Source: Kitasatospora sp. NBC_00374 (GTDB lineage: Bacteria; Actinomycetota; Actinomycetes; Streptomycetales; Streptomycetaceae). From it: 64,000 nt of DNA. The stretch covers positions 3,162,001 through 3,226,000 of the forward strand of contig NZ_CP107964.1 in NCBI RefSeq assembly GCF_041434935.1, read 5' to 3'. The position numbers and the translations under genes are program-made. The notes below the pieces were generated by a model that made no database searches, was not told where the DNA came from, and was given only the letters and a program-made list of their open reading frames with translations. This document shows, one piece after another, positions 1 through 64,000 of this stretch (position 1 is the stretch's first letter; each line of letters begins with the position of its first letter).

Positions 1-2773
1 ACCGGATGTCGACGCCTTCGCGCTCGGCCGCGGTACGGGCACGCCCCTCGGCGCGCACGTTGAAGCCGATGATGATGGCGTCCGAGCCCATCGCCAGGTC
101 CACGTCGGACTCGGTGATGGCACCCACACCGCGGTGCAGGATCCGGAGCTCGACCTCCTCGCCCACGTCCAGCTTGACGAGAGCGTCCTCGAGGGCCTCG
201 ACCGAACCGGAGACGTCACCCTTGATGATGAGGTTGAGCTTCTCGATGCTGCCGGCCGCCAGGGCCGCCTCGAAGCCTTCGAGCGAGACCCGGACACGAC
301 GCTGCGCGAAGGACGCGTTGCGGTCGCGAGCGGCACGCTTCTCGGCGATCTGGCGGGCCGTGCGGTCCTCGTCGACGACGATGAAGCTGTCGCCGGCGCG
401 GGGCACCGAGGTGAGACCGAGCAGCAGCACCGGACGGGACGGGCCCGCCTCGGCGAGGCTGTTGCCGTTCTCGTCGAGCATGGCGCGGACGCGGCCGTAG
501 GCGTCGCCGACCACGATCGAGTCACCGACGCGGAGGGTACCGCGCTGGATGAGCAGCGTCGCCATGGCGCCGCGGCCCTTGTCGAGGTGGGCCTCGATCG
601 CAATACCCTGCGCGTCCTGCTCCGGGTTGGCCCGCAGGTCGAGCGAGGCGTCGGCGGTCAGGACGACCGCCTCCAGCAGCTGGTCGATGTTCAGACCCTG
701 GCGCGCGGAGATGTCGACGAACATGGTGTCGCCGCCGTACTCCTCGGCCACCAGGCCGAACTCCGTCAGCTGACCGCGGACCTTGGTCGGGTCGGCACCC
801 TCGACGTCGATCTTGTTGACCGCGACCACGATCGGGACACCGGCGGCCTTGGCGTGGTTGAGCGCCTCGACCGTCTGCGGCATGACACCGTCGTTGGCCG
901 CGACCACCAGGATCGCGATGTCGGTGGACTTGGCACCACGGGCACGCATGGCGGAGAACGCCTCGTGACCCGGGGTGTCGAGGAAGGTGATCGGACGGTC
1001 TTCGCCGTTCACCGTCGCCGTGACCTGGTAGGCACCGATGTGCTGGGTGATGCCGCCGGCCTCGCCGGCCACCACGTTGGTCTTGCGGATGGCGTCCAGC
1101 AGGCGGGTCTTACCGTGGTCGACGTGACCCATGACGGTGACGACCGGCGGGCGGGCCGCCAGCATGTCCTCGTCGCCCTCGTCGGCACCGAAGTCGATGT
1201 CGAACGACTCCAGCAGCTCACGGTCCTCGTCGTCACGGCTGACGATCTCCAGGACGAAGCCCATCTCGCCGGCGAGCAGCTCCAGGGTGGCGTCCGAGAC
1301 CGACTGGGTCGCGGTCACCATCTCACCGAGGTTGAACATCACCGAGACGAGCGCCGCCGGGTTGGCGTTGATCTTCTCCGCGAAGTCCGTCAGCGAGGCA
1401 CCGCGGGAGAGGCGAACGGTGGAACCGTTGCCACGCGGCAGCATCACGCCGCCCACGGACGGGGCCTGCATGGCCTCGTACTCCTGGCGCTTCGCCCGCT
1501 TCGACTTGCGACCACGGGCCGGACGGCCACCGGGGCCACGGCCGAAGGCACCCTGCGTGCCACCACGGGCACCCGGGCCGCCGGGACGGCCGCCGAAGCC
1601 ACCGGGACGGCCACCGCCGCCACCGAAGCCGCCGCCACCGCCGCCACCCGGACGGGGGCCGCCGAAGCCGCCGCCGCCACCGGCCGGGCGCGAGCCCGGG
1701 CCGGCCGGACGACCGGCGAAGCCGGGACGGGCGCCGCCGCCACCGGGCGCACCGGGACGGGCGCCGGGGCCGCCACCCGGGCGCGGGCCCGGACGCGGGC
1801 CGGGACCGGCCGGACGCTGCGGCATCATGCCCGGGTTCGGGCGCGGCATGCCGGACGGGCTGGGAGCACCCGGACGCGGGCCGGCCGGACGGGGCATGCC
1901 GTCCGGACGCGGACGGTCGCCGGCGGGACGCGGGGCGCCACCGGGGCCACCCTGACCCGGACGGGCCGGACGGTCGCCGGCGGGACGCGGACGGTCACCG
2001 GGACCACCCTGGCCCGGACGGGCCGGACGGTCGCCGGCGGGACGCGGACGGTCACCGGCGGGAGCACCGCCGGGGCCACCCTGGCCCGGACGGGCCGGAC
2101 GGTCGCCCGCGGGACGCGGACGGTCGCCGCCACCCTGGCCGGCCGGGCGCGGAGCGCCGGGACGGGCCATACCGGTGTTGCTGGACGTGAACGGGTTGTT
2201 GCCCGGACGCGGACCGGCCGGACGCGGACCCGGACGGGCCGCGGGGTTGGCCGGACGCGCGGCGGCCGGACGGGCCGCCGGAGCCGCAGCCTCGCCACCG
2301 GCCGGAGCCGGGGAGGAGAACTCGGCAGCCGGAGCGGCCGGGGCGGCGGGAGCCGCAGCGGCGGCCGGGGCCGGCGCAGCCGGACGGGCAGCCGGGCGCG
2401 GGCCGGGGGCCGGCGCGCCTGCGGGCTTGACGGGTGCGGCCGGCGCCGGAGCGGCGGCTGCGGGGGTCGGACGGGGGCCCGGCGTCACGGTGGGACGCGG
2501 GCCGGGGGTGGGTGCACCCGGGCGGGGTGCGGCCGCACCGGCGGAACCGCCGGCGGGCTGGGGCGCCGCGGGCTTCCGCGGGCCAGGCTTGGCGGACGCG
2601 CCACCGGACGGCGGCGTCGCTCCCAGAGCATCAGTCAACTTGCGCACGACCGGCGCCTCGATCGTCGAGGACGCCGAACGGACGAACTCACCGAGCTCGG
2701 TGAGCTTGGCCATCACAGCCTTGCTCTCCAAGCCAAGCTCCTTGGCGAGTTCATATACCCGGACCTTAGCCAC
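1..2773 (-). CDS. infB: Translation initiation factor IF-2 (partial, C-terminus off left edge)
   Basis: Ribosome-binding GTPase that delivers initiator fMet-tRNA and promotes subunit joining. The in-window part is about 924 codons. Residues 1-50 form an IF2_N module (reads [19 protein letters not shown]). A very long Pro/Gly/Arg/Ala-rich disordered segment follows to about residue 420, then a basic [14 protein letters not shown] linker, then the GTPase domain. G1 GHVDHGKT is at residues 549-556, G3 DTPGHEAF near 600 and G4 NKID near 653, with the start of the beta-barrel domain II beyond. The GTG start at 2773 is chosen because AGGAG lies about 4 nt upstream and the protein starts at the conserved IF2_N motif. 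It is the last in-window gene of the rimP-nusA-rnpM-infB operon. The long low-complexity region is typical of streptomycete IF-2. Many open frames on the opposite strand are by-products of its repetitive GC-rich codons. Confidence 0.97.
1948..2130 (-). repeat. Tandem repeats inside infB low-complexity region
   Basis: Three copies of a 54-72 nt unit encode variants of [20 protein letters not shown] in the disordered N-terminal half of IF-2. The copies are nearly identical at the DNA level, including silent positions, which suggests recent duplication. A second, glycine-rich stretch (GGFGG-type runs) lies at about 1590-1690. Confidence 0.8.
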
Positions 2774-2830
2774 TTCACTCCTGTCTATGAGTCCGGGGTG
2801 GTCGTCCGCCGGACTGTCGCTACTTCATGG

Positions 2831-2863
2831 GCGTACTCATCGCGTACTCATCGAGTGCTCATC
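2831..2863 (-). repeat. Three tandem 11-mers in infB upstream gap
   Basis: Direct repeat of gcgtactcatc on the plus strand, two perfect copies (2831-2841, 2842-2852) and a third with two changes (2853-2863). It lies in the 186-nt space between rnpM and infB, about 60-90 nt upstream of the infB start. No function is evident; it could be part of an internal promoter or leader. Confidence 0.7.
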
Positions 2864-2959
2864 GCAATCTCGACCTACTTCCATCTCGCGAGGTACCTGA
2901 CGTGACGCACGGCGTGCCGCCGCCATGCGCTGTGTGCGTGTTACGGGTGATCTGTCTCC

Positions 2960-3259
2960 TCAGGGCGTCGGCGAACCGCCCGCCCGGTCCTCGACACAGG
3001 CCCGCAGTGCGTCGGTGTCGAGCGTCTCCTTGAGCCGGAAGGCCCTGGGAAACGCCCGGCGGCGTACCGCGAGGTCGAGGCAGCCAGGCTCGGGATGCAG
3101 ATGCGCACCCCGGCCCGGCAGTGTGCCGCGCGGATCGGGGACGCACACGCCCTCGACCGCCACGACACGCAACAGCTCGTGCTTGGCCGCTCGCTTGCGG
3201 CAGCCCACGCAGGTGCGTTCCGGGCATGCTCGGACATGCGTCCGGCCAGACAGAATCAA
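2960..3259 (-). CDS. rnpM: YlxR/RnpM family RNA-binding protein (DUF448)
   Basis: Small basic protein (99 aa) of the YlxR family. In Bacillus the family member has been linked to modulation of RNase P, and it is usually encoded between nusA and infB, as here. The family signature is clear: RTCVGCRKRA near the N-terminus, LLRVV, then DPRGTLPGRGAHLH and the C-terminal RRRAFPRAFR. I chose the TTG at 3259 because GGAGG sits 7 nt upstream; an in-frame ATG at 3316 would add 19 residues of unconserved sequence and a CTG at 3253 is also possible. It lies 81 nt after nusA and is co-transcribed with it. Confidence 0.88.
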   Translation of the reverse strand: MILSGRTHVRACPERTCVGCRKRAAKHELLRVVAVEGVCVPDPRGTLPGRGAHLHPEPGCLDLAVRRRAFPRAFRLKETLDTDALRACVEDRAGGSPTP

Positions 3260-3340
3260 GTCTACCCCTCCGAAGGGACATGACGCCGCCCCGCCAACCG
3301 AGGGCGGGCGACGCACTGGCGAACCGCGCGCTGCGGAGCC

Positions 3341-4339
3341 CTATTCCCGGCCCTCGCCGTCCGGCACCTCGGTGTCCGGACGGATGTCGATCCGCCAGCC
3401 GGTGAGGCGGGCGGCCAAGCGGGCGTTCTGCCCCTCCTTGCCGATCGCCAGCGACAGCTGGTAGTCCGGCACGATCACCCGTGCGGAGCGCTGCGAGAGG
3501 TCCACGATCTCGACCTTCGTCACCCGTGCGGGGGACAGCGCGGCCGCGACCATCTCGGCCGGGTCCTCCGACCAGTCCACGATGTCGATCTTCTCGCCGT
3601 GCAGCTCGGCCATCACGTTGCGCACCCGGCCGCCCATCGGGCCGATGCAGGCGCCCTTGGCGTTCAGGCCCGCGCGGCGCGACCACACGGCGATCTTGGT
3701 GCGGTGGCCGGCCTCGCGGGCGATCGCGGCGATCTCCACCGAACCGTCGGCGATCTCCGGGACCTCCAGCGCGAACAGCCGCTTCACCAGGCTGGGGTGA
3801 GTGCGCGACAGCGTCACCGACGGACCGCGGACACCGCGGCGGACGCCCACCACGTAGCACTTCAGCCGGGTGCCGTGCCGGTAGTCCTCACCGGGGACCT
3901 GCTCCTGCGGGGGCAGGATGGCCTCCAGCTTGCCGATGTCGACCAGGATGTTCTTGGGGTCGTTGCCCTGCTGGACGACACCGGTGACGATGTCGCCCTC
4001 CTTGCCCGCGTACTCGCCGAAGGTCTGGTCGTCCGCCGCGTCGCGCAGACGCTGCAGAATCACCTGCTTGGCGGTCGAGGCGGCGATCCGGCCGAAGCCG
4101 CTCGGGGTGTCGTCGAACTCCTTCGGCTCGACACCCTCCTCCAGCTCCGCCGGGTCCTCCAGCGCCCACACGGTCACGTGCCCGGTCTTGCGGTTCAGCT
4201 CGACCCGCGCCCGGCGGCGGGAGCCCTCGGTGCGGTGGTACGCGATGAGAAGCGCCGACTCGATCGACTCGACCAGCAGGTCGAACGGAACGCCCTTCTC
4301 GGTAACCAGCCCACGCAGGGCGCTCATGTCGATGTCCAC
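3341..4339 (-). CDS. nusA: Transcription termination/antitermination factor NusA
   Basis: RNA polymerase-associated elongation factor that modulates pausing, termination and rRNA antitermination. The 332-aa protein has the N-terminal RNAP-binding domain (1-125, reads [20 protein letters not shown]), an S1 domain (about 125-200), and two KH RNA-binding domains (about 200-325). KH1 carries [15 protein letters not shown] and [14 protein letters not shown]2 carries [19 protein letters not shown]. The short form without C-terminal acidic repeats is normal for actinobacteria. It follows rimP by 51 nt and precedes rnpM and infB, the standard operon order. Confidence 0.97.
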
Positions 4340-4390
4340 GGCTACGCCTCCTCTTCACTCATCAGATTCACAGTGCGGTCTCTCCGGTGA

Positions 4391-4978
4391 CTACCGGTCC
4401 GCACCCTCGTCCGCCCCCTCGGAGGCGTCGTCCACGAAGTCTTCGTCGTCGTCTGCGGCGTCGTCGGCCAGATCGGCCGCCTCGTCGAGCAGCTCGTCGT
4501 CCTTGCGGTTGAACTCGACCTGGACCCGCGCCCGGTCGATCTCGGCCCAGGCCAGGCGGCGCTCCTTCGGACGGCCGCGGCCCTTCACCGGCTGCACCTC
4601 GACCAGCACGCCGTCCTCGTCGCTCTCCAGCACCCGCGCGACGATCTCCTTGCCGTCCGTCAGGTGCACCTTGGCGAGCCGGCCCTCGGCCCGGCGCCAG
4701 TGGCGGGGCTCGGCGAGCGGGCGCTCGGCACCCGGGGAGCCGACCTCGAGCAGGTAGGGCGCGGCGCCCATCAGATCGGAGTCGTCGAGCACCTGGCCCA
4801 CCGCACGGCTGAACTCCGCGATCGCGTCGAGGTCCACGCCGCCGTCGGCGTCCACGTCGATCTGCACCTGGCGGCGGCTGCCGGCCTGGGTGACGGCGAC
4901 GGTTTCGAGGTCCAGCCCGGCCTCGGCGGCCAGGGGCTCCAGCAGCGCGCGCAACCGGTCGGTCTGGGTGGTGCTCAT
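4391..4978 (-). CDS. rimP: Ribosome maturation factor RimP
   Basis: Factor for 30S subunit assembly, acting in the cytoplasm on pre-30S particles. The 195-aa protein has the N-terminal alpha/beta domain (LRALLEPLAAEAGLDLE, then VDADGGVDLDAI and YLLEVGSPGAERPL) and a C-terminal SH3-like barrel (about 90-155, with AEIDRARVQVEFNRK). The last 40 residues are highly acidic (DEDFVDDASEGADEG), a common tail in actinobacterial RimP. It is the first gene of the rimP-nusA-rnpM-infB operon; the divergent ferritin-like gene begins 240 nt away, so the operon promoter should lie in 4979-5218. Confidence 0.95.
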   Translation of the reverse strand: MSTTQTDRLRALLEPLAAEAGLDLETVAVTQAGSRRQVQIDVDADGGVDLDAIAEFSRAVGQVLDDSDLMGAAPYLLEVGSPGAERPLAEPRHWRRAEGRLAKVHLTDGKEIVARVLESDEDGVLVEVQPVKGRGRPKERRLAWAEIDRARVQVEFNRKDDELLDEAADLADDAADDDEDFVDDASEGADEGADR

Positions 4979-5218
4979 CCGGGTGACTCCTCGGGCGCGT
5001 CTGCTGTTGTCGAAGGTGCTAACTGAGAGCAGAGCCTATCGGGCCAACCCCCGAAACGCCGATTCCGACCTGACCGTGAGCCGCCTGGCGGACCCCGCTG
5101 CGAGCAAGGTCACAGTGTACGGATAGCGTCCATCCGGGCTCGAACTCGTGAGGGTCCGGTAATGATTCACGCAGCAGGGGGGCTCTGGACCTCCCATGAG
5201 CGGACGGGAGCCCCCACG

Positions 5219-6298
5219 ATGCTGTCCCCCACCCGGCGGACATTCCTGTTCCTCGGCGCGCTCACCGGCGTCCAGCTGCTCTGCGGCTGCACCGACGAGC
5301 ACGAGAGCGACAGCCCCGGCGCCGAGCACCGGCCGGACCAGGACCTGCCGCTGCGCACCAGGGCGGTGGCCGCCACCGACGCGCTGCTCGCCGGGTACGA
5401 CAGCGTGCTCGCCGGGCCCGGGGCCGCCCAGGGGGACCTGCTGCGCAAGCAGCGCGAGGAGGTCGCCCAGCACCGCAGCGCCCTCGCCCAGGGTCTGCCG
5501 ACCACCCCCGCCACGCCGTCCGGCGCGTCCGGCAGCGCACCCGCCTCCGCACCCACCTCCGCGCCCGGGGCCGCACCCGGTGCGGCGATCGGCACGGTCG
5601 CCGCACTGGCCGCCGCCGAACGCCAGACCGCCACGGACCGGCTGGCCGACCTGGAGGCCGCCTCCCCCGCCCTGGCCAGGCTGCTGGCCTCGGTGTCCGC
5701 CGCCGGCGCCCTGCACGCCACCCGGCTGGGTGACACCGGACCGGTCGGCGCGGCCGCCGCCTCGCCCGCGCCCTCGGCACCCCCGTCCGGCTCCGCCTCC
5801 GCCGCCCCCTCGTCCGGTACCCCCGCGCCGCTGCCGTCGGCCGCCGCGACCGGGGCCCAGTCCGCGCTGGCCGCCGAGCACGCGGCGGTCTACGGCTACG
5901 GCGTCGCCTGCGCCTACCTGCCGGTCGGCAGGCAGCGCGAGGACGGCCGCGCCGACTACCTCGCGCACCAGGCCCGACGGGACGCCTGGCAGCGGCTGCT
6001 CCGCGCCGGCGGCGCCGGGCCCACCGCCGCGGCCGCCGGCTACCGGCTGCCCTTCGCGGTCAAGGACCAGGCCACCGCCGGGCAGTTGGCCGCACACATC
6101 GAGACCCAGCTGACCACCGTCTACGCCGACGTGGTCGGCGCCGGCACCGGCCCGGTCCGGCTGCAGGCCGCCGGCGCCCTGCGGGAGAGCGTGCTGCGGG
6201 CCGCGCACTGGGGCGCCGCACCGTCCGCGCTGCCCGGTCTGCCGGCCCCCGCCGACGCCCCGGCGAGCCCCCCGCCCAGCCCTTCGCCGAGCCGCTGA
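5219..6298 (+). CDS. Ferritin-like domain (DUF4439) putative lipoprotein
   Basis: 359-aa exported protein of unknown substrate. The N-terminus carries a twin-arginine-like signal (TRRTFLFLG) that ends in a lipobox-like LLCGC near residue 22, so it is probably a Tat- or Sec-exported lipoprotein. The mature N-terminal half is Ala/Pro/Ser-rich. The C-terminal 140 residues (from LAAEHAAVYGYGVACAYL to the end) match the DUF4439 ferritin-like four-helix type, with conserved Glu/His/Tyr positions. The ATG at 5219 is preferred over an upstream ATG at 5162 because it places the signal peptide at the N-terminus and has GGGAG upstream. It is divergent from rimP. The function is unknown; metal or iron binding is only inferred from the fold. 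Confidence 0.82.
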   Translation: MLSPTRRTFLFLGALTGVQLLCGCTDEHESDSPGAEHRPDQDLPLRTRAVAATDALLAGYDSVLAGPGAAQGDLLRKQREEVAQHRSALAQGLPTTPATPSGASGSAPASAPTSAPGAAPGAAIGTVAALAAAERQTATDRLADLEAASPALARLLASVSAAGALHATRLGDTGPVGAAAASPAPSAPPSGSASAAPSSGTPAPLPSAAATGAQSALAAEHAAVYGYGVACAYLPVGRQREDGRADYLAHQARRDAWQRLLRAGGAGPTAAAAGYRLPFAVKDQATAGQLAAHIETQLTTVYADVVGAGTGPVRLQAAGALRESVLRAAHWGAAPSALPGLPAPADAPASPPPSPSPSR

Positions 6299-6395
6299 AC
6301 GGGTGCCCCTCCGAGAGCCTGACCAGCAGACTTCGCCCGATGGCCGACAATGGGCCGGACAGCACCCGAAGGGACGGACCGACCGAGAGGCCAGC

Positions 6396-7322
6396 ATGCC
6401 GGCACGACCAGGACAGATCACCGTCCCCGAGCGGCTGACCGAGACCGTCCGGCTCTGGGAGGGCGCCGCGGGCCTCGACTGGCTGGCCGAGCTGCCCGCC
6501 CGCTTCGAGGAGCAACTCGCCCGCCGGGACCTGGTCCTGGACCGGATCTGCGAGCCGGGCGGGCGGATCAGCCTGGTCGGCTACGTGCACCGGGCCGACG
6601 ACCTGGCACCCGCCGTGCTCAAGCTGGGCATGGTCAACCGGGAGACCGCCCAGGAACACGCCGCGCTGACCCGCTGGGCCGGCCGCGGCGCCGTCCTGCT
6701 GCTGGCCGCCGAGCCGGCGCACGGCGTGCTGCTGCTGGAACGGCTGCACGGCGACATCCCACTGCGCTCGCTCGCCGAGGCCAAGGCCATGCTGGAGGCC
6801 GCCGGGCTGCTCCAGCGGCTGTGGGTGGCACCCGGTGACGACCATCCCTTCACCTCGGTCGGCGAACGGGTCGGCCAACTGGCCGAGCTGATCCGCGAGC
6901 AGCGCGAGCTGCCCGGCGCCGCCGAGGCCCGCTCACTGATCGACGAGGCCCTGGAGACCGCCGGCGCCCTGCTCGCCGACCAGCCCGAGAGCCTGCTGCT
7001 GCACGGGGACTTCCACCACGGCAACGTCCTCGCGGCCGACCGGGCTCCGTGGCTGGCGATCGATCCCCGGCCGCTGGTCGGCGAGCGCGCGTACGACCTC
7101 GCCCGCCTGGCCCGGGACCGGCTGGACACCCTGGCCGGGTCGCCCGGCCAGCGCGGGGCGCTGCGCCGCCGGCTGCACCAGCTCGCCGACGCCGTCGAGG
7201 TGGACCGGGACCGGCTGCGCGGCTGGACGCTGTTCCGCACGGTCGAGGCCGGGCTGTGGCACATGTCCACCGGCGCGACCGAACAGGCCGAGCTCTACCT
7301 GGAGTTCGCGTCCTGGCTGTGA
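6396..7322 (+). CDS. APH(6)/hydroxyurea-type aminoglycoside phosphotransferase family protein
   Basis: 308-aa small-molecule kinase-fold protein. The catalytic loop LLLHGDFHHGNVL is at about residues 200-212 and the metal-binding segment IDPRPLVGERAYDLARL follows, the pattern of the APH_6_hur subgroup (streptomycin 6-phosphotransferase and hydroxyurea kinase relatives). The beginning of the kinase fold (ISLVGYVHRADDLAPAVLKLG) contains the ATP-lobe Lys. The ATG at 6396 with GAGG 5 nt upstream is preferred; the frame stays open upstream to 6303. This chromosomal gene is probably housekeeping or self-protective; its substrate cannot be read from sequence. Its 3' end overlaps the convergent GNAT gene by 28 nt. 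Confidence 0.85.
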   Translation: MPARPGQITVPERLTETVRLWEGAAGLDWLAELPARFEEQLARRDLVLDRICEPGGRISLVGYVHRADDLAPAVLKLGMVNRETAQEHAALTRWAGRGAVLLLAAEPAHGVLLLERLHGDIPLRSLAEAKAMLEAAGLLQRLWVAPGDDHPFTSVGERVGQLAELIREQRELPGAAEARSLIDEALETAGALLADQPESLLLHGDFHHGNVLAADRAPWLAIDPRPLVGERAYDLARLARDRLDTLAGSPGQRGALRRRLHQLADAVEVDRDRLRGWTLFRTVEAGLWHMSTGATEQAELYLEFASWL

Positions 7323-7861
7323 GGTGACCGCAGCGGCAGCTGGGCGCCCATCACCGCGTACGGGCGGACCGTGTTGGGAAAGCGCACCGCCCGGGCCAGG
7401 TCCTGGTAGCCGAGTGCCCGGTAGAGCCGCCGGGCCGGGGTCTCCGCGTCGATCGCCGAGAGGATCGAGCGGTCCTTGCCGGAGCGTTCGCAGAGCGTGC
7501 GGATCAGGGCGCTGCCGACCCCGCGGCCCTGGAACTCGGGCAGCACGTGCAGCTCGGTGACCGCGAAGACGCCGTCCAGCCAGTCGCCGTGGCCGGCGGC
7601 CTCCAGGTACGGCTGGATCACCGTGCTCCACCAGTGCTCGCGCAGGTTGGGCATCCCGTAGCCGAATCCCACCAGCCGCCCGCCGGACATCGCGCCGAGC
7701 GCGATCACCCCCGGCTGGAGCGCGTGCCGTGCGACCAGCGGCAGCCGGACCGCCACCTCGGGCGGCTCCAACCCGAAGGCGACCGCCTGCACCTCCAGCG
7801 CCGTCGGCGCCCACGCGGCCAGGTCGATGGCCTCGATCGTCACCTCGGTCAGCTGCTTCAT
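7295..7861 (-). CDS. GNAT family N-acetyltransferase
   Basis: 188-aa acetyl-CoA-dependent acyltransferase. Motif A is visible as LHVLPEFQGRGVGSALIRTL (about residues 105-124), with the pyrophosphate-binding QGRGVG, and motif B as AIDAETPARRLYRALGY near 140-155. The substrate is unknown. The gene is transcribed toward the preceding kinase gene and overlaps its 3' end by 28 nt; it is separated by 86 nt from the next minus-strand GNAT gene, with which it may be co-transcribed. Confidence 0.85.
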   Translation of the reverse strand: MKQLTEVTIEAIDLAAWAPTALEVQAVAFGLEPPEVAVRLPLVARHALQPGVIALGAMSGGRLVGFGYGMPNLREHWWSTVIQPYLEAAGHGDWLDGVFAVTELHVLPEFQGRGVGSALIRTLCERSGKDRSILSAIDAETPARRLYRALGYQDLARAVRFPNTVRPYAVMGAQLPLRSPHSQDANSR

Positions 7862-7947
7862 GACCCGGACGTTACTACTTCACCGATTCCCGGGGCGATC
7901 ATCCGGACGGAAATCCGCGGCCTCCGGCGCCGGGCCTGCGGCCGGGC

Positions 7948-8841
7948 TCAGAACAGCACACTCATGAAGGCGCCGACCTCGCGGAAGCCGACCCGGCGGT
8001 AGGCGGCGCGGGCCCGGACGTTGTAGTCGTTCACGTACAGCGAGACGGTCGGGGCGACCTCGCGCAGGGCGATGTCCAGGACGGCGGCCATACCGGTCTC
8101 GGACAGACCGCGGCCGCGGTGCTCGGGGGCGACCCAGACGCCCTGGATCTGGCAGGCCCCGGAGGTGACGGCGCCGACCTCGGCCTTGAAGACCACCCGG
8201 CCGTCCTCGTCGAAACGGGCGAAGGAGCGCCCGGCGGCGACCAGTTCGGCGACCCGGGCCTGGTACAGCAGGCCGCCGTCGCCGGCCAGCGGGGAGATGC
8301 CGACCTCCTCGGTGAACATCGCCACGCAGGCCGGCATCAGGCTCTCGATCTCGTTACGGCGCACCCGCCGGACCAGCAGGTCCGGGGCCACCTCGGTGGC
8401 GGGGGTGTCGGTGGCCATCAGCGGCTGGTGGCCACGGACCTCGCGGGCCGGGCCCCAGCTGCGCTCCAGCTGCGCCCACAGGGCGGCGGTGGCGGCGGCG
8501 GGCCCGACGATCGAGGAACAGCGGCGGCCCTGGCGGCGGGCCCGCTCGGCGAAGGCGCGGACGGCCTCGGGCCCCGCGTTGACGGGGACCAGGTTGGCCC
8601 CGGCGTAGCAGAGCGACTCCAGCCTGCCGTCCTCGCCGGACCAGCCCCACATCTCGCCGCCGAGCCGCCACGGGTCCAGCCCGACGGCCTCGACCCGGGT
8701 GGCGACGAAGGCGTTGGCCACCGGATCGCGGTGGAGGACCGCCAGGGCGTCCTCCAGATCCCGGGCCTCCAGCACGCGGGTGGCCGACAGGGCCCGGGCG
8801 ACCTGGAACGGGCCGGGGAGCATCACACCTCGATCGAGCAC
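7948..8841 (-). CDS. DUF4081-containing GNAT family N-acetyltransferase
   Basis: About 297 aa with two halves. An N-terminal DUF4081 region (LEDALAVLHRDPVANAFV, then GGEMWGW and SLCYAGANLVP) is followed by a C-terminal GNAT domain with VWVAPEHRGRGLSETGMAAVL and the terminal YVNDYNVRARAAYRRVGF. This two-part architecture is common as a conserved streptomycete gene beside ispG. The start is uncertain: the GTG at 8841 has GAGAGG upstream, an ATG at 8823 also has GAGG, and the frame is open to 8895. It is separated from ispG by a strong hairpin, so it is probably read mostly from its own promoter. The substrate is unknown. Confidence 0.85.
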   Translation of the reverse strand: MLDRGVMLPGPFQVARALSATRVLEARDLEDALAVLHRDPVANAFVATRVEAVGLDPWRLGGEMWGWSGEDGRLESLCYAGANLVPVNAGPEAVRAFAERARRQGRRCSSIVGPAAATAALWAQLERSWGPAREVRGHQPLMATDTPATEVAPDLLVRRVRRNEIESLMPACVAMFTEEVGISPLAGDGGLLYQARVAELVAAGRSFARFDEDGRVVFKAEVGAVTSGACQIQGVWVAPEHRGRGLSETGMAAVLDIALREVAPTVSLYVNDYNVRARAAYRRVGFREVGAFMSVLF

Positions 8842-8901
8842 GGGCACCTCTCTGGTCCAACTCTGCGGCACCCTACTCCCCTGAGGGCGGTCCAAAGGCT
8901 G

Positions 8902-8929
8902 TGGGGCCGTCCGTGGGCGGACGGCCCCA
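8902..8929 (-). terminator. Hairpin terminator after ispG
   Basis: Perfect 12-bp inverted repeat (tggggccgtccg / cggacggcccca) with a 4-nt loop, 21 nt beyond the ispG stop. It has no clear U-run, as is usual in high-GC actinomycetes. It separates ispG from the downstream GNAT gene. Confidence 0.75.
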
Positions 8930-8950
8930 GTCCGCAGCTGCGTCGGGCGC

Positions 8951-10111
<1,161 letters not shown>

Positions 10112-10253
10112 GTGCGCAGGGTTCCCCAGGTCGAGGTCGGTGAGCGGGCCGGTGAGAGGGTGGCCCCGCCGGGCGGCCGCGGAAGGGCGCGCCCGGCTTA
10201 CAAGGTACGCCACGGCCGAGCGAGGAAGCACACTCGGCCGCTCCGGACAAGAG

Positions 10254-11558
10254 TTAGTTGATTCTGACCGGGTTGACGATGTCGGCGACCATCACCAGCG
10301 CCGTGAAGCAGATGAAGATCCCGGCCACCACGTAGGCCACCGGCATCAGCCTGGCCACGTCGAACGGGCCCGGGTCCGGGCGGCGGACCAGCGCGGCGAA
10401 CCGCCGACGGACCGACTCCCACAGCGCCCCGGCGATGTGCCCGCCGTCCAGCGGCAGCAGCGGCAGCATGTTGAACAGGAACAGCGACAGGTTGATGCCG
10501 GCCAGCAGCTGGACGACGAACGCGAGCTGCTGGGTGGCGGGGAGGTCCATCGCGAACACGTCCCCGCCGAGGCGGGCGGCGCCGACCATCCCGATCGGGT
10601 CGTCGGTGGAGCGCGGGGTGCCGTCCACCACCGCGTGCCACAGACCGGGGATCTTGCTGGGCAGGGCGGCCAGCGACTTGACGCCGTGCTCGGCCATCGC
10701 GGTCATCTGGTCGGCACTCTCACCGACCGACAGGTGGTGCACCCCCTGGGCCGGGGTGATGCCGAGGAAGCCCGCCTCGACCGTCTGCCCCTTGACCGCG
10801 TACCCGTCCTTGTCCATCACGGGCAGGGTGTTGGTGGCGATCTCCGCGGAGAGCGCGACCTGCTGTCCGTCCCGCTCGACCACGATCGGCACGGTGCGGC
10901 CGGCCGAGTCGCGGATGTCGTCCTGGAGCTGGCGGTAGGTGGTGATCTGCTCGCCGCCGAAGGAGAGCACCCGGTCGCCGTTGTGCAGCCCGGCCTTGTT
11001 GGCCGGGGACAGCGGTGCGTCGGCGGGGCACACGTCCGTGCGCTCGCCGGTCTTCACCACGCACTGGCTCACCGAGGCCACCACCGGCACCGAGATCTGC
11101 TGGCCGATGCCCATGAACAGGGCCAGGAAGAGCGCGACCGACAGGATCAGGTTCATGAACGGGCCGGCGAACATGACGATGACGCGCTTCCACGGCTTGC
11201 GGGTGTAGAACAGCCGGGTCTCGTCGCCCTCCTGGAGCTCCTCGTAGGAGGCCTCCCGGGCGTCCTCGATCATGGTCCGCCAGGGCGAGCTGCTGCGCTT
11301 GGTTATCCGGCCGTCGGCTCCGGGCGGGAACATCCCGATCATGCGGATGTAGCCGCCGAGCGGGATGGCCTTGATGCCGTACTCGGTCTCGCCCTTCCGG
11401 CGGGACCAGATGGTCGGGCCGAAGCCGACCATGTACTGCGGCACCCGGATCTTGAACAGCTTCGCGGTGGAGAGGTGCCCGAGCTCGTGCCAGGCGATCG
11501 AGAAGAGCAGGCCGAGCACGAAGATCAGGATGCCCAGCGCCCACATCAGGTTGTTCAC
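10254..11558 (-). CDS. rseP: M50 site-2 metalloprotease (RseP/RIP type)
   Basis: 434-aa intramembrane zinc protease that would cleave transmembrane substrates such as anti-sigma factors or signal peptides. The active-site HELGH is at residues 24-28 in the first membrane segment. A PDZ domain lies around 150-260 ([22 protein letters not shown]), and the second metal ligand is in [12 protein letters not shown] near residue 370. Further membrane segments are seen near 110-135 and at the C-terminus. It starts 40 nt after dxr and is very probably in the same transcript. In streptomycetes it is conserved between the two MEP genes without a known link to that pathway. Confidence 0.92.
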
Positions 11559-11598
11559 TGCTGCTCCTCCGTCATGCCGCTCCGCTCGCCGTCCGTGC

Positions 11599-12834
11599 TC
11601 AACCCGCTGCCAGCTGCCGGGCCCGGGCGCGGGCCCAGTCCTCCGCGTGGAGGACGTCCGCGACGGTGAGAGAAGTTCCCGCCGGGGCGCCGTGCTCGGC
11701 CACCACCTTGGCGACAGTGTCCACGATGCCGGTGAAGGGCAGCCGGCCCTTCAGGAAAGCATCCACGCACTCCTCGTTGGCCGCATTGAAGACGGCCGGG
11801 GCCGTCCCGCCGAGCGTGCCGACCTCACGGGCCAGCTCCACCGCCGGGAAGGCGTCGTTGTCCAGGGGGAAGAACTCCCAGGTGGCGGCCTTGGTCCAGT
11901 CGCAGCCGGGGGCGGCGTCCGGGACGCGGTCCGGCCAGCCGAGGCCCAGCGCGATCGGCATCCGCATGTCCGGCGGGCTGGCCTGGGCCAGCGTGGAACC
12001 GTCCGAGAACTCCACCATCGAGTGGACGACGGACTGCGGATGGACCACGACCTCGATCCGGTCGAACGGTACGTCGTAGAGCAGGTGCGCCTCGATCACC
12101 TCAAGGCCCTTGTTCACCAGGGTGGCCGAGTTGATCGTGATCACCGGGCCCATCGCCCACGTCGGGTGCGCCAGTGCGTCCCCGGGGGTGACCGTGGCCA
12201 GCTGGTCCCTGGTCCGGCCGCGGAACGGGCCGCCGCTGGCGGTGACCACCAGCTTGCGGACCTCGGCCCGGGTGCCACCGGCCAGTGCCTGGAAGATCGC
12301 GGTGTGCTCGGAGTCGACCGGGACGATCTGCCCCGGCTTCGCCAGCTCCTTCACCAGCGGGCCGCCGACGATCAGCGACTCCTTGTTGGCGAGCACCAGC
12401 ACCCGGCCGGCCCGCAGCGCGGCCAGGGTCGGGGCCAGGCCGATCGAGCCGGTGATGCCGTTGAGCACCGAGTGGCACTCGATCCGGGCGGCCTCGGTGG
12501 CGGCCTCGGGGCCGGCCAGGATCTCGGGCAGCGCCCGACCGGCCGCGTTGGCCGCCAGCGCCTCGCGCAGCGGCGCGACGGCCGCCTCGTCGGCGACCGC
12601 CACGGTGTGCACGCCCAGCCGCAGCGCCTGCTCGGCCAGCAGCTCCACCCGGCCGCCGGCCGCGGACAGCGCGACCACCCGGAACCGGTCGGGGTTGCGC
12701 AGCACCACGTCGATGGCCTGGGTGCCGATCGAGCCGGTGGAGCCGAGGATCACCAGCTCCCTGGGACCGGACGGGTCCTTGACGATCGGATTGAAGCGCA
12801 GCTGCGGGTGGGCGAGCGAGTTCATGGGCACCAT
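11599..12834 (-). CDS. dxr: 1-deoxy-D-xylulose 5-phosphate reductoisomerase
   Basis: NADPH-dependent enzyme catalysing the first committed MEP-pathway step (DXP to MEP); it is the fosmidomycin target. The protein (about 411 aa) has the nucleotide-binding [16 protein letters not shown] near residue 30. The catalytic region has [21 protein letters not shown] and [10 protein letters not shown], and the C-terminal domain has [12 protein letters not shown]. The ATG at 12834 has AGGA close upstream; a longer frame to 12879 is open. It is first in dxr-rseP-ispG. Confidence 0.96.
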
Positions 12835-12892
12835 TGTGTCCTGCCCGCCCGGGTGCCGTGCCCGCCTCCCCCGGCTCACCCCCCGGCCGCGG

Positions 12893-13300
12893 TTACTTCC
12901 AGGCCCAGAGCTTCCCGTGCGCGGAGCCGTCCGCCTCGACCTCCCACTCGAACAGACCGGCGACGCCCTTCAGCGCGGCGAACTCGGGCGACGCGGACTC
13001 GTAGACCAGAGAGCCCCGCCAGCTGGTGCCGCCGCTCTCGGTGAACTGTCCGACCCCTTGGCCGGACCAGGTGGCGTGCGCGCCTCCCGGGCTCATCAGG
13101 ACGCCCTGCCCGATGCCCGCCAGCGTGCCGTCTGCCCGCATCCGCCCCGAGTAACTGCCGATGTCGTGCACCGGAACACCCAGGAGCTGCCCGTCCGCCT
13201 CGAACGAGGTCTCCACCGTCGGGGACAGCCCGTGGTCACCGGCGACCACCCGTCGCACCGTCGTCCGGCCCTCTTCCGAGCCCAGCTGGTCACCAAGCAT
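12893..13300 (-). CDS. Hypothetical beta-rich protein
   Basis: 135 aa, product not recognised. The ATG at 13300 has a strong GAGGAG upstream. The sequence alternates hydrophobic and polar residues with many glycines ([60 protein letters not shown]), as in a small beta-barrel, and ends LWAWK. There is no signal peptide or membrane segment. It lies between dxr and the aldehyde dehydrogenase gene, all on the minus strand. The overall pattern recalls small lipocalin-like or DUF3224-type barrels, but I cannot assign it. Confidence 0.7.
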
Positions 13301-13413
13301 GGCCGCTCTCCTCTCGTTGCCCCCTCCTTCCGGACTACGCCGGGCACCGAAAGGTGTCAAGACGGGCGAATGCCCCGCCACCGGCCTGCGGTGACGGGGC
13401 ATCAGCGGGTGAC

Positions 13414-14856
13414 TCAGAGGTCGATGCCGGTGAGCACCAGGACCCGCTCGTAGGTGAAGTCCTCCATCGCGTAGCGGACGCCCTCGCGGCCGACGCCGGA
13501 GTCCTTCACGCCGCCGTACGGCATCTGGTCGGCCCGGTAGGACGGGGCGTCACCGATGACCACGCCGCCGACCTGCAGCTCGCGGTGGGCGCGGAAGGCG
13601 ACCTGCACGTCGTGCGTGAACACGCCCGCCTGCAGCCCGAAGGCGGAGTTGTTCGCCTCGGCGAACGCGTCCTCGGTGGACTCCACCCGGTGCAGCGAGA
13701 GCACCGGGCCGAAGACCTCGGCCGTGGCCAGGATCGAGTCGGCCGGCAGCTCGGCGAGCACGGTCGGCGCGTACGCCGCGCCCTCGCGGGTGCCGCCGGT
13801 GAGGATCTTGGCCCCCTTGGCGACCGCGTCCTCGACCCAGGCCTCGACGCGCTTGGCGGCGTTCTCGTCCACCAGCGGGCCGACGTCCACGGAGTCGTCG
13901 CTCGGGTCACCGGTGACCTGCGCCTGCACCTTGGCGACGACCTTCTCGGCCAGCGCGTCGTACACCGACGCGTCGGCGATCACCCGCTGCACCGAGATGC
14001 AGGACTGGCCGCCCTGGTAGTTCGCGAAGGTCGCGATCCGGGTGGCCGCCCACTCCAGGTCGGCCTCCGAGGACCAGTCCGCGAGCACCAGGGCCGCGGC
14101 GTTGCCGCCGAGCTCCAGGGTGACGTGCTTGCGCGGCACCGAGTCCATGATCTGGTAGCCGACCTTGTCGGAACCGGTGAACGAGATGATCGGCAGCCGC
14201 TTGTCCTGGACCAGGGCCGGCATCTTCTCGTTCGGCACCGGCAGCACGCTCCAGGAGCCGGCCGGCAGCTCGGTCTCGGCCAGGATCTCGCCCAGGACCA
14301 GGGCGGAGAGCGGGGTGGCCGGGGCCGGCTTGAGGATGATCGGGGCGCCGACGGCGATCGCCGGGGCGACCTTGTGGGCGACCAGGTTCAGCGGGAAGTT
14401 GAACGGGGCGATGCCCAGCACGACGCCCTTGGGGAAGCGGCGCACCACCGCGAAGCGGCCCGTGCCGCCCGGGTCGGTGTCCAGCCGCATGGTCTCGCCG
14501 TTGGTCCGGCGGGCCTCCTCGGCCGCCCAGCGGAACACCGAGACGGCCCGGCCGACCTCGCCGCGGGCCCACTTGATCGGCTTGCCGTTCTCGGCGGTGA
14601 TCAGGCGGGCGATCTCCTCGGTGCGCTCGGCCAGGCGCTTGGACACGTGGTCCAGCGCGGCCGCGCGGACGTGCGCCGGGGTGGCGGCGAAGGCCGGCGC
14701 GGCGGCCGCGGCGGCGGCCACGGCCTCCTCCACCTGCGCGTCGGTGGGCACGCTGACCTTGCCCACCAGGCTGCCGTCGTACGGGTGGCGGACCTCGAAG
14801 TCCCCGTCGCCGCTCGCCTTGCGGCCGGCCAGCCAGAACTCATGGGTGGTGGTCAC
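13414..14856 (-). CDS. NAD(P)-dependent aldehyde dehydrogenase
   Basis: 480-aa ALDH-superfamily oxidoreductase that oxidises an aldehyde to a carboxylate. The cofactor segment is IAPFNFPLNLVAHKVAPA, then FTGSDKVGYQI. The general base is in VTLELGGNAA and the catalytic cysteine is Cys286 in GGQSCISVQR. The GTG at 14856 gives the usual family length; the frame is open further upstream to 15156 without conservation. The PucR-type regulator lies immediately upstream and gabT nearby. This suggests a role in GABA breakdown (succinate semialdehyde oxidation), but substrate specificity cannot be read from sequence. Confidence 0.88.
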   Translation of the reverse strand: MTTTHEFWLAGRKASGDGDFEVRHPYDGSLVGKVSVPTDAQVEEAVAAAAAAAPAFAATPAHVRAAALDHVSKRLAERTEEIARLITAENGKPIKWARGEVGRAVSVFRWAAEEARRTNGETMRLDTDPGGTGRFAVVRRFPKGVVLGIAPFNFPLNLVAHKVAPAIAVGAPIILKPAPATPLSALVLGEILAETELPAGSWSVLPVPNEKMPALVQDKRLPIISFTGSDKVGYQIMDSVPRKHVTLELGGNAAALVLADWSSEADLEWAATRIATFANYQGGQSCISVQRVIADASVYDALAEKVVAKVQAQVTGDPSDDSVDVGPLVDENAAKRVEAWVEDAVAKGAKILTGGTREGAAYAPTVLAELPADSILATAEVFGPVLSLHRVESTEDAFAEANNSAFGLQAGVFTHDVQVAFRAHRELQVGGVVIGDAPSYRADQMPYGGVKDSGVGREGVRYAMEDFTYERVLVLTGIDL

Positions 14857-15008
14857 GGTCGTACCGGCCCTCTCCTCGTCGTCGGCGGCTCCACGGACGG
14901 GGAGCCTGCCACCCACGGTAGGACCCGGACGGGCCAAACCGGATTGGACGCAGCGGAGCGGAACCCCTCCGGTCCACTCCACGATGGCAGGACCCCTCCG
15001 CGGCGGGC

Positions 15009-16574
15009 TCAGTCCTCGCCGGAGCGCAGCGCGAGCCAGAGCTCCATCCGGACGTCGGTGTCGTCGAGGGAGCGGCCGAGCAGCTCCTCCACCCGGCGCA
15101 TCCGGTACCGCAGCGTGTGCCGGTGCACCCCGAGGTCGGCAGCGGCCGCGTCCCACTGGCCGTGCCGCGACAGCCAGGCCCGCAGACTGGCCACCAGATC
15201 GCCGCGCGCCGTCCGGTCGTGGTCGCGCAGCGGCCGCAGCAGGCCCTCGGCGAAGGCGGTGACCGCCTCCTCACCGAGCAGCGGCAGCAGCGACCCCGCG
15301 CCGACCTCCTCGTGGTCGACCGAGCGCCGCCCGCCGCGCTGCGCCACCGCGAGCGCCCGCTCGGCCTGGGCGTACGCCGTACCCGCGTCCTCCAGGGCGG
15401 CCGGTGCGGAGACCCCGAGCGACAGCCCCTCCTGCTCCTCGACCGCGCCGAGGCAGGCCCGGTGCGCGGCGCCGTTGTCGAGGGCGAGCACCATCAGGCG
15501 CGGGCCGTGCGGGCCGTCCTCGCGGGAGACCAGCAGCCGTTCGCCGACCTTGCCGCCGGCCTGCTCGGCGCGGTCGCCGAGCTCACCGAGCGCCTCGGCC
15601 GCCTCCGGGCCGGCGGCGGCCCCGGCGACCAGGACCCTTATCGTGCCCTCGGGCAGCCCGCCGAACAGGCCGGAGGCGACCTGCCGGGCGGTGGCCACCT
15701 CACCGGCGAGCACCATCCGCAGCAGCGCCGCGCCCATCCGCTCCTCGGCCTGCCGCAGCTCGCGCGAGCGCTCCAGGGTCAGGGTGAGCAGGGCGACGGC
15801 CGCGTTCAGGACGTAGCGCTCGGTCGGGGTGATCCGGTCCTCGGTGCCGACCGCGAGGAAGCCGCGGGCCCGGCGGTCGGCACCCAGCGACTGGACCACC
15901 ACGTAGTCCTCGTCGGCGGTGTCGATCCCCGGGGACCTGCCCTGCAGCGCGGCGCTGGACGGCGCCGGTCTGCGGCGCAGCCGGTCCACCTCGGCGGCCA
16001 GCCGGCCCGCCCGGCGGGCCGCCCAGTCGGGGGCCACCGCGGAGAGCGCCCCGGAGCCGTCGTAGAGCGCGGCCCAGCCGCCGAGCCGGGCGGCGAGCCG
16101 GCGGACCACCGCGGTGGTGCCGTCCTTGCCGAGGGCGGCCCGGGTCAGCTCCTCCTGCGCCTCGAAGCTGGTGGTGACCGCCTCGTACTGCTCGGCGGCG
16201 AGTGCCGCGGAGACGGTCTTGGAGATCGCGATGAACGGCGTGGCCTCGGGCACCCGCAGCAGCGGGAGCCCGCGCTGCGCGGCCGCGTCGACCAGCGCCT
16301 GCGGCACCTCGGTGTGCGAGAGGCCGACGCCGAGCCCGAGGCCGACCACCCCGGCGTCGGCCAGCCGGTGGACGTACGCCTGCAGGCGGGCCGCGCTCTT
16401 GCCCAGCTTGATGCCGGTGGTGAGGAGGAGTTCGCCGCCCTCCAGGAAGGGCGTCGGATCGTCCAGCTCACTGGTGTGCACCCAGCGGACCGGCCGCTCC
16501 AGGTGGTCCGCGCCGGCGAGGACCGTGAGGTGGAGCGCGGTGTTGCGGACGACGGAGGCGAGTGTGGGGGGCAT
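15009..16574 (-). CDS. PucR-family transcriptional regulator
   Basis: 521-aa activator-type regulator. The N-terminal PucR domain (about 1-125) includes VVRNTALHLTVLAG, WVHTSELDDPTPFLEGGELLLTTG and GVVGLGLGVG. A GGDEF-like/CdaR central part follows, and the C-terminal HTH_30 (from about 455) reads WDAAAADLGVHRHTLRYRMRRVEELLG. The ATG at 16574 is preferred over an open frame to 16676 because the conserved domain begins right there, with GAAGG upstream. It lies 152 nt upstream of the aldehyde dehydrogenase gene in the same direction and about 2.5 kb from divergent gabT. This supports a role as GABA-catabolism regulator, which is inference from context. Confidence 0.9.
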   Translation of the reverse strand: MPPTLASVVRNTALHLTVLAGADHLERPVRWVHTSELDDPTPFLEGGELLLTTGIKLGKSAARLQAYVHRLADAGVVGLGLGVGLSHTEVPQALVDAAAQRGLPLLRVPEATPFIAISKTVSAALAAEQYEAVTTSFEAQEELTRAALGKDGTTAVVRRLAARLGGWAALYDGSGALSAVAPDWAARRAGRLAAEVDRLRRRPAPSSAALQGRSPGIDTADEDYVVVQSLGADRRARGFLAVGTEDRITPTERYVLNAAVALLTLTLERSRELRQAEERMGAALLRMVLAGEVATARQVASGLFGGLPEGTIRVLVAGAAAGPEAAEALGELGDRAEQAGGKVGERLLVSREDGPHGPRLMVLALDNGAAHRACLGAVEEQEGLSLGVSAPAALEDAGTAYAQAERALAVAQRGGRRSVDHEEVGAGSLLPLLGEEAVTAFAEGLLRPLRDHDRTARGDLVASLRAWLSRHGQWDAAAADLGVHRHTLRYRMRRVEELLGRSLDDTDVRMELWLALRSGED

Positions 16575-16731
16575 GGCACCTTCGATGGTTCGACCAGGCC
16601 GCGCCGTTGCGGCCGGGCGAGAGAGGGGTCTTCCCCCATTATGTACGGCCCGGACAAGCCGGAACGCCGAATCCACCGGACCGGAGTCACCGGCTCCGGA
16701 CCGGCCCTGCCGAAATGGCCCGGTCCCGGGC

Positions 16732-18840
16732 TCAGCTGCGCAGATCGACCAGCAGCGGCGGCACCTGTTCCCCGGTCACCGTCGACAGCGAGATCACCGC
16801 GTGGCCGGTCGGCAGCGCGTGGGCCAGGTCCGAGGGCGACCAGCGGTGCCGTTCGACGTCCCGGGTGGTGACGCTCTGGGTCTGCGCGGCCGTCCCGGAG
16901 AGCGCCTTGCGCAGGGCCCGCCCCGACTTGCGGACCAGCCCGCCGGAGGTGTCCGGGGTGTGCGTGACGGCCGTCTCGGTGACCAGGTGGGTGCCCCAGG
17001 CCTCGGAGAACAGCTTGCCGTCCCAGGGCGCGATGCCCGGGAAGGCCATCCGGCAGCCGACCGCGCCGAACAGCGGCGCCCGCAGCCCCTCCGGCAGGTC
17101 GACCAGCGTGCGCAGCAGCAGTACGGCGCCCGCGTTGAGACCGCGCATCCGCTGCAGGCCGCGCACCGCGTGCTGGTCGATCGCGGCCGAGGCGTCGTCC
17201 ACCACCAGGCCGGCGAACAGCTCGCGCTCCTCGCGCACCGCGGCGGCCTGCAGGAACTGGCCGACCACCAGGCGGGCCAGCATCCGGGCGGCCTCCGGGT
17301 GGCTGCGCTCGGGCAGCTTCACCCGGACCCGCAGCGGGTGGTCCAGGGCGCGCATCGCGAAGGCCGGCTTGGCGTCGGGCGTGCCGGCGAAGCAGTCCGC
17401 GAAGACCGGGCGGTCCAGCAGGGCCAGCCGGTCGGCGAGCAGCATCCCCGGGTCGTCGGCCCGGCCGCGCTGCCGGGCGCGCTGCTGGAGGTCGGCCTCG
17501 AACACACCGTCCCGGCCGGCCTTGCGCAGCGCCTCGGCCAGCTCGGCCCAGCCGTCCTCGTCCCCGCCCAGCAGGCCGCGCAGCTCGCGCACGCCGGGGT
17601 AGCGGCCGTGGGCGGCGTGGAACGGACCGACCACCTGCTGCAGGGCGGTTCGGGCGCTCTCCCCGCGCAGGACCAGCTCGTCCGGCAGCAGGGCGTCGGC
17701 CAACCGGGCGGCGGCCTCGTCGGCGGTGCGGGCGGCGCCGTACAGGTCGAGCCCGTACGGGGCGGCCGGGTCACCGGGGGCGATCACGACGTCGTACCAG
17801 GAGTCCGGGCCGAGGTCGCTGTCGGCGGCGCCGACCACCACCGCGCAGGCGGTGCCGGCCAGCGCCTGCAGGCAGAGCGCCTCGGCGAGCGGACGGGCCA
17901 GGCCGCTGGTCTTGCCGGTGCCGGCCGGGCCGACCGCGAGCAGCGAGGTGCCGAGCGTCGCCGGGTCGAGGGCGAAGCCCGCCGAGCGGTGGGCGGGCGG
18001 GTTCTTCAGGACGTTCTGGGCGGTGCCGAGCCGGACCTGGCGCACCAGCAGGTCGTGCCGGGCGCCGCGCCCGGGCAGGTCGCGGGCCTCGGAGGGGTGG
18101 GCGCAGGCGGCGGCGCCGCGGACGAGCACCTGCTCGGTGAAGTCGGGAAGCAGGGCGGGCGAGCCCAGCACCGCCTGCCAGGCCTGCCGGATCCGGACGT
18201 AGTCGACGTCGCCGACGGCCTCGGTGTCCAGCCGGGCGGCGGCCTGCTCGGCGCCGCCGGCCCGCAGGTCCTGCCAGGGCTCGGCCGGGCCGGCGGTCCG
18301 GGTGCCGGGCGGCGGGGTGTCCGGCACCTCGTGGGTGACGGTGCGGGAGAGCAGCGGGAGGAGGTAGCGGCGCCAGATCTCGGGCCAGCGGCCCATCCGG
18401 CCGAAGATCCTGATCACGGCGTAGGCGAGGGCGAGGTTCAGCAGCAGGGCGATCAGGACGGTGGGGACGAGCGGCAGCGCGCCGAGGCCCAGCAGGCCGA
18501 GCAGGGAGAACAGCGCCTGCCGGCCGTAGACGAAGGCCAGCCAGCCGACCACCAGGTTCAGTGCCGCGCGCAGCAGCAGCGGGCCGGCCGGTACGGCGGC
18601 GTCGGTGCTGCGGTTCTCGTCGAGCGGGCGGTAGTGGAGGCGGAAGATGCCCGCGGGGGTCTCCGGTCTCGGTTCGGCGGCCCACCCGGTGAGGTCGAAG
18701 GGTGGCCGGCCGCCGTCCGGGGGGCCGGGCTGCGGGGGTACCGCGGACCGTCCGCCCGCCCGCGCGGCCTGCTGCCCGTGTCCGCCGTCCAGTCCCATCG
18801 CGGCCCCGCTCCCTACGCCACCCCGGCACGATCGGTCCAT
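16732..18840 (-). CDS. FtsK/TraB-like membrane-anchored ATP-binding protein
   Basis: 702 aa. Two or three hydrophobic helices (about residues 88-150; ALNLVVGWLAFVYG, LGALPLVPTVLIALLLNLALAY) anchor a cytoplasmic ATPase. Walker A is VGPAGTGKTSG near 315. A Walker-B-like hydrophobic strand ending in Asp is in LFAGLVVDDASAAID near 560. The family is a conserved 'ATP/GTP-binding protein' of streptomycetes distantly related to DNA-pumping FtsK/TraB/VirD4 ATPases; the DNA substrate is not established. The N-terminal 50 residues are Gly/Pro-rich. An alternative start is the ATG at 18798. It is divergent from gabT with a 200-nt shared intergenic region. Confidence 0.75.
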   Translation of the reverse strand: MDRSCRGGVGSGAAMGLDGGHGQQAARAGGRSAVPPQPGPPDGGRPPFDLTGWAAEPRPETPAGIFRLHYRPLDENRSTDAAVPAGPLLLRAALNLVVGWLAFVYGRQALFSLLGLLGLGALPLVPTVLIALLLNLALAYAVIRIFGRMGRWPEIWRRYLLPLLSRTVTHEVPDTPPPGTRTAGPAEPWQDLRAGGAEQAAARLDTEAVGDVDYVRIRQAWQAVLGSPALLPDFTEQVLVRGAAACAHPSEARDLPGRGARHDLLVRQVRLGTAQNVLKNPPAHRSAGFALDPATLGTSLLAVGPAGTGKTSGLARPLAEALCLQALAGTACAVVVGAADSDLGPDSWYDVVIAPGDPAAPYGLDLYGAARTADEAAARLADALLPDELVLRGESARTALQQVVGPFHAAHGRYPGVRELRGLLGGDEDGWAELAEALRKAGRDGVFEADLQQRARQRGRADDPGMLLADRLALLDRPVFADCFAGTPDAKPAFAMRALDHPLRVRVKLPERSHPEAARMLARLVVGQFLQAAAVREERELFAGLVVDDASAAIDQHAVRGLQRMRGLNAGAVLLLRTLVDLPEGLRAPLFGAVGCRMAFPGIAPWDGKLFSEAWGTHLVTETAVTHTPDTSGGLVRKSGRALRKALSGTAAQTQSVTTRDVERHRWSPSDLAHALPTGHAVISLSTVTGEQVPPLLVDLRS

Positions 18841-19041
18841 CCGTGCCGCCTCTACCCATGCCGCCCACCCGGCGACACGCCCGCGCTCAATGTAGTGGAG
18901 GAGGACCGCGCGGTAACCGATCTCCGATCACTGGCCGCGCCGGACAAGTCGTACGGCCCACTGCTACCGAGTGGCGCATGCCCGCGCGGCCGGGCCCGCC
19001 GTAGCCTGCGAGGACCGCGTCTTGAGAATCTGGAGAACACC

Positions 19042-20382
19042 ATGAGCGCTGCAACGCCGCTCCCGCAGGAGCGCCGTCTGGTCACCGCGATCCCCGGCCC
19101 GAAGTCGCAGGAGCTGCAGGCTCGCAAGCTCGGCGCGGTGGCCGCCGGTGTCGGCACCACCCTGCCGGTCTACATCTCGCGCGCCGGTGGCGGCGTGCTG
19201 GAGGACGTGGACGGCAACTCGCTGATCGACTTCGGTTCCGGCATCGCCGTGACCAACGTGGGCAACAGCGCCGCCGCCGTGGTCGTCAAGGCGACCGAGC
19301 AGCTGGCCGCCTTCACGCACACCTGTTTCATGGTGACCCCGTACGAGGGCTACGTGGCCGTCGCCGAGCAGCTCAACGAGCTGACGCCGGGCGACCACGA
19401 GAAGCGCACCGCGCTGTTCAACTCGGGCGCCGAGGCGGTCGAGAACGCGGTCAAGATCGCTCGGGTCCACACCAAGCGCACCGCCGTCGTGGTGTTCGAC
19501 CACGGCTACCACGGCCGCACCAACCTGACCATGGGCCTGACGGCGAAGAACATGCCGTACAAGCAGGGTTTCGGTCCGTTCGCGCCGGAGATCTACCGCG
19601 TGCCGGTCGCCTACCCCTACCGCTGGCTGACCGGTGCGGAGAACTGCGCCGCCGAGGCCGCCGCGCAGGCGATCGACATCATCAACAAGCAGATCGGCGC
19701 CGACAACGTCGCGGCGATCATCATCGAGCCGATCCAGGGCGAGGGCGGCTTCATCGAGCCGGCCAAGGGCTTCCTCCCGGCGATCGCCGAGTACGCGAAG
19801 GCCAACGGCATCGTCTTCGTCGCGGACGAGATCCAGACCGGCTTCTGCCGCACCGGCGACTGGTTCGCCTGTGACGACGAGGGCGTCGTCCCGGACCTCA
19901 TCACCACCGCCAAGGGCATCGCCGGCGGTCTGCCGCTGGCCGCCGTGACCGGCCGCGCCGAGATCATGGACGCCGCGCACGCCGGTGGCCTGGGCGGCAC
20001 CTACGGTGGCAACCCGGTGGCCTGCGCCGCCGCGCTGGGCTCGATCGAGACCATGAAGTCCGAGGACCTCAACGGCAAGGCCCGGCGGATCGGCGAGGTC
20101 ATGCTGGGCCGCCTGCACGCCATGCAGGAGAAGTTCGACGTGATCGGTGAGGTCCGCGGCCGCGGCGCGATGATCGCCGTCGAGCTGGTCAAGCCGGGCA
20201 CCAAGGACCCGAACCCCGAGTTCACCGCCGCCGTGGCGAAGGCCTGCCACGCCGAGGGCCTGGTCGTCCTGACCGCCGGCACCTACGGCAACGTGCTGCG
20301 CTTCCTGCCCCCGCTGGTGATGCCGGAGCACCTGCTGGTCGAGGGTCTCGACATCATCGAGAGTGCCTTCGCCGCCGTCTGA
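19042..20382 (+). CDS. gabT: 4-aminobutyrate--2-oxoglutarate aminotransferase
   Basis: 446-aa class III PLP aminotransferase that moves the GABA amino group to 2-oxoglutarate, giving succinate semialdehyde and glutamate. Diagnostic segments are FNSGAEAVENAVKIAR, FDHGYHGRTNLT, IIIEPIQGEGG, VADEIQTGFCRTG and ITTAKGIAGGLPL. The Schiff-base lysine is Lys291. The ATG at 19042 follows GGAG by 7 nt. The coding frame happens to stay open far upstream, but only from 19042 is it conserved. A strong terminator follows. The nearby aldehyde dehydrogenase and PucR-type regulator complete a plausible GABA-utilisation locus. Confidence 0.95.
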   Translation: MSAATPLPQERRLVTAIPGPKSQELQARKLGAVAAGVGTTLPVYISRAGGGVLEDVDGNSLIDFGSGIAVTNVGNSAAAVVVKATEQLAAFTHTCFMVTPYEGYVAVAEQLNELTPGDHEKRTALFNSGAEAVENAVKIARVHTKRTAVVVFDHGYHGRTNLTMGLTAKNMPYKQGFGPFAPEIYRVPVAYPYRWLTGAENCAAEAAAQAIDIINKQIGADNVAAIIIEPIQGEGGFIEPAKGFLPAIAEYAKANGIVFVADEIQTGFCRTGDWFACDDEGVVPDLITTAKGIAGGLPLAAVTGRAEIMDAAHAGGLGGTYGGNPVACAAALGSIETMKSEDLNGKARRIGEVMLGRLHAMQEKFDVIGEVRGRGAMIAVELVKPGTKDPNPEFTAAVAKACHAEGLVVLTAGTYGNVLRFLPPLVMPEHLLVEGLDIIESAFAAV

Positions 20383-20400
20383 CGGTAGCGGAGCGTTCGG

Positions 20401-20433
20401 GAGCGGCCCGGTCCACCACGGACCGGGCCGCTC
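20401..20433 (+). terminator. Strong rho-independent terminator after gabT
   Basis: Perfect 14-bp stem (gagcggcccggtcc and its complement) with a 5-nt loop, followed by a T-containing tail (cgttttcg). It starts 19 nt after the gabT stop. Confidence 0.9.
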
Positions 20434-20558
20434 CGTTTTCGTACGCTTTCCGTGTCCCCGTTCGGAGAACGTTCACAGACCACCGAGTGACCATGGAGGT
20501 TGTACCGGCGGTGGTGAAGATGCTGTGGCGATCCAACGAACCATCCCGCGAGGGCAGG

Positions 20559-20579
20559 GTCATGACGTACTGTCATGAC
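20559..20579. promoter_or_regulatory. Paired GTCATGAC palindromes (candidate operator)
   Basis: The self-complementary 8-mer GTCATGAC occurs twice, separated by 5 nt (centres 13 bp apart), in the untranslated region between the gabT terminator and the PAP2 gene. The arrangement is typical of a dimer or dimer-of-dimers operator; the regulator is unknown. Confidence 0.5.
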
Positions 20580-20749
20580 AGATGGACAGCGAGCCCGACG
20601 ACTTAGCGACAACCCCGTCCGAGGCCCCCGCCGGGGCTCCGGACACTCATGACCGATCGACCGGCCGTCCGCCCCAAACCCCCCGGGGCGCACGGAGCGG
20701 CGATCACCTCAGCCGCCCCGGGGCTCTCCCCCCCGCCTCGGGGCGGCTC

Positions 20750-21418
20750 ATGCGTTCCGCGGCGCCGGCGGCGCTCGCCCTGGTGCTGGTGGTGATCTCC
20801 TGGCAGGTCCGGGCCGACGGCCCGCTGCTGGACCTGGACCGCAGTGCCCGGCACGCCACCTGGGACTTCCGCCACGCGCTGCACAGCACGCTGGTGAACC
20901 ACCTGGGCGCGACCCTCTCCGACCTCGGCGGGAACGTTCCGGCCTTCCCGCTGCTCCTGCTGGGCGGCACGCTCGCGGCCGGGCTGCGGCGCCGCACCGA
21001 CTCCCCGCGCTGGTGGCTGCCGCTGCCGGTCGCCGTCCTGGCCGGCGCGGCCGTCCCGGCCCTGGTCGTCCCCACCAAGACCTTCTTCGCCCGGCCCGGC
21101 CCGTTCGGCATGCCGCTCACCCCCGAGCAGCTCGGCTGGTACCCGTCGGGCCACACCGCGACCTCGACCATCGCGTACGGGACCGCCGCGCTGCTGATCG
21201 GCCGGGAGCTCGGCCGCCGGGCCCGGCGGCTGCTGTACACGGCGACCGCGCTGCTCTGCGCGGGAGTCGGCTGGGGGCTGGTGTGGAGCGACTACCACTG
21301 GCTGCTGGACGTGCTGGCCAGCTGGTGCCTGGGCGGCCTGGTGCTGTGGGCGCTGGCCCGCCGGCTCGCGCCGCCGGCCGCGGAACCCGCCGGACCGGCG
21401 CAGCCCGGCGGTCACTGA
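20750..21418 (+). CDS. PAP2-family phosphatase (membrane)
   Basis: 222-aa integral membrane protein of the type-2 phosphatidic acid phosphatase superfamily, which acts on lipid phosphates or diphosphates such as undecaprenyl diphosphate. Motif 1 is degenerate (TKTFFARPGP), motif 2 is YPSGHTATS and motif 3 is SDYHWLLDVLASW, with the catalytic His and Asp. Five to six hydrophobic helices are visible. I start it at the ATG at 20750, just before the first membrane segment. An in-frame ATG at 20582 would add 56 residues that use a TTA and other A/T-ending codons unlike the rest, so I take that part as leader. The stop overlaps the convergent DUF2218 gene by 7 nt. Confidence 0.85.
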   Translation: MRSAAPAALALVLVVISWQVRADGPLLDLDRSARHATWDFRHALHSTLVNHLGATLSDLGGNVPAFPLLLLGGTLAAGLRRRTDSPRWWLPLPVAVLAGAAVPALVVPTKTFFARPGPFGMPLTPEQLGWYPSGHTATSTIAYGTAALLIGRELGRRARRLLYTATALLCAGVGWGLVWSDYHWLLDVLASWCLGGLVLWALARRLAPPAAEPAGPAQPGGH

Positions 21419-21753
21419 CCCCCGGCGGCCTCCTCCTCGTTGCGCTGGACCAGTCCGGGCTCGCCGTTGTCGCGGTGCCACTCGACCACCAGCTCGTCCC
21501 GGGAGCCGAAGCGGACCAGGTGGCGACCGACGACGTCCTCCAGGCCGGGCAGCTCCTCGGCCGCGCCCTCGACGGCGAGCAGCAGGGCACCGGGCTCGGC
21601 GACCAGGGTCGCGGTGCCGCCCCGGAAGGCGAGCTCGCCGCGGCCGGCCTCCTCGGACCAGTCGGCCCGGATCTTGCGCCCCATGTGGGCGGCCAGCTGC
21701 TTGCCGTAGCGGGCCGGGCGGTCGGTGCGGACGCGGGCCTCGGAACGTGCCAT
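21412..21753 (-). CDS. DUF2218 domain-containing protein
   Basis: 113-aa small protein of the DUF2218 family; biochemical role unknown. It shows the family pattern of a basic N-terminal helix (RPARYGKQLAAHMGRKI), a beta-strand pair (ADWSEEAGRGELAFRGG, ATLVAEPGALLLAVEG) and a C-terminal LVRFGSRDELVVEWHRD. Members are often near iron-uptake genes in actinobacteria. Here the gene has an iron-box-like palindrome directly upstream. It is convergent with the PAP2 gene and divergent from marR. Confidence 0.85.
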   Translation of the reverse strand: MARSEARVRTDRPARYGKQLAAHMGRKIRADWSEEAGRGELAFRGGTATLVAEPGALLLAVEGAAEELPGLEDVVGRHLVRFGSRDELVVEWHRDNGEPGLVQRNEEEAAGGQ

Positions 21754-21766
21754 CGGAACTCCAAAG

Positions 21767-21780
21767 TTAGGATTGCCTAA
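21767..21780 (-). promoter_or_regulatory. Iron-box-like operator (DmdR/IdeR type) upstream of DUF2218 gene
   Basis: Perfect inverted repeat TTAGG-N4-CCTAA, 13 nt upstream of the DUF2218 start codon. It resembles the actinobacterial DtxR-family box (consensus TTAGGTTAGGCTAACCTAA, from memory), matching both outer half-sites. Repression under iron-replete conditions is inferred. Confidence 0.6.
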
Positions 21781-21804
21781 GTTTCTCCACCGTACCCCAG
21801 ATGC

Positions 21805-21827
21805 TGAGCTTGGCTCAATATCTTGAG
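21805..21827. promoter_or_regulatory. Overlapping palindromes upstream of marR (candidate autoregulatory operator)
   Basis: Two overlapping perfect inverted repeats: TGAGC-TTG-GCTCA (21805-21817) and CTCAA-TATC-TTGAG (21814-21827). They lie in the 160-nt space between the DUF2218 gene and the marR-type gene, where a MarR operator would be expected. Confidence 0.5.
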
Positions 21828-21913
21828 GGGCGAGATCGCCTCCGCCCGCCGGATACCCTGACCCCACCCTTCCCCGGCCTCCGGCCAGGGGCACACCGAG
21901 CCCGGAGCCCGCC

Positions 21914-22414
21914 ATGACCACCCCGCCGACGGCCGACACCGCCGCCGAACTCGCCGACGCGCTCACCCGGGCGATGAAGCGGATCCGTCGGCAGACCATG
22001 CAGCGGCTGGAGCCGTACGGGATCACCCCCGGCCAGGCCCGCGCCCTGCGCACGCTCGCGCACGCCCCGGGCTGCGAGGGCCGGGAGACCATGCGGCTGA
22101 GCGAGCTGGCCGACCGGCTGCACATCGCGCCCCGCTCGGCCACCACCGTGGTGGACGCCCTGGAGGAGGCCGGCCTGGTCACCCGCACGCCCGATCCGAC
22201 CGACCGGCGGGCGGTGCGCCTGGTCCTGACCGACGCCGGGTGGGCGGCCCTGGAGCGGATCGGGCAGGTCCGGCACGAGGTCGCCCAGGAGTACTTCGCC
22301 CCGGTCAGCCCTGCCGAGCAGACCGCCCTGCTGCAGGCACTGCGCGGGGCGGAGTCGGCGTACGAGGCGCGGCTCCCGCCGCGGCGCCCGGCCGACGAGG
22401 ACGCACCGCGGTGA
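21914..22414 (+). CDS. MarR-family transcriptional regulator
   Basis: 166-aa winged-helix DNA-binding protein. The core is seen as LEPYGITPGQARALRTLA, LSELADRLHIAPRSATTVVDALEEAGLV (recognition helix) and the wing TRTPDPTDRRAVRLVLTDAG. N- and C-terminal helices would form the dimer interface. It is convergent with the DMT exporter gene and the two overlap by 110 nt. The ligand is unknown; control of the neighbouring exporter is possible but not shown. Confidence 0.9.
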   Translation: MTTPPTADTAAELADALTRAMKRIRRQTMQRLEPYGITPGQARALRTLAHAPGCEGRETMRLSELADRLHIAPRSATTVVDALEEAGLVTRTPDPTDRRAVRLVLTDAGWAALERIGQVRHEVAQEYFAPVSPAEQTALLQALRGAESAYEARLPPRRPADEDAPR

Positions 22415-23267
22415 GACCGATCCCGGCGATCACCAGCACGGCCGCGACGGCCGCCGTCGGGCTGAACCGCTCCCCCAGCAGCAGCCAGGACGAGGACATC
22501 CCGAACACCGGCACCAGCAGCGAGTACGGCGCGACCGCCGAGGCGTCGTAGCTGCGCAGCAGGAAACTCCAGGCGACGAACCCGAACAGGGTGGAGACCA
22601 GGCCGACGTAGGCGATCGCGCCCAGCCCCGCCAGGTCGATCCCGGCCAGCGCCCGCAGATCCGCCGCCGGACCCTCGACCAGCAGTGACAGGACGAGCAG
22701 CGGCAGCGGCGGGACGGCACTGACCCAGACCATCCAGCGCAGCGCGTCCGGCGGCGAGGCCTTGCGGGTCAGCACGTTGGACAGCCCCCAGAACGCGGCC
22801 GAGGCGATCACCAGGGCGAAGGCGCCGACCGGGCCGTCGAGCCCGCGGTCCACCGCGGCCAGCAGGATCCCGCCGAAGGCGACCGCCAGGCCCGCCGCCC
22901 GCAGACGGGTGGGCCGCTCGCGCAGCATCGCCGCGGCGAACACTGCGGTGAACACCGCCTGGCTCTGCAGCACCAGCGAGGACAGTCCGGCCGGCATACC
23001 CGCGTGCATCCCGAGGAAGAGCAGCCCGAACTTCACCACCCCGAGCGTGCAGCCGACCGCGACGATCCACCGCCGGGCGACCCGGGGCGGCCCCACCAGG
23101 AACACCGCCGGCACCGCCACCACCGCGAACCGCAGGGCGCAGAAGAGCAGCGGCGGAAAGTTCTCCAGTCCGACGTGGATCAGGACGAAGTTGAGGCCCC
23201 AGACGGCGGCGATCAGCACCGCCAGGGCGATGTGACGGGGGCTCATGGTGGCAGTGGTCGCTGGCAT
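22305..23267 (-). CDS. EamA/DMT-superfamily permease
   Basis: 320-aa integral membrane exporter of the drug/metabolite transporter superfamily, with ten predicted helices in two EamA repeats. The first starts AVLIAAVWGLNFVLIHVGL and the second FALVIASAAFWGLSNVLTRK. It resembles the O-acetylserine/cysteine exporter EamA group; the substrate is unknown. An alternative start is the ATG at 23246. The last 30 residues (Ala/Pro/Arg-rich) are encoded antisense to the marR 3' end. The LysR gene is divergent from it, the usual regulator-exporter arrangement. Confidence 0.88.
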   Translation of the reverse strand: MPATTATMSPRHIALAVLIAAVWGLNFVLIHVGLENFPPLLFCALRFAVVAVPAVFLVGPPRVARRWIVAVGCTLGVVKFGLLFLGMHAGMPAGLSSLVLQSQAVFTAVFAAAMLRERPTRLRAAGLAVAFGGILLAAVDRGLDGPVGAFALVIASAAFWGLSNVLTRKASPPDALRWMVWVSAVPPLPLLVLSLLVEGPAADLRALAGIDLAGLGAIAYVGLVSTLFGFVAWSFLLRSYDASAVAPYSLLVPVFGMSSSWLLLGERFSPTAAVAAVLVIAGIGLTAVRPRRPGAAAGAAPRTPTPPRAVPAAGRSARQG

Positions 23268-23387
23268 GGGACGAGCATGGCCGGACGGGAACGTGTAGCA
23301 CCAGCAACGAGTTCTGAAGCAGACCGTTTAGCATTGCTGCATCACCGCGCCGAGCCGACGGCGCGGCCGGAGCACCGGGTGGCGCGG

Positions 23388-24293
23388 ATGATGGATCTCG
23401 GACGCCTGCGGGCCCTGCACGCGGTGGCGGTGCACGGGTCGGTGGGCCGGGCGGCGGGCGCGCTCGGCTTCACTCCGTCGGCGGTCTCGCAGCAGATCGC
23501 CAAGCTGGAGCGCGAGACCCGCACCGTCCTGCTGGAGCGCCAGGGCCGCGGCGTGGTCCTCACCGACGCCGCCCGCCGGCTGGCCGAGACCGCGCAGCAA
23601 CTGCTCGCCCTGGTCGAGCAGGCCGAGGTCACCCTGGAGGAACAGCGCGGCCAGGCCGTCGGCCGGCTGCTGATCGCCGCCTTCGCCACCGGAGCGCGCG
23701 GCCTGCTCCCCCGAGCCCTGGCGGACCTGCGGGAGCGCTGCCCCGAACTGGACGTGCGGCTGCTGGAGACCGACCCCTACCTCGCGGCCGAACTGGTGGC
23801 CCGCGGCGAGGTCGACCTCGCGCTGGTCCAGGACTGGCCGACGGTGCCGCTGTCCGTCCCCGCCGGGCTCTCCCGGCTCGACCTCGGCCCCGACCCGGTC
23901 GACCTGCTGCTGCCCGCCGGGGATCCGCTCACCGAACTCGCCGTGGTACCGGTCGCCCGGCTGCTCGGACGGCGCTGGATCAGCGTGCCGCCGGGCAACA
24001 TCTGCCACGACTGGCTGGTGCGCACCATGCGCGAGGCCGGCGAGGAGCCGGACGTGGTCTACCAGGTGGGCGAGTTCGAGACCCAGATCGCCCTGATCGA
24101 CGCCGGTCTCGGCCTCGGGCTGGTCCCCCGGCTGGGGCGGGGGCCGCTGCCCGCCGGGGTGGTGGCCAGGCCGGTGGAGCCCGAGCCGTCCCGGCGGGTC
24201 TTCGCGCTCTGGCGCAGCCAGGCCTCCCGGCGGCCCGCCATCACCGCGGCGCTGACCGCGATGCGCGAGCAATGGGACGGCCTGGCCGTCTGA
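23388..24293 (+). CDS. LysR-family transcriptional regulator
   Basis: 301 aa. The N-terminal HTH (RLRALHAVAVHGSVGRAAGALGFTPSAVSQQIAKLE) is followed by a type-2 periplasmic-binding-like effector domain (from about residue 90, GRLLIAAFATGARGLLPRAL, then GEVDLALVQDW). Two consecutive ATGs (23388, 23391) are possible starts. It is divergent from the EamA-type exporter with 120 nt between, so it probably regulates it; the inducer is unknown. Confidence 0.9.
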   Translation: MMDLGRLRALHAVAVHGSVGRAAGALGFTPSAVSQQIAKLERETRTVLLERQGRGVVLTDAARRLAETAQQLLALVEQAEVTLEEQRGQAVGRLLIAAFATGARGLLPRALADLRERCPELDVRLLETDPYLAAELVARGEVDLALVQDWPTVPLSVPAGLSRLDLGPDPVDLLLPAGDPLTELAVVPVARLLGRRWISVPPGNICHDWLVRTMREAGEEPDVVYQVGEFETQIALIDAGLGLGLVPRLGRGPLPAGVVARPVEPEPSRRVFALWRSQASRRPAITAALTAMREQWDGLAV

Positions 24294-24329
24294 GCGGCGG
24301 CGGGGCCGACGAATCCAGGGGCCTGACCG

Positions 24330-25085
24330 TCAGCTCGCGAAACCGATCACCAGCCACATGAACCCCACACCCACCAGCGTGCACAGCAGCGTCGACCGGG
24401 ACGGATGCGGGCTGTGCGCCTCCGGCAGGATGTCCGAGGTCGCCAGATACAGCAGAAAGCCGGCGAAGAAACCCAGGTAGAGGCCGAGCAGTTCCTCCGG
24501 GATGGTGAACAGCAGCGTGATGCCCGCCCCCGTCACCGGCGCCAGCGCGTCGGCCGTGAGCAGCGTCAGCGCCCGCCGCCGGTCGTTCCCGTACAGCCGG
24601 GTGATGGTGTACGTGTTGAAGCCGTCCGCGAAGTCGTGTGCCACCACCGCGATCGCGACCACGGTGCCGACCGTGCTGCCCGCCTGGAAGGCCGCACCGA
24701 TCGCGAAACCGTCCATCACGCTGTGCGCGACCAGCGCGATCGCCGCCGCCAGGCCGACCCGCTGGGTCCCCACGTGCTGGTGCCGGTGCCCGTGCGTGTG
24801 CTCGGCGTACTCGCCCTCGTGGCCCCGGTGGATGGCCACCGCGCGCTCCACGATGTGGATCACCAGGAACCCCGCCGCGAACATCAGCAGTGCCTGCGGC
24901 ACCCCGTGCACCTCGTCCGGGGCCGCGGCCAGCGCCTCCGGCAGCAGATCGAAGGCGACCACCCCGAGCATCAGACCGGCCGCGAACCCGAGCACCAGGT
25001 GGCGGCGGTCCCCGGTGCGCTGGGCGACGAAGCCGCCGATCAGGGTCATCAGGAAGGCGCCTGCGGCGACGAGCACGGCGGTCAT
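24330..25085 (-). CDS. ZIP-family metal transporter
   Basis: 251-aa membrane protein with eight predicted helices. Metal-path helices carry HSVMDGFAIGAAF and HDFADGFNTYTI, the ZIP signatures with DG in place of the more common PEG in the second. A His-rich cytosolic loop (HRGHEGEYAEHTHGHRHQH, about residues 85-105) is typical of zinc or divalent-metal ZIP carriers. The ATG at 25085 follows GGAGGGGAG. It is convergent with the LysR gene. Uptake of zinc or another divalent metal is inferred from the family. Confidence 0.85.
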   Translation of the reverse strand: MTAVLVAAGAFLMTLIGGFVAQRTGDRRHLVLGFAAGLMLGVVAFDLLPEALAAAPDEVHGVPQALLMFAAGFLVIHIVERAVAIHRGHEGEYAEHTHGHRHQHVGTQRVGLAAAIALVAHSVMDGFAIGAAFQAGSTVGTVVAIAVVAHDFADGFNTYTITRLYGNDRRRALTLLTADALAPVTGAGITLLFTIPEELLGLYLGFFAGFLLYLATSDILPEAHSPHPSRSTLLCTLVGVGFMWLVIGFAS

Positions 25086-25330
25086 CGTGGCGCTCCCCTC
25101 CGGCCCCGCCGGCTCCCTGCCGAGGGGCCCGGCTGCCCCGGGTGCCACGGTACCGGCACGCCTGGGGCCGGACGGCTGCGGGGACCGCTGCCCACGGGCG
25201 CAGCCGTCCGGCCCGGGTCCGGCTGTGCCAGGACCTGCGCCCAGCCTGTGCGCGGCGGCACCGCACCGCGCGTCGGACGGCCCGTCGGGGTGACGGCGCG
25301 TCGGGGGGCGGATGCCCGGATGCCGGGTGC

Positions 25331-25399
25331 CGGCGTGGCGGCGTGGCGGCGTGGCGGGTTCTCGGCGGCGGTGGGTGGTGGGTGGTGGGTGGGTGGGTC
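25331..25399. repeat. GGCGTGGCG tandem repeats and GGG-run tract
   Basis: At 25331-25358 the 8-9-mer ggcgtggcg is repeated about three times. At 25371-25399 there is a run of at least five GGG triplets spaced by 1-4 nt, a sequence able to form a G-quadruplex. The tract ends at the stop codon of the adjacent DUF6278 gene. The rest of 25086-25330 shows nothing recognisable. Confidence 0.65.
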
Positions 25400-25898
25400 A
25401 GCCGTCGGTGGCCGCGAGGTAGACCGCGGACAGTTGGGGCGCTCCCTGGTCGGCCCAGTTGTGCCCGAGCGCCGTCACGTCCAGTTCGAGCCCCGTGGGC
25501 AGCACCAGCAGCGGCCGTCCGTGCGCGTCGAGCCGCCACTGCGCACCCGGCACGGTGCGGCGGATCACCGTGCCGAGGTAGAGCCCCGCGTCGTTGCCCA
25601 GCCAGTCCGAGACCTCGGGGTGGTCCCGCCAGCGGGGCAGCACCTGGTCGAGGGCGGTCAGCGAGTCGGCCCCGTCGTCGAGCCGCAGCCCCTCCGACTC
25701 GGCCAGCTCGCGCAGCAGCCCGCACTCGGCGAACAGTTCGGCCATCGCCTCCTGCTGGTCCTCCGGCCGGTCCTCGCCTCGGCCCGTCGTCGCACCGCCC
25801 TCCGCTTCGGGCGCGCCGCCAGCCGTCCCCGTGACGCCGGCCGGAGCCGCACGCCGACGACGCCGTGCCCGCCACCGGTCGATGAATCGGATTCCCAT
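25398..25898 (-). CDS. DUF6278 family protein
   Basis: 166-aa conserved streptomycete protein without known function. A basic N-terminal stretch (MGIRFIDRWRARRRRRA) and a disordered region are followed by the conserved core: LFAECGLLRELAESEGLRL, LTALDQVLPRWRDHPEVSDWLGNDAGLYLGTVI, PGAQWRLDAHGRPLL and LDVTALGHNWADQGAPQL. There are no membrane segments. It is transcribed toward the ZIP gene. I recognise the family but no function. Confidence 0.8.
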   Translation of the reverse strand: MGIRFIDRWRARRRRRAAPAGVTGTAGGAPEAEGGATTGRGEDRPEDQQEAMAELFAECGLLRELAESEGLRLDDGADSLTALDQVLPRWRDHPEVSDWLGNDAGLYLGTVIRRTVPGAQWRLDAHGRPLLVLPTGLELDVTALGHNWADQGAPQLSAVYLAATDG

Positions 25899-26029
25899 CC
25901 GACCAGAGTGACAGCCGACCCGACCGGTCGGTGAGCGGCGCGACGGCGAGCGGCCTGACGGTGCGCTGCGAGAGGCGGCGGTACCGCGGTGGCCGCACGT
26001 GGGTGCGCGGTCGCCGGGTCGGGCCCGGC

Positions 26030-27625
26030 TCAGCCGGCGGCGGTGAGCGGGAGGCCGAGGTGCGTCCGGGCCAGCTCCTGGACGCCCCGGCCGTCGATCA
26101 GGTGGATGTGGTCGTGCCGTCCGCCGGCCGCCAGGTCGAGCGCCGAGTCGGTGAACCGCCCGGTGGTGAGGCGCAGGCCGCGCTCCGCGCCCTCCTCGCG
26201 GACGGCCTCGGCGAGTGTGCGCAGCTGCTCCTCGCCGACGGGCTCCGGCTCACGCGAGGCCCAGACCACCCAGCGGCCCGGCAACGCGCTGCCGGGCCCG
26301 CCCTCACCGGTCGCCACCAGACCGGCCGGGCCGCGCAGCCGGACGCTCCACCCGGCCAGACCGCCCTTGGTGAGCAACTCCCGGATCAGATGGGCGAATT
26401 CGTTCGGCGAGAGCTCGTCCACCGCGGGCACCGCCGCCCCGACCGTGCCACTCGGCTCGACCTCCACCGGTGTGTAGGGATCGGGGGTGACCACCGCGGC
26501 CAGCTCCCGCAGCCGGACGAGCGCCTCGTCCTGCTCCGCGTCCGCGTAGACACCCTGGCCGTCCGGGGCTTCGCCGGGGTGGCCCGCCATCGGCTCGGTG
26601 TCACCGGCCGGCAGCAGCCGGGTGCGGGCGAGCGCGTCCCGGTCGGCGTCCACACTCAACAGGCAGAGCGGCTCGGCGTCGGGCCTGCGCAGCCAGCCGT
26701 TGAGCACCACCCCGGCGAGCATCTCGTCGGTGTCGACCGCGTCCGCCGCCTGGAGGGCGCGCAGCGCCAGCCGGGCCGCCAGCCGGAGGTAGTCCGAGGC
26801 CCGGTCGGGCGCCGGGCGCGGTACCGGCTCGATCTCCCCGTCCGGGCCCAGGCGGTAGCCGTCCAGCGAGGGCACCAGATCGAGCGGCGGCAGGTCCAGG
26901 TCCAGCACCGCGGTACTGGTGAGCCGGCGGAAGACGGCCCGGCAGGGTGCCGGGAGATCCTGGGTCGCCCCTTCCGCGGCGGCCAGCGCCCGTTCCAGCA
27001 GGGACTCCACCGCGGCGGGCTCGGACTGCCGGTAGGCGCGGCGGCACTCCTCCAGCGTCTCGTTGTACTCCCGGACCGCCCTGGCCCGGGCCTGCTCGGT
27101 CTGCTCGTGCGCCAGCCGGGCCGCCCGGATACCGCCGTCCGCCGCCTCGGCCTGCCTGCTCCGCCACTCGCGCAGCGCTCGCTGGTGGGCCAGCCGGGCC
27201 TGGGCCAGGCCCCGCTGGTAGCCGGAGTCCAGCAGGCGGCGGGAGGCCGGCTCGTCCGGAACGGTCGCGGCCGGCTCGGGCGGCGCGAAGTCCGCCCAAC
27301 GCGGCTCCGCCCCGACGGCGGGGTCGTCCTCCCCGGCGGCGAACGGGCGCGGCTCGTAGCTGCGCAGCTGGCTCTCGAAGTCCATCGCGGACACCGGCAG
27401 GGCGGCCCTGCGCAGCAGATCGGCCAGGTGCTCGTGCTCGGCCCGGACGGTGACCGTACGGTGGTGCGTCAGCGCGGCGGCCCGGCCGTGTGCGGCGGTG
27501 TCCTCCTCCGTCCGGGTGCCCTGATCCGGGACCTCGGCGCCGAGATCCCGGAAGACCGAGGCCAGGAAGCCCGGCTGGAGGGTGGTGGTGGTGGTGTCCG
27601 GACGGCCTTCGGGTGAGTGCTGCAT
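26030..27625 (-). CDS. Mrr-like (restriction-endonuclease-fold) protein lacking catalytic residues
   Basis: 531 aa, start ATG at 27625. Residues 1-90 are charged and disordered. A long helical/coiled-coil stretch lies at about 110-190 (RGLAQARLAHQRALREWR, HEQTEQARARAVREYNET). A central alpha/beta region contains LDLDLPPLDLVPSLDGYRL. The C-terminal 130 residues fit an Mrr-type fold: ELSPNEFAHLIRELLTKGG at the start and LTTGRFTDSALDLA, then IHLIDGRGVQELA at the end. The expected Asp and Q-x-K motif positions read LVATG and VVWAS, so nuclease activity is doubtful. It lies 164 nt downstream of an unrecognised 583-aa gene on the same strand. It may bind DNA or act as a pseudo-enzyme. Confidence 0.75.
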   Translation of the reverse strand: MQHSPEGRPDTTTTTLQPGFLASVFRDLGAEVPDQGTRTEEDTAAHGRAAALTHHRTVTVRAEHEHLADLLRRAALPVSAMDFESQLRSYEPRPFAAGEDDPAVGAEPRWADFAPPEPAATVPDEPASRRLLDSGYQRGLAQARLAHQRALREWRSRQAEAADGGIRAARLAHEQTEQARARAVREYNETLEECRRAYRQSEPAAVESLLERALAAAEGATQDLPAPCRAVFRRLTSTAVLDLDLPPLDLVPSLDGYRLGPDGEIEPVPRPAPDRASDYLRLAARLALRALQAADAVDTDEMLAGVVLNGWLRRPDAEPLCLLSVDADRDALARTRLLPAGDTEPMAGHPGEAPDGQGVYADAEQDEALVRLRELAAVVTPDPYTPVEVEPSGTVGAAVPAVDELSPNEFAHLIRELLTKGGLAGWSVRLRGPAGLVATGEGGPGSALPGRWVVWASREPEPVGEEQLRTLAEAVREEGAERGLRLTTGRFTDSALDLAAGGRHDHIHLIDGRGVQELARTHLGLPLTAAG

Positions 27626-27789
27626 CGGCGGTCGTTCCCCCTGCTCGTCCGGCACCGGTCGGCGGGGCGCACCGACGGTGGCCCCACGCAGCATTGTCCA
27701 CCGTTGCCCGGCCCCGGTCAGCCAAGCCGGGCAGATGGCACCGGCTGCCGGGAGCCGCCGGCCCGCGACCGTGCCGTGCGGCAACCTCC

Positions 27790-29541
27790 TCAGTTCGTCC
27801 GGGTGTTGGTGAGATGGAGACCGATGTACCCGACGTAGATCCGGCCGCTGCGCGAGCAGTCGTCGAGGTAGTGCACCCGCGGCGCCGTGCCGCCCCCGCC
27901 GATCCGCAGATGGGCGCCCATGAAGGCGCGCCGGGAGGAGTCGACGCAGGCCGGCACCGGCAGCATCCGCTGGCGCTTCCACTTGCCGTGGCTGGTGACC
28001 GTGCGGGACTCGCCGCGGACCGCCTTCCGGGGCGGGAAGTGGTGGCAGCCGGCCGGGGTGTGCTCGCACCACTGCTTGAAGTCGCCGCCCGCCTCGCCCC
28101 GGACGGCCGCCGCCGCGTACTCCTGCAGGGCCGTCAGCCCCTCCCAGGTGAGCCGGGCCCAGCCGGAGCCGTCGCACTGCCCGTCCAGCGCCAGGGTCTC
28201 CTTCTCGTCACCGGTGAACTCCAGCAGCGGGAACTCGGGGAAGCGGCAGACCAGCTCTCCGAAGGTGCCCGGAGCGGCCTCCTCCTCCGCGCCGACCTCC
28301 GCGGCCAGGCCCGCGTGGTCGACCGCGCCCGGGCCGGCCAGCGTGCACAGCCGGGTCGCGAGCGCCCGGACCTGGGCGCTGACGTGCCGCAGCACCGCGT
28401 CCTGCTCGTCCGTCTCGACCAGCAGCCGGGCCTCACGGCGCCGCGAGTGGTCCAGGCTGCGCCGGACCCGCTCCAGCTCGTCGGCGCGGGACTGCCGCTC
28501 GCAGCGGTCGGCGCCGCCCGGTGCGGAGGCCTGCCCGGGGACGGCGGGCCGGGCGGCGGCACGGGCCGAGGGCTGCTCGGATCGCGCCGGCCGGGAGTGC
28601 GCGGGCCGCGGCTCCACCGGCGGCTGGAGCACCGGGACGGCGGCGAGCAGATCGGGCAGCGGCAGCTCGGCGGCGAACCGGCGGGGCTCCCGGGCCAGCA
28701 GGGCGGCGGCCCGCCGGACGTCCTCGTCGATCCGGTGCCGGGGCATCACCGGGTGCCGCGCCCCGTCGTAGCGGCTGGCCGGGTCGACCTCCGGCAGGTA
28801 CGTGCGCACGGCACCGCCGTAGACCTTGTGGTACTCCAGCGCCACGTTGAACAGCGGCAGCGCGGCGTGCCCGAGCACATGGAGCGAGGCGAGGCCCGTC
28901 AGCTGGCGCAGCAGCGGGTGGACCACCTCCGCCAGCCAGACGTCCATCGCCACGGCCGGCGGGACGCTCGCGATCACCACCGGGAGCCGGCGCTCCGGAT
29001 CGCACAGCTCGTCGATCAGCTCGTCGACCTCGCCCCTGGCTATCACCCTGGGCTGCACGGACATGGCGACCGGGCCGTCGGTGGCGTCCAGCAGCGGGAG
29101 CAGGCCCCGGGCCAGCTCCGGCACGGGCACCCGGCTCGACGTTCGGACCCCGGAGCCGGTCGGCAGGTGCTCGGCCTCCAGCCGGACCCAGCTGGGCCGA
29201 TCGCCGGCGGAGGCCACCGTCAGAGTGAGCTGGTCGATCCCGTGGGCCGCCGGGGTGCGCAGCCGGCGGCGGCTGTACCGCGCACCCGGGATGCGGCCGC
29301 GGAGGCCCCCGGTGTCCCGGTCCAGCAGGACCCGCTCGCCGAGTCGCAGTCGCTCGGCCGCCTCGGCGGGCCCGGGCTGCTCGGCGGGGGCGGCCCGCTC
29401 GGCCGGCGGCGGTGGCTCCTCGTGGCCCTCCTGTTTCAGCCACGTGGCCAGCAGTTGGTCGGCCAGGGCCACCGTGTCCCGGTGCGTCCGGGGTGTGGTG
29501 ACGGTCATCCGGTAGGGCGGCGGGGCGTGCTCGGGTGTCAT
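27790..29541 (-). CDS. Uncharacterised 583-aa protein
   Basis: Not recognised. The ATG at 29541 follows GAGGTACCTCGC-type sequence (AGGTACCT); the frame is open to 29688. The N-terminal 70 residues are acidic/Pro-rich. Residues about 75-270 look globular alpha/beta (LPVVIASVPPAVAMDVWLAE, LTGLASLHVLGHAALPLFNV, YGGAVRTYLPEVDP, RHPVMPRHRID). A low-complexity linker and a short coiled coil (ADELERVRRSLDHSRRRE, about 350) follow. The C-terminal part has Cys/His clusters (WCEHTPAGCHHF) and a basic, aromatic end (KWKRQRMLPVPACVDSSRRA, YLDDCSRSGRIYVGYIGLHL). No signal peptide or membrane segment. It is upstream of the Mrr-like gene and probably co-transcribed, so the pair may act together. Confidence 0.75.
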   Translation of the reverse strand: MTPEHAPPPYRMTVTTPRTHRDTVALADQLLATWLKQEGHEEPPPPAERAAPAEQPGPAEAAERLRLGERVLLDRDTGGLRGRIPGARYSRRRLRTPAAHGIDQLTLTVASAGDRPSWVRLEAEHLPTGSGVRTSSRVPVPELARGLLPLLDATDGPVAMSVQPRVIARGEVDELIDELCDPERRLPVVIASVPPAVAMDVWLAEVVHPLLRQLTGLASLHVLGHAALPLFNVALEYHKVYGGAVRTYLPEVDPASRYDGARHPVMPRHRIDEDVRRAAALLAREPRRFAAELPLPDLLAAVPVLQPPVEPRPAHSRPARSEQPSARAAARPAVPGQASAPGGADRCERQSRADELERVRRSLDHSRRREARLLVETDEQDAVLRHVSAQVRALATRLCTLAGPGAVDHAGLAAEVGAEEEAAPGTFGELVCRFPEFPLLEFTGDEKETLALDGQCDGSGWARLTWEGLTALQEYAAAAVRGEAGGDFKQWCEHTPAGCHHFPPRKAVRGESRTVTSHGKWKRQRMLPVPACVDSSRRAFMGAHLRIGGGGTAPRVHYLDDCSRSGRIYVGYIGLHLTNTRTN

Positions 29542-29805
29542 GCGAGGTACCTCCCATGGTGCGGCGGTGGGGCCTGAAGTCCTCCATCTGGGTCGGCCGG
29601 CGCTGGCTCGCCCGGCCTGCTCCGCGTGCTCTGTGCGGGCCGGCCCGCCTCGCGACCCGGTGGGCCGCCCGGCCGGGCCGGTACGCACTCCTTGTGGTAG
29701 AAGACGAAGAGGCCCGGAGCGGAAGTTCCGCTGCCGGGCATGGTTAATTCGTTCGGGTGTTACCGCGCGGCAGCTCTTGCCTGCTGCGCGACGGGCGTGG
29801 TCGGG

Positions 29806-30453
29806 TCAGACCGGGACCTCCACGAAGGTGCGGCCGGCCGGCTCGGCCTGGGCCGTTCCGCCGGTGGCCTCCGCCAGCCAGGCGTGAAAACCCGTCACCT
29901 CGTCCTCCGGGACACCCACTTCGATCCGCACCCCGTCCGCCTGATAGGCCAGATCGCGCACCGTGTAACCGGCCGCGCGCAGTTCGTTCTCCAACCGACC
30001 GGCGCGGGTGTGCCCGGCGGTGACGGCGAGCAGCGCCACCGGCCGCCGTTCCAGCAGCCCCGCCTCGTCCAGTGCCTCGGACACCGCGTTCCCGTACGCC
30101 CGGACCAACCCGCCCGCACCGAGTTTGATCCCGCCGAAGTAGCGCGTCACCACCGCGACGGTGTCGGTCACCCCGCGCCGCCGCAGCACCTCCAGCATCG
30201 GCACGCCCGCCGTACCGCCGGGCTCGCCGTCGTCATTGGACCGCTCCCGGGGCGAGCCGTCCCCGACCACGAAGGCGGTGCAGTTGTGGCGGGCGTCCCA
30301 GTACTGCTTGCGGACGGCCGCGATGAAGGCCTGTGCCTCGTCCTCGTCGGCGACCCTGGCGAGATGGCAGATGAACCGGGACTTCTTGATCTCGGTCTCG
30401 TGGCTGACGGAGCGCCGGATCGTCAGGTACGGCTTCGGGCTGGGCTCCGACAT
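29806..30453 (-). CDS. YigZ/IMPACT family protein
   Basis: 215-aa member of the UPF0029/IMPACT family. The hallmark segments are KKSRFICHLARVADEDEAQAFI, DARHNCTAFVVGD, DDGEPGGTAGVPMLEVL and TRYFGGIKLGAGGLVRAYG, with a C-terminal DUF1949 ferredoxin-like domain (LLAVTAGHTRAGRLENEL). The eukaryotic homologue modulates GCN2; the bacterial role is unsettled. The ATG at 30453 is chosen because conservation begins there. The flanking 30454-30685 and 29542-29805 hold no gene that I can see. Confidence 0.9.
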   Translation of the reverse strand: MSEPSPKPYLTIRRSVSHETEIKKSRFICHLARVADEDEAQAFIAAVRKQYWDARHNCTAFVVGDGSPRERSNDDGEPGGTAGVPMLEVLRRRGVTDTVAVVTRYFGGIKLGAGGLVRAYGNAVSEALDEAGLLERRPVALLAVTAGHTRAGRLENELRAAGYTVRDLAYQADGVRIEVGVPEDEVTGFHAWLAEATGGTAQAEPAGRTFVEVPV

Positions 30454-30685
30454 GGTCCGGGGGTCTCCAGAGCGGGGTCGCGGATTCACCGGCCGGGGCC
30501 GACCGGCCGGGGTTCACTGGCCGACCGGCCGACCGCGCTCCGTCTGCTCGGAAAGCAGCAGACCGGCGGGGTCCTGTCGACCCCGCCAGCCTAACGCGGC
30601 GCTCCGCCCCGCCCCGTACCCGGCGACCTGCGCTCAGCGGCCTCTCCTAGACGGCCCGCGTCCGGCCGCGCCCGGCCGCGCCCGC

Positions 30686-31975
30686 TCAGCGGCCGGCGAG
30701 CGCGTCGAGCTGCTTGCGGTCCAGGCCGGTCAGTCCGGTGACCTCGGCCGGGTCCACGGCGCCGCAGTCCAGCCCGCGCAGCACGTACCCGCTGAGCGCC
30801 CGGGCGGTGGCCGGCTCGTCCATCACGTCGCCGCCCGCCTTCGCCACGTAGGCGGCGAGCCGGGCCGCGGCGGCGGCGAGGCCCTCGCGGTAGAACGCGT
30901 AGACCGCCGCGTAGCGGGTCGGCAGGTGCGCCGGGTGCATGTCCCAGCCCTGGTAGTAGGCCCTGGCCAGGGAACGGCGGACCAGGTCGTGGTGGAGCTT
31001 CCAGGCGGCGTGCACCTGCTCGGTCGGCCCGGTCGGGATGACGTTGGTCGAGCCGTCCGAGAGCCGGACGCCGGTACCGGCGGCCGCCACCTGCATCACG
31101 GCCTTCGCGTGGTCCGCGACCGGGTGGTCCATGCTCTGGTAGGCGGCGCTGACCCCACAGGCGGCGCTGTAGTCGAAGGTGCCGTAGTGCAGGCCGGTGG
31201 CCCGGCCCTCGGCGGCCTCGATCATCCGGGCGACGGTGGCCCGGCCGTCGGCGCCCAGGATCGCCTGGGTGGTCTCGATCTGGATCTCGAACCCGATCCG
31301 CCCGGCCGGCAGGCCCGCCCGCTGCTCGAAGTCCTCCAGCAGCCGTACCAGCGCCGTCACCTGCTCCGCGTAGGTCACCTTCGGCAGCGTCAGGACCAGG
31401 CCCTCGGGCAGCCCGCCCGAGGCCAGCAGGGTGGAGAGGAAGAGCTGGAGCGTGCGGATCCCGCGATCGCGGACGGCCGCCTCCATGCACTTGATCCGGA
31501 TGCCGATGTACGGCGGGGCACTGCCCTCCGCCACGGCGGCGGCGACCAGCTCGGCCGCCCGGACGGCCGCGGCGTCCTCCTCCGCGTCGGGGCGCGGCCC
31601 GTAGCCGTCCTCGAAGTCGATCCGCAGGTCCTCGATCGGCTCGCGCTCCAGCTTGGCGCGGACCCGGGCGTGGACGTCCGCCACCAGGTCGTCGGCCGGA
31701 ACGCCGAGGGCCTCGGCGAGCTGCGCCGGGGTCGCCGCGTGGGTGTCGAAGGCCGCCAGGGCCCGGCGGCCCCAGTCGGCGACCGTGCCGGCCTCGAAGG
31801 CGTCGGCCGGGACGTAGACCGTGTGCACGGGCTGGCGGGTGCCGGAGTCGCCGGGGTAGCGCCGGGCCAGGTCCGCGTCGACCGGCGCGAGCAGCGCGTC
31901 CACGGCGGCCAGGGCGGCGGCGGAGAACGACGCCCCGCCCTCGGGGTTGCTACCGTCCACCAGGACCTGCGACAT
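30686..31975 (-). CDS. HpcH/HpaI/CitE-type aldolase/lyase family protein (DUF6986-like)
   Basis: 429-aa TIM-barrel protein of the CitE/HpcH superfamily. Evidence: LRIDFEDGYGPRPDAEED (metal/phosphate site with Asp and Glu), IGIRIKCMEAAVRDRG, LVLTLPKVTYAEQV, GFEIQIETTQAILG (catalytic Glu strand) and LHYGTFDYSAACGV. The ATG at 31975 has GGAGGAG 6 nt upstream. I recall similar streptomycete genes beside purine/glyoxylate genes, which suggests a glyoxylate- or malyl-type substrate, but this is uncertain. A palindrome 30 nt upstream is a likely operator. Downstream, up to the YigZ gene, there are only short GC repeats. Confidence 0.82.
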   Translation of the reverse strand: MSQVLVDGSNPEGGASFSAAALAAVDALLAPVDADLARRYPGDSGTRQPVHTVYVPADAFEAGTVADWGRRALAAFDTHAATPAQLAEALGVPADDLVADVHARVRAKLEREPIEDLRIDFEDGYGPRPDAEEDAAAVRAAELVAAAVAEGSAPPYIGIRIKCMEAAVRDRGIRTLQLFLSTLLASGGLPEGLVLTLPKVTYAEQVTALVRLLEDFEQRAGLPAGRIGFEIQIETTQAILGADGRATVARMIEAAEGRATGLHYGTFDYSAACGVSAAYQSMDHPVADHAKAVMQVAAAGTGVRLSDGSTNVIPTGPTEQVHAAWKLHHDLVRRSLARAYYQGWDMHPAHLPTRYAAVYAFYREGLAAAAARLAAYVAKAGGDVMDEPATARALSGYVLRGLDCGAVDPAEVTGLTGLDRKQLDALAGR

Positions 31976-32004
31976 CCGGACTCCTCCACCGCACGACAAC
32001 ATAT

Positions 32005-32019
32005 TCAACAGTTTGTTGA
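32005..32019. promoter_or_regulatory. TCAACA-N3-TGTTGA palindrome upstream of CitE-like gene
   Basis: Perfect 6-bp inverted repeat in an AT-rich patch, with a further CAACA half-site just beside it, 30 nt before the CitE-like start codon. Likely a promoter-proximal operator for an IclR/GntR/LacI-type regulator; the regulator gene is not in the vicinity. Confidence 0.55.
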
Positions 32020-32122
32020 TGTGAAGGTAGTGGCGGTGGACACGGGCGTCAATGGCCGCCCGATGGGCGGACCGCCCGGTACCGGACGTCCGGCAGGAGG
32101 CTCGGCCGCCTGCCCGGCAGGC

Positions 32123-33835
32123 TCACTCGCGGCCGGCGGCGACGTAACGGTCCTGCAGGTGCTGCCAGATCCGGCCGAGCTCGGTGGGGCTCACCGAACC
32201 GTCCGGCCGGGTCCCGACCACGTTCCACTCCCTGGTCAGGTACTCGGCGAAGCGCTGCGGGTCCGGCTGGTGGCCGTAGACGTCCATGTAGCTGATCAGA
32301 GCCTCGAAGCAGAGGTCCGGGTCCAGCGGCTCGGCCGCCGGCCGGCGGCCCGCCCACTGCTCGTCCTGATCGACACCGCGCTCGTCGCGCCGGTTCTCGC
32401 CCCGGTTCTCGCCCCGGTTCTCGCCCCGGTCCGAGGCGTCCGCCGCGTCCGCGGGGTCGAAGGGCAGCGGCTCGGCCACGGCCGCCGGGGCGGCCGGCTC
32501 GGTGTGCAGCTCACCGTCGAGGCGCACCGGGCGGTGCCCGATCCGGATCGGCTCCGACTCCGAGCCCTGCGCCGGGCCCGGCACCCGCGGCCCGCCGACG
32601 CCGACGGGCGCCCGCCGTCCCGGAGCCTGCGGCTGCCGGCCGGGCCGCCGCTGCTCCTGTGCCCAGTCCTCCGGGCCGTGCTGCTCGGTGACCCTGGGCT
32701 GGGCGGCATGCTGCTGCCGGACCGGGCGGACGGGCACCGCCTCCTCGGCCTCCGACGGACGGGTCGGCCGCGGCGGCTTGAACCACGGCGACATGTGACC
32801 CGGCACCCGCGCCGTGCGGGCGGCCTCCTCCATCTGCTCGGTGTGCGCGCGAACCGCCCTGGCGGTCCAGACATTCAGCTCGGTCTGCTCCGCCACCGGG
32901 TGTCCGGCCTGCTCGTCCGAGTGCGGGTCCTGCGCGTCCCGCAGCCGTACGGCGGCGAGCTTCGCCAGCGTCGGCACGGCCACCGCCGCGGACACCGCCG
33001 ACACCGCGGCCTGGTCCTGCTCGACCTGCTCGCCGTTCCCGTCGACCTGCCTGGCGTCCGCCTGCGCGAGGGCCTCGCCCCGCACCGCCGCCACCTCCTG
33101 CACGCTCGCCGTGGTCAGCGTCGACCGGCCGGCCTGGGGGCCCTGGACAGCATGCAGGGGACCGTCGATCCGGTCCAGGACGCTCGGGTCGAGCGGCACG
33201 CCGTACTTGGCGAGCTTCAGCGGCAGCAGCGCCTGGAACGGAGCCGAGCGGCGCCAGCCGCGCCCGTACCGGAAACGCAGCTGCGCCCGGTAGACCAGCC
33301 GGTTCTGCTCCAGCCGCACGGTCTCGTCGTAGGAGCGCAGCTCCCACAGCTTCATCCGGCGCCACAGCCGGAACGTCGGCACCGGCGACAGCACCCAGCG
33401 CATCAGCCGGACCGACTCCATGTGCCGGTCCGCCGTGATCGCCGCGATCCGGCCGACGGCGTGCCGGGAGGCCTCGACCACGACCACGAACAGCACCGGG
33501 ATGACGGCGTGCATCGCCATGCCCAGCGAGTCGCCCCAGGAGGCGGCCGCGTTGAAGGCGATCGTGGCGGCGGTCAGCAGCCAGGCCGTCTGCCGCAGCA
33601 GCGGGAACGGGATCCGCAGCCAGGTCAGCACCAGGTCCAGCGCGAGGAGCACCACGATGCCCGCGTCCACACCGATCGGGAAGGCGTACGAGAAGGTCCC
33701 GAACCCCTTCTCCAGCGCCAGCTCACGCACCGCGGCATAGGAACCCGCGAAGCCGATGCCCGAGATCAGGCAGGCGCCGACGGCCACCAGGCCGAGCAGG
33801 ATCCGATGGGCACGGGTGAGGGATGGACGTGACAT
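32123..33835 (-). CDS. DUF2637 membrane protein (Spd-like)
   Basis: 570 aa. Four N-terminal membrane helices (about residues 8-165: ILLGLVAVGACLISGIGFAG, FPIGVDAGIVVLLALDLVLTW, AWLLTAATIAFNAAASW, VIPVLFVVVVEASRHAVG) form the DUF2637 domain. This family includes spread (Spd) proteins of actinomycete conjugative elements and also conserved chromosomal copies. The middle is a basic juxtamembrane helix, then a long disordered region with Pro/Arg-rich stretches and a GENR repeat. The last 75 residues are a folded module (LCFEALISYMDVYGHQPDPQRFAEYLTREW) that resembles a winged helix. No transfer genes flank it, so it is probably chromosomal core. The ATG at 33835 is chosen; the function is unknown. 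Confidence 0.8.
   Translation of the reverse strand: MSRPSLTRAHRILLGLVAVGACLISGIGFAGSYAAVRELALEKGFGTFSYAFPIGVDAGIVVLLALDLVLTWLRIPFPLLRQTAWLLTAATIAFNAAASWGDSLGMAMHAVIPVLFVVVVEASRHAVGRIAAITADRHMESVRLMRWVLSPVPTFRLWRRMKLWELRSYDETVRLEQNRLVYRAQLRFRYGRGWRRSAPFQALLPLKLAKYGVPLDPSVLDRIDGPLHAVQGPQAGRSTLTTASVQEVAAVRGEALAQADARQVDGNGEQVEQDQAAVSAVSAAVAVPTLAKLAAVRLRDAQDPHSDEQAGHPVAEQTELNVWTARAVRAHTEQMEEAARTARVPGHMSPWFKPPRPTRPSEAEEAVPVRPVRQQHAAQPRVTEQHGPEDWAQEQRRPGRQPQAPGRRAPVGVGGPRVPGPAQGSESEPIRIGHRPVRLDGELHTEPAAPAAVAEPLPFDPADAADASDRGENRGENRGENRRDERGVDQDEQWAGRRPAAEPLDPDLCFEALISYMDVYGHQPDPQRFAEYLTREWNVVGTRPDGSVSPTELGRIWQHLQDRYVAAGRE
32395..32430 (-). repeat. 12-bp tandem repeat encoding GENR units
   Basis: Three consecutive copies of a 12-nt unit (plus strand cggttctcgccc) inside the DUF2637 gene encode (GENR)3 in the disordered linker. 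Perfect DNA repeats of this kind can change copy number without breaking the frame. Confidence 0.8.
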
Positions 33836-34024
33836 TCGTTGATCAACCCCTGGGACTCGGCTGCTGCCGTACGCGACCGTCTGCCGCCGGATCCGCTCCC
33901 GTCGGACATCCTTGTCAGACGCAGGATCACCGCCGGGCGCAGGATCACTGCGCGTCGGACCGTTTCGGCCCACCGGATACTACTCGTACACGCGTTTCAC
34001 CCTGGCCCCAGCCCGGGGGCGCGG

Positions 34025-34681
34025 CTAGCCCTCACCGACCCCGTTGAGGTGCGCCAGCACAGCCAGGACACGGCGATTGGCATCCTCGGCGGGGGCCAGT
34101 TCCAACTTGGTGAAGATATTGGCAATGTGCTTCGCGACAGCTCCGTCACTGATGAGCAGTCGGGCCGCCACCGCCGAGTTGGAGCACCCCTCGGCCATCA
34201 GCGACAGCACCTCCCGCTCACGTGGGGAGAGCCGCCGGACCGGCTGCGAACGGGCGCTGCTGCGCAGCAGTTTGGCGATCACGTCCGGGTCCATCGCCAT
34301 GCCGCCGGCGGCCACTCGGCGAACCGCGTCGATGAACTGGTCGGCGTTGAACACCCGGTCCTTCAGCAGGTAGCCCACCCCGCCCGAGCCGTCCGCGAGC
34401 AACTCACGTGCGTACAGCTGCTGGACGTGCTGCGAGAGCACCAGCACCGGGAGCCCGGGGATCTGACGACGCGCCGCCAACGCGGCCTGCAGTCCCTCGT
34501 CGGTCAGCGTGGGCGGGAGCCGGACGTCCACCACCGCGACGTCCGGCCGGTGCTCCAGCAGCGCGGCCAACAGGTCGGGCCCGGTCTCCACGGCGGCCGC
34601 GATGGTGAACCCGTGGGCCTCCAACAGCCGCGTCAGGCCTTCGCGGAGAAGGTAGAGATCCTCGGCGAGGACAACTCGCAC
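34025..34681 (-). CDS. NarL/LuxR-type response regulator
   Basis: 218 aa. Receiver domain (1-120) with the acidic pair in VLAEDLYLLREGL, phospho-acceptor Asp52 in VAVVDVRLPP and the conserved Lys in YLLKDRV. The LuxR HTH lies at about 150-210 (LSPREREVLSLMAEGCSNSAVAARLLISDGAVAKHIANIF). The GTG at 34681 is chosen because the receiver starts there; it lies inside the kinase gene, giving a 49-nt overlap and probable translational coupling. It forms a two-component system with the upstream kinase; target genes are unknown. Confidence 0.92.
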   Translation of the reverse strand: MRVVLAEDLYLLREGLTRLLEAHGFTIAAAVETGPDLLAALLEHRPDVAVVDVRLPPTLTDEGLQAALAARRQIPGLPVLVLSQHVQQLYARELLADGSGGVGYLLKDRVFNADQFIDAVRRVAAGGMAMDPDVIAKLLRSSARSQPVRRLSPREREVLSLMAEGCSNSAVAARLLISDGAVAKHIANIFTKLELAPAEDANRRVLAVLAHLNGVGEG

Positions 34682-36021
34682 GGCAGCTCCATGGTCATGG
34701 TCGTCGGGCCACCCGACGGGCTGTCGAGCAGGAGAACCCCGTCGAAGGTACCCAACCGGCGCTGGATCCCGCGCAGCCCGCTCCCCCGCTCCGGGCCGGC
34801 GCCGCCCCGGCCGTCGTCGGTCACCGTCACCCGCAGCTGGCCGGCCCGGTAGAGGATGTCCACCCACACCTGCCGGGCCCCCGAGTGCTTGGCCGCGTTG
34901 GCCAGCAGTTCACTCACACAGAAGTACATCGCGGTCTCCACCGGTGCCTCGGGCCGGCCGGGCAGACCGACCGTCACCTCGACGGGCAGCGCGGCATCCA
35001 GCGCCAGCTCCCGTACGGCGTCCGCCAGTCCGCGCTCCGCCAGGACCGGGGGGTGGATACCGCGGACCAGGTCCCGCAGCTCCTGGAGCGCCTTCGCCGA
35101 GGACTGCCGCGCTTCGGCGAGCAGGGCGCGGGCAGCCACGGTGTCCGTCTCCATCAGGTGCTCGATGGTGCCCAGGGTCAACCCGATCGCCACCAGCCTC
35201 GCCTGCGCACCGTCGTGCAGGTCACGCTCGATCCGGCGGAGCTCGGCCGCCTGGTTGTCCACCGCGTCGGCCCGGGTGACCGTCAACTCGGCGACCCGAC
35301 GGCTGAGCTGGGCGTTGGAGGCACGCCCGTCCAGGACGCGGCGCGCGAGCTCCGCATGGGCCCGGACGGCGTACGGCGCCAGCACCACACCCAGCACGGT
35401 CATCGCGACCCCGAACACGGCCGAGACCAGCACAGCCCCGGACGCCCGGGCCTCGCCGACCGGGTCCAGAGCGATGGACGGGCCGCCGATCAACAGCCCG
35501 GCCACCGGCCCGACCAGGCACAGGACCGCCACCGGGTTCAGCAGCAGCCAGCCGATCTCACGGCGGGTCGCCGGATCCCGCAGGGCGTACTGCACCGTCT
35601 GGACCAGGTACGCAGTGCCCTGACCACGGTGGTAGGAGTACCCGGTCCACCAGTGGCCCCGCTCGTCGAGCTCCAGTGCCGGCCTGGCCGGGCGGACTGC
35701 GGAGATCCTGACGCCGTACCACCGCTCGACCTGCGACCGGGTCCAGTCCGCCTGCCGTCGGACGAACAGGGCGGCCAGCGAGAACAGCGTCCCGATCGCG
35801 AGTACGAAGCTCAGCAGCGCGCCGAGGTCGGTGGAGCCGAAAGCGTCCGTCAGGGCCACTCCCACCAGGACCGACCCGAGCACCGGGACCAGGAGACCGG
35901 GGGCGGCGGACAGTACGAGCAGGGGCAGTCGGCCCAACGAGTCCACCCCGGCACGGAGACGCGATTCGATCGCCGAGCGCGCCGCAGCGCCGCTGCGTGC
36001 CGGGTTGTCCACTGTTGCCAC
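34633..36021 (-). CDS. Sensor histidine kinase (HisKA_3 type)
   Basis: 462 aa. An N-terminal 'putative sensor' membrane module has two pairs of helices (about 35-90 and 155-230). A HisKA_3 dimerisation domain follows with phospho-acceptor His269 in ERRIERDLHDG-type context (RDLHDGAQARLVAIG), then a HATPase with SELLANAAKHSGA (N box), TVTDDGRGG and SGLRGIQRRLGTFDG. The GTG at 36021 is chosen because AGGAG lies 7 nt upstream. It is a typical streptomycete NarX-like kinase whose stop lies within the response regulator gene. It lies just downstream of the rRNA operon terminator. Confidence 0.9.
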   Translation of the reverse strand: MATVDNPARSGAAARSAIESRLRAGVDSLGRLPLLVLSAAPGLLVPVLGSVLVGVALTDAFGSTDLGALLSFVLAIGTLFSLAALFVRRQADWTRSQVERWYGVRISAVRPARPALELDERGHWWTGYSYHRGQGTAYLVQTVQYALRDPATRREIGWLLLNPVAVLCLVGPVAGLLIGGPSIALDPVGEARASGAVLVSAVFGVAMTVLGVVLAPYAVRAHAELARRVLDGRASNAQLSRRVAELTVTRADAVDNQAAELRRIERDLHDGAQARLVAIGLTLGTIEHLMETDTVAARALLAEARQSSAKALQELRDLVRGIHPPVLAERGLADAVRELALDAALPVEVTVGLPGRPEAPVETAMYFCVSELLANAAKHSGARQVWVDILYRAGQLRVTVTDDGRGGAGPERGSGLRGIQRRLGTFDGVLLLDSPSGGPTTMTMELPCELSSPRISTFSAKA

Positions 36022-36216
36022 CTGATGACTCCTGAACTGAGGCGATCCGCGCCGTCGTGGCGGTGCACCCCTGCACCGCCGGCAACGCCAGTCTCGCCCC
36101 AAGCAGCCACCGAGGGCACTGGCGGTCGCACCACAATCGGGGTGGACCTAGCACCACCCCCGCGTGCCGGTGCGGTCCGGGCCGGGGCGGTCCGGTTCGG
36201 TTCGGTCCGGAAATGC

Positions 36217-36253
36217 GAGAAGCCCCTCCCGGGTGACCCGGGAGGGGCTTCTC
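36217..36253 (-). terminator. rRNA operon terminator
   Basis: Perfect 17-bp stem with a 3-nt loop (arm gagaagcccctcccggg), about 10 nt beyond the 5S 3' end. On the minus strand it is followed by gcattt. It ends the rRNA transcript before the histidine kinase gene. Confidence 0.92.
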
Positions 36254-36263
36254 TGAAAGATTG

Positions 36264-36381
36264 TTCGGCGGCGTCCTACTCTCCCACAGGGTCCCCCCTG
36301 CAGTACCATCGGCGCTTTGAGGCTTAGCTTCCGGGTTCGGAATGTAACCGGGCGTTTCCCTCACGCTATGACCACCGAAAC
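36264..36381 (-). rRNA. rrf: 5S ribosomal RNA
   Basis: About 118 nt. On the minus strand it begins GTTTCGGTGGTCATAGCG and contains CCGAACCCGGAAGCTAAGCC and GTGGGAGAGTAGGACGCC, the canonical actinobacterial 5S elements. The ends are set by pairing of the terminal stem and may be off by a few nucleotides. Confidence 0.95.
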
Positions 36382-36466
36382 ACTATGAAACTGTCAACCG
36401 CACCAGTCATGTGACCAAACCTGGCTGGGGTCGTTGTTTCAGAACAACACAGTGGACGCGAGCAAC

Positions 36467-41396
<4,930 letters not shown>

Positions 41397-41860
41397 GTCT
41401 ACCGGTCATCCGGTAACCACTCGCGTTGAGCGGCACGGCAACCACCGGAATAGGGCGGCCCCGCGCACTGCGTCCTCGCTAGTGTTTTGTTACTAAAGGA
41501 ATCTCCAACCGATCCGAACGGACCGGCCGGGGATGTCAACATATCTGGCGTTGACTTTTGGCACGCTGTTGAGTTCTCAAGGAACGGACACTTCCTTCGG
41601 ACCGCCTTCCAGCGGGCCCTCCGGGCGCTTCGTTCGTGTTTCCCAGCTTACCAGATGTTTTCCGCTCCGTTTTCCGGAGTTTCACTCACCCGACTCGCCG
41701 GTCTTTCGTGTTTCCAGCTTATCAGACGTTTTCCGCGCCGTTTCCGGGCTTCCCTGTCCGATTCGCCTTCCGCCGGTCCGACCTGACGGCCTGTCCGACG
41801 TCCTGAACTCTAGCCGAACCCCACTCCGAAAAGCGAATCCAACCGCAATCCATAAAAGCG
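41397..41860 (-). promoter_or_regulatory. rRNA operon leader with repeated promoter-like blocks
   Basis: Gene-free region upstream of 16S. On the minus strand two imperfect copies of a block of about 55-70 nt carry TCTGATAAGCTGGAAACACG (41701-41735 region) and CTGGTAAGCTGGGAAACACG (41635-41665 region); in each, TAAGCT is the likely -10. A further TAGAGT -10 candidate is near 41810-41816. Close to 16S lies TTGAGAACTCAACAGCGTGCC (about 41560-41580), the conserved streptomycete processing/antitermination leader. Multiple tandem promoters are established for streptomycete rrn operons; which of these are used is inference. Confidence 0.7.
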
Positions 41861-41984
41861 CGCACGCCAATTCACACCGAGCCGCGACAAAGCACGACCC
41901 AGCCGAATGGAGATGGTGTTCCAAGGGATTGGCCGCCCCGGGACCGTCCGCGTAGACACGTGTCCGGTGCTCCCAGCCGAGCGA

Positions 41985-42722
41985 CTAGAGAACACTACGC
42001 CCATCCCGGTCGGGAGGCAAACTCCCGGTCCGCACCACCCAGTCGCAGCCGGCCCGGCCCTGCTTCACGTACTCGGCGTTGGGGTGATCGTTCGCGGCGA
42101 TCCGCAGCTCGGCGGCCTCGCGCGGGCCGCCGCCGCGCTGGTGGCGCCGGAGGAGTCGTTCGGTACGGACGGTCTCCTCCGCGTCGACGAACCACAGCTC
42201 GCTCATCAGCCGCCGGGCCGCCTGCCAGGGCTCGGCCGGCACGGCGAGGTAGTTGCCCTCGGTCACCACCAGGCGGGTGTGCGGGCGGACGACGTGGCGG
42301 GCGGCGACCGGTTCGTCCAGGTCCCGGTCGAAGTCCGGGACGAAGACGTCCCGGAACCGCTCGGTCGCCACCCGGTTCAGCAGCGCCAGGTAGCCCCAGG
42401 CGTCGAAGGTCTCGGGCGCACCCTTGCAGGCGCGCAGGCCGAGGCGGTCGAGCTGGGGGTTGGAGAGGTGGAACCCGTCGAGCGGGAGGTAGGCCGCGGC
42501 GTCCGCCCCTTCGCGCCGGACCACCTCGGCGACCACGTGGCGGGCGAGGGTCGACTTTCCGGCGGCCGGCGGCCCGGCGATGCCGAGGATGCTGCGGCCC
42601 TTCCGGCCGTCCCGGCCGTTCAGCAGCAGGAGGGCCCGCTCCACCGCCGTCTCGAACACTCGCTCCATGTCCGGTTCCGTCCCCAGAGGCGTCGTGGCGA
42701 CGCCGTCGCCGTCGTCGTGCAT
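41985..42722 (-). CDS. Uridine kinase/PanK-like P-loop nucleoside kinase
   Basis: 245-aa P-loop kinase. Walker A is LGIAGPPAAGKSTLARHV at about residue 46. The substrate region is YLPLDGFHLSNPQLDRLGL, followed by GAPETFDAWGYLALLNRV and VVTEGNYLAV. This is the pattern of the pantothenate/uridine/fructose kinase-like group found in actinobacteria. The ATG at 42722 has AGGG 8 nt upstream; an ATG at 42668 is also possible. It lies only 10 nt downstream of the S66 peptidase gene and so is co-transcribed with it. It lies upstream of and in the same direction as the rRNA operon. Its true substrate is unknown. Confidence 0.85.
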   Translation of the reverse strand: MHDDGDGVATTPLGTEPDMERVFETAVERALLLLNGRDGRKGRSILGIAGPPAAGKSTLARHVVAEVVRREGADAAAYLPLDGFHLSNPQLDRLGLRACKGAPETFDAWGYLALLNRVATERFRDVFVPDFDRDLDEPVAARHVVRPHTRLVVTEGNYLAVPAEPWQAARRLMSELWFVDAEETVRTERLLRRHQRGGGPREAAELRIAANDHPNAEYVKQGRAGCDWVVRTGSLPPDRDGRSVL

Positions 42723-42732
42723 GGGGCGCACC

Positions 42733-43728
42733 CTACTGACCCGGCACCGACTGCCCGTCGCCGGTCGGGGCGGGCGGCGCCAGCGCGGGCTCGTCCAGGG
42801 TGAGGGTGCGGGCGTCCGCGTCGAGGGTGGCGGGGACGCCGAGCGGGACGGTCAGGCTGGTCGGTCCGTGGCCGAAACCGAGCTCCCAGACGACGGGGAC
42901 CCCGAGTGGTGCGAGGCGGTCGAGCATCACCTCGCGGACCCGGTCGGCCGGGCCGCAGCCCTCCCAGGAGCCGAGGGCGATGCCGGCCACGCCCTCCAGG
43001 GCACCGGAGCGGAGCAGCTGGGTGAGGATGCGGTCCAGCTGGTACGGCTGCTGGTTGACGTCCTCCAGCAGGAGGACGGTGCCGGCGTAGGAGCGGCGGG
43101 CGGTGGCGGTGCCGCGTTCGGAGGCCAGCCCGGCTGCGTAGCCGCCGGCCGTGACGCCGTGGGCGCGGCCGGGGACGAGCGTCCCGGCGCCTGCCGAGGT
43201 GAGGACCGTGGTGGTGTCGGGCCGGAAGAGGGTGCGGCGGAGGTGCTCGGCGGTCGGCCCGTCCGTGGTGAAGGCGGTGGCGGCGGCCATCGGGCCGTAG
43301 AGGGTGGGGATGCCGAGGTGTCGTGCGACGGCCTCGTGGAGCACGGTGGCGTCGCTGAAGCCGACCAGGACCTTGGGGGGTGCGGCGCGCAGCGCGTCCC
43401 AGTCGAGCAGGTCGACCATGCGCTGGGTGCCGTAGCCGCCGCGTATGCAGATCACGGCGGCGACGGCGGGGTCGAGCCAGGCCTGCTGGAAGTCGGCGGC
43501 GCGTTCGGCGTCGGTACCGGCGAGGTGGCCGAGGACGGGGTGGCGGGCGTCGTGGTGGGGGGCCGGGCGGACGTCGAGCCCCCAGGAGCGGAGGATCTCG
43601 GTGCCGTGTGCCAGCCTGGCCGGGTCGATCGGTCCGCTGGGGGCGACCAGCGCCACCCGGTCGCCGGGGACCAGGTGGCGCGGTCGACGGGACGACCGAT
43701 CGCGGTGCCGGGACGGGTTCTGAGACAT
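42733..43728 (-). CDS. S66-family LD-carboxypeptidase
   Basis: 331-aa LdcA-type peptidase that would release D-Ala from the L,D-bond of murein tetrapeptides during peptidoglycan recycling. The conserved elements are GDRVALVAPSGPID, ICIRGGYGTQRMVDLLDW, nucleophile Ser in VLVGFSDATVLHEAV, and the Glu/His region LLLEDVNQQPYQLDRILTQLL and GFGHGPTSLTVPLG. No signal peptide is visible, so it is cytoplasmic. It is followed 10 nt later by the P-loop kinase gene. Confidence 0.9.
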   Translation of the reverse strand: MSQNPSRHRDRSSRRPRHLVPGDRVALVAPSGPIDPARLAHGTEILRSWGLDVRPAPHHDARHPVLGHLAGTDAERAADFQQAWLDPAVAAVICIRGGYGTQRMVDLLDWDALRAAPPKVLVGFSDATVLHEAVARHLGIPTLYGPMAAATAFTTDGPTAEHLRRTLFRPDTTTVLTSAGAGTLVPGRAHGVTAGGYAAGLASERGTATARRSYAGTVLLLEDVNQQPYQLDRILTQLLRSGALEGVAGIALGSWEGCGPADRVREVMLDRLAPLGVPVVWELGFGHGPTSLTVPLGVPATLDADARTLTLDEPALAPPAPTGDGQSVPGQ

Positions 43729-43783
43729 CGACAGGGCCTTTCGAACGGGCTGCTCGGCCGACCACGTTATCCCCCGTCGGAGG

Positions 43784-44794
43784 TCAGACCGATCCCATCA
43801 CCGCCCGGACCTCGGCCAGGGTGGTGTCCGCGACGGCGTTGGCGCGCTCGCTGCCGGCCCGCAGGACCCGGCGCAGGTGGTCCCGGTCGGCGGCGAGTGC
43901 GGTGCGTCGGGCCCGCAACGGGCGCAGGTGCTCGTTGACGGCCTCGGTGACGGTGGCCTTGAGCCGGGCCGCGCCGCCGGAGCCGATCTCCTCGGCCACC
44001 GCATGCGGGTCGCGGTCCTGGCAGAGGGCGGCGAGCCGGAGCAGGCCGGAGACTCCGGGGCGGCGTTCGGGGTCGTAGCCGATCTGCCGGTCGGCGTCGG
44101 TGGTGGCGGCCCGGATCAGGCGGGCGGTCTCGTCCTCGGTGGCGCCGAGGGGGATGGCGTTGCCCCGGCTCTTGCTCATCTTGCCGCCGTCGGTACCGGC
44201 CAGGAGCGGGGCCGGGGAGAGCAGTGCCTGCGGCTCGGGGAAGAGGTCGGTGCGGTAGCGGTCGTTGAACCGCCGCGCGATGGTGCGGGTGACCTCCAGG
44301 TGCGGGAGCTGGTCCTGGCCGACCGGTACCAGGTCGGGCTTGCAGAAGAGGATGTCGGCGGCCTGGTGGACGGGGTAGGTGAACATCAGTCCGCTGACGG
44401 CGGCCTGCCGGGAGTGGGCGATCTCGTCCTTGACGGTGGGGTTGCGGCCGAGCTCGGCGACGCTGACGAGGCTGAGGAAGGGCAGCAGCAGCTGGTTGAG
44501 GGCGGGTACGGAGCTGTGGGTGAAGACCGTGGCCCGCTCCGGGTCGATGCCGGCGGCGAGGTAGTCGAGGACCAGGTTCTCGGCGTGCTCGGCGGGCCGG
44601 TCGGCGAGGTCACGGTCGGTCAGGACCTGGTAGTCGGCGATCACCAGGAACAGTTCGATACCGGCGTCCTGCAGCCGGACGCGGTTCTGCAGGGTGCCGA
44701 AGTAGTGGCCGAGGTGGAGCGGGCCGGTGGGGCGGTCACCGGTGAGGACGCGGTGGCGTTCGGGCCTGCGGCAGGCGGATTCGAGGGTGAGCAC
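43784..44794 (-). CDS. trpS: Tryptophanyl-tRNA synthetase (auxiliary-type, attenuator-controlled)
   Basis: 336-aa class I synthetase that charges tRNA-Trp. The HIGH motif is HLGH (residues 27-30) in GDRPTGPLHLGHYFG, and KMSKS is at 205-209. Other markers are AELGRNPTVKDEI, FTYPVHQAADILF and VGQDQLPHLEVTR. Its 5' leader holds a complete attenuator with a short Trp-containing peptide. From memory, S. coelicolor has two such enzymes, and the auxiliary, indolmycin-resistant one (trpRS1, SCO3334) is controlled by ribosome-mediated attenuation. The leader here and the divergent HTH-like neighbour match that locus. The GTG at 44794 follows AGGAG by 6 nt. Confidence 0.92.
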   Translation of the reverse strand: MLTLESACRRPERHRVLTGDRPTGPLHLGHYFGTLQNRVRLQDAGIELFLVIADYQVLTDRDLADRPAEHAENLVLDYLAAGIDPERATVFTHSSVPALNQLLLPFLSLVSVAELGRNPTVKDEIAHSRQAAVSGLMFTYPVHQAADILFCKPDLVPVGQDQLPHLEVTRTIARRFNDRYRTDLFPEPQALLSPAPLLAGTDGGKMSKSRGNAIPLGATEDETARLIRAATTDADRQIGYDPERRPGVSGLLRLAALCQDRDPHAVAEEIGSGGAARLKATVTEAVNEHLRPLRARRTALAADRDHLRRVLRAGSERANAVADTTLAEVRAVMGSV

Positions 44795-44877
44795 GGGTTC
44801 TCCTACGGGATGGCTGCGGTGTCGGGTGCTGCCGTCCGCCGGGCCCGGGTCCGGCCGGAATCCGTGGGGGAAACGCG

Positions 44878-44944
44878 ACAGGGCCGTCCGAACGGACGGC
44901 CCTGTGGTCCTGCGTGAGGGGTGGCCGTCCTAGGACGGCCACCC
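44878..44944 (-). promoter_or_regulatory. Tryptophan attenuator (four-segment leader)
   Basis: Minus-strand order: segment 1 GGGTGGCCGTCC (44944-44933), segment 2 GGACGGCCACCC (44930-44919), segment 3 ACAGGGCCGTCCG (44905-44893), segment 4 CGGACGGCCCTGT (44890-44878). Segments 1:2 and 3:4 pair perfectly; 3:4 is a 13-bp terminator hairpin with a 2-nt loop. Segment 2 can pair with 3 over GGACGGCC to form an antiterminator. The single Trp codon of the leader peptide (44941-44939) lies in segment 1, so a stalled ribosome would free segment 2. A T-rich stretch after the terminator is weak (GCGTTTCC). Confidence 0.88.
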
Positions 44945-44977
44945 GCTCAGGCGGGACGAGAGATGCGGGGGCTTCAT
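44930..44977 (-). CDS. trpS leader peptide (15 aa)
   Basis: Short reading frame MKPPHLSSRLSGWPS followed by TAG. The only Trp is codon 13, immediately before the stop and inside attenuator segment 1. No Shine-Dalgarno sequence precedes the ATG; the predicted transcription start is within a few nucleotides of it, so translation may be leaderless. The role would be sensing charged tRNA-Trp; the peptide itself need not have a function. Confidence 0.8.
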   Translation of the reverse strand: MKPPHLSSRLSGWPS

Positions 44978-44986
44978 GGTGGCGAT

Positions 44987-45015
44987 GGTATGTCGCCGGC
45001 ACGGTCCGGTGTCGA
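44987..45015 (-). promoter_or_regulatory. Predicted trpS leader promoter
   Basis: TCGACA (-35; 45015-45010) and CATACC (-10; 44992-44987) with a 17-bp spacer on the minus strand. The transcription start is predicted at about 44978-44981, at or just before the leader ATG at 44977. Confidence 0.6.
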
Positions 45016-45199
45016 GGCGTTTTCGGTGCGACGGGCGGACGGCCGCGTGGCAGGCGGGGGACGGTGGCGCGGCCGGCGGCGACGCGGCGCACGGCGCGCG
45101 AAGGCGCTTTCGGAGCGTCAGCGGACCGGCGGCCCTTGGCCGCTCGCACTCCGGTGGGGCAGGATCGTCGCTGTCCAGTACACGGAGGGCCTCGCCACC

Positions 45200-46033
45200 A
45201 TGACCACGCTCGACCGGACCAGCCCCGAACCGGCCCCGCCCGACCGGCCGCCGACCCCCGGGTCGGCGGCCGGGCCCGGCGAGCCCGCCCGCAGGAACGG
45301 TCTAGCGAGCGAGGTCGAGGAGCGGACGGCCGCCAAGCTGCTGAGCGCGCTCGGGGCCCGCCTGCGGGCCGCGTACGAGCAGGGCGCCGAGCTCGACGAA
45401 CTGGCGGCCGCGAGCCACCAGTCGCTGCCCGCGGTGACCCGGCTGCTGGAGGCCGCCGGGGTCGATCTGACGCTCGGGCGCCCGCTGCCGGCCCGTTCGA
45501 CGGCGCCGGCCGCGCCCGGCACCGTGGCGGCGGCCGGCGGCCGGCAGCTGCGACGGCTGCGGCGGCCGACCCCGTCGCGCCGGTTGAGCCGGATCCACCC
45601 GCCGCCGTACCCCTCGGAGGACGGGGCGCCGGCTGCCGGCCCGGGAGGCCCGGACGGTGACCCGGCGGTCGGAGCCGACGAGCAGGGCCGGGACGCGGCG
45701 ACCGTGGCACCGGGAGCGCCACTGGGGATCCTGATCGGCGCCTCCCCCACCCATCTCGAAGCCGCGGGCCAGCTGGGCAGCCGGCCGCCCCGGCGGGTGC
45801 CGGCCGATCTGGTCCGGGCCGGACGCGGCACCAGTCTGGTGGTGCTGCCCTCCTGGCGCCCGGCGATCGTGGTGTCGGTGCCGACCGAACGGCTGCTGGC
45901 CTCGACCGGGCTGGCTTTCGAGCAGCTCTCCGGGGCCCGGCTCTCGGTGGTGATCAATCCCGACGCCCTGCACGACCGCGAACTCGACCTGCGGGACTGG
46001 CAGGCCGAGGACCGCCGCTCCCGCTCGCGCTGA
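45200..46033 (+). CDS. Conserved hypothetical protein with HTH-like segment
   Basis: 277 aa, function unknown. An N-terminal helical part (ERTAAKLLSALGARLRAAYEQGAELDELAAASHQSLPAVTRLLEAAGVDL-type, residues 40-90) looks like a helix-turn-helix. A Pro/Gly-rich linker follows, then a C-terminal alpha/beta region (GILIGASPTHLEAAGQLGSR, SLVVLPSWRPAIVVSVPTERLL, LSVVINPDALHDRELDLRDW). It is divergent from trpS; the same neighbour is recalled beside trpRS1 in S. coelicolor. The ATG at 45200 follows GGAGG by 11 nt. It may be DNA-binding, but this is not certain. Confidence 0.75.
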   Translation: MTTLDRTSPEPAPPDRPPTPGSAAGPGEPARRNGLASEVEERTAAKLLSALGARLRAAYEQGAELDELAAASHQSLPAVTRLLEAAGVDLTLGRPLPARSTAPAAPGTVAAAGGRQLRRLRRPTPSRRLSRIHPPPYPSEDGAPAAGPGGPDGDPAVGADEQGRDAATVAPGAPLGILIGASPTHLEAAGQLGSRPPRRVPADLVRAGRGTSLVVLPSWRPAIVVSVPTERLLASTGLAFEQLSGARLSVVINPDALHDRELDLRDWQAEDRRSRSR

Positions 46034-46060
46034 CGCGGGGCCGCCGTACGGCGGCGGAGG

Positions 46061-46603
46061 TCAGCGGCGCGGGCCGTTCGGCAGGTAGCCGAGGTGGACG
46101 GGTGCCGCAGGATCCGTCCCCGCGCACCAGTCGTCGCGGACGGCGTCAAGCAGGGCGGGCAGGTTCGGGGGCCAGAACGGGCCGGCGTCGCGCCCGGCCA
46201 GCTCGGCCGGGCTCCACCAGCGCCAGTCGAGGATCCGGTCGGCCCTGTGCGCCGCGCTCAGATCGCCGGTCGGGGGCCGGTGAGGTCCCCGGCCCAGGTA
46301 GATGTGCTCGTGCTGGCGGACCGGTGTGCCGTGCCAGGTGAAGTCGTGCTCCCAGGTGCAGAGCAGCGGGCCGGGGCGCAGATCCGTCCAGCCGGTCTCC
46401 TCGCGGAGCTCCCGGAGGGCGGCTTCCACGGGCGACTCGCCCGTCTCCAGGCCGCCGCCGGGCATGTTCCAGTGCACCCCGACCTCGCTGTTGTCGGAGC
46501 GGAGCAGGAAGACCCGGCCCGCCGGATCGATCACCGCCGTCCGCGCGGCCTGCCGGGGTCGGCGCGGCGCCGACGAGTTCGCTGCCCGCCACCGAATTCG
46601 CAC
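46061..46603 (-). CDS. NUDIX hydrolase
   Basis: 180-aa diphosphohydrolase. The Nudix box GGGLETGESPVEAALRELREETGW-type element (G-x5-E-x7-REL-x-EE-x-G) is complete at about residues 50-72. It is preceded by RTAVIDPAGRVFLLRSDNS and followed by a WEHDF region and WRWWSPAEL. The GTG at 46603 is chosen because it is at the domain start and has AGGGTGG upstream. Substrate unknown. It is convergent with the HTH-like gene and divergent from the ATP-grasp gene. Confidence 0.88.
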   Translation of the reverse strand: MRIRWRAANSSAPRRPRQAARTAVIDPAGRVFLLRSDNSEVGVHWNMPGGGLETGESPVEAALRELREETGWTDLRPGPLLCTWEHDFTWHGTPVRQHEHIYLGRGPHRPPTGDLSAAHRADRILDWRWWSPAELAGRDAGPFWPPNLPALLDAVRDDWCAGTDPAAPVHLGYLPNGPRR

Positions 46604-46720
46604 CGGCCCACCCTGGCAGAGGCCTTGGCGGCTGTCGAGCGGATTCCGGCCTCGCGGGACACCGGCGGGCGGTGCCGAAATCACCCTGCTCACAGGCCTG
46701 TTCGCCGTACCCTGATCCGC

Positions 46721-47599
46721 ATGCAGGCACCCTCGATCCTCTTCCCGGCGGACCCGCTCGCGCCGCGCCGCCCCGATCCGCACTACGTCCAGGAGGCCCG
46801 GCAGGTACGGGAGTTGGGCGGCGAGAGTGTCCTGGTGGACCATGACGCGCTGCTCGCGGGAGACGCGGAGCGGGCCGTCGGGCGGGTGCCGGTCGGGCAG
46901 GGCCCGCTCTGGTACCGGGGGTGGATGATGCCGGTCGCGGCGTACACGGCGCTCGGCGAGGCGCTGGCGGCGCGCGGGTGCTCCCTGCTGACCACCCCGG
47001 CCGGCTACGCGGACGCGCACCAGCTGCCGGGCTGGTACGAGGTGTTCGACGGTGTCACGCCGGAGAGCACCTGGATCCCCGGCGGCGCACCGGACGGCAG
47101 CGCGCTCGCGGCGGCGGCCGAGCTGCTCGGCGGCAGCGGCCCGGCCGTGGTGAAGGACTACGTGAAGTCCCGCAAACACGAGTGGGCGGAGGCCTGTTTC
47201 GTCCCGGACCTCGCGGATCCGGCAGGGCTGGCACGCGTGGTCGCCCGCTTCGTCGAGCTGCAGGGCGAGTACCTGGCGGGCGGGGTGGTACTGCGCCGGT
47301 ACGAGGAGTTCGTGCGCGACGAGGCCGGCCGGACGGTGGAGGCCAGGGTCTGGTGGATGGACGGGGAGCCGGTCCTGGTCGGCCCGCACCCGGACGTCCC
47401 CGAGCTGGATCCGGCCCCGGACCTGTCGCAGGTGCAGCCGCTGGTCCGCAGGCTGGGGTGCCGGTTCATCACGACCGACCTGGCGCTGCGCGCCGACGGT
47501 GGCGGCTGGCGGGTGGTGGAGGTCGGGGACGGGCAGGTCAGCGAGCTGCCGAAGGGCGTCCGCTCGGGGTCGCTGCTGACCTCGCTGATCGCCGCCTGA
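46721..47599 (+). CDS. ATP-grasp domain protein (R2K-like)
   Basis: 292-aa ATP-grasp ligase-type protein. Evidence: an N-terminal domain with ILFPADPLAPRRPDPHYVQEAR; nucleotide-site lysines in PAVVKDYVKSRKHEWAEACF; and Mg/ATP residues in LAGGVVLRRYEEFVRD, EARVWWMDGEPVLVG and WRVVEVGDGQVSELP. This matches the R2K group of ATP-grasp proteins, some of which may act in peptide tagging; substrates are unknown. It ends at a strong bidirectional terminator facing the ABC transporter gene. Confidence 0.85.
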   Translation: MQAPSILFPADPLAPRRPDPHYVQEARQVRELGGESVLVDHDALLAGDAERAVGRVPVGQGPLWYRGWMMPVAAYTALGEALAARGCSLLTTPAGYADAHQLPGWYEVFDGVTPESTWIPGGAPDGSALAAAAELLGGSGPAVVKDYVKSRKHEWAEACFVPDLADPAGLARVVARFVELQGEYLAGGVVLRRYEEFVRDEAGRTVEARVWWMDGEPVLVGPHPDVPELDPAPDLSQVQPLVRRLGCRFITTDLALRADGGGWRVVEVGDGQVSELPKGVRSGSLLTSLIAA

Positions 47600-47609
47600 C
47601 CACGGTACC

Positions 47610-47653
47610 GACGCCTCGGGGCCGGCCCGGTGACGGGCCGGCCCCGAGGCGTC
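47610..47653. terminator. Bidirectional terminator between convergent genes
   Basis: Perfect 20-bp stem (arm gacgcctcggggccggcccg) with a 4-nt loop, between the ATP-grasp and ABC transporter stop codons. Confidence 0.9.
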
Positions 47654-47694
47654 GGGCGTGGTGGGTCGGGCGTGGTAGGTCGGGCGTGGTGCCG
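47652..47694. repeat. Short tandem repeat gtcgggcgtggt(g/a)g
   Basis: Three near-identical 14-mer copies directly after the terminator and before the ABC transporter stop. No function is evident. Confidence 0.65.
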
Positions 47695-47700
47695 GGGTGC

Positions 47701-50700
47701 TCAGCCGCCGACCGGCGCCGGGTGGCCGTCCGCGACGAAGGCCTCCCAGAGCCGGGTGTAGGTCCCGCCGCGGGCCAGCAGCTCGGTGTGGGTACCGTCC
47801 TCGACCACCCGGCCGCGGTCCAGCACCACCACCCGGTCGGCCCGCTCGGCCGTGCTGAGCCGGTGGGCGATGACCAGCGTCGTTCGCCCGCCGCTGAGCC
47901 GCTCGGCCGCGCGGTTGACCGCGGCCTCGGTGGCGAGGTCGAGCGCGGCGGTGGCCTCGTCGAGGAGCAGCAGGTCAGGGTCGACCAGTTCGGCGCGGGC
48001 CAGGGCGATCAGCTGGCGCTGGCCGGCCGACAGGTTGCGGCCGCGGGCGGCGATCGGATGGTCGTAGCCGTCGGGCAGCCGCGTGATCATGTCGTGCGCG
48101 CCGACCGCCCGGGCCGCCGCCTCCACCTCCGCGGCCGTGGCGCCGGGCCGGCCGTAGGCGATGGACTCGCGCACGGTGCCGGCGAACAGGTAGGCCTCCT
48201 GCGGGACGACGCCCAGCCGGTGCCGGTACTGCGCCAGGTCGTACGCGGTGACGTCGGTCCCGTCGATACGCACGGTGCCGGCGGTCGCGTCGTAGAACCG
48301 GGCCACCAGCTTGACCAGGGTGGACTTGCCCGCGCCGGTCTCGCCGACCAGGGCGACGGTCTGCCCGGCCGGGATCCGCAGGTCGATCCCGGAGAGGACG
48401 TCGGGGTTGCCCTCGCCGCCGCCGTTGTACGCGAAGCTGACGCCCTCGAACTCGACCTCGCCGCGCAGGTCCCCGATCGGGACGGGTCGCGCGGCCTGCG
48501 GGGTGCTGGTCGGGGTGCGCAGCAGGTCGCGGATCCGGCCGAGACCGACGGCGGCCTGCTGGTAGCCGTCGAAGACCTGGGAGAGCTGGTTGACCGGGGC
48601 GAAGAACAGGTCGATGTACAGCAGGTAGGCCACCAGCGCGCCGATGGTCAGGGTGCCGGACTCCACCCGGGACGCCCCGACGATCAGGACCAGGGCGGCG
48701 GCGACGCTGGAGAGGAACTGGACGAACGGGAAGTACAGCGAGATGTACAGCTGCGCCCGGGCCCGGGCGTCGCGGTAGGCGAGGCCGTTGGCGACGAAGC
48801 GGTCGGTGTTGAGGTCCTGGCGGCGGAAGGCCTGGACGATCCGCATGCCCGCGACGTTCTCCTGGAGGTCCGCGTTGACGGTGCTGATCAGGTCGCGGGA
48901 GATCTGGTACTGGGCCGCGGACTTCTTGCGGAACACCAGGGTGGCCACCACGAGCAGCGGCAGGACCGCGAAGACCACCAGGGCCAGGCCGGCGTCGATG
49001 ATCAGCAGGGCCGCGAAGATCCCGAAGAAGGTCAGCAGGCTGACCACCGCGGTGACCACGCCGGTCTGCAGGAAGGTCGAGATCGAGTCGACGTCGGTGG
49101 TCATCCGGGTCATGATCCGGCCGGTCAGCTCGCGCTCGTAGTAGTCGAGGCCGAGCCGGTTGAGGTGCGCGAAGATCTTCAGCCGCAGGGTGTAGAGGAC
49201 GCGTTCGCCGGTCCGGCCGGAGACCCGGGTCTCGGCGCTCTGCACCAGCCAGTCGAGGAGCACGATGACCAGGGCGGCCAGCGCGGCGACCGTGACGCCG
49301 GCCATGGCGGCCTTGCTGACACCGCCGTCGATGCCGTGCCGGATCAGGACCGGGAGGGCCAGGCCGGCCGCCGTGTCGAGGGCGACCAGCAGCAGCGCGA
49401 GCGCCAGCGGGCGCCGGAACGGGGCGAGCAGGCGGCGGAGGCTGAAGTTCGGGTCACCGGCCTCGGCGGCCTCCACCGGGATGTCCGGGGTGTCGGCGGC
49501 GGGCGGAAGGGCCGCGACCTTGGCGAGCAGGTCGGGCGTCGAACCGGCGGCCTGCGGGGTGCGGGCCGCTCCGGCGGGGGCGGTGCCCTGCGCGGGCGCC
49601 GGGGCCTGCGGTGCGGCCGAGTGCGGGGCGGGAGTCGTCAGCGCGGGTGGCTTCGGGGCGAGGGCCTGCTGCCGTGCGGGTGCGGCGGCGGAGACCGCGT
49701 CGATCGGGGGTTCCGGCTCCGCGAGGGCGTCCGGATCGGTGATGAGTGCCCGGTACAGCGGACATCGGGCCTCCAGCTCCTCGTGGGTGCCGAGGTCGAC
49801 CAGGCGGCCGCGCTCCAGGACGGCGATCCGGTCGGCCAGCTGGAGGGTGGATCTGCGGTGGGCGATCAGCAGGGTGGTGCGGCCGGCCATCACACTGCGC
49901 AGCGCCTCGTGGATCTCCGCCTCCACCCGCGGGTCGACGGCCGAGGTGGCGTCGTCGAGCAGCAGGACCCGCGGGTCGGTGAGGATGGCGCGGGCGAGGG
50001 CGATCCGCTGGCGCTGGCCGCCGGAGAGGGTGAGGCCCTGCTCGCCGACCCTGGTGTCGTAGCCGTCGGGGAGCTCGCGGACGAAGCCGTCGGCCTGCGC
50101 GGCGACGGCGGCGGCCGTGATCTGCTGCTCGGTGGCCTCGGGGTGTCCGTAGGAGATGTTGGTGCGGACGGTGTCGGAGAAGAGGAAGCTGTCCTCGGGC
50201 ACGATGCCGACCGTGGCGCGGACCGAGTCGAGGGTGAGTTCCCGCAGGTCGCGGCCGTAGAGGCGGATCACGCCCGCGGTCGGGTCGTAGAACCGCGGGA
50301 CGAGCTGCGCGACGGTGGACTTGCCCGAGCCGGAGGCGCCGACCAGGGCGACCGTCTCCCCGGGGGCGATCCGCAGGTCGAGCCGGTGCAGGACGGGTTC
50401 GGCGCGACGGGTCTGCCCGGCCGGGTCGGCGGCGGACTCGCGGTGCTCGTGCTCCTGGTCGCGGTCGTGCCCGGAGTCGTGCGCGTGGTCGCGGTAGTGG
50501 AAGTCCACACCGGCCAGTTCCAGTGCGGGGGTGCCCGGCGGGGCCGTGGCGGGGTCGAGCGGGTGGGCGTCCGGGCGTTCCTTGATCCGCGGCTGCTGGT
50601 CGACCAGCTGCAGGACGCGCTCGACGCCGGCCCTGGCCTGCTGGCCGACGGTGATCACCATGGCGAGCATCCGGACCGGGCCGGTCAGCTGGGCGACGTA

Positions 50701-51702
50701 GGTGGAGAAGGCCACGAAGGTACCGAGCGACACGCTGCCGCGGACCGCCAGCCAGCCGCCCAGCGCGAGCACGGCGACCTGGGCCAGGGCGGGGACGGCC
50801 TGCATCGCCGGGGTGTAGCGGCTGTTCAGCCGGATCGAGCGGAGCCTGGCGGCGAACAGGCCGCGCGAGACGCGTTCCAGTTTGGTGCGCTCCTGGGCCT
50901 CCTGGCCGAAGCCCTTGACCACCCGGACTCCGCCGATGGCGGCGTCCACCACGCCGGCGACGGCGGCCGCCTCCTGCTGGGCGGCCCAGGTGGCGGGGAA
51001 CAGCCGCTTGCGGCTGAGGGTGCTCAGCCACCACAGCACGGGGCCCATCACCAGGGCGATCAGGGTGAGCGGCGGGGAGAGCCACAGCATGACGCCGAGG
51101 GACATCCCGAACATCAGCAGGTAGCCGGTCATCATCGGCAGCATCGAGAGCAGGCCGTTGACCAGCTGGAGGTCGGAGGTGGCCCGGCCGACCACCTGGC
51201 CGGTGTCGAGCCGGTCCTGCCGGTACCCGTCCAGCCGGGTGAGGGAGCGGAACAGGTCGGCCCGCATGTCGTGCTGGACGTCGAGCGCGAGCTGCCCGCC
51301 GTAGTAGCGGCGTACCTGGGTGCAGGCGAAGACCAGCAGGGCGGCCAGCACCAGGGCGACCGCCCAGGGGGTGAGCGAACGGGTGTGTGCGGTGATCACG
51401 TCGTCGATGATCAGTTTGGTGATCAGCGGGACGACCGAGGTGACCGCCATACCGAAGAGGGAGGCCCCGAAGGCCAGCAGCACGTTGCGGCGGTAGCGCC
51501 AGCAGTAGCCGCTGAGCCTGCGCAGCCAGCCCGCGCCGGGGTTGTCGGTGGGGTCCGGATCCGGACCTGCGGCAGGCGCCGGCTGCCCGGCGGCGGCGGT
51601 CGACCGGGCCGGCGGGGCCGGCTTGTGGCCGTTTCCGCCGGTGTGGTCGTCTCTGCCGTTCCGCCGGGATATCTCCGCGGTGGAACCTTGATTCTCAGGC
51701 AT
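47701..51702 (-). CDS. Fused double ABC exporter (TMD-NBD-TMD-NBD)
   Basis: 1333 aa, two complete half-transporters in one chain, as in a fused heterodimeric exporter. Half 1: six helices at about 70-340, Walker A GASGSGKST, signature LSGGQ, and Walker B LLLDDATS with Asp in place of the catalytic Glu. Half 2: helices at about 745-1030, Walker A GETGAGKST, signature LSAGQ and Walker B LLLDEATA. NBD1 carries a His/Asp/Glu-rich insertion near residue 400 (HAHDSGHDRDQEHEHRE). A 100-residue Pro/Ala linker joins the halves. The ATG at 51702 has no clear Shine-Dalgarno; an iron-box-like element sits there instead. Substrate unknown; siderophore or metal-linked export is a hypothesis. Confidence 0.9.
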   Translation of the reverse strand: MPENQGSTAEISRRNGRDDHTGGNGHKPAPPARSTAAAGQPAPAAGPDPDPTDNPGAGWLRRLSGYCWRYRRNVLLAFGASLFGMAVTSVVPLITKLIIDDVITAHTRSLTPWAVALVLAALLVFACTQVRRYYGGQLALDVQHDMRADLFRSLTRLDGYRQDRLDTGQVVGRATSDLQLVNGLLSMLPMMTGYLLMFGMSLGVMLWLSPPLTLIALVMGPVLWWLSTLSRKRLFPATWAAQQEAAAVAGVVDAAIGGVRVVKGFGQEAQERTKLERVSRGLFAARLRSIRLNSRYTPAMQAVPALAQVAVLALGGWLAVRGSVSLGTFVAFSTYVAQLTGPVRMLAMVITVGQQARAGVERVLQLVDQQPRIKERPDAHPLDPATAPPGTPALELAGVDFHYRDHAHDSGHDRDQEHEHRESAADPAGQTRRAEPVLHRLDLRIAPGETVALVGASGSGKSTVAQLVPRFYDPTAGVIRLYGRDLRELTLDSVRATVGIVPEDSFLFSDTVRTNISYGHPEATEQQITAAAVAAQADGFVRELPDGYDTRVGEQGLTLSGGQRQRIALARAILTDPRVLLLDDATSAVDPRVEAEIHEALRSVMAGRTTLLIAHRRSTLQLADRIAVLERGRLVDLGTHEELEARCPLYRALITDPDALAEPEPPIDAVSAAAPARQQALAPKPPALTTPAPHSAAPQAPAPAQGTAPAGAARTPQAAGSTPDLLAKVAALPPAADTPDIPVEAAEAGDPNFSLRRLLAPFRRPLALALLLVALDTAAGLALPVLIRHGIDGGVSKAAMAGVTVAALAALVIVLLDWLVQSAETRVSGRTGERVLYTLRLKIFAHLNRLGLDYYERELTGRIMTRMTTDVDSISTFLQTGVVTAVVSLLTFFGIFAALLIIDAGLALVVFAVLPLLVVATLVFRKKSAAQYQISRDLISTVNADLQENVAGMRIVQAFRRQDLNTDRFVANGLAYRDARARAQLYISLYFPFVQFLSSVAAALVLIVGASRVESGTLTIGALVAYLLYIDLFFAPVNQLSQVFDGYQQAAVGLGRIRDLLRTPTSTPQAARPVPIGDLRGEVEFEGVSFAYNGGGEGNPDVLSGIDLRIPAGQTVALVGETGAGKSTLVKLVARFYDATAGTVRIDGTDVTAYDLAQYRHRLGVVPQEAYLFAGTVRESIAYGRPGATAAEVEAAARAVGAHDMITRLPDGYDHPIAARGRNLSAGQRQLIALARAELVDPDLLLLDEATAALDLATEAAVNRAAERLSGGRTTLVIAHRLSTAERADRVVVLDRGRVVEDGTHTELLARGGTYTRLWEAFVADGHPAPVGG

Positions 51703-51704
51703 AT

Positions 51705-51719
51705 TTAGGGATGCTAACC
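51705..51719 (-). promoter_or_regulatory. Iron-box-like element at ABC exporter start
   Basis: TTAGGGATGCTAACC lies 3-17 nt upstream of the ABC start codon. It matches TTAGG and GCTAACC of the DtxR/IdeR consensus with three changes in the middle. It is weaker than the box at 21767-21780; treat as a candidate. Confidence 0.4.
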
Positions 51720-51926
51720 ATTCGCAGGTGGGGCGTCCATCGCGCTCGAACGAGATGAACGGACGGCAGGCTCAACGACCGGCGGCCGCGGTTCCTTCCC
51801 GCCCTCCCACCATGCCCCGGCCGCCCGGCGCGCCGCACCGGACGGGCGCCCCGAGCGGGATCGACCGTTGGACCTACGCCCGCCGGCGGATCCGGCGGCG
51901 GACGCGACTGCGGAGACCGCGCCGGA

Positions 51927-52607
51927 TCAGCCGGCGGCGCCGTTCGGAGCCCCGTTCGGAGCACCGTCCGGAGCGCCGTTCGCGGCGGCCGAGAAGGCTC
52001 CCTGGGCCAGGCTGTGCAGCAGGGCGGCCATGCCGTCCCGCGGCAGACCGGACCGCTCGGCGCGCTCGGGCTGCGCCTGGCCGGAGCCCGCGCTGTGCGG
52101 GGTGGAGTTCAGCAGTCCGAAGACGGCGTGCACGGCGGCGCGGGCCCGCTGCTCGGACTCGGCGGCCGCCAGGCCCGGGATCGCCTCCCGGACGATCTCC
52201 ACCCACAGCTCGACGTACTTGCGCTGGAGCCGGCGGACCCGCCGCCGGTCGTCCTCCTTGAGGTGCAGCAGCTCGCGGTCGTGCAGGGTGATCAGGTCGG
52301 GGTCGTCGAGCGCGAAGTCGACATGGCCGGAGATCAGGGCGTCCAGTGCGGCGGTCGGGCCGTCGGCCTCACCCGCCCGGCGGCGTCCCTCCTCCAGCAG
52401 CCGCTCGCTGATCCCGACCAGCAGGTCGGCGAGCATGGCGTCCTTGCCCGCGAAGTGGCGGTAGAGGCCGGGGCCGCTGATCCCCACGGCCTTGCCGATC
52501 TCGTCCACCCCGACCCCGAGGAAGCCGCGGGCCGCGAACAGCCGGGCGGCCTCCTTCCGGATCTGATCGCGACGGGGGAGCCCGGAGGCGGTTGGGGCGT
52601 TCGACAT
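51927..52607 (-). CDS. TetR-family regulator of the acyl-CoA carboxylase operon
   Basis: 226 aa. The N-terminal HTH is [47 protein letters not shown] ligand domain follows, and the tail ends in GAP(D/N) repeats. The ATG at 52607 or 52616 is the start. It is divergent from the carboxylase operon, with two identical-type palindromes between. In content and order it resembles the AccR locus of S. avermitilis (accR / accD1A1-hmgL-fadE4), where the TetR protein represses the operon; this comparison is from memory. Confidence 0.88.
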
Positions 52608-52629
52608 GCCGCCCATCGTAGACAGCCGG

Positions 52630-52673
52630 GTTATCGCCCGTTAACCTGGCGGCAGGAGTTAACGGTCATTAAC
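52630..52673. promoter_or_regulatory. Two TetR operators (GTTA-N8-TTAAC type)
   Basis: Site 1 GTTATCGCCCGTTAAC (52630-52645) and site 2 GTTAACGGTCATTAAC (52658-52673), centres 28 bp apart, sharing GTTAnCGnnCnTTAAC. They lie between the divergent TetR and carboxylase genes and would allow one repressor to control both. Confidence 0.78.
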
Positions 52674-52736
52674 GTGGGGGCGCGGGCACCTCCGTCCGCC
52701 CACCTCTTCGGCTCCGAGGGCAAGGGAGCTCTTGGG

Positions 52737-54485
52737 ATGTCCCTCTCAACCTTTGGATCGACGGCCGGGTCTGCGGCCGGGTTCGCCTTCGGCGGGGCCG
52801 GCGGTGCGCCCGGCGACGCGGTCGGTGGTCCGGCCCGCGGCGCGGTCCGGAGCACCGGCGCCGCCGCCGCACCCGCCCCCCGGCTGGAGAGCGCGGTGGA
52901 CGCCGGATCGCCGGCCTACCGGGCGAACGTCGAGGCGCACCGGGCGCTGGTCGCGGAGCTCCGCGCGAAGCTCGCCGCGGCCGCCCTCGGCGGCGGGGCG
53001 AAGGCCCGGGCCCGGCACACGGCCCGCGGCAAGCTGCTGCCGCGCGAGCGGGTGGACGCCCTGCTCGACCCCGGCTCCCCCTTCCTGGAGCTCTGCCCGC
53101 TGGCGGCCGACGGCCTGTACGACGGCGCCGCGCCGGCCGCCGGTGTGATCGCCGGGATCGGGCGGGTGGCCGGTCGCGAGGTCGTGGTGGTCGCCAACGA
53201 CGCCACGGTCAAGGGCGGCACCTACTACCCGATGACGGTCAAGAAGCACCTGCGCGCGCAGGAGGTGGCCCTGGAGAACCGGCTGCCCTGCATCTACCTG
53301 GTCGACTCCGGTGGCGCCTTCCTGCCGATGCAGGACGAGGTGTTCCCGGACCGCGACCACTTCGGGCGGATCTTCTACAACCAGGCCCGGCTGTCGGCCG
53401 CCGGCATCCCGCAGATCGCCGCCGTGCTCGGCTCGTGCACCGCCGGTGGCGCCTACGTCCCGGCGATGAGCGACCAGGCGGTGATCGTCCGCAACCAGGG
53501 CACCATCTTCCTCGGCGGGCCGCCGCTGGTGAAGGCCGCGACCGGCGAGGTCGTGACGGCCGAGGAGCTGGGCGGCGGCGACCTGCACTCCCGTACCTCG
53601 GGGGTCACGGACCACCTCGCCGAGGACGACCCGCACGCGCTGTCCATCGTCCGCACCATCGTCGCCGGGCTCGGCCCGCGCGCCGCGCAGCCCTGGCCGC
53701 TCGCACCGGTGGAGCCCCCGGCGGTCGACCCGGCCGGGCTGTACGGCGCGGTGCCGGTCGACCCGCGCACGCCGTACGACGTCCGCGAGGTGATCGCCCG
53801 TCTGGTCGACGGCAGCCGGTTCGCCGAGTTCAAGGCGGAGTACGGCAACACCCTGGTGACCGGCTTCGCCAAGATCCACGGGCACCCGGTCGGCATCGTC
53901 GCCAACAACGGTGTGCTGTTCGCCGAGTCCGCGCTCAAGGGCGCCCACTTCATCGAGCTGTGCGACCAGCGCGGCATCCCGCTGCTCTTCCTGCAGAACA
54001 TCACCGGCTTCATGGTCGGCCGCCAGTACGAGGCCGGCGGGATCGCCAAGCACGGGGCGAAGATGGTCACCGCGGTGGCCTGCACCCGGGTGCCCAAGCT
54101 GACCGTGGTGATCGGCGGCTCCTACGGCGCCGGGAACTACTCGATGTGCGGCCGGGCCTACTCGCCGCGCTTCCTGTGGATGTGGCCCGGCGCGAAGATC
54201 TCGGTGATGGGCGGCGAGCAGGCGGCCTCCGTCCTCGCCACCGTCCGCCGGGACCAGCTGGAGGCCCAGGGCGAGGACTGGCCGGCCGAGGCGGAGGACG
54301 CGTTCAAGCGCCCCGTCCGCGAGCAGTACGAGCGGCAGGGCAACGCCTACTACGCCACGGCCCGGCTCTGGGACGACGGTGTGATCGACCCGCTGGACAC
54401 CCGTACCGCGCTCGGCCTCGCGCTCACCGCCTGCGCCAACGCGCCGCTGGCCGAACCCCGGCCGTACGGCGTCTTCCGGATGTGA
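52737..54485 (+). CDS. accD1: Acyl-CoA carboxylase carboxyltransferase (methylcrotonyl-CoA carboxylase beta type)
   Basis: 582-aa biotin-dependent carboxyltransferase subunit. After a 45-residue Ala/Gly-rich leader, the core begins at about residue 60 ([19 protein letters not shown]). Key segments are [79 protein letters not shown] and [20 protein letters not shown], typical of MCC-beta rather than propionyl-CoA carboxylase. The ATG at 52737 has GGGAG upstream. First gene of the operon for leucine/isovalerate degradation, working with the next gene as the carboxylase complex. Confidence 0.9.
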
Positions 54486-54563
54486 GCCACGGCCGACCCC
54501 GTGGCCGTCCCGACCCGGCCGCCACACCCCGGCGGCTCTCCTCGACCAGGAGGAACACCTCCC

Positions 54564-56804
54564 ATGTTCGACACCGTCCTCGTCGCCAACCGGGGTGAGA
54601 TCGCCCTCCGGGTGATCCGCACCCTGCGGCGACTCGGCGTCCGGTCGGTCGCGGTCCACAGCGACGCGGACGCCGACGCCCCGCACGTGCGGGCCGCCGA
54701 TGTGGCCGTCCGCCTCGGTCCCGAGGGCCACAGCGACAGCTCGGCCGCCGAGACCTACCTGCGCACCGACCAGATCCTGGCCGCCGCCCGCCGGACCGGC
54801 GCGCAGGCCGTCCACCCCGGCTACGGCTTCCTCGCCGAGAACCCGGCCTTCGCACGGGCCTGCGCCGAGGCCGGGCTGGTCTTCATCGGCCCGCCGCCGC
54901 GCGCGGTGGAGCTGATGGGCGACAAGATCAACGCCAAGGAGGCCGTCCGGGTCGCGGGCGTGCCCGTGGTGCCGGGCAGCCGGGGCGGCGCACCGTCCGA
55001 CGAGGACCTCACCCGCGCGGCCGCCGAGATCGGCTTCCCCGTCCTGCTCAAGCCGTCCGCCGGTGGCGGTGGCAAGGGCATGCGGCTGGTCCGCGACCCG
55101 GCCGAGCTGCCGTCCGAACTGGCGGCCGCCCGCCGGGTGGCCAGGACGGCGTTCGGTGACGACACCCTGCTGCTGGAGCGCTGGGTCGACCGGCCGCGGC
55201 ACATCGAGGTCCAGGTCCTGGCCGACACCCACGGCCGGACGGTGCACCTCGGCGAACGCGAGTGCAGCCTGCAGCGCCGCCACCAGAAGCTGATCGAAGA
55301 GGCTCCCTCCGTCCTGCTGAACGCCGAGACCCGGGCCGCCATGGGCGAGGCCGCCGTCCGCGCGGCCGAGGCCTGCGGTTACACCGGCGCCGGCACGGTG
55401 GAGTTCATCGTGCCCGGCCTCGACCCCGACCAGCCCGTCCCCGACGGGGTCCTGGACTTCTTCTTCATGGAGATGAACACCCGGCTCCAGGTGGAACACC
55501 CCGTCACCGAGCTGGCCATCGCCGTGGGAGCGGACACCGCGCACCCCGAGCGGCTCGACCTGGTGGAGTGGCAGGTCCGGGTCGCCGCCGGCGAGCCCCT
55601 GCCGTACGAGCAGTCGGACATCTCCTTCGTGGGCCACGCCATCGAGGCCCGGATCTGTGCCGAGGACCCCGACCGCGACTTCCTGCCCACCGGTGGCCGG
55701 ATCCTGCACCTGTCCGAGCCGGGCGGCGAAGGCATCCGGGTGGACAGCGGCGTCGCCGCCGGCACCGAGATCGGCAGCCTGTACGACCCCATGCTGGCGA
55801 AGGTCATCGCGTACGGGCCCGACCGCCCGACCGCGCTCCGCCGGCTGCGGGCCGCCCTCGCGGAGACCGACATCCTCGGCGTGACCACCAACACCGGTTT
55901 CCTCCGGCGGCTGCTGGCCCACCCCGAGGTCGCGGCCGGCCGCCTCGACACCGGCCTGGTCGAACGGACCGTCCAGCAGACCCCCGTCCTTCTGGCCTCG
56001 CCGTTCGCCCACACCGATGCCGCCGAGGCGACCGCAACCGTCGGCACGGCGGACGCCGGAAGCACGGCCGCCGGTGCCGAGGCCTCCGCCACCGAGCTCG
56101 TCCACTTCGCCGCCGCACTGGCCCGGCAGCTGGACCTCACCCCCACCGCCGCCCCCGGCGGCTGGGCCGATCCGTTCTCCCTCCCGTCCGGCTGGCGCCT
56201 GGGCGGCGAGGCCGCCTGGACGACCCACCACCTCCGTCTGCCGGGCCGCACCCCCGTCACCGTCCAGGTGCGCCCCAGCACGACCGGAAGCGTGGCACAC
56301 GCCACTGACAATCCCTCGGAGACCGGCCCCGAGCTGCAGATCCGGCTCGGCGACGGTCCGATCCGACGGGCCCGGGTGTCCCGGTCGGGGCACCGGCTCC
56401 AGCTCACCGTCGACGGCCTGCAGACGACCTTCGCCCACACCACCGACGACGCCGCCTTCCAGCCGGTCCACTGGCTGGGCCTGGACGGCGACGCCCTGGC
56501 GGTGCACCCGTACGACCCGGTGGCGGAGCGCACCGCCGCCGGCGCCACGCAGCACGGCGCCCTCACCGCACCGATGCCCGGCACCGTGACGGTGGTCAAG
56601 GCCTCCGTCGGCGAGCAGGTGAAGCGCGGACAGGCTCTGCTGGTCCTGGAGGCCATGAAGATGGAACACGTGATCGCCGCGCCGTACGACGGCACGGTCG
56701 CGGAACTGCGCGCCACCGCCGGCAGCACCGTCGCGATGGACGAGCTGCTGGCCGTGGTGACCGCTCCCGAGGACACCGCCGCACCGGCGGAGGTGGCGCC
56801 GTGA
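54564..56804 (+). CDS. accA1: Biotin carboxylase/biotin carrier subunit (MCC alpha type)
   Basis: 746 aa. The biotin carboxylase part (1-450) has VLVANRGEIALRVIRTL, HPGYGFLAENPAFA, PSAGGGGKGMRLV, HLGERECSLQRRHQKLIEEAPS and EMNTRLQVEHPVTE. A linker/BT domain follows (about 460-670). The C-terminal biotinyl domain carries LEAMKMEHVI, with the biotin Lys at residue 699. The ATG at 54564 follows AGGAGG. It partners accD1. Its stop overlaps the hmgL start (GTGA), indicating translational coupling. Confidence 0.94.
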   Translation: MFDTVLVANRGEIALRVIRTLRRLGVRSVAVHSDADADAPHVRAADVAVRLGPEGHSDSSAAETYLRTDQILAAARRTGAQAVHPGYGFLAENPAFARACAEAGLVFIGPPPRAVELMGDKINAKEAVRVAGVPVVPGSRGGAPSDEDLTRAAAEIGFPVLLKPSAGGGGKGMRLVRDPAELPSELAAARRVARTAFGDDTLLLERWVDRPRHIEVQVLADTHGRTVHLGERECSLQRRHQKLIEEAPSVLLNAETRAAMGEAAVRAAEACGYTGAGTVEFIVPGLDPDQPVPDGVLDFFFMEMNTRLQVEHPVTELAIAVGADTAHPERLDLVEWQVRVAAGEPLPYEQSDISFVGHAIEARICAEDPDRDFLPTGGRILHLSEPGGEGIRVDSGVAAGTEIGSLYDPMLAKVIAYGPDRPTALRRLRAALAETDILGVTTNTGFLRRLLAHPEVAAGRLDTGLVERTVQQTPVLLASPFAHTDAAEATATVGTADAGSTAAGAEASATELVHFAAALARQLDLTPTAAPGGWADPFSLPSGWRLGGEAAWTTHHLRLPGRTPVTVQVRPSTTGSVAHATDNPSETGPELQIRLGDGPIRRARVSRSGHRLQLTVDGLQTTFAHTTDDAAFQPVHWLGLDGDALAVHPYDPVAERTAAGATQHGALTAPMPGTVTVVKASVGEQVKRGQALLVLEAMKMEHVIAAPYDGTVAELRATAGSTVAMDELLAVVTAPEDTAAPAEVAP

Positions 56805-57835
56805 CCGCCGCACCGCAGCCCGGCAACGCCCCGGCGGGCGGCGACCGGGCGGCCGGCCCCGCCGAGCCGGAGCCCGGCGTCCTCGAACTCGGCCTGCCCG
56901 ACCCGGTCCCGGACCCGACGCTGCCGGCCCGGGTGCGCATCCACGAGGTGGGGCCGCGCGACGGCCTGCAGAACGAGAGCGCGCTGGTCCCCGTCGAGGT
57001 GAAGGCGGAGTTCGTCACCCGGCTCGCGGCCGCCGGCCTGCGCACCGTCGAGGCCACCAGCTTCGTCCACCCCAAGTGGGTACCCCAACTGGCCGACGCG
57101 GAGCAGCTGATGCCCGAGCTGGCCGGCCTGCCCGCGCTGCACCCGGGCCTGCGGCTGCCGGTCCTGGTCCCCAACGAGCGCGGCCTGGACCGGGCACTCG
57201 CGCACCACGCCAGCGACATCGCGGTCTTCGCCAGCGCCACCGAGACCTTCGCCCGGCGCAACCTCAACCGGTCCGCGGACGAGGCGATGGCCATGTTCCG
57301 CCCGGTGGTCGAGCGGGCCGGCGCGGCCGGGGTGCCCGTCCGCGGCTACCTGTCGATGTGCTTCGGCGACCCGTGGGAAGGCCCGGTGAGCCCCGCCCAG
57401 GTCGTCCGCCACGGTCTGCAGCTGCTCGAGATGGGCTGCAGCGAGCTCAGCCTCGGCGACACCATCGGCGTGGCCACCCCGGGCCAGGTGACGGGCCTGC
57501 TGGCCGCGTTCGTGCGGGCCGGCGTCCCGGTCGACCGGCTCGCCGTCCACTTCCACGACACCTACGGCCAGGCCCTGGCCAACACCCTGGCCGCGCTGCG
57601 CGGCGGTGTGACCGTGGTGGACGCCTCGGCCGGCGGCCTCGGCGGCTGCCCGTACGCCAAGAGCGCGACCGGGAACCTCGCCACCGAGGACCTGGTCTGG
57701 ATGCTGCACGGCCTCGGCATCGACACCGGGGTCGACCTCGCCGCCCTGGTCGCCACCAGTGGCTGGATGGCCCGGCAGCTCGGCCGGCCCAGCCAGTCCC
57801 GGACGGTCCGGGCGCTGCTCGGACCGTCCGGCTGA
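56801..57835 (+). CDS. hmgL: Hydroxymethylglutaryl-CoA lyase
   Basis: 344-aa TIM-barrel lyase that splits HMG-CoA into acetyl-CoA and acetoacetate, the last leucine-degradation step. Residues visible: HEVGPRDGLQNES (catalytic Arg/Asp), SFVHPKWVPQLADA, HFHDTYGQALAN (metal His), and GGLGGCPYAKSATGN (loop with Cys). The first 40 residues are a Pro/Ala extension. Start GTG at 56801, overlapping the alpha subunit gene by 4 nt. Confidence 0.93.
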   Translation: MTAAPQPGNAPAGGDRAAGPAEPEPGVLELGLPDPVPDPTLPARVRIHEVGPRDGLQNESALVPVEVKAEFVTRLAAAGLRTVEATSFVHPKWVPQLADAEQLMPELAGLPALHPGLRLPVLVPNERGLDRALAHHASDIAVFASATETFARRNLNRSADEAMAMFRPVVERAGAAGVPVRGYLSMCFGDPWEGPVSPAQVVRHGLQLLEMGCSELSLGDTIGVATPGQVTGLLAAFVRAGVPVDRLAVHFHDTYGQALANTLAALRGGVTVVDASAGGLGGCPYAKSATGNLATEDLVWMLHGLGIDTGVDLAALVATSGWMARQLGRPSQSRTVRALLGPSG

Positions 57836-58050
57836 ACCACCGCCGGGGCGCCGGCCGGCGGGGCACCACCGCCGACGCCCCGGACGAACCGGGTCACCAC
57901 CCGGCTCGGCGCGTCCGACGGGCGACCCCGTCGCACGTCCGAAGGCCGACAGGCCCCGCCCGGACCGGACCGGCCCGGGCCCGGCCCGTCGAACCATCCA
58001 CCGAAACTCCCTCACCTCGGCCTCACCGGCCCGATCCCAGGAGGATCCCC

Positions 58051-59241
58051 ATGCTCGACCACCGGTTGGACAACGAGTACGAGCAACTCCGCCGCACCGT
58101 CGCCGAATTCGCCCAGGACGTGGTCGCGCCGAAGATCGGCGAGTTCTACGAGCAGGGGGAGTTCCCGTACGAGATCATCCGGGAGATGGGCCGGATGGGC
58201 CTGTTCGGCCTGCCGTTCCCGGAGGAGTACGGCGGCATGGGCGGTGACTACTTCGCGCTCTGCCTCGTCCTGGAGGAACTGGCCCGGGTCGACTCCTCGG
58301 TGGCCATCACGCTGGAGGCCGCGGTCTCGCTCGGCGCGATGCCGATCTACCGCTTCGGCACCGAGGAGCAGAAGCGCACCTGGCTCCCCCGGCTGACCTC
58401 GGGCGAGATGCTCGGGGCCTTCGGCCTCACCGAGCCCGAGGGCGGCACGGACGCCGGCGCGACCCGCACCACGGCCCGCTTCGACGAGGCCACCAACGAG
58501 TGGGTGATCAACGGCACCAAGTGCTTCATCACCAACTCGGGCACCGAGATCACCGGGCTGGTCACGGTGACCGCCCTGACCGAACCGATCACTCGTTCGA
58601 GTGAAGGTGGCGCAGATTCCTCGCCCACCCGCGAGATCTCGTCCATCATCGTGCCCACTGGAACTCCGGGGTTCCAGGTGTCCAAGAAGTACTCCAAGGT
58701 CGGGTGGAACGCCTCCGACACCCGCGAACTGTCCTTCACCGACTGCCGTGTCCCCGCCGAGAACATGCTCGGCGCGCGTGGCCGAGGCTACGCACAGTTC
58801 CTGCGGATCCTCGACGAGGGCCGCATCGCCATCGCAGCCCTGTCCACCGGCCTGGCCCAGGGCTGCGTCGACCAGTCACTCACCTACGCCGAGACCCGCC
58901 GCGCCTTCGGCCGGCAGATCGGCGCCAACCAGGTCATCCAGTTCAAGCTCGCCGACATGGAGATGCGCGCCCACACCGCCCGCCTGGCCTGGCGGGACGC
59001 CGCCTCCCGGCTGCTGCACGACGAGCCGTTCAAGAAGGAGGCCGCGATCGCCAAGCTGTACGCGTCCGAGGCCGCCGTCGACAACGCCCGGGAGGCCACC
59101 CAGATCCACGGCGGCTACGGCTTCATGAACGAGTTCCCGGTCGCCAGGTTCTGGCGCGACTCCAAGATCCTGGAGATCGGCGAGGGCACCTCCGAGGTGC
59201 AGCGCATGCTCATCGCGCGCGAGTTGGGCATGACGTACTGA
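58051..59241 (+). CDS. acdH: Acyl-CoA dehydrogenase (branched-chain type)
   Basis: 396-aa FAD-dependent acyl-CoA dehydrogenase. Evidence: FGLPFPEEYGGMGGDY, FGLTEPEGGTDAG, the substrate loop, DEGRIAIAALSTGLAQGC, YAETRRAFGRQIG and IHGGYGFMNEFPVARFWRD. Glu378 in EIGEGTSEVQRM sits at the usual catalytic position (as in SCAD/MCAD-like enzymes), unlike isovaleryl-CoA dehydrogenase, which uses a different Glu. It is the fourth gene of the leucine/branched-chain operon, 215 nt after hmgL with no clear terminator between. The ATG at 58051 follows AGGAGG. Confidence 0.92.
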   Translation: MLDHRLDNEYEQLRRTVAEFAQDVVAPKIGEFYEQGEFPYEIIREMGRMGLFGLPFPEEYGGMGGDYFALCLVLEELARVDSSVAITLEAAVSLGAMPIYRFGTEEQKRTWLPRLTSGEMLGAFGLTEPEGGTDAGATRTTARFDEATNEWVINGTKCFITNSGTEITGLVTVTALTEPITRSSEGGADSSPTREISSIIVPTGTPGFQVSKKYSKVGWNASDTRELSFTDCRVPAENMLGARGRGYAQFLRILDEGRIAIAALSTGLAQGCVDQSLTYAETRRAFGRQIGANQVIQFKLADMEMRAHTARLAWRDAASRLLHDEPFKKEAAIAKLYASEAAVDNAREATQIHGGYGFMNEFPVARFWRDSKILEIGEGTSEVQRMLIARELGMTY

Positions 59242-59310
59242 CGGAGCACTACCCCGCCCACCGGGCCGACATCCACACCGTCGCCTGACGGAGCACCACC
59301 GCGGCCGCCG

Positions 59311-59348
59311 TCCGCGGCCGACCGGACCCAGGGCCGGTCGGCCGCGGA
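59311..59348. terminator. Hairpin between acdH and uspA
   Basis: 15-bp inverted repeat (tccgcggccgaccgg and complement) with an 8-nt loop, between the convergent acdH and USP genes; probable bidirectional terminator. Confidence 0.75.
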
Positions 59349-59392
59349 GCCGGCACGCACCCGAGCCCGCTCGGGCGCGAGATGACGATCCC

Positions 59393-60148
59393 TCAGGGGA
59401 TCACGATGACAGGCCGGTTGGCGCGGCGCGCCAGGCGGCTGGACACCGATCCGAAGAGCTTGCCCAGCAGACCGTGGGTACTGCCCACCACGATGGCGTC
59501 GGCGGCGTACTCCCGGCCGACCTCCTCGATCTCATGACAGATGTCCCCGCCCCGCTCCACCAGGATCCAGGGAACTCCGGCCAGGAAGTCGGCACAGGCG
59601 AGTTCCAGCCCGAGGATCTCGGTGCGATGGTCGGGAAGATCCACGAAGACCGGCGGCTCGCACCCCGCCCAGACCGTGGCCGGCAGGCGGTTGGCCACAT
59701 GAACGATGACCAGCCCGCACTGGGACCGGCGAGCCATCCCGACCGCGTAGGCCAGGGCCCGCTCACTCGACAGTGAGCCGTCGAAGCCGACCACCACACC
59801 GTGCTGGAAGGCCGGATCGCACGGCCGGAGAGGCTGCTCCTGGGGCCCGGGCCCCCCGCTCTCCCCCTCGGTCGGCCCGGCGCCGACCCGCCGACCCGGC
59901 AGCGGGCCGCTGTCGCCGGCCGACCGGCCGTCCCCCGCTCCGTCCCGGTGCGCGGCCTCGGTGACGGGCACCGCGCTCCGGTAGCGGCGATCCGGGCGGG
60001 ACGGGGGCATCGGGCGGCCAAGGCGTGCGATCCCGCCCAGCAGGCCGGACAGCGCCCACCGGGAGGCCCGGGAACCGGGCACGGAGCCGTCGACCCGTCG
60101 CGAGGTGACGTCCGCCTGGGCGGATCGGGGAGGCTCAAAACCAACCAT
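59393..60148 (-). CDS. Universal stress protein (UspA family)
   Basis: 251 aa. The USP domain occupies about residues 115-251: VVVGFDGSLSSERALAYAVGMAR, AGCEPPVFVDLP, and the ATP-binding signature GSTHGLLGKLFGSVSSRLA with the terminal RPVIVIP. The N-terminal 110 residues are Arg/Pro/Gly-rich and probably disordered. Nucleotide-binding stress protein of unknown specific role; it is convergent with acdH. The following 473 nt to the HAD gene (60149-60621) contain no gene I can support. Confidence 0.85.
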   Translation of the reverse strand: MVGFEPPRSAQADVTSRRVDGSVPGSRASRWALSGLLGGIARLGRPMPPSRPDRRYRSAVPVTEAAHRDGAGDGRSAGDSGPLPGRRVGAGPTEGESGGPGPQEQPLRPCDPAFQHGVVVGFDGSLSSERALAYAVGMARRSQCGLVIVHVANRLPATVWAGCEPPVFVDLPDHRTEILGLELACADFLAGVPWILVERGGDICHEIEEVGREYAADAIVVGSTHGLLGKLFGSVSSRLARRANRPVIVIP

Positions 60149-60621
60149 GGCTCAAAGCTCTTCAGACTGAGGCGGGCCGACAGGAGGGGAAATGGTTTCC
60201 CCGGCAGGAGGCACAGTCCGCGGCACCGGGCCGATCCATGCCGAGCACCACTGAATGTGACCTGTTCCTTTCAGAGTACGACGAGCCGGGGCCCCCGCCC
60301 AGCAGCAGAGCCCCTCGGGACTGCGGCCGTCCCGCCAACGGCGGGAGCACGCCGAGTCCTCCGCGCCCCCTCCACCGGTCAACCGGAGGCTGAGCCGGGC
60401 CCGACCGGAGAGAAGGTTCCCTGGAGCTTGACCGAACAGACCCCTGCGCGCAACAGGACATCCACACAACGTGATCCGACTGTCATCCCGTCGCGTCCTG
60501 TAGGCCCCTCTGATCCCATTCACCCCACCTGCCCCAGCGCGTCGACCTGATCCGGCCAATCCCCGGCATTTCGGGCCGCTGGTTGGCAATTGCCAGATGC
60601 ATAGGGCCCCCCGCTGGCAGC

Positions 60622-61542
60622 ATGCTGGACATGCCGCTGCTCCTGTTCGACCTCGACAACACACTGCTTCCGAGGGACGCCGCCTACCGCGCCTGGGCAC
60701 AGGACTTCCTGGCCGAGCACAGCCTGCCCGCCACCGACCTCGACTGGCTGTCCACCCTCGACGGCAGCGGCTACGTGCCACGGAGCACGGTCCTGGGGGC
60801 CGCCAAGCGCCGCTACGGCCTCGACCACTCCCTGGACTTCCTGCTCGCCCACTACCGCCGCGGAATCAACTCCCACATCGCCTGTCCCGACTCGCACGTC
60901 AAGGCACTCCGCGCCGCCCGGTCCGCAGGCTGGACCCTCGGCATCGTGAGCAACGGGGGCACCCGCCCGCAACTGGAGAAGATCCGGCGCACCGGCCTCG
61001 GCGCCCTGGTCGACGGGTGGGTGATCTCCGAGGAGGCCGACTGCCTCAAGCCGGACCCGCTGATCTTCGAGATCGCGGCGCAGCGCTGCGGTGTACCGCC
61101 CGGCCCCGGCTGGACGTCCCAGACCTGGATGGTCGGCGACCACGCGCCGGCCGACATCGCGGGCGCGGAGGCGACCGGGCTGCGCAGCGTCTGGCTGCAC
61201 CACGACCGGCCCTGGAGCGAGCCCGGCTACCGGCCCACCCTGAGCGCCCGCGGGCTGCCCGAGGCGGTCGGCATGGTCCTGACGGCACGCAACGCCCCCA
61301 CCACCGGCTCCCTGGGCACCGCCGGATCCCGGGGCACCGGCCTGCCGGGGCGCCCTCGACTTCGGCGCCAGGCCGACCAGTTCGCCACCGCCGTCCTCGC
61401 CGACCAGTCCGCTGCCGCGGCCGACCGTCGGGCCGGCCGGGGCACCTCGTTCGCCAGGCCCGCGTCGCCGCACCCGGTGGCACCGGCCTCGCTCGGCGCG
61501 TTCGCCTACCCCGCCGAGGGGGCGGGCGCGGTCGCCGGGTAG
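60622..61542 (+). CDS. HAD-superfamily hydrolase
   Basis: 306-aa phosphatase-type protein. HAD motif I is LLFDLDNTLLPRD, motif II is LGIVSNGGTRPQLEKI, motif III/IV is CLKPDPLIFEIAAQRCG and WMVGDHAPADIAGAEATG. A four-helix cap lies at 20-85. The final 80 residues are low-complexity and not part of the domain. The ATG at 60622 (or 60631) is chosen. Substrate unknown. The 3' end overlaps the convergent GNAT gene by 37 nt. Confidence 0.87.
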   Translation: MLDMPLLLFDLDNTLLPRDAAYRAWAQDFLAEHSLPATDLDWLSTLDGSGYVPRSTVLGAAKRRYGLDHSLDFLLAHYRRGINSHIACPDSHVKALRAARSAGWTLGIVSNGGTRPQLEKIRRTGLGALVDGWVISEEADCLKPDPLIFEIAAQRCGVPPGPGWTSQTWMVGDHAPADIAGAEATGLRSVWLHHDRPWSEPGYRPTLSARGLPEAVGMVLTARNAPTTGSLGTAGSRGTGLPGRPRLRRQADQFATAVLADQSAAAADRRAGRGTSFARPASPHPVAPASLGAFAYPAEGAGAVAG

Positions 61543-62363
61543 CGCCACCATCGGCTCACACCGTGCTCCCGGAAGCCCATCTTCCGGTACAGCGGTTCGC
61601 CCAGCAGGGTGGCCACCAGGGTCACGACCCGGTCCGGGTACGCCGTCAGCGCGTGCTCCATGACGGCGCGGGCGGCCCCCTGGGAGCGGTGCTCGGGCAG
61701 GGTGGCCACCCAGTACACGCCGACCACCTCACCGTCGTCGTAGGTCAGGCAGGCGCTCGCGGGCTCCCCGTCCCGCCGTACGAGCCAGGCCCGGAAGCCC
61801 GGCCGTTCCAGCAGAGCCGCCGGGAGCAGGCCGCCCCGCCGCCAGGGCTGGTACGCGGGTACGGGGAAGCCCTCCACCACCGTCCGCTCCACCACCGCCA
61901 GCCCGTCGGCGTCGAGTACCTCACAGGTCGCCGGCCCGGGGTGTGACGCTGCGGCAGCGACCCCGACCCCGACCGCGCCGGTGCCCATGCTCGCGCCCAT
62001 GCCCGTACCCGTAATCGCGCCGCCGTCGACGACGGGCTCGCGGGCCATCACCGCGTACCCGATGCCCGGCTCGAAGCCGAAGCCGGAGAGGTCGAGCCGG
62101 TTGTAGGGGTCCTCCACACAGAGCTGGGCGTCCTGCCGTTCCCGGAACTGGGCCACCAATTGCTCCTGCAGGGCGGCGGGGTCGGGGTAGGGGCGGGTCA
62201 CCACGATGCGGTCCGCCTCGACCCGGCCCCCGGCTCCCCCGCCGCATCTGACGGCGGTGAAGCCCGGCCGACGGACCCGCTCCCAGCCGTTGGCCTCGGC
62301 CCGGGCCAGCAGGAACGCGGCGGCGTTGTCGTTGGCCAGTTCGAGCCGGCGGCGGATCTCCAT
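61506..62363 (-). CDS. GNAT family N-acetyltransferase
   Basis: 285 aa. The C-terminal GNAT domain includes VVGVYWVATLPEHRSQGAARAVMEHAL (motif A) and LVATLLGEPLYRKMGF. An N-terminal acetyltransferase-like half (residues 1-115) lacks a clear motif A. A Gly/Ala/Thr/Met linker (ITGTGMGASMGTGAVGVGV) joins them. The ATG at 62363 is used. It is convergent with the HAD gene. Substrate unknown. Confidence 0.82.
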   Translation of the reverse strand: MEIRRRLELANDNAAAFLLARAEANGWERVRRPGFTAVRCGGGAGGRVEADRIVVTRPYPDPAALQEQLVAQFRERQDAQLCVEDPYNRLDLSGFGFEPGIGYAVMAREPVVDGGAITGTGMGASMGTGAVGVGVAAAASHPGPATCEVLDADGLAVVERTVVEGFPVPAYQPWRRGGLLPAALLERPGFRAWLVRRDGEPASACLTYDDGEVVGVYWVATLPEHRSQGAARAVMEHALTAYPDRVVTLVATLLGEPLYRKMGFREHGVSRWWRYPATAPAPSAG

Positions 62364-63122
62364 GACCCGACGATAGTCCCGCGTGTCGCGGCTCCCCCGC
62401 CAAGGGCTCGACCGCCATGCCGGTCGGCTGCCGCAGCGTCACCCAGGGCCCTGCGGAGGCCTGCAGCGCACCCCACGCGTTCCCCGCGGCGCCCCGAGGG
62501 CCGCACCCGCCGCGCGGACCACCGCCCGGACCGCGCCCGGACCACCGCCCGGCCGGCGCGCCGGGCAACCTCGCAGGCACCCGGTCCGACCGGCCCGACG
62601 GACCGTCATGCGGCCGTGCCGCCCCGGGCCCCGGCGGACGGACACCGCCGGCCGGCACTCCCCGGGGCCCGCACGGCCCCCCGCGACCGTCGCAGGCCGC
62701 CGCAGGCCGTCGCGAGCAGTCGCAGGCCGTGCTCGAAACGCCGGCCCGGCGCCGGCGGGACAGCACCCGGGAGCGCGCGCGAATGCCATGCGCGCCCCCG
62801 TTTCCCACCGCCTGTTTTCGGTCAATCTGCGAACACCCTCTTCCGCTTGGGCAAAGCCGCAGTCCAAAGCGGTGACGGAGGAGCGGGAGTCCGCGACAGC
62901 GGGTGATCGGTCGTGCGACAACCAGCCACCATTGCCCCCGCCCCCTTCACAGGGGGGTCGACGGGTGCCACGCTTCGTGATCGAATGCATCGCGCCAAAT
63001 TGCCATGTCGACATAGCGTCGGATGGTGAACTTGTCACAACGGCAACGGTCCACCAAGTAGATTCGATCTTGGCGAACAGCGCGGCACCACCACACCACA
63101 CCACCGAGGGGGCTGGAGCGCC
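62364..63122. other. Long gene-free region upstream of adpA-like gene
   Basis: 759 nt without a credible gene; open frames here are Arg/Pro-rich and chance. The last 200 nt become less GC-rich (about 62800-63100). They contain the 10-bp palindrome ATGTCGACAT (63004-63013). Long regulated upstream regions are a feature of adpA in Streptomyces; I did not recognise a gamma-butyrolactone-receptor box with certainty. Confidence 0.6.
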
Positions 63123-64000
63123 TTGAGCAGGGTGAGCAGGAGCGACACGGGTCCTGACAGCGGCCAGCCGTCGACCAGTCTCCCGGGCCGTTCCGCCAGA
63201 GCGGGTGTGGCCAAGCCCGACTGGGTCGCCCCGGGCACCTCCGGCCACCCGACCGCCCGTCAGGCCGGGCGTCGGGCCGGCGACCTCACCCCTCCCCCCG
63301 GCGGCGCCGGCACCGGTTCGGGGCTGACGCACGGCCAGTTCGCGGTGGAGTACGGGCCCTCGGCCTCGTACGGCCCCTCAGCGCACACCGCCGCGCACAC
63401 CGCCGCCTACGCCCACGGCCCGTCGTCCCCCTCGGCCCCGCTCGGGCTCGCCGGACCGACCGCCCCGGCCGGATACACCGCCGGTGGCGCCACCCCGCAC
63501 GCGGGCCTCCCCTCGTACGCCACGTCCGCCGCCGGCACGGCCACCGCCGCCTCGGCCTTCGGCGCCGGCCCGGGTGCAGGTACGGGCACCGGCCAGGCGC
63601 CCTCCGCGGGCCCGGGCGGCGGCTTCGCGAGCGCCGTGAACGGCCCGGGCCAGGCCGGGCTGTCGGCGCCCGCACCCCGCAAGCTCTCCGGCCGGCGGCG
63701 CCGCGAGACCGTGGCCGTCCTGATCTTCAGCGGCGCTCCCATCTTCGAGAGCTCGATCCCGCTCTCCGTCTTCGGCGTCGACCGCCAGGACGCCGGGGTC
63801 CCGCGCTACCGGCTGCTGGTCTGCGCGGGCGAGGAGGGGCCGCTCACCACCACCGGCGGCCTGACCCTGACCGCCCCGTACGGCCTGGAGGCGCTGTCGC
63901 GGGCCGGGACCATCGTCGTCCCCGCCTGGCGGTCGATCTCCCAGCCGCCGCCCGCCGAGGCGATCACCGCACTGCGCAAGGCCCACCACGAGGGCGCCCG
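63123..64000 (+). CDS. adpA: AdpA-like AraC/GlxA-family transcriptional regulator (partial, right edge)
   Basis: The end of the frame contains RKLSGRRRRETVAVLIFSG, PIFESSIPLSVFGVDRQDAG and VVPAWRSISQPP, the DJ-1/PfpI-like N-terminal domain of AdpA, the central morphology and secondary-metabolism activator. The DNA-binding AraC HTH would lie beyond the window. The frame is open back to a TTG at 63123 with GGAG 4 nt upstream. That would add about 185 Gly/Ala/Pro/Ser-rich residues before RKLSGRRR, all with G/C third positions. An alternative is the GTG at 63636, which gives only 14 residues before that motif, as in typical AdpA, but it lacks a good ribosome-binding site. Identity as AdpA is confident; the start is not. 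Confidence 0.85.
   Translation, partial: MSRVSRSDTGPDSGQPSTSLPGRSARAGVAKPDWVAPGTSGHPTARQAGRRAGDLTPPPGGAGTGSGLTHGQFAVEYGPSASYGPSAHTAAHTAAYAHGPSSPSAPLGLAGPTAPAGYTAGGATPHAGLPSYATSAAGTATAASAFGAGPGAGTGTGQAPSAGPGGGFASAVNGPGQAGLSAPAPRKLSGRRRRETVAVLIFSGAPIFESSIPLSVFGVDRQDAGVPRYRLLVCAGEEGPLTTTGGLTLTAPYGLEALSRAGTIVVPAWRSISQPPPAEAITALRKAHHEGA

Follow-up and report, generated by a model that had tools for sequence, protein, structure and literature searches.

A Predicted Tryptophan Attenuator of Known Kind, with an Unusual Stall Site, before an Auxiliary Tryptophanyl-tRNA Synthetase Gene of Kitasatospora sp. NBC_00374

Described Attenuators and Auxiliary Synthetases

The attenuator of the enteric trp operon is built from a leader peptide that has its Trp codons in tandem and is served by a normal ribosome binding site, followed by RNA segments 1-4, in which the pairings 2:3 and 3:4 compete with one another. 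Vecchione and Sello reportedly found trpRS1 (SCO3334) of S. coelicolor to be under attenuation as well. A candidate classical attenuator was predicted in 2005 before trpS2 of S. avermitilis (PMC1262725), and TrpL2, a leaderless attenuator with one Trp, was described in 2021 before trpS SLIV_21110 of S. lividans TK24 (PMC8079986). Publications on the enzymes present SGR_3809 of S. griseus as an auxiliary indolmycin-resistant enzyme (review, PMC6804068), give TrpRS1 as indolmycin-resistant (a further review, PMC9437257), and state that the chuangxinmycin cluster was found via a potential resistance gene trpRS (PMC12087186). A literature search of mostly open-access coverage returned no description of the leader of the synthetase clade treated here (type K), and its absence from print is not claimed.

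The locus compared with these systems lies on the minus strand of a window of 64,000 nucleotides (the whole stretch analysed; contig NZ_CP107964.1, positions 3,162,001 to 3,226,000), in which a leader at 44878-44977 precedes trpS. With the enteric trp operon it shares the leader peptide, segments 1-4, and the competition of 2:3 with 3:4, whereas it has one Trp codon and probably a leaderless start. It resembles TrpL2 in its short, predicted leaderless peptide with one Trp (MMTRTCTQLWRAA in TrpL2), its hairpins, the poor U tract, and the auxiliary trpS that follows, and it differs in the synthetase clade, the peptide, the pairing word, and the place of the Trp codon, which is -4 in TrpL2 and -3 in the window. 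A one-Trp leader is not new, as TrpL2 has one too. With S. coelicolor trpRS1 the locus has in common an auxiliary synthetase, a leader, and probable WblC control, but we infer SCO3334 to be of type C while the window gene is of type K. The likeness to S. avermitilis trpS2, compared by description only, is that of a predicted classical attenuator before a streptomycete trpS.

Judged from its sequence, the switch in the window is a conserved Trp attenuator of an already known kind, with a stall site that is unusual in this strain, and the probability that a ribosome-mediated transcription attenuator controls the auxiliary tryptophanyl-tRNA synthetase is put at roughly 85%. A short ORF carries Trp in or next to segment 1, and mutually exclusive helices are conserved, 1:2 less strongly. 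The trp-operon-type attenuation proposed in the initial annotation is therefore well supported by both anatomy and comparison; two attributes that it had been given, the trpRS1 identity of the gene and the economical design of the leader, are not, for the reasons set out below.

Anatomy of the Leader and Its Promoter

Inspection of the minus strand bears out the proposed leader peptide of 15 sense codons with one Trp codon, read from the ATG at 44977 to a TAG ending at 44930, and the Trp codon (44941-44939) does fall within segment 1 (44944-44933). The four segments are all present as first annotated, with perfect complementarity in 1:2 and 3:4 and an alternative 2:3 pairing over GGACGGCC/GGCCGTCC (Table 1). 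The stem of the terminator, previously given as 13 bp, has 12 bp and a 4-nt loop, since a 13th pair would close a loop of 2 nt, and it is followed by a weak U tract with 3 T in 10 nt (CGCGTTTCCC). Folding, which had been suggested as a check, gave -68.7 kcal/mol for the leader RNA as compared to -40.9 +/- 3.7 kcal/mol in 200 shuffles (z -7.5; 0/200 as good), and the stalled and stop states differ in 2:3 in the switch model described below. An Rfam search of the leader region, with the T-box model included, yielded no family match.

Table 1. Features of the trpS locus, in window coordinates
Feature	Position	Strand	Basis
GAAAAC, WblC/WhiB7-type box (GAAAWY), 3 nt upstream of the -35-like hexamer	45019..45024	-	predicted from motif and spacing
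TCGACA, -35-like hexamer, 19 nt before the -10 box	45010..45015	-	inference
TACCAT, -10 box, 7 nt before the leader start codon	44985..44990	-	sequence and relatives
Leader peptide ORF, MKPPHLSSRLSGWPS, ATG to TAG	44930..44977	-	sequence; tail conserved among relatives
GGG (Gly12); first Trp codon TGG at the same place in the nearest relative	44942..44944	-	leader comparison
TGG (Trp13), sole Trp codon, predicted stall site	44939..44941	-	sequence and switch model
Segment 1, GGGTGGCCGTCC, pairs with 2	44933..44944	-	sequence, folding, helix measurement
Segment 2, GGACGGCCACCC, pairs with 1, or over 44930-44923 with segment 3	44919..44930	-	sequence, folding, comparison
Segment 3, ACAGGGCCGTCC, pairs with 2 or 4	44894..44905	-	terminator and helix comparison
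Segment 4, GGACGGCCCTGT; 3:4 is a 12-bp terminator, then weak U tract	44878..44889	-	terminator and helix comparison
Outer extension of hairpin 1:2, arms 44957-44946 and 44918-44907	44907..44957	-	folding; weaker support on fixed columns
trpS, auxiliary TrpRS II-like tryptophanyl-tRNA synthetase, GTG start, 336 aa	43784..44794	-	profile, structures, tree

The -10 box lies 6-7 nt before the ATG, and a leaderless transcript that starts at or beside the start codon is thus predicted. The distance is 6 nt (60) or 7 nt (59) in 119 of the 119 distinct leaders that pass a filter of 4-9 nt, to which the count refers, and two further leaders (L069 and L090) are without an exact TANNNT. The motif and spacing of the WblC box in the window are as described in PMC7157823, which also gives S. 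coelicolor trpS SCO3334 as a WblC target. In the 181 leaders that have 100 nt of upstream sequence, there are 15 occurrences of GAAAWY, every one between -50 and -41, which means that the full box is absent from most leaders; GAAA occurs 40 times in that interval and 12 times elsewhere, and AAA peaks at the same place. Under translation stress, the promoter is probably activated further through the putative WblC-type box.

Conservation of the Leader and Its Helices

The initial annotation had made its reading depend on conservation in related genomes, and both the leader peptide and the segments are kept in relatives. Within the window's genus, 68 of 70 genomes encode a type K synthetase (E 1e-80 or better) and 69 of 70 have a match to the covariance model of the leader, one of these (G058) being an orphan leader, and in the family the model matches in 152 of 394 genomes (E 0.001). 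The leader is present at 146 of the 148 window-type loci collected first, and at 78 of 80 named loci (the best 80 of 351), where the carriers span Streptomyces, Kitasatospora, Nonomuraea, Microbispora, Actinomadura, Actinoplanes, Saccharopolyspora, Kutzneria, and others; at two Streptomyces loci with a window-type trpS (L099 and L107) it was looked for in the 700 nt upstream and is absent. The peptide mostly ends in WWPS, or in WWRS plus one residue, and its N-terminal part is variable. Ten family matches that had been picked as odd or weak comprise six that precede a type-C trpS, one orphan leader, and three (L188, L195, L196) that were rejected as leaders, being terminators without trpS or leader.

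The orphan leader of G058 (L187, G058:C6:201067-201164, also L296) encodes MHLSSCQSWWRSW and is a strong model match, with no trpS downstream or in the 19.9 kb around it, the one trpS of that genome being located elsewhere; this candidate orphan attenuator may be a relic or a small RNA. In L204 (121-219; G126), the usual stop codon TAG is replaced by CAG and the ORF continues through segment 2, the model match being 80.6 bits.

Positions in the peptide were compared over 183 distinct leaders, a set that leaves out L204, with its changed stop codon, and six type-C rows, and in which a wrong start was taken for L258 (spacing 9). Two Trp codons are found in 174 of them and one in 9, and in 181 there is a Trp at -4 from the stop. 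Consistent with a constraint on these codons that acts on the RNA, they are nearly fixed behind the Trp pair: Pro-Ser is CCGTCC in 71 of 73 leaders and Arg-Ser is CGCTCC in 97 of 97. These data bear on a different explanation, in which the leader would be a general translation-stress sensor or an arrest peptide under the control of WblC and slow translation, with Trp being incidental. The WblC-type box in the window, the enrichment of such boxes at the same place in relatives, and the report of SCO3334 as a WblC target (PMC7157823) speak for it, but a Trp that holds its place while the rest of the peptide varies, together with a constraint directed at the RNA, makes this explanation quite improbable.

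Pairing was measured on leaders reduced for redundancy: 144 leaders less 25 duplicates left 119, of which L109 was left out because its terminator stem was under 7 bp, leaving the 118 that also entered the switch model, and after removal of 77 near-identical ones and of L149, whose terminator was mis-picked, the initial 41 became 40 diverse leaders. In these 40, helix 2:3 is paired in 99.1% of cells as compared to 22-61% in slid controls; one of its pairs changes from GC to AU in 13 leaders, which gives 13 compensatory cells (a count of sequences, not of events), and two more pairs vary, AU/GU and CG/UG. Helix 3:4 is paired in 99.7% of cells and mostly invariant. Helix 1:2 with its outer arms is paired in 70.5% on fixed columns, partly because the WWRS class has a bulge, and its covariation is near that of shuffles. 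The outer arms fit their own partners better than swapped ones, 0/2000 permutations being as good in each of the two classes, a result possibly inflated by the relatedness of the leaders. RNAalifold found little covariation and recovered only 3:4 and part of 1:2.

The layout is kept with other pairing words in two distant copies. A leader on a Microbacterium plasmid (MNFNRSAWWWLR) has 7, 6, and 12 pairs in 1:2, 2:3, and 3:4 around GGCTGC, and that of G701 (MMIHTAQWWWPTE) has 9, 7, and 10 pairs around GCCGCC, the helices of distant leaders being measured with G-U allowed. Segment 2 seemingly lies inside the ORF in two Rhodococcus plasmids and in Nonomuraea gerenzanensis, where the fit is looser and the helix search gave no clean set. 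Searching for an exact four-fold word was unsuccessful in 5 of 6 distant leaders, and model R1 did not recognize the Microbacterium and Rhodococcus leaders. Since no leader is seen at trpE of the strain's own genome and R1 scores there are at chance level only, trpE is of no use as a control Trp attenuator.

That such ORFs can occur by chance is evident from a scan of both window strands for ORFs of 8-25 codons that are preceded by TANNNT at a distance of 6-7 nt and have a Trp among their last 5 residues; besides the trpS leader, it gave one further match, located at 37159 within the 23S rRNA gene. A plain terminator next to a chance ORF, with no regulation, is nonetheless scarcely credible at trpS, where the ORF, the place of its Trp, the promoter spacing, and helix 2:3 are all conserved.

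Proposed Switch and the Shifted Trp Codon

In the attenuation model, the ribosome is assumed to mask 13 nt, counted from where the A-site codon begins, and the mask length was also varied. At a 13-nt mask, 4 or more pairs of 2:3 remain in 117 of 118 leaders with the ribosome stalled at the first Trp codon and in 0 of 118 with the ribosome at the stop codon, and in whole leaders at least 7 pairs of 3:4 are formed in 116 of 118. The window leader keeps at least 4 pairs of 2:3 at masks of 9-15 nt and fewer than 2 from 16 nt. In the free RNA of some leaders (L060, L068), 2:3 outcompetes 1:2.

According to the mechanism proposed on this basis, transcription would start at or beside the leader start codon, with the WblC-type box probably adding to promoter activity in translation stress. 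When Trp-tRNA is plentiful, the ribosome would reach the stop codon and cover segment 2, and 3:4 would terminate transcription. When charged tRNA-Trp is scarce, either from starvation or from an inhibitor of the housekeeping enzyme, the ribosome would stall at Trp13 in segment 1, which would allow 2:3 to pair and RNA polymerase to read into trpS. With no ribosome present, 1:2 and 3:4 would form and transcription would stop. The trpS product, whose active-site residues differ from those of the housekeeping type, would then keep tRNA-Trp charged when the housekeeping enzyme is blocked.

The window leader departs from its relatives in the place of the stall. It is the only one of the 183 whose sole Trp stands at -3; of the other eight single-Trp leaders, seven keep -4 (WRPS) and L202 has its Trp at -5. 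The nearest relative, L003, reads TGG TGG where the window reads GGG TGG, and the GGG at codon 12 gains one pair in 1:2. The initial annotation had seen an economical design in the single Trp codon, which does not agree with Trp-Trp in the relatives and a sole Trp at -3 in just 1 of 183 leaders; the single Trp is better read as what was left when the first codon of a conserved Trp pair was lost. Only one base separates the GGG from the TGG of L003, as it would if the single Trp were a base error of the assembly and the strain had Trp-Trp like its relatives, but the genome consists of 3 contigs at 100% completeness and the peptide differs from that of L003 elsewhere too, and an error of this kind is very improbable.

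With the first Trp lost, the stalled ribosome would stand 3 nt further on, and the antiterminator may be weakened. A stall at -3 instead of -4 leaves 5.9 rather than 8.1 pairs of 2:3 at the 13-nt mask and 1.6 rather than 5.9 at 16 nt, whereas no difference is seen at masks of 9-11 nt. These losses, and a sole Trp at -3 found in this leader only, are what would be expected of a switch that is an attenuator by descent but is poorly induced, with trpS mostly off or governed by its promoter. Such a decayed state is considered rather unlikely, given that the difference vanishes at the shorter masks, that trpS, the promoter boxes, and the segments are intact, and that a stall at the second Trp in WWPS relatives brings the same loss. 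For the attenuation reading, the strain offers a natural variant whose stall site has moved by one codon, in which the rule for the position of the stalled ribosome is directly testable, and the 183 distinct leaders make up a large natural set of a minimal attenuator that places a probably leaderless start, one or two Trp codons, four segments, and a terminator within about 100 nt.

The Type K Synthetase

The trpS product fits TIGR00233, and its nearest relative among solved structures is TrpRS II (2a4m, 1yi8), which is presumably that of D. radiodurans and has the GDRPTG and ADxQ motifs in common with the window enzyme, from which it is separated by a long branch. Its closeness to TrpRS II, the GDRPTG motif, and Gln in place of His43 together mark it as TrpRS II-like. 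The strain's own genome has a second trpS, 38% identical. A tree of 30 rows separates type K of the window, together with TrpRS II, at 100/100 from the housekeeping type (H), type C, and the Geobacillus enzyme, with long branches flagged and H not forming one clade.

The claim that the gene is of the trpRS1/SCO3334 type does not hold in this tree, in which it belongs to the separate TrpRS II-like clade. The clade of SCO3334 would be C, on the ground that type C trpS genes are preceded by TrpL2-like leaders (L286: MTTRTCTQLWWAA); the exact peptide of S. lividans TrpL2 matched in 0 of 394 genomes searched by pattern, and the clade was identified by near matches. The suggested comparison with leaders of trpRS1 genes did reveal a similar attenuator in this SCO3334-like clade.

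At three places that presumably matter for indolmycin, numbered by a Geobacillus sequence, His43 is replaced by Gln, Gln107 by Thr, and Gln9 by Arg in 11 of 11 sampled K enzymes, and His43 and Gln107 are kept in 6 C and 11 H rows. The number of trpS copies is 1-3 in 40 genomes that were chosen and are not a random sample, with three copies in G305 and G126. The trpS (L290, 9668-10654) of G004, the sole member of the window's genus with no leader match, does not exceed 39% identity with the K, C, and H rows in the comparison, and no Trp leader was found at it; it is perhaps a further synthetase type.

Auxiliary Status, Genomic Surroundings, and Plasmids

In a sample of the phylum, type K was found in 35 of 396 genomes (E 1e-85), 32 of them outside the class Actinomycetes, and in 11 of 11 tested genomes outside the class no trpS besides it was found. 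Of the 32 loci outside the class, 27 were examined, and 0 of these 27 has a WW leader together with a -10 box; at L308 and L312 there are Trp-containing ORFs in which one or the other of these two features is missing. A Collinsella record, 58% identical, has no such leader either, and by this similarity the type K genomes outside the class are probably Coriobacteriia. G701, a member of the Actinomycetes with two trpS genes, has a WWW leader. With the leader absent where K is the sole synthetase and present where it is auxiliary, its occurrence tracks, as a correlation, auxiliary status. Outside the class, the loci L306-L333 except L327, together with L302, encode an ADYQ-type synthetase with Gln at the His43 place, mostly as the sole TrpRS where tested, and this residue would predict a natural tolerance to indolmycin-like inhibitors.

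A nearly identical arrangement of leaderless promoter and Trp attenuator in two deeply separate lineages of auxiliary TrpRS raises the tentative idea, held at somewhat less than even odds, of a portable cassette that was exchanged between non-orthologous resistance genes or arose twice before them, that is also present on plasmids and not found where K is the sole TrpRS, and whose stall site is shifted by one codon here. The arrangement suggests that, in two lineages and on some plasmids, a likely resistance synthetase is switched on when its own product is lacking; from induction of this kind combined with carriage on plasmids it would follow that tolerance to TrpRS inhibitors may be both inducible and mobile among actinomycetes.

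An rRNA operon (36263-41395) lies downstream of trpS in the window, and one lies upstream, in divergent orientation, at 5 of 6 type-C loci examined (L286-L289, L297). Replacement at one locus is not supported, given that the operon lies on opposite sides of the two types and that the K and C loci have no further neighbour in common except for a 29% ABC-transporter match. Window-type trpS genes are also present on 10 records filed as plasmids, the carriers including Streptomyces sp. Mut1, Microbacterium sp. No. 7, and the two Rhodococcus plasmids. All four of the plasmid genes L298, L299, L300, and L301 have Trp leaders, and the plasmid trpS of Microbacterium sp. No. 7 adjoins an IS21 transposase.
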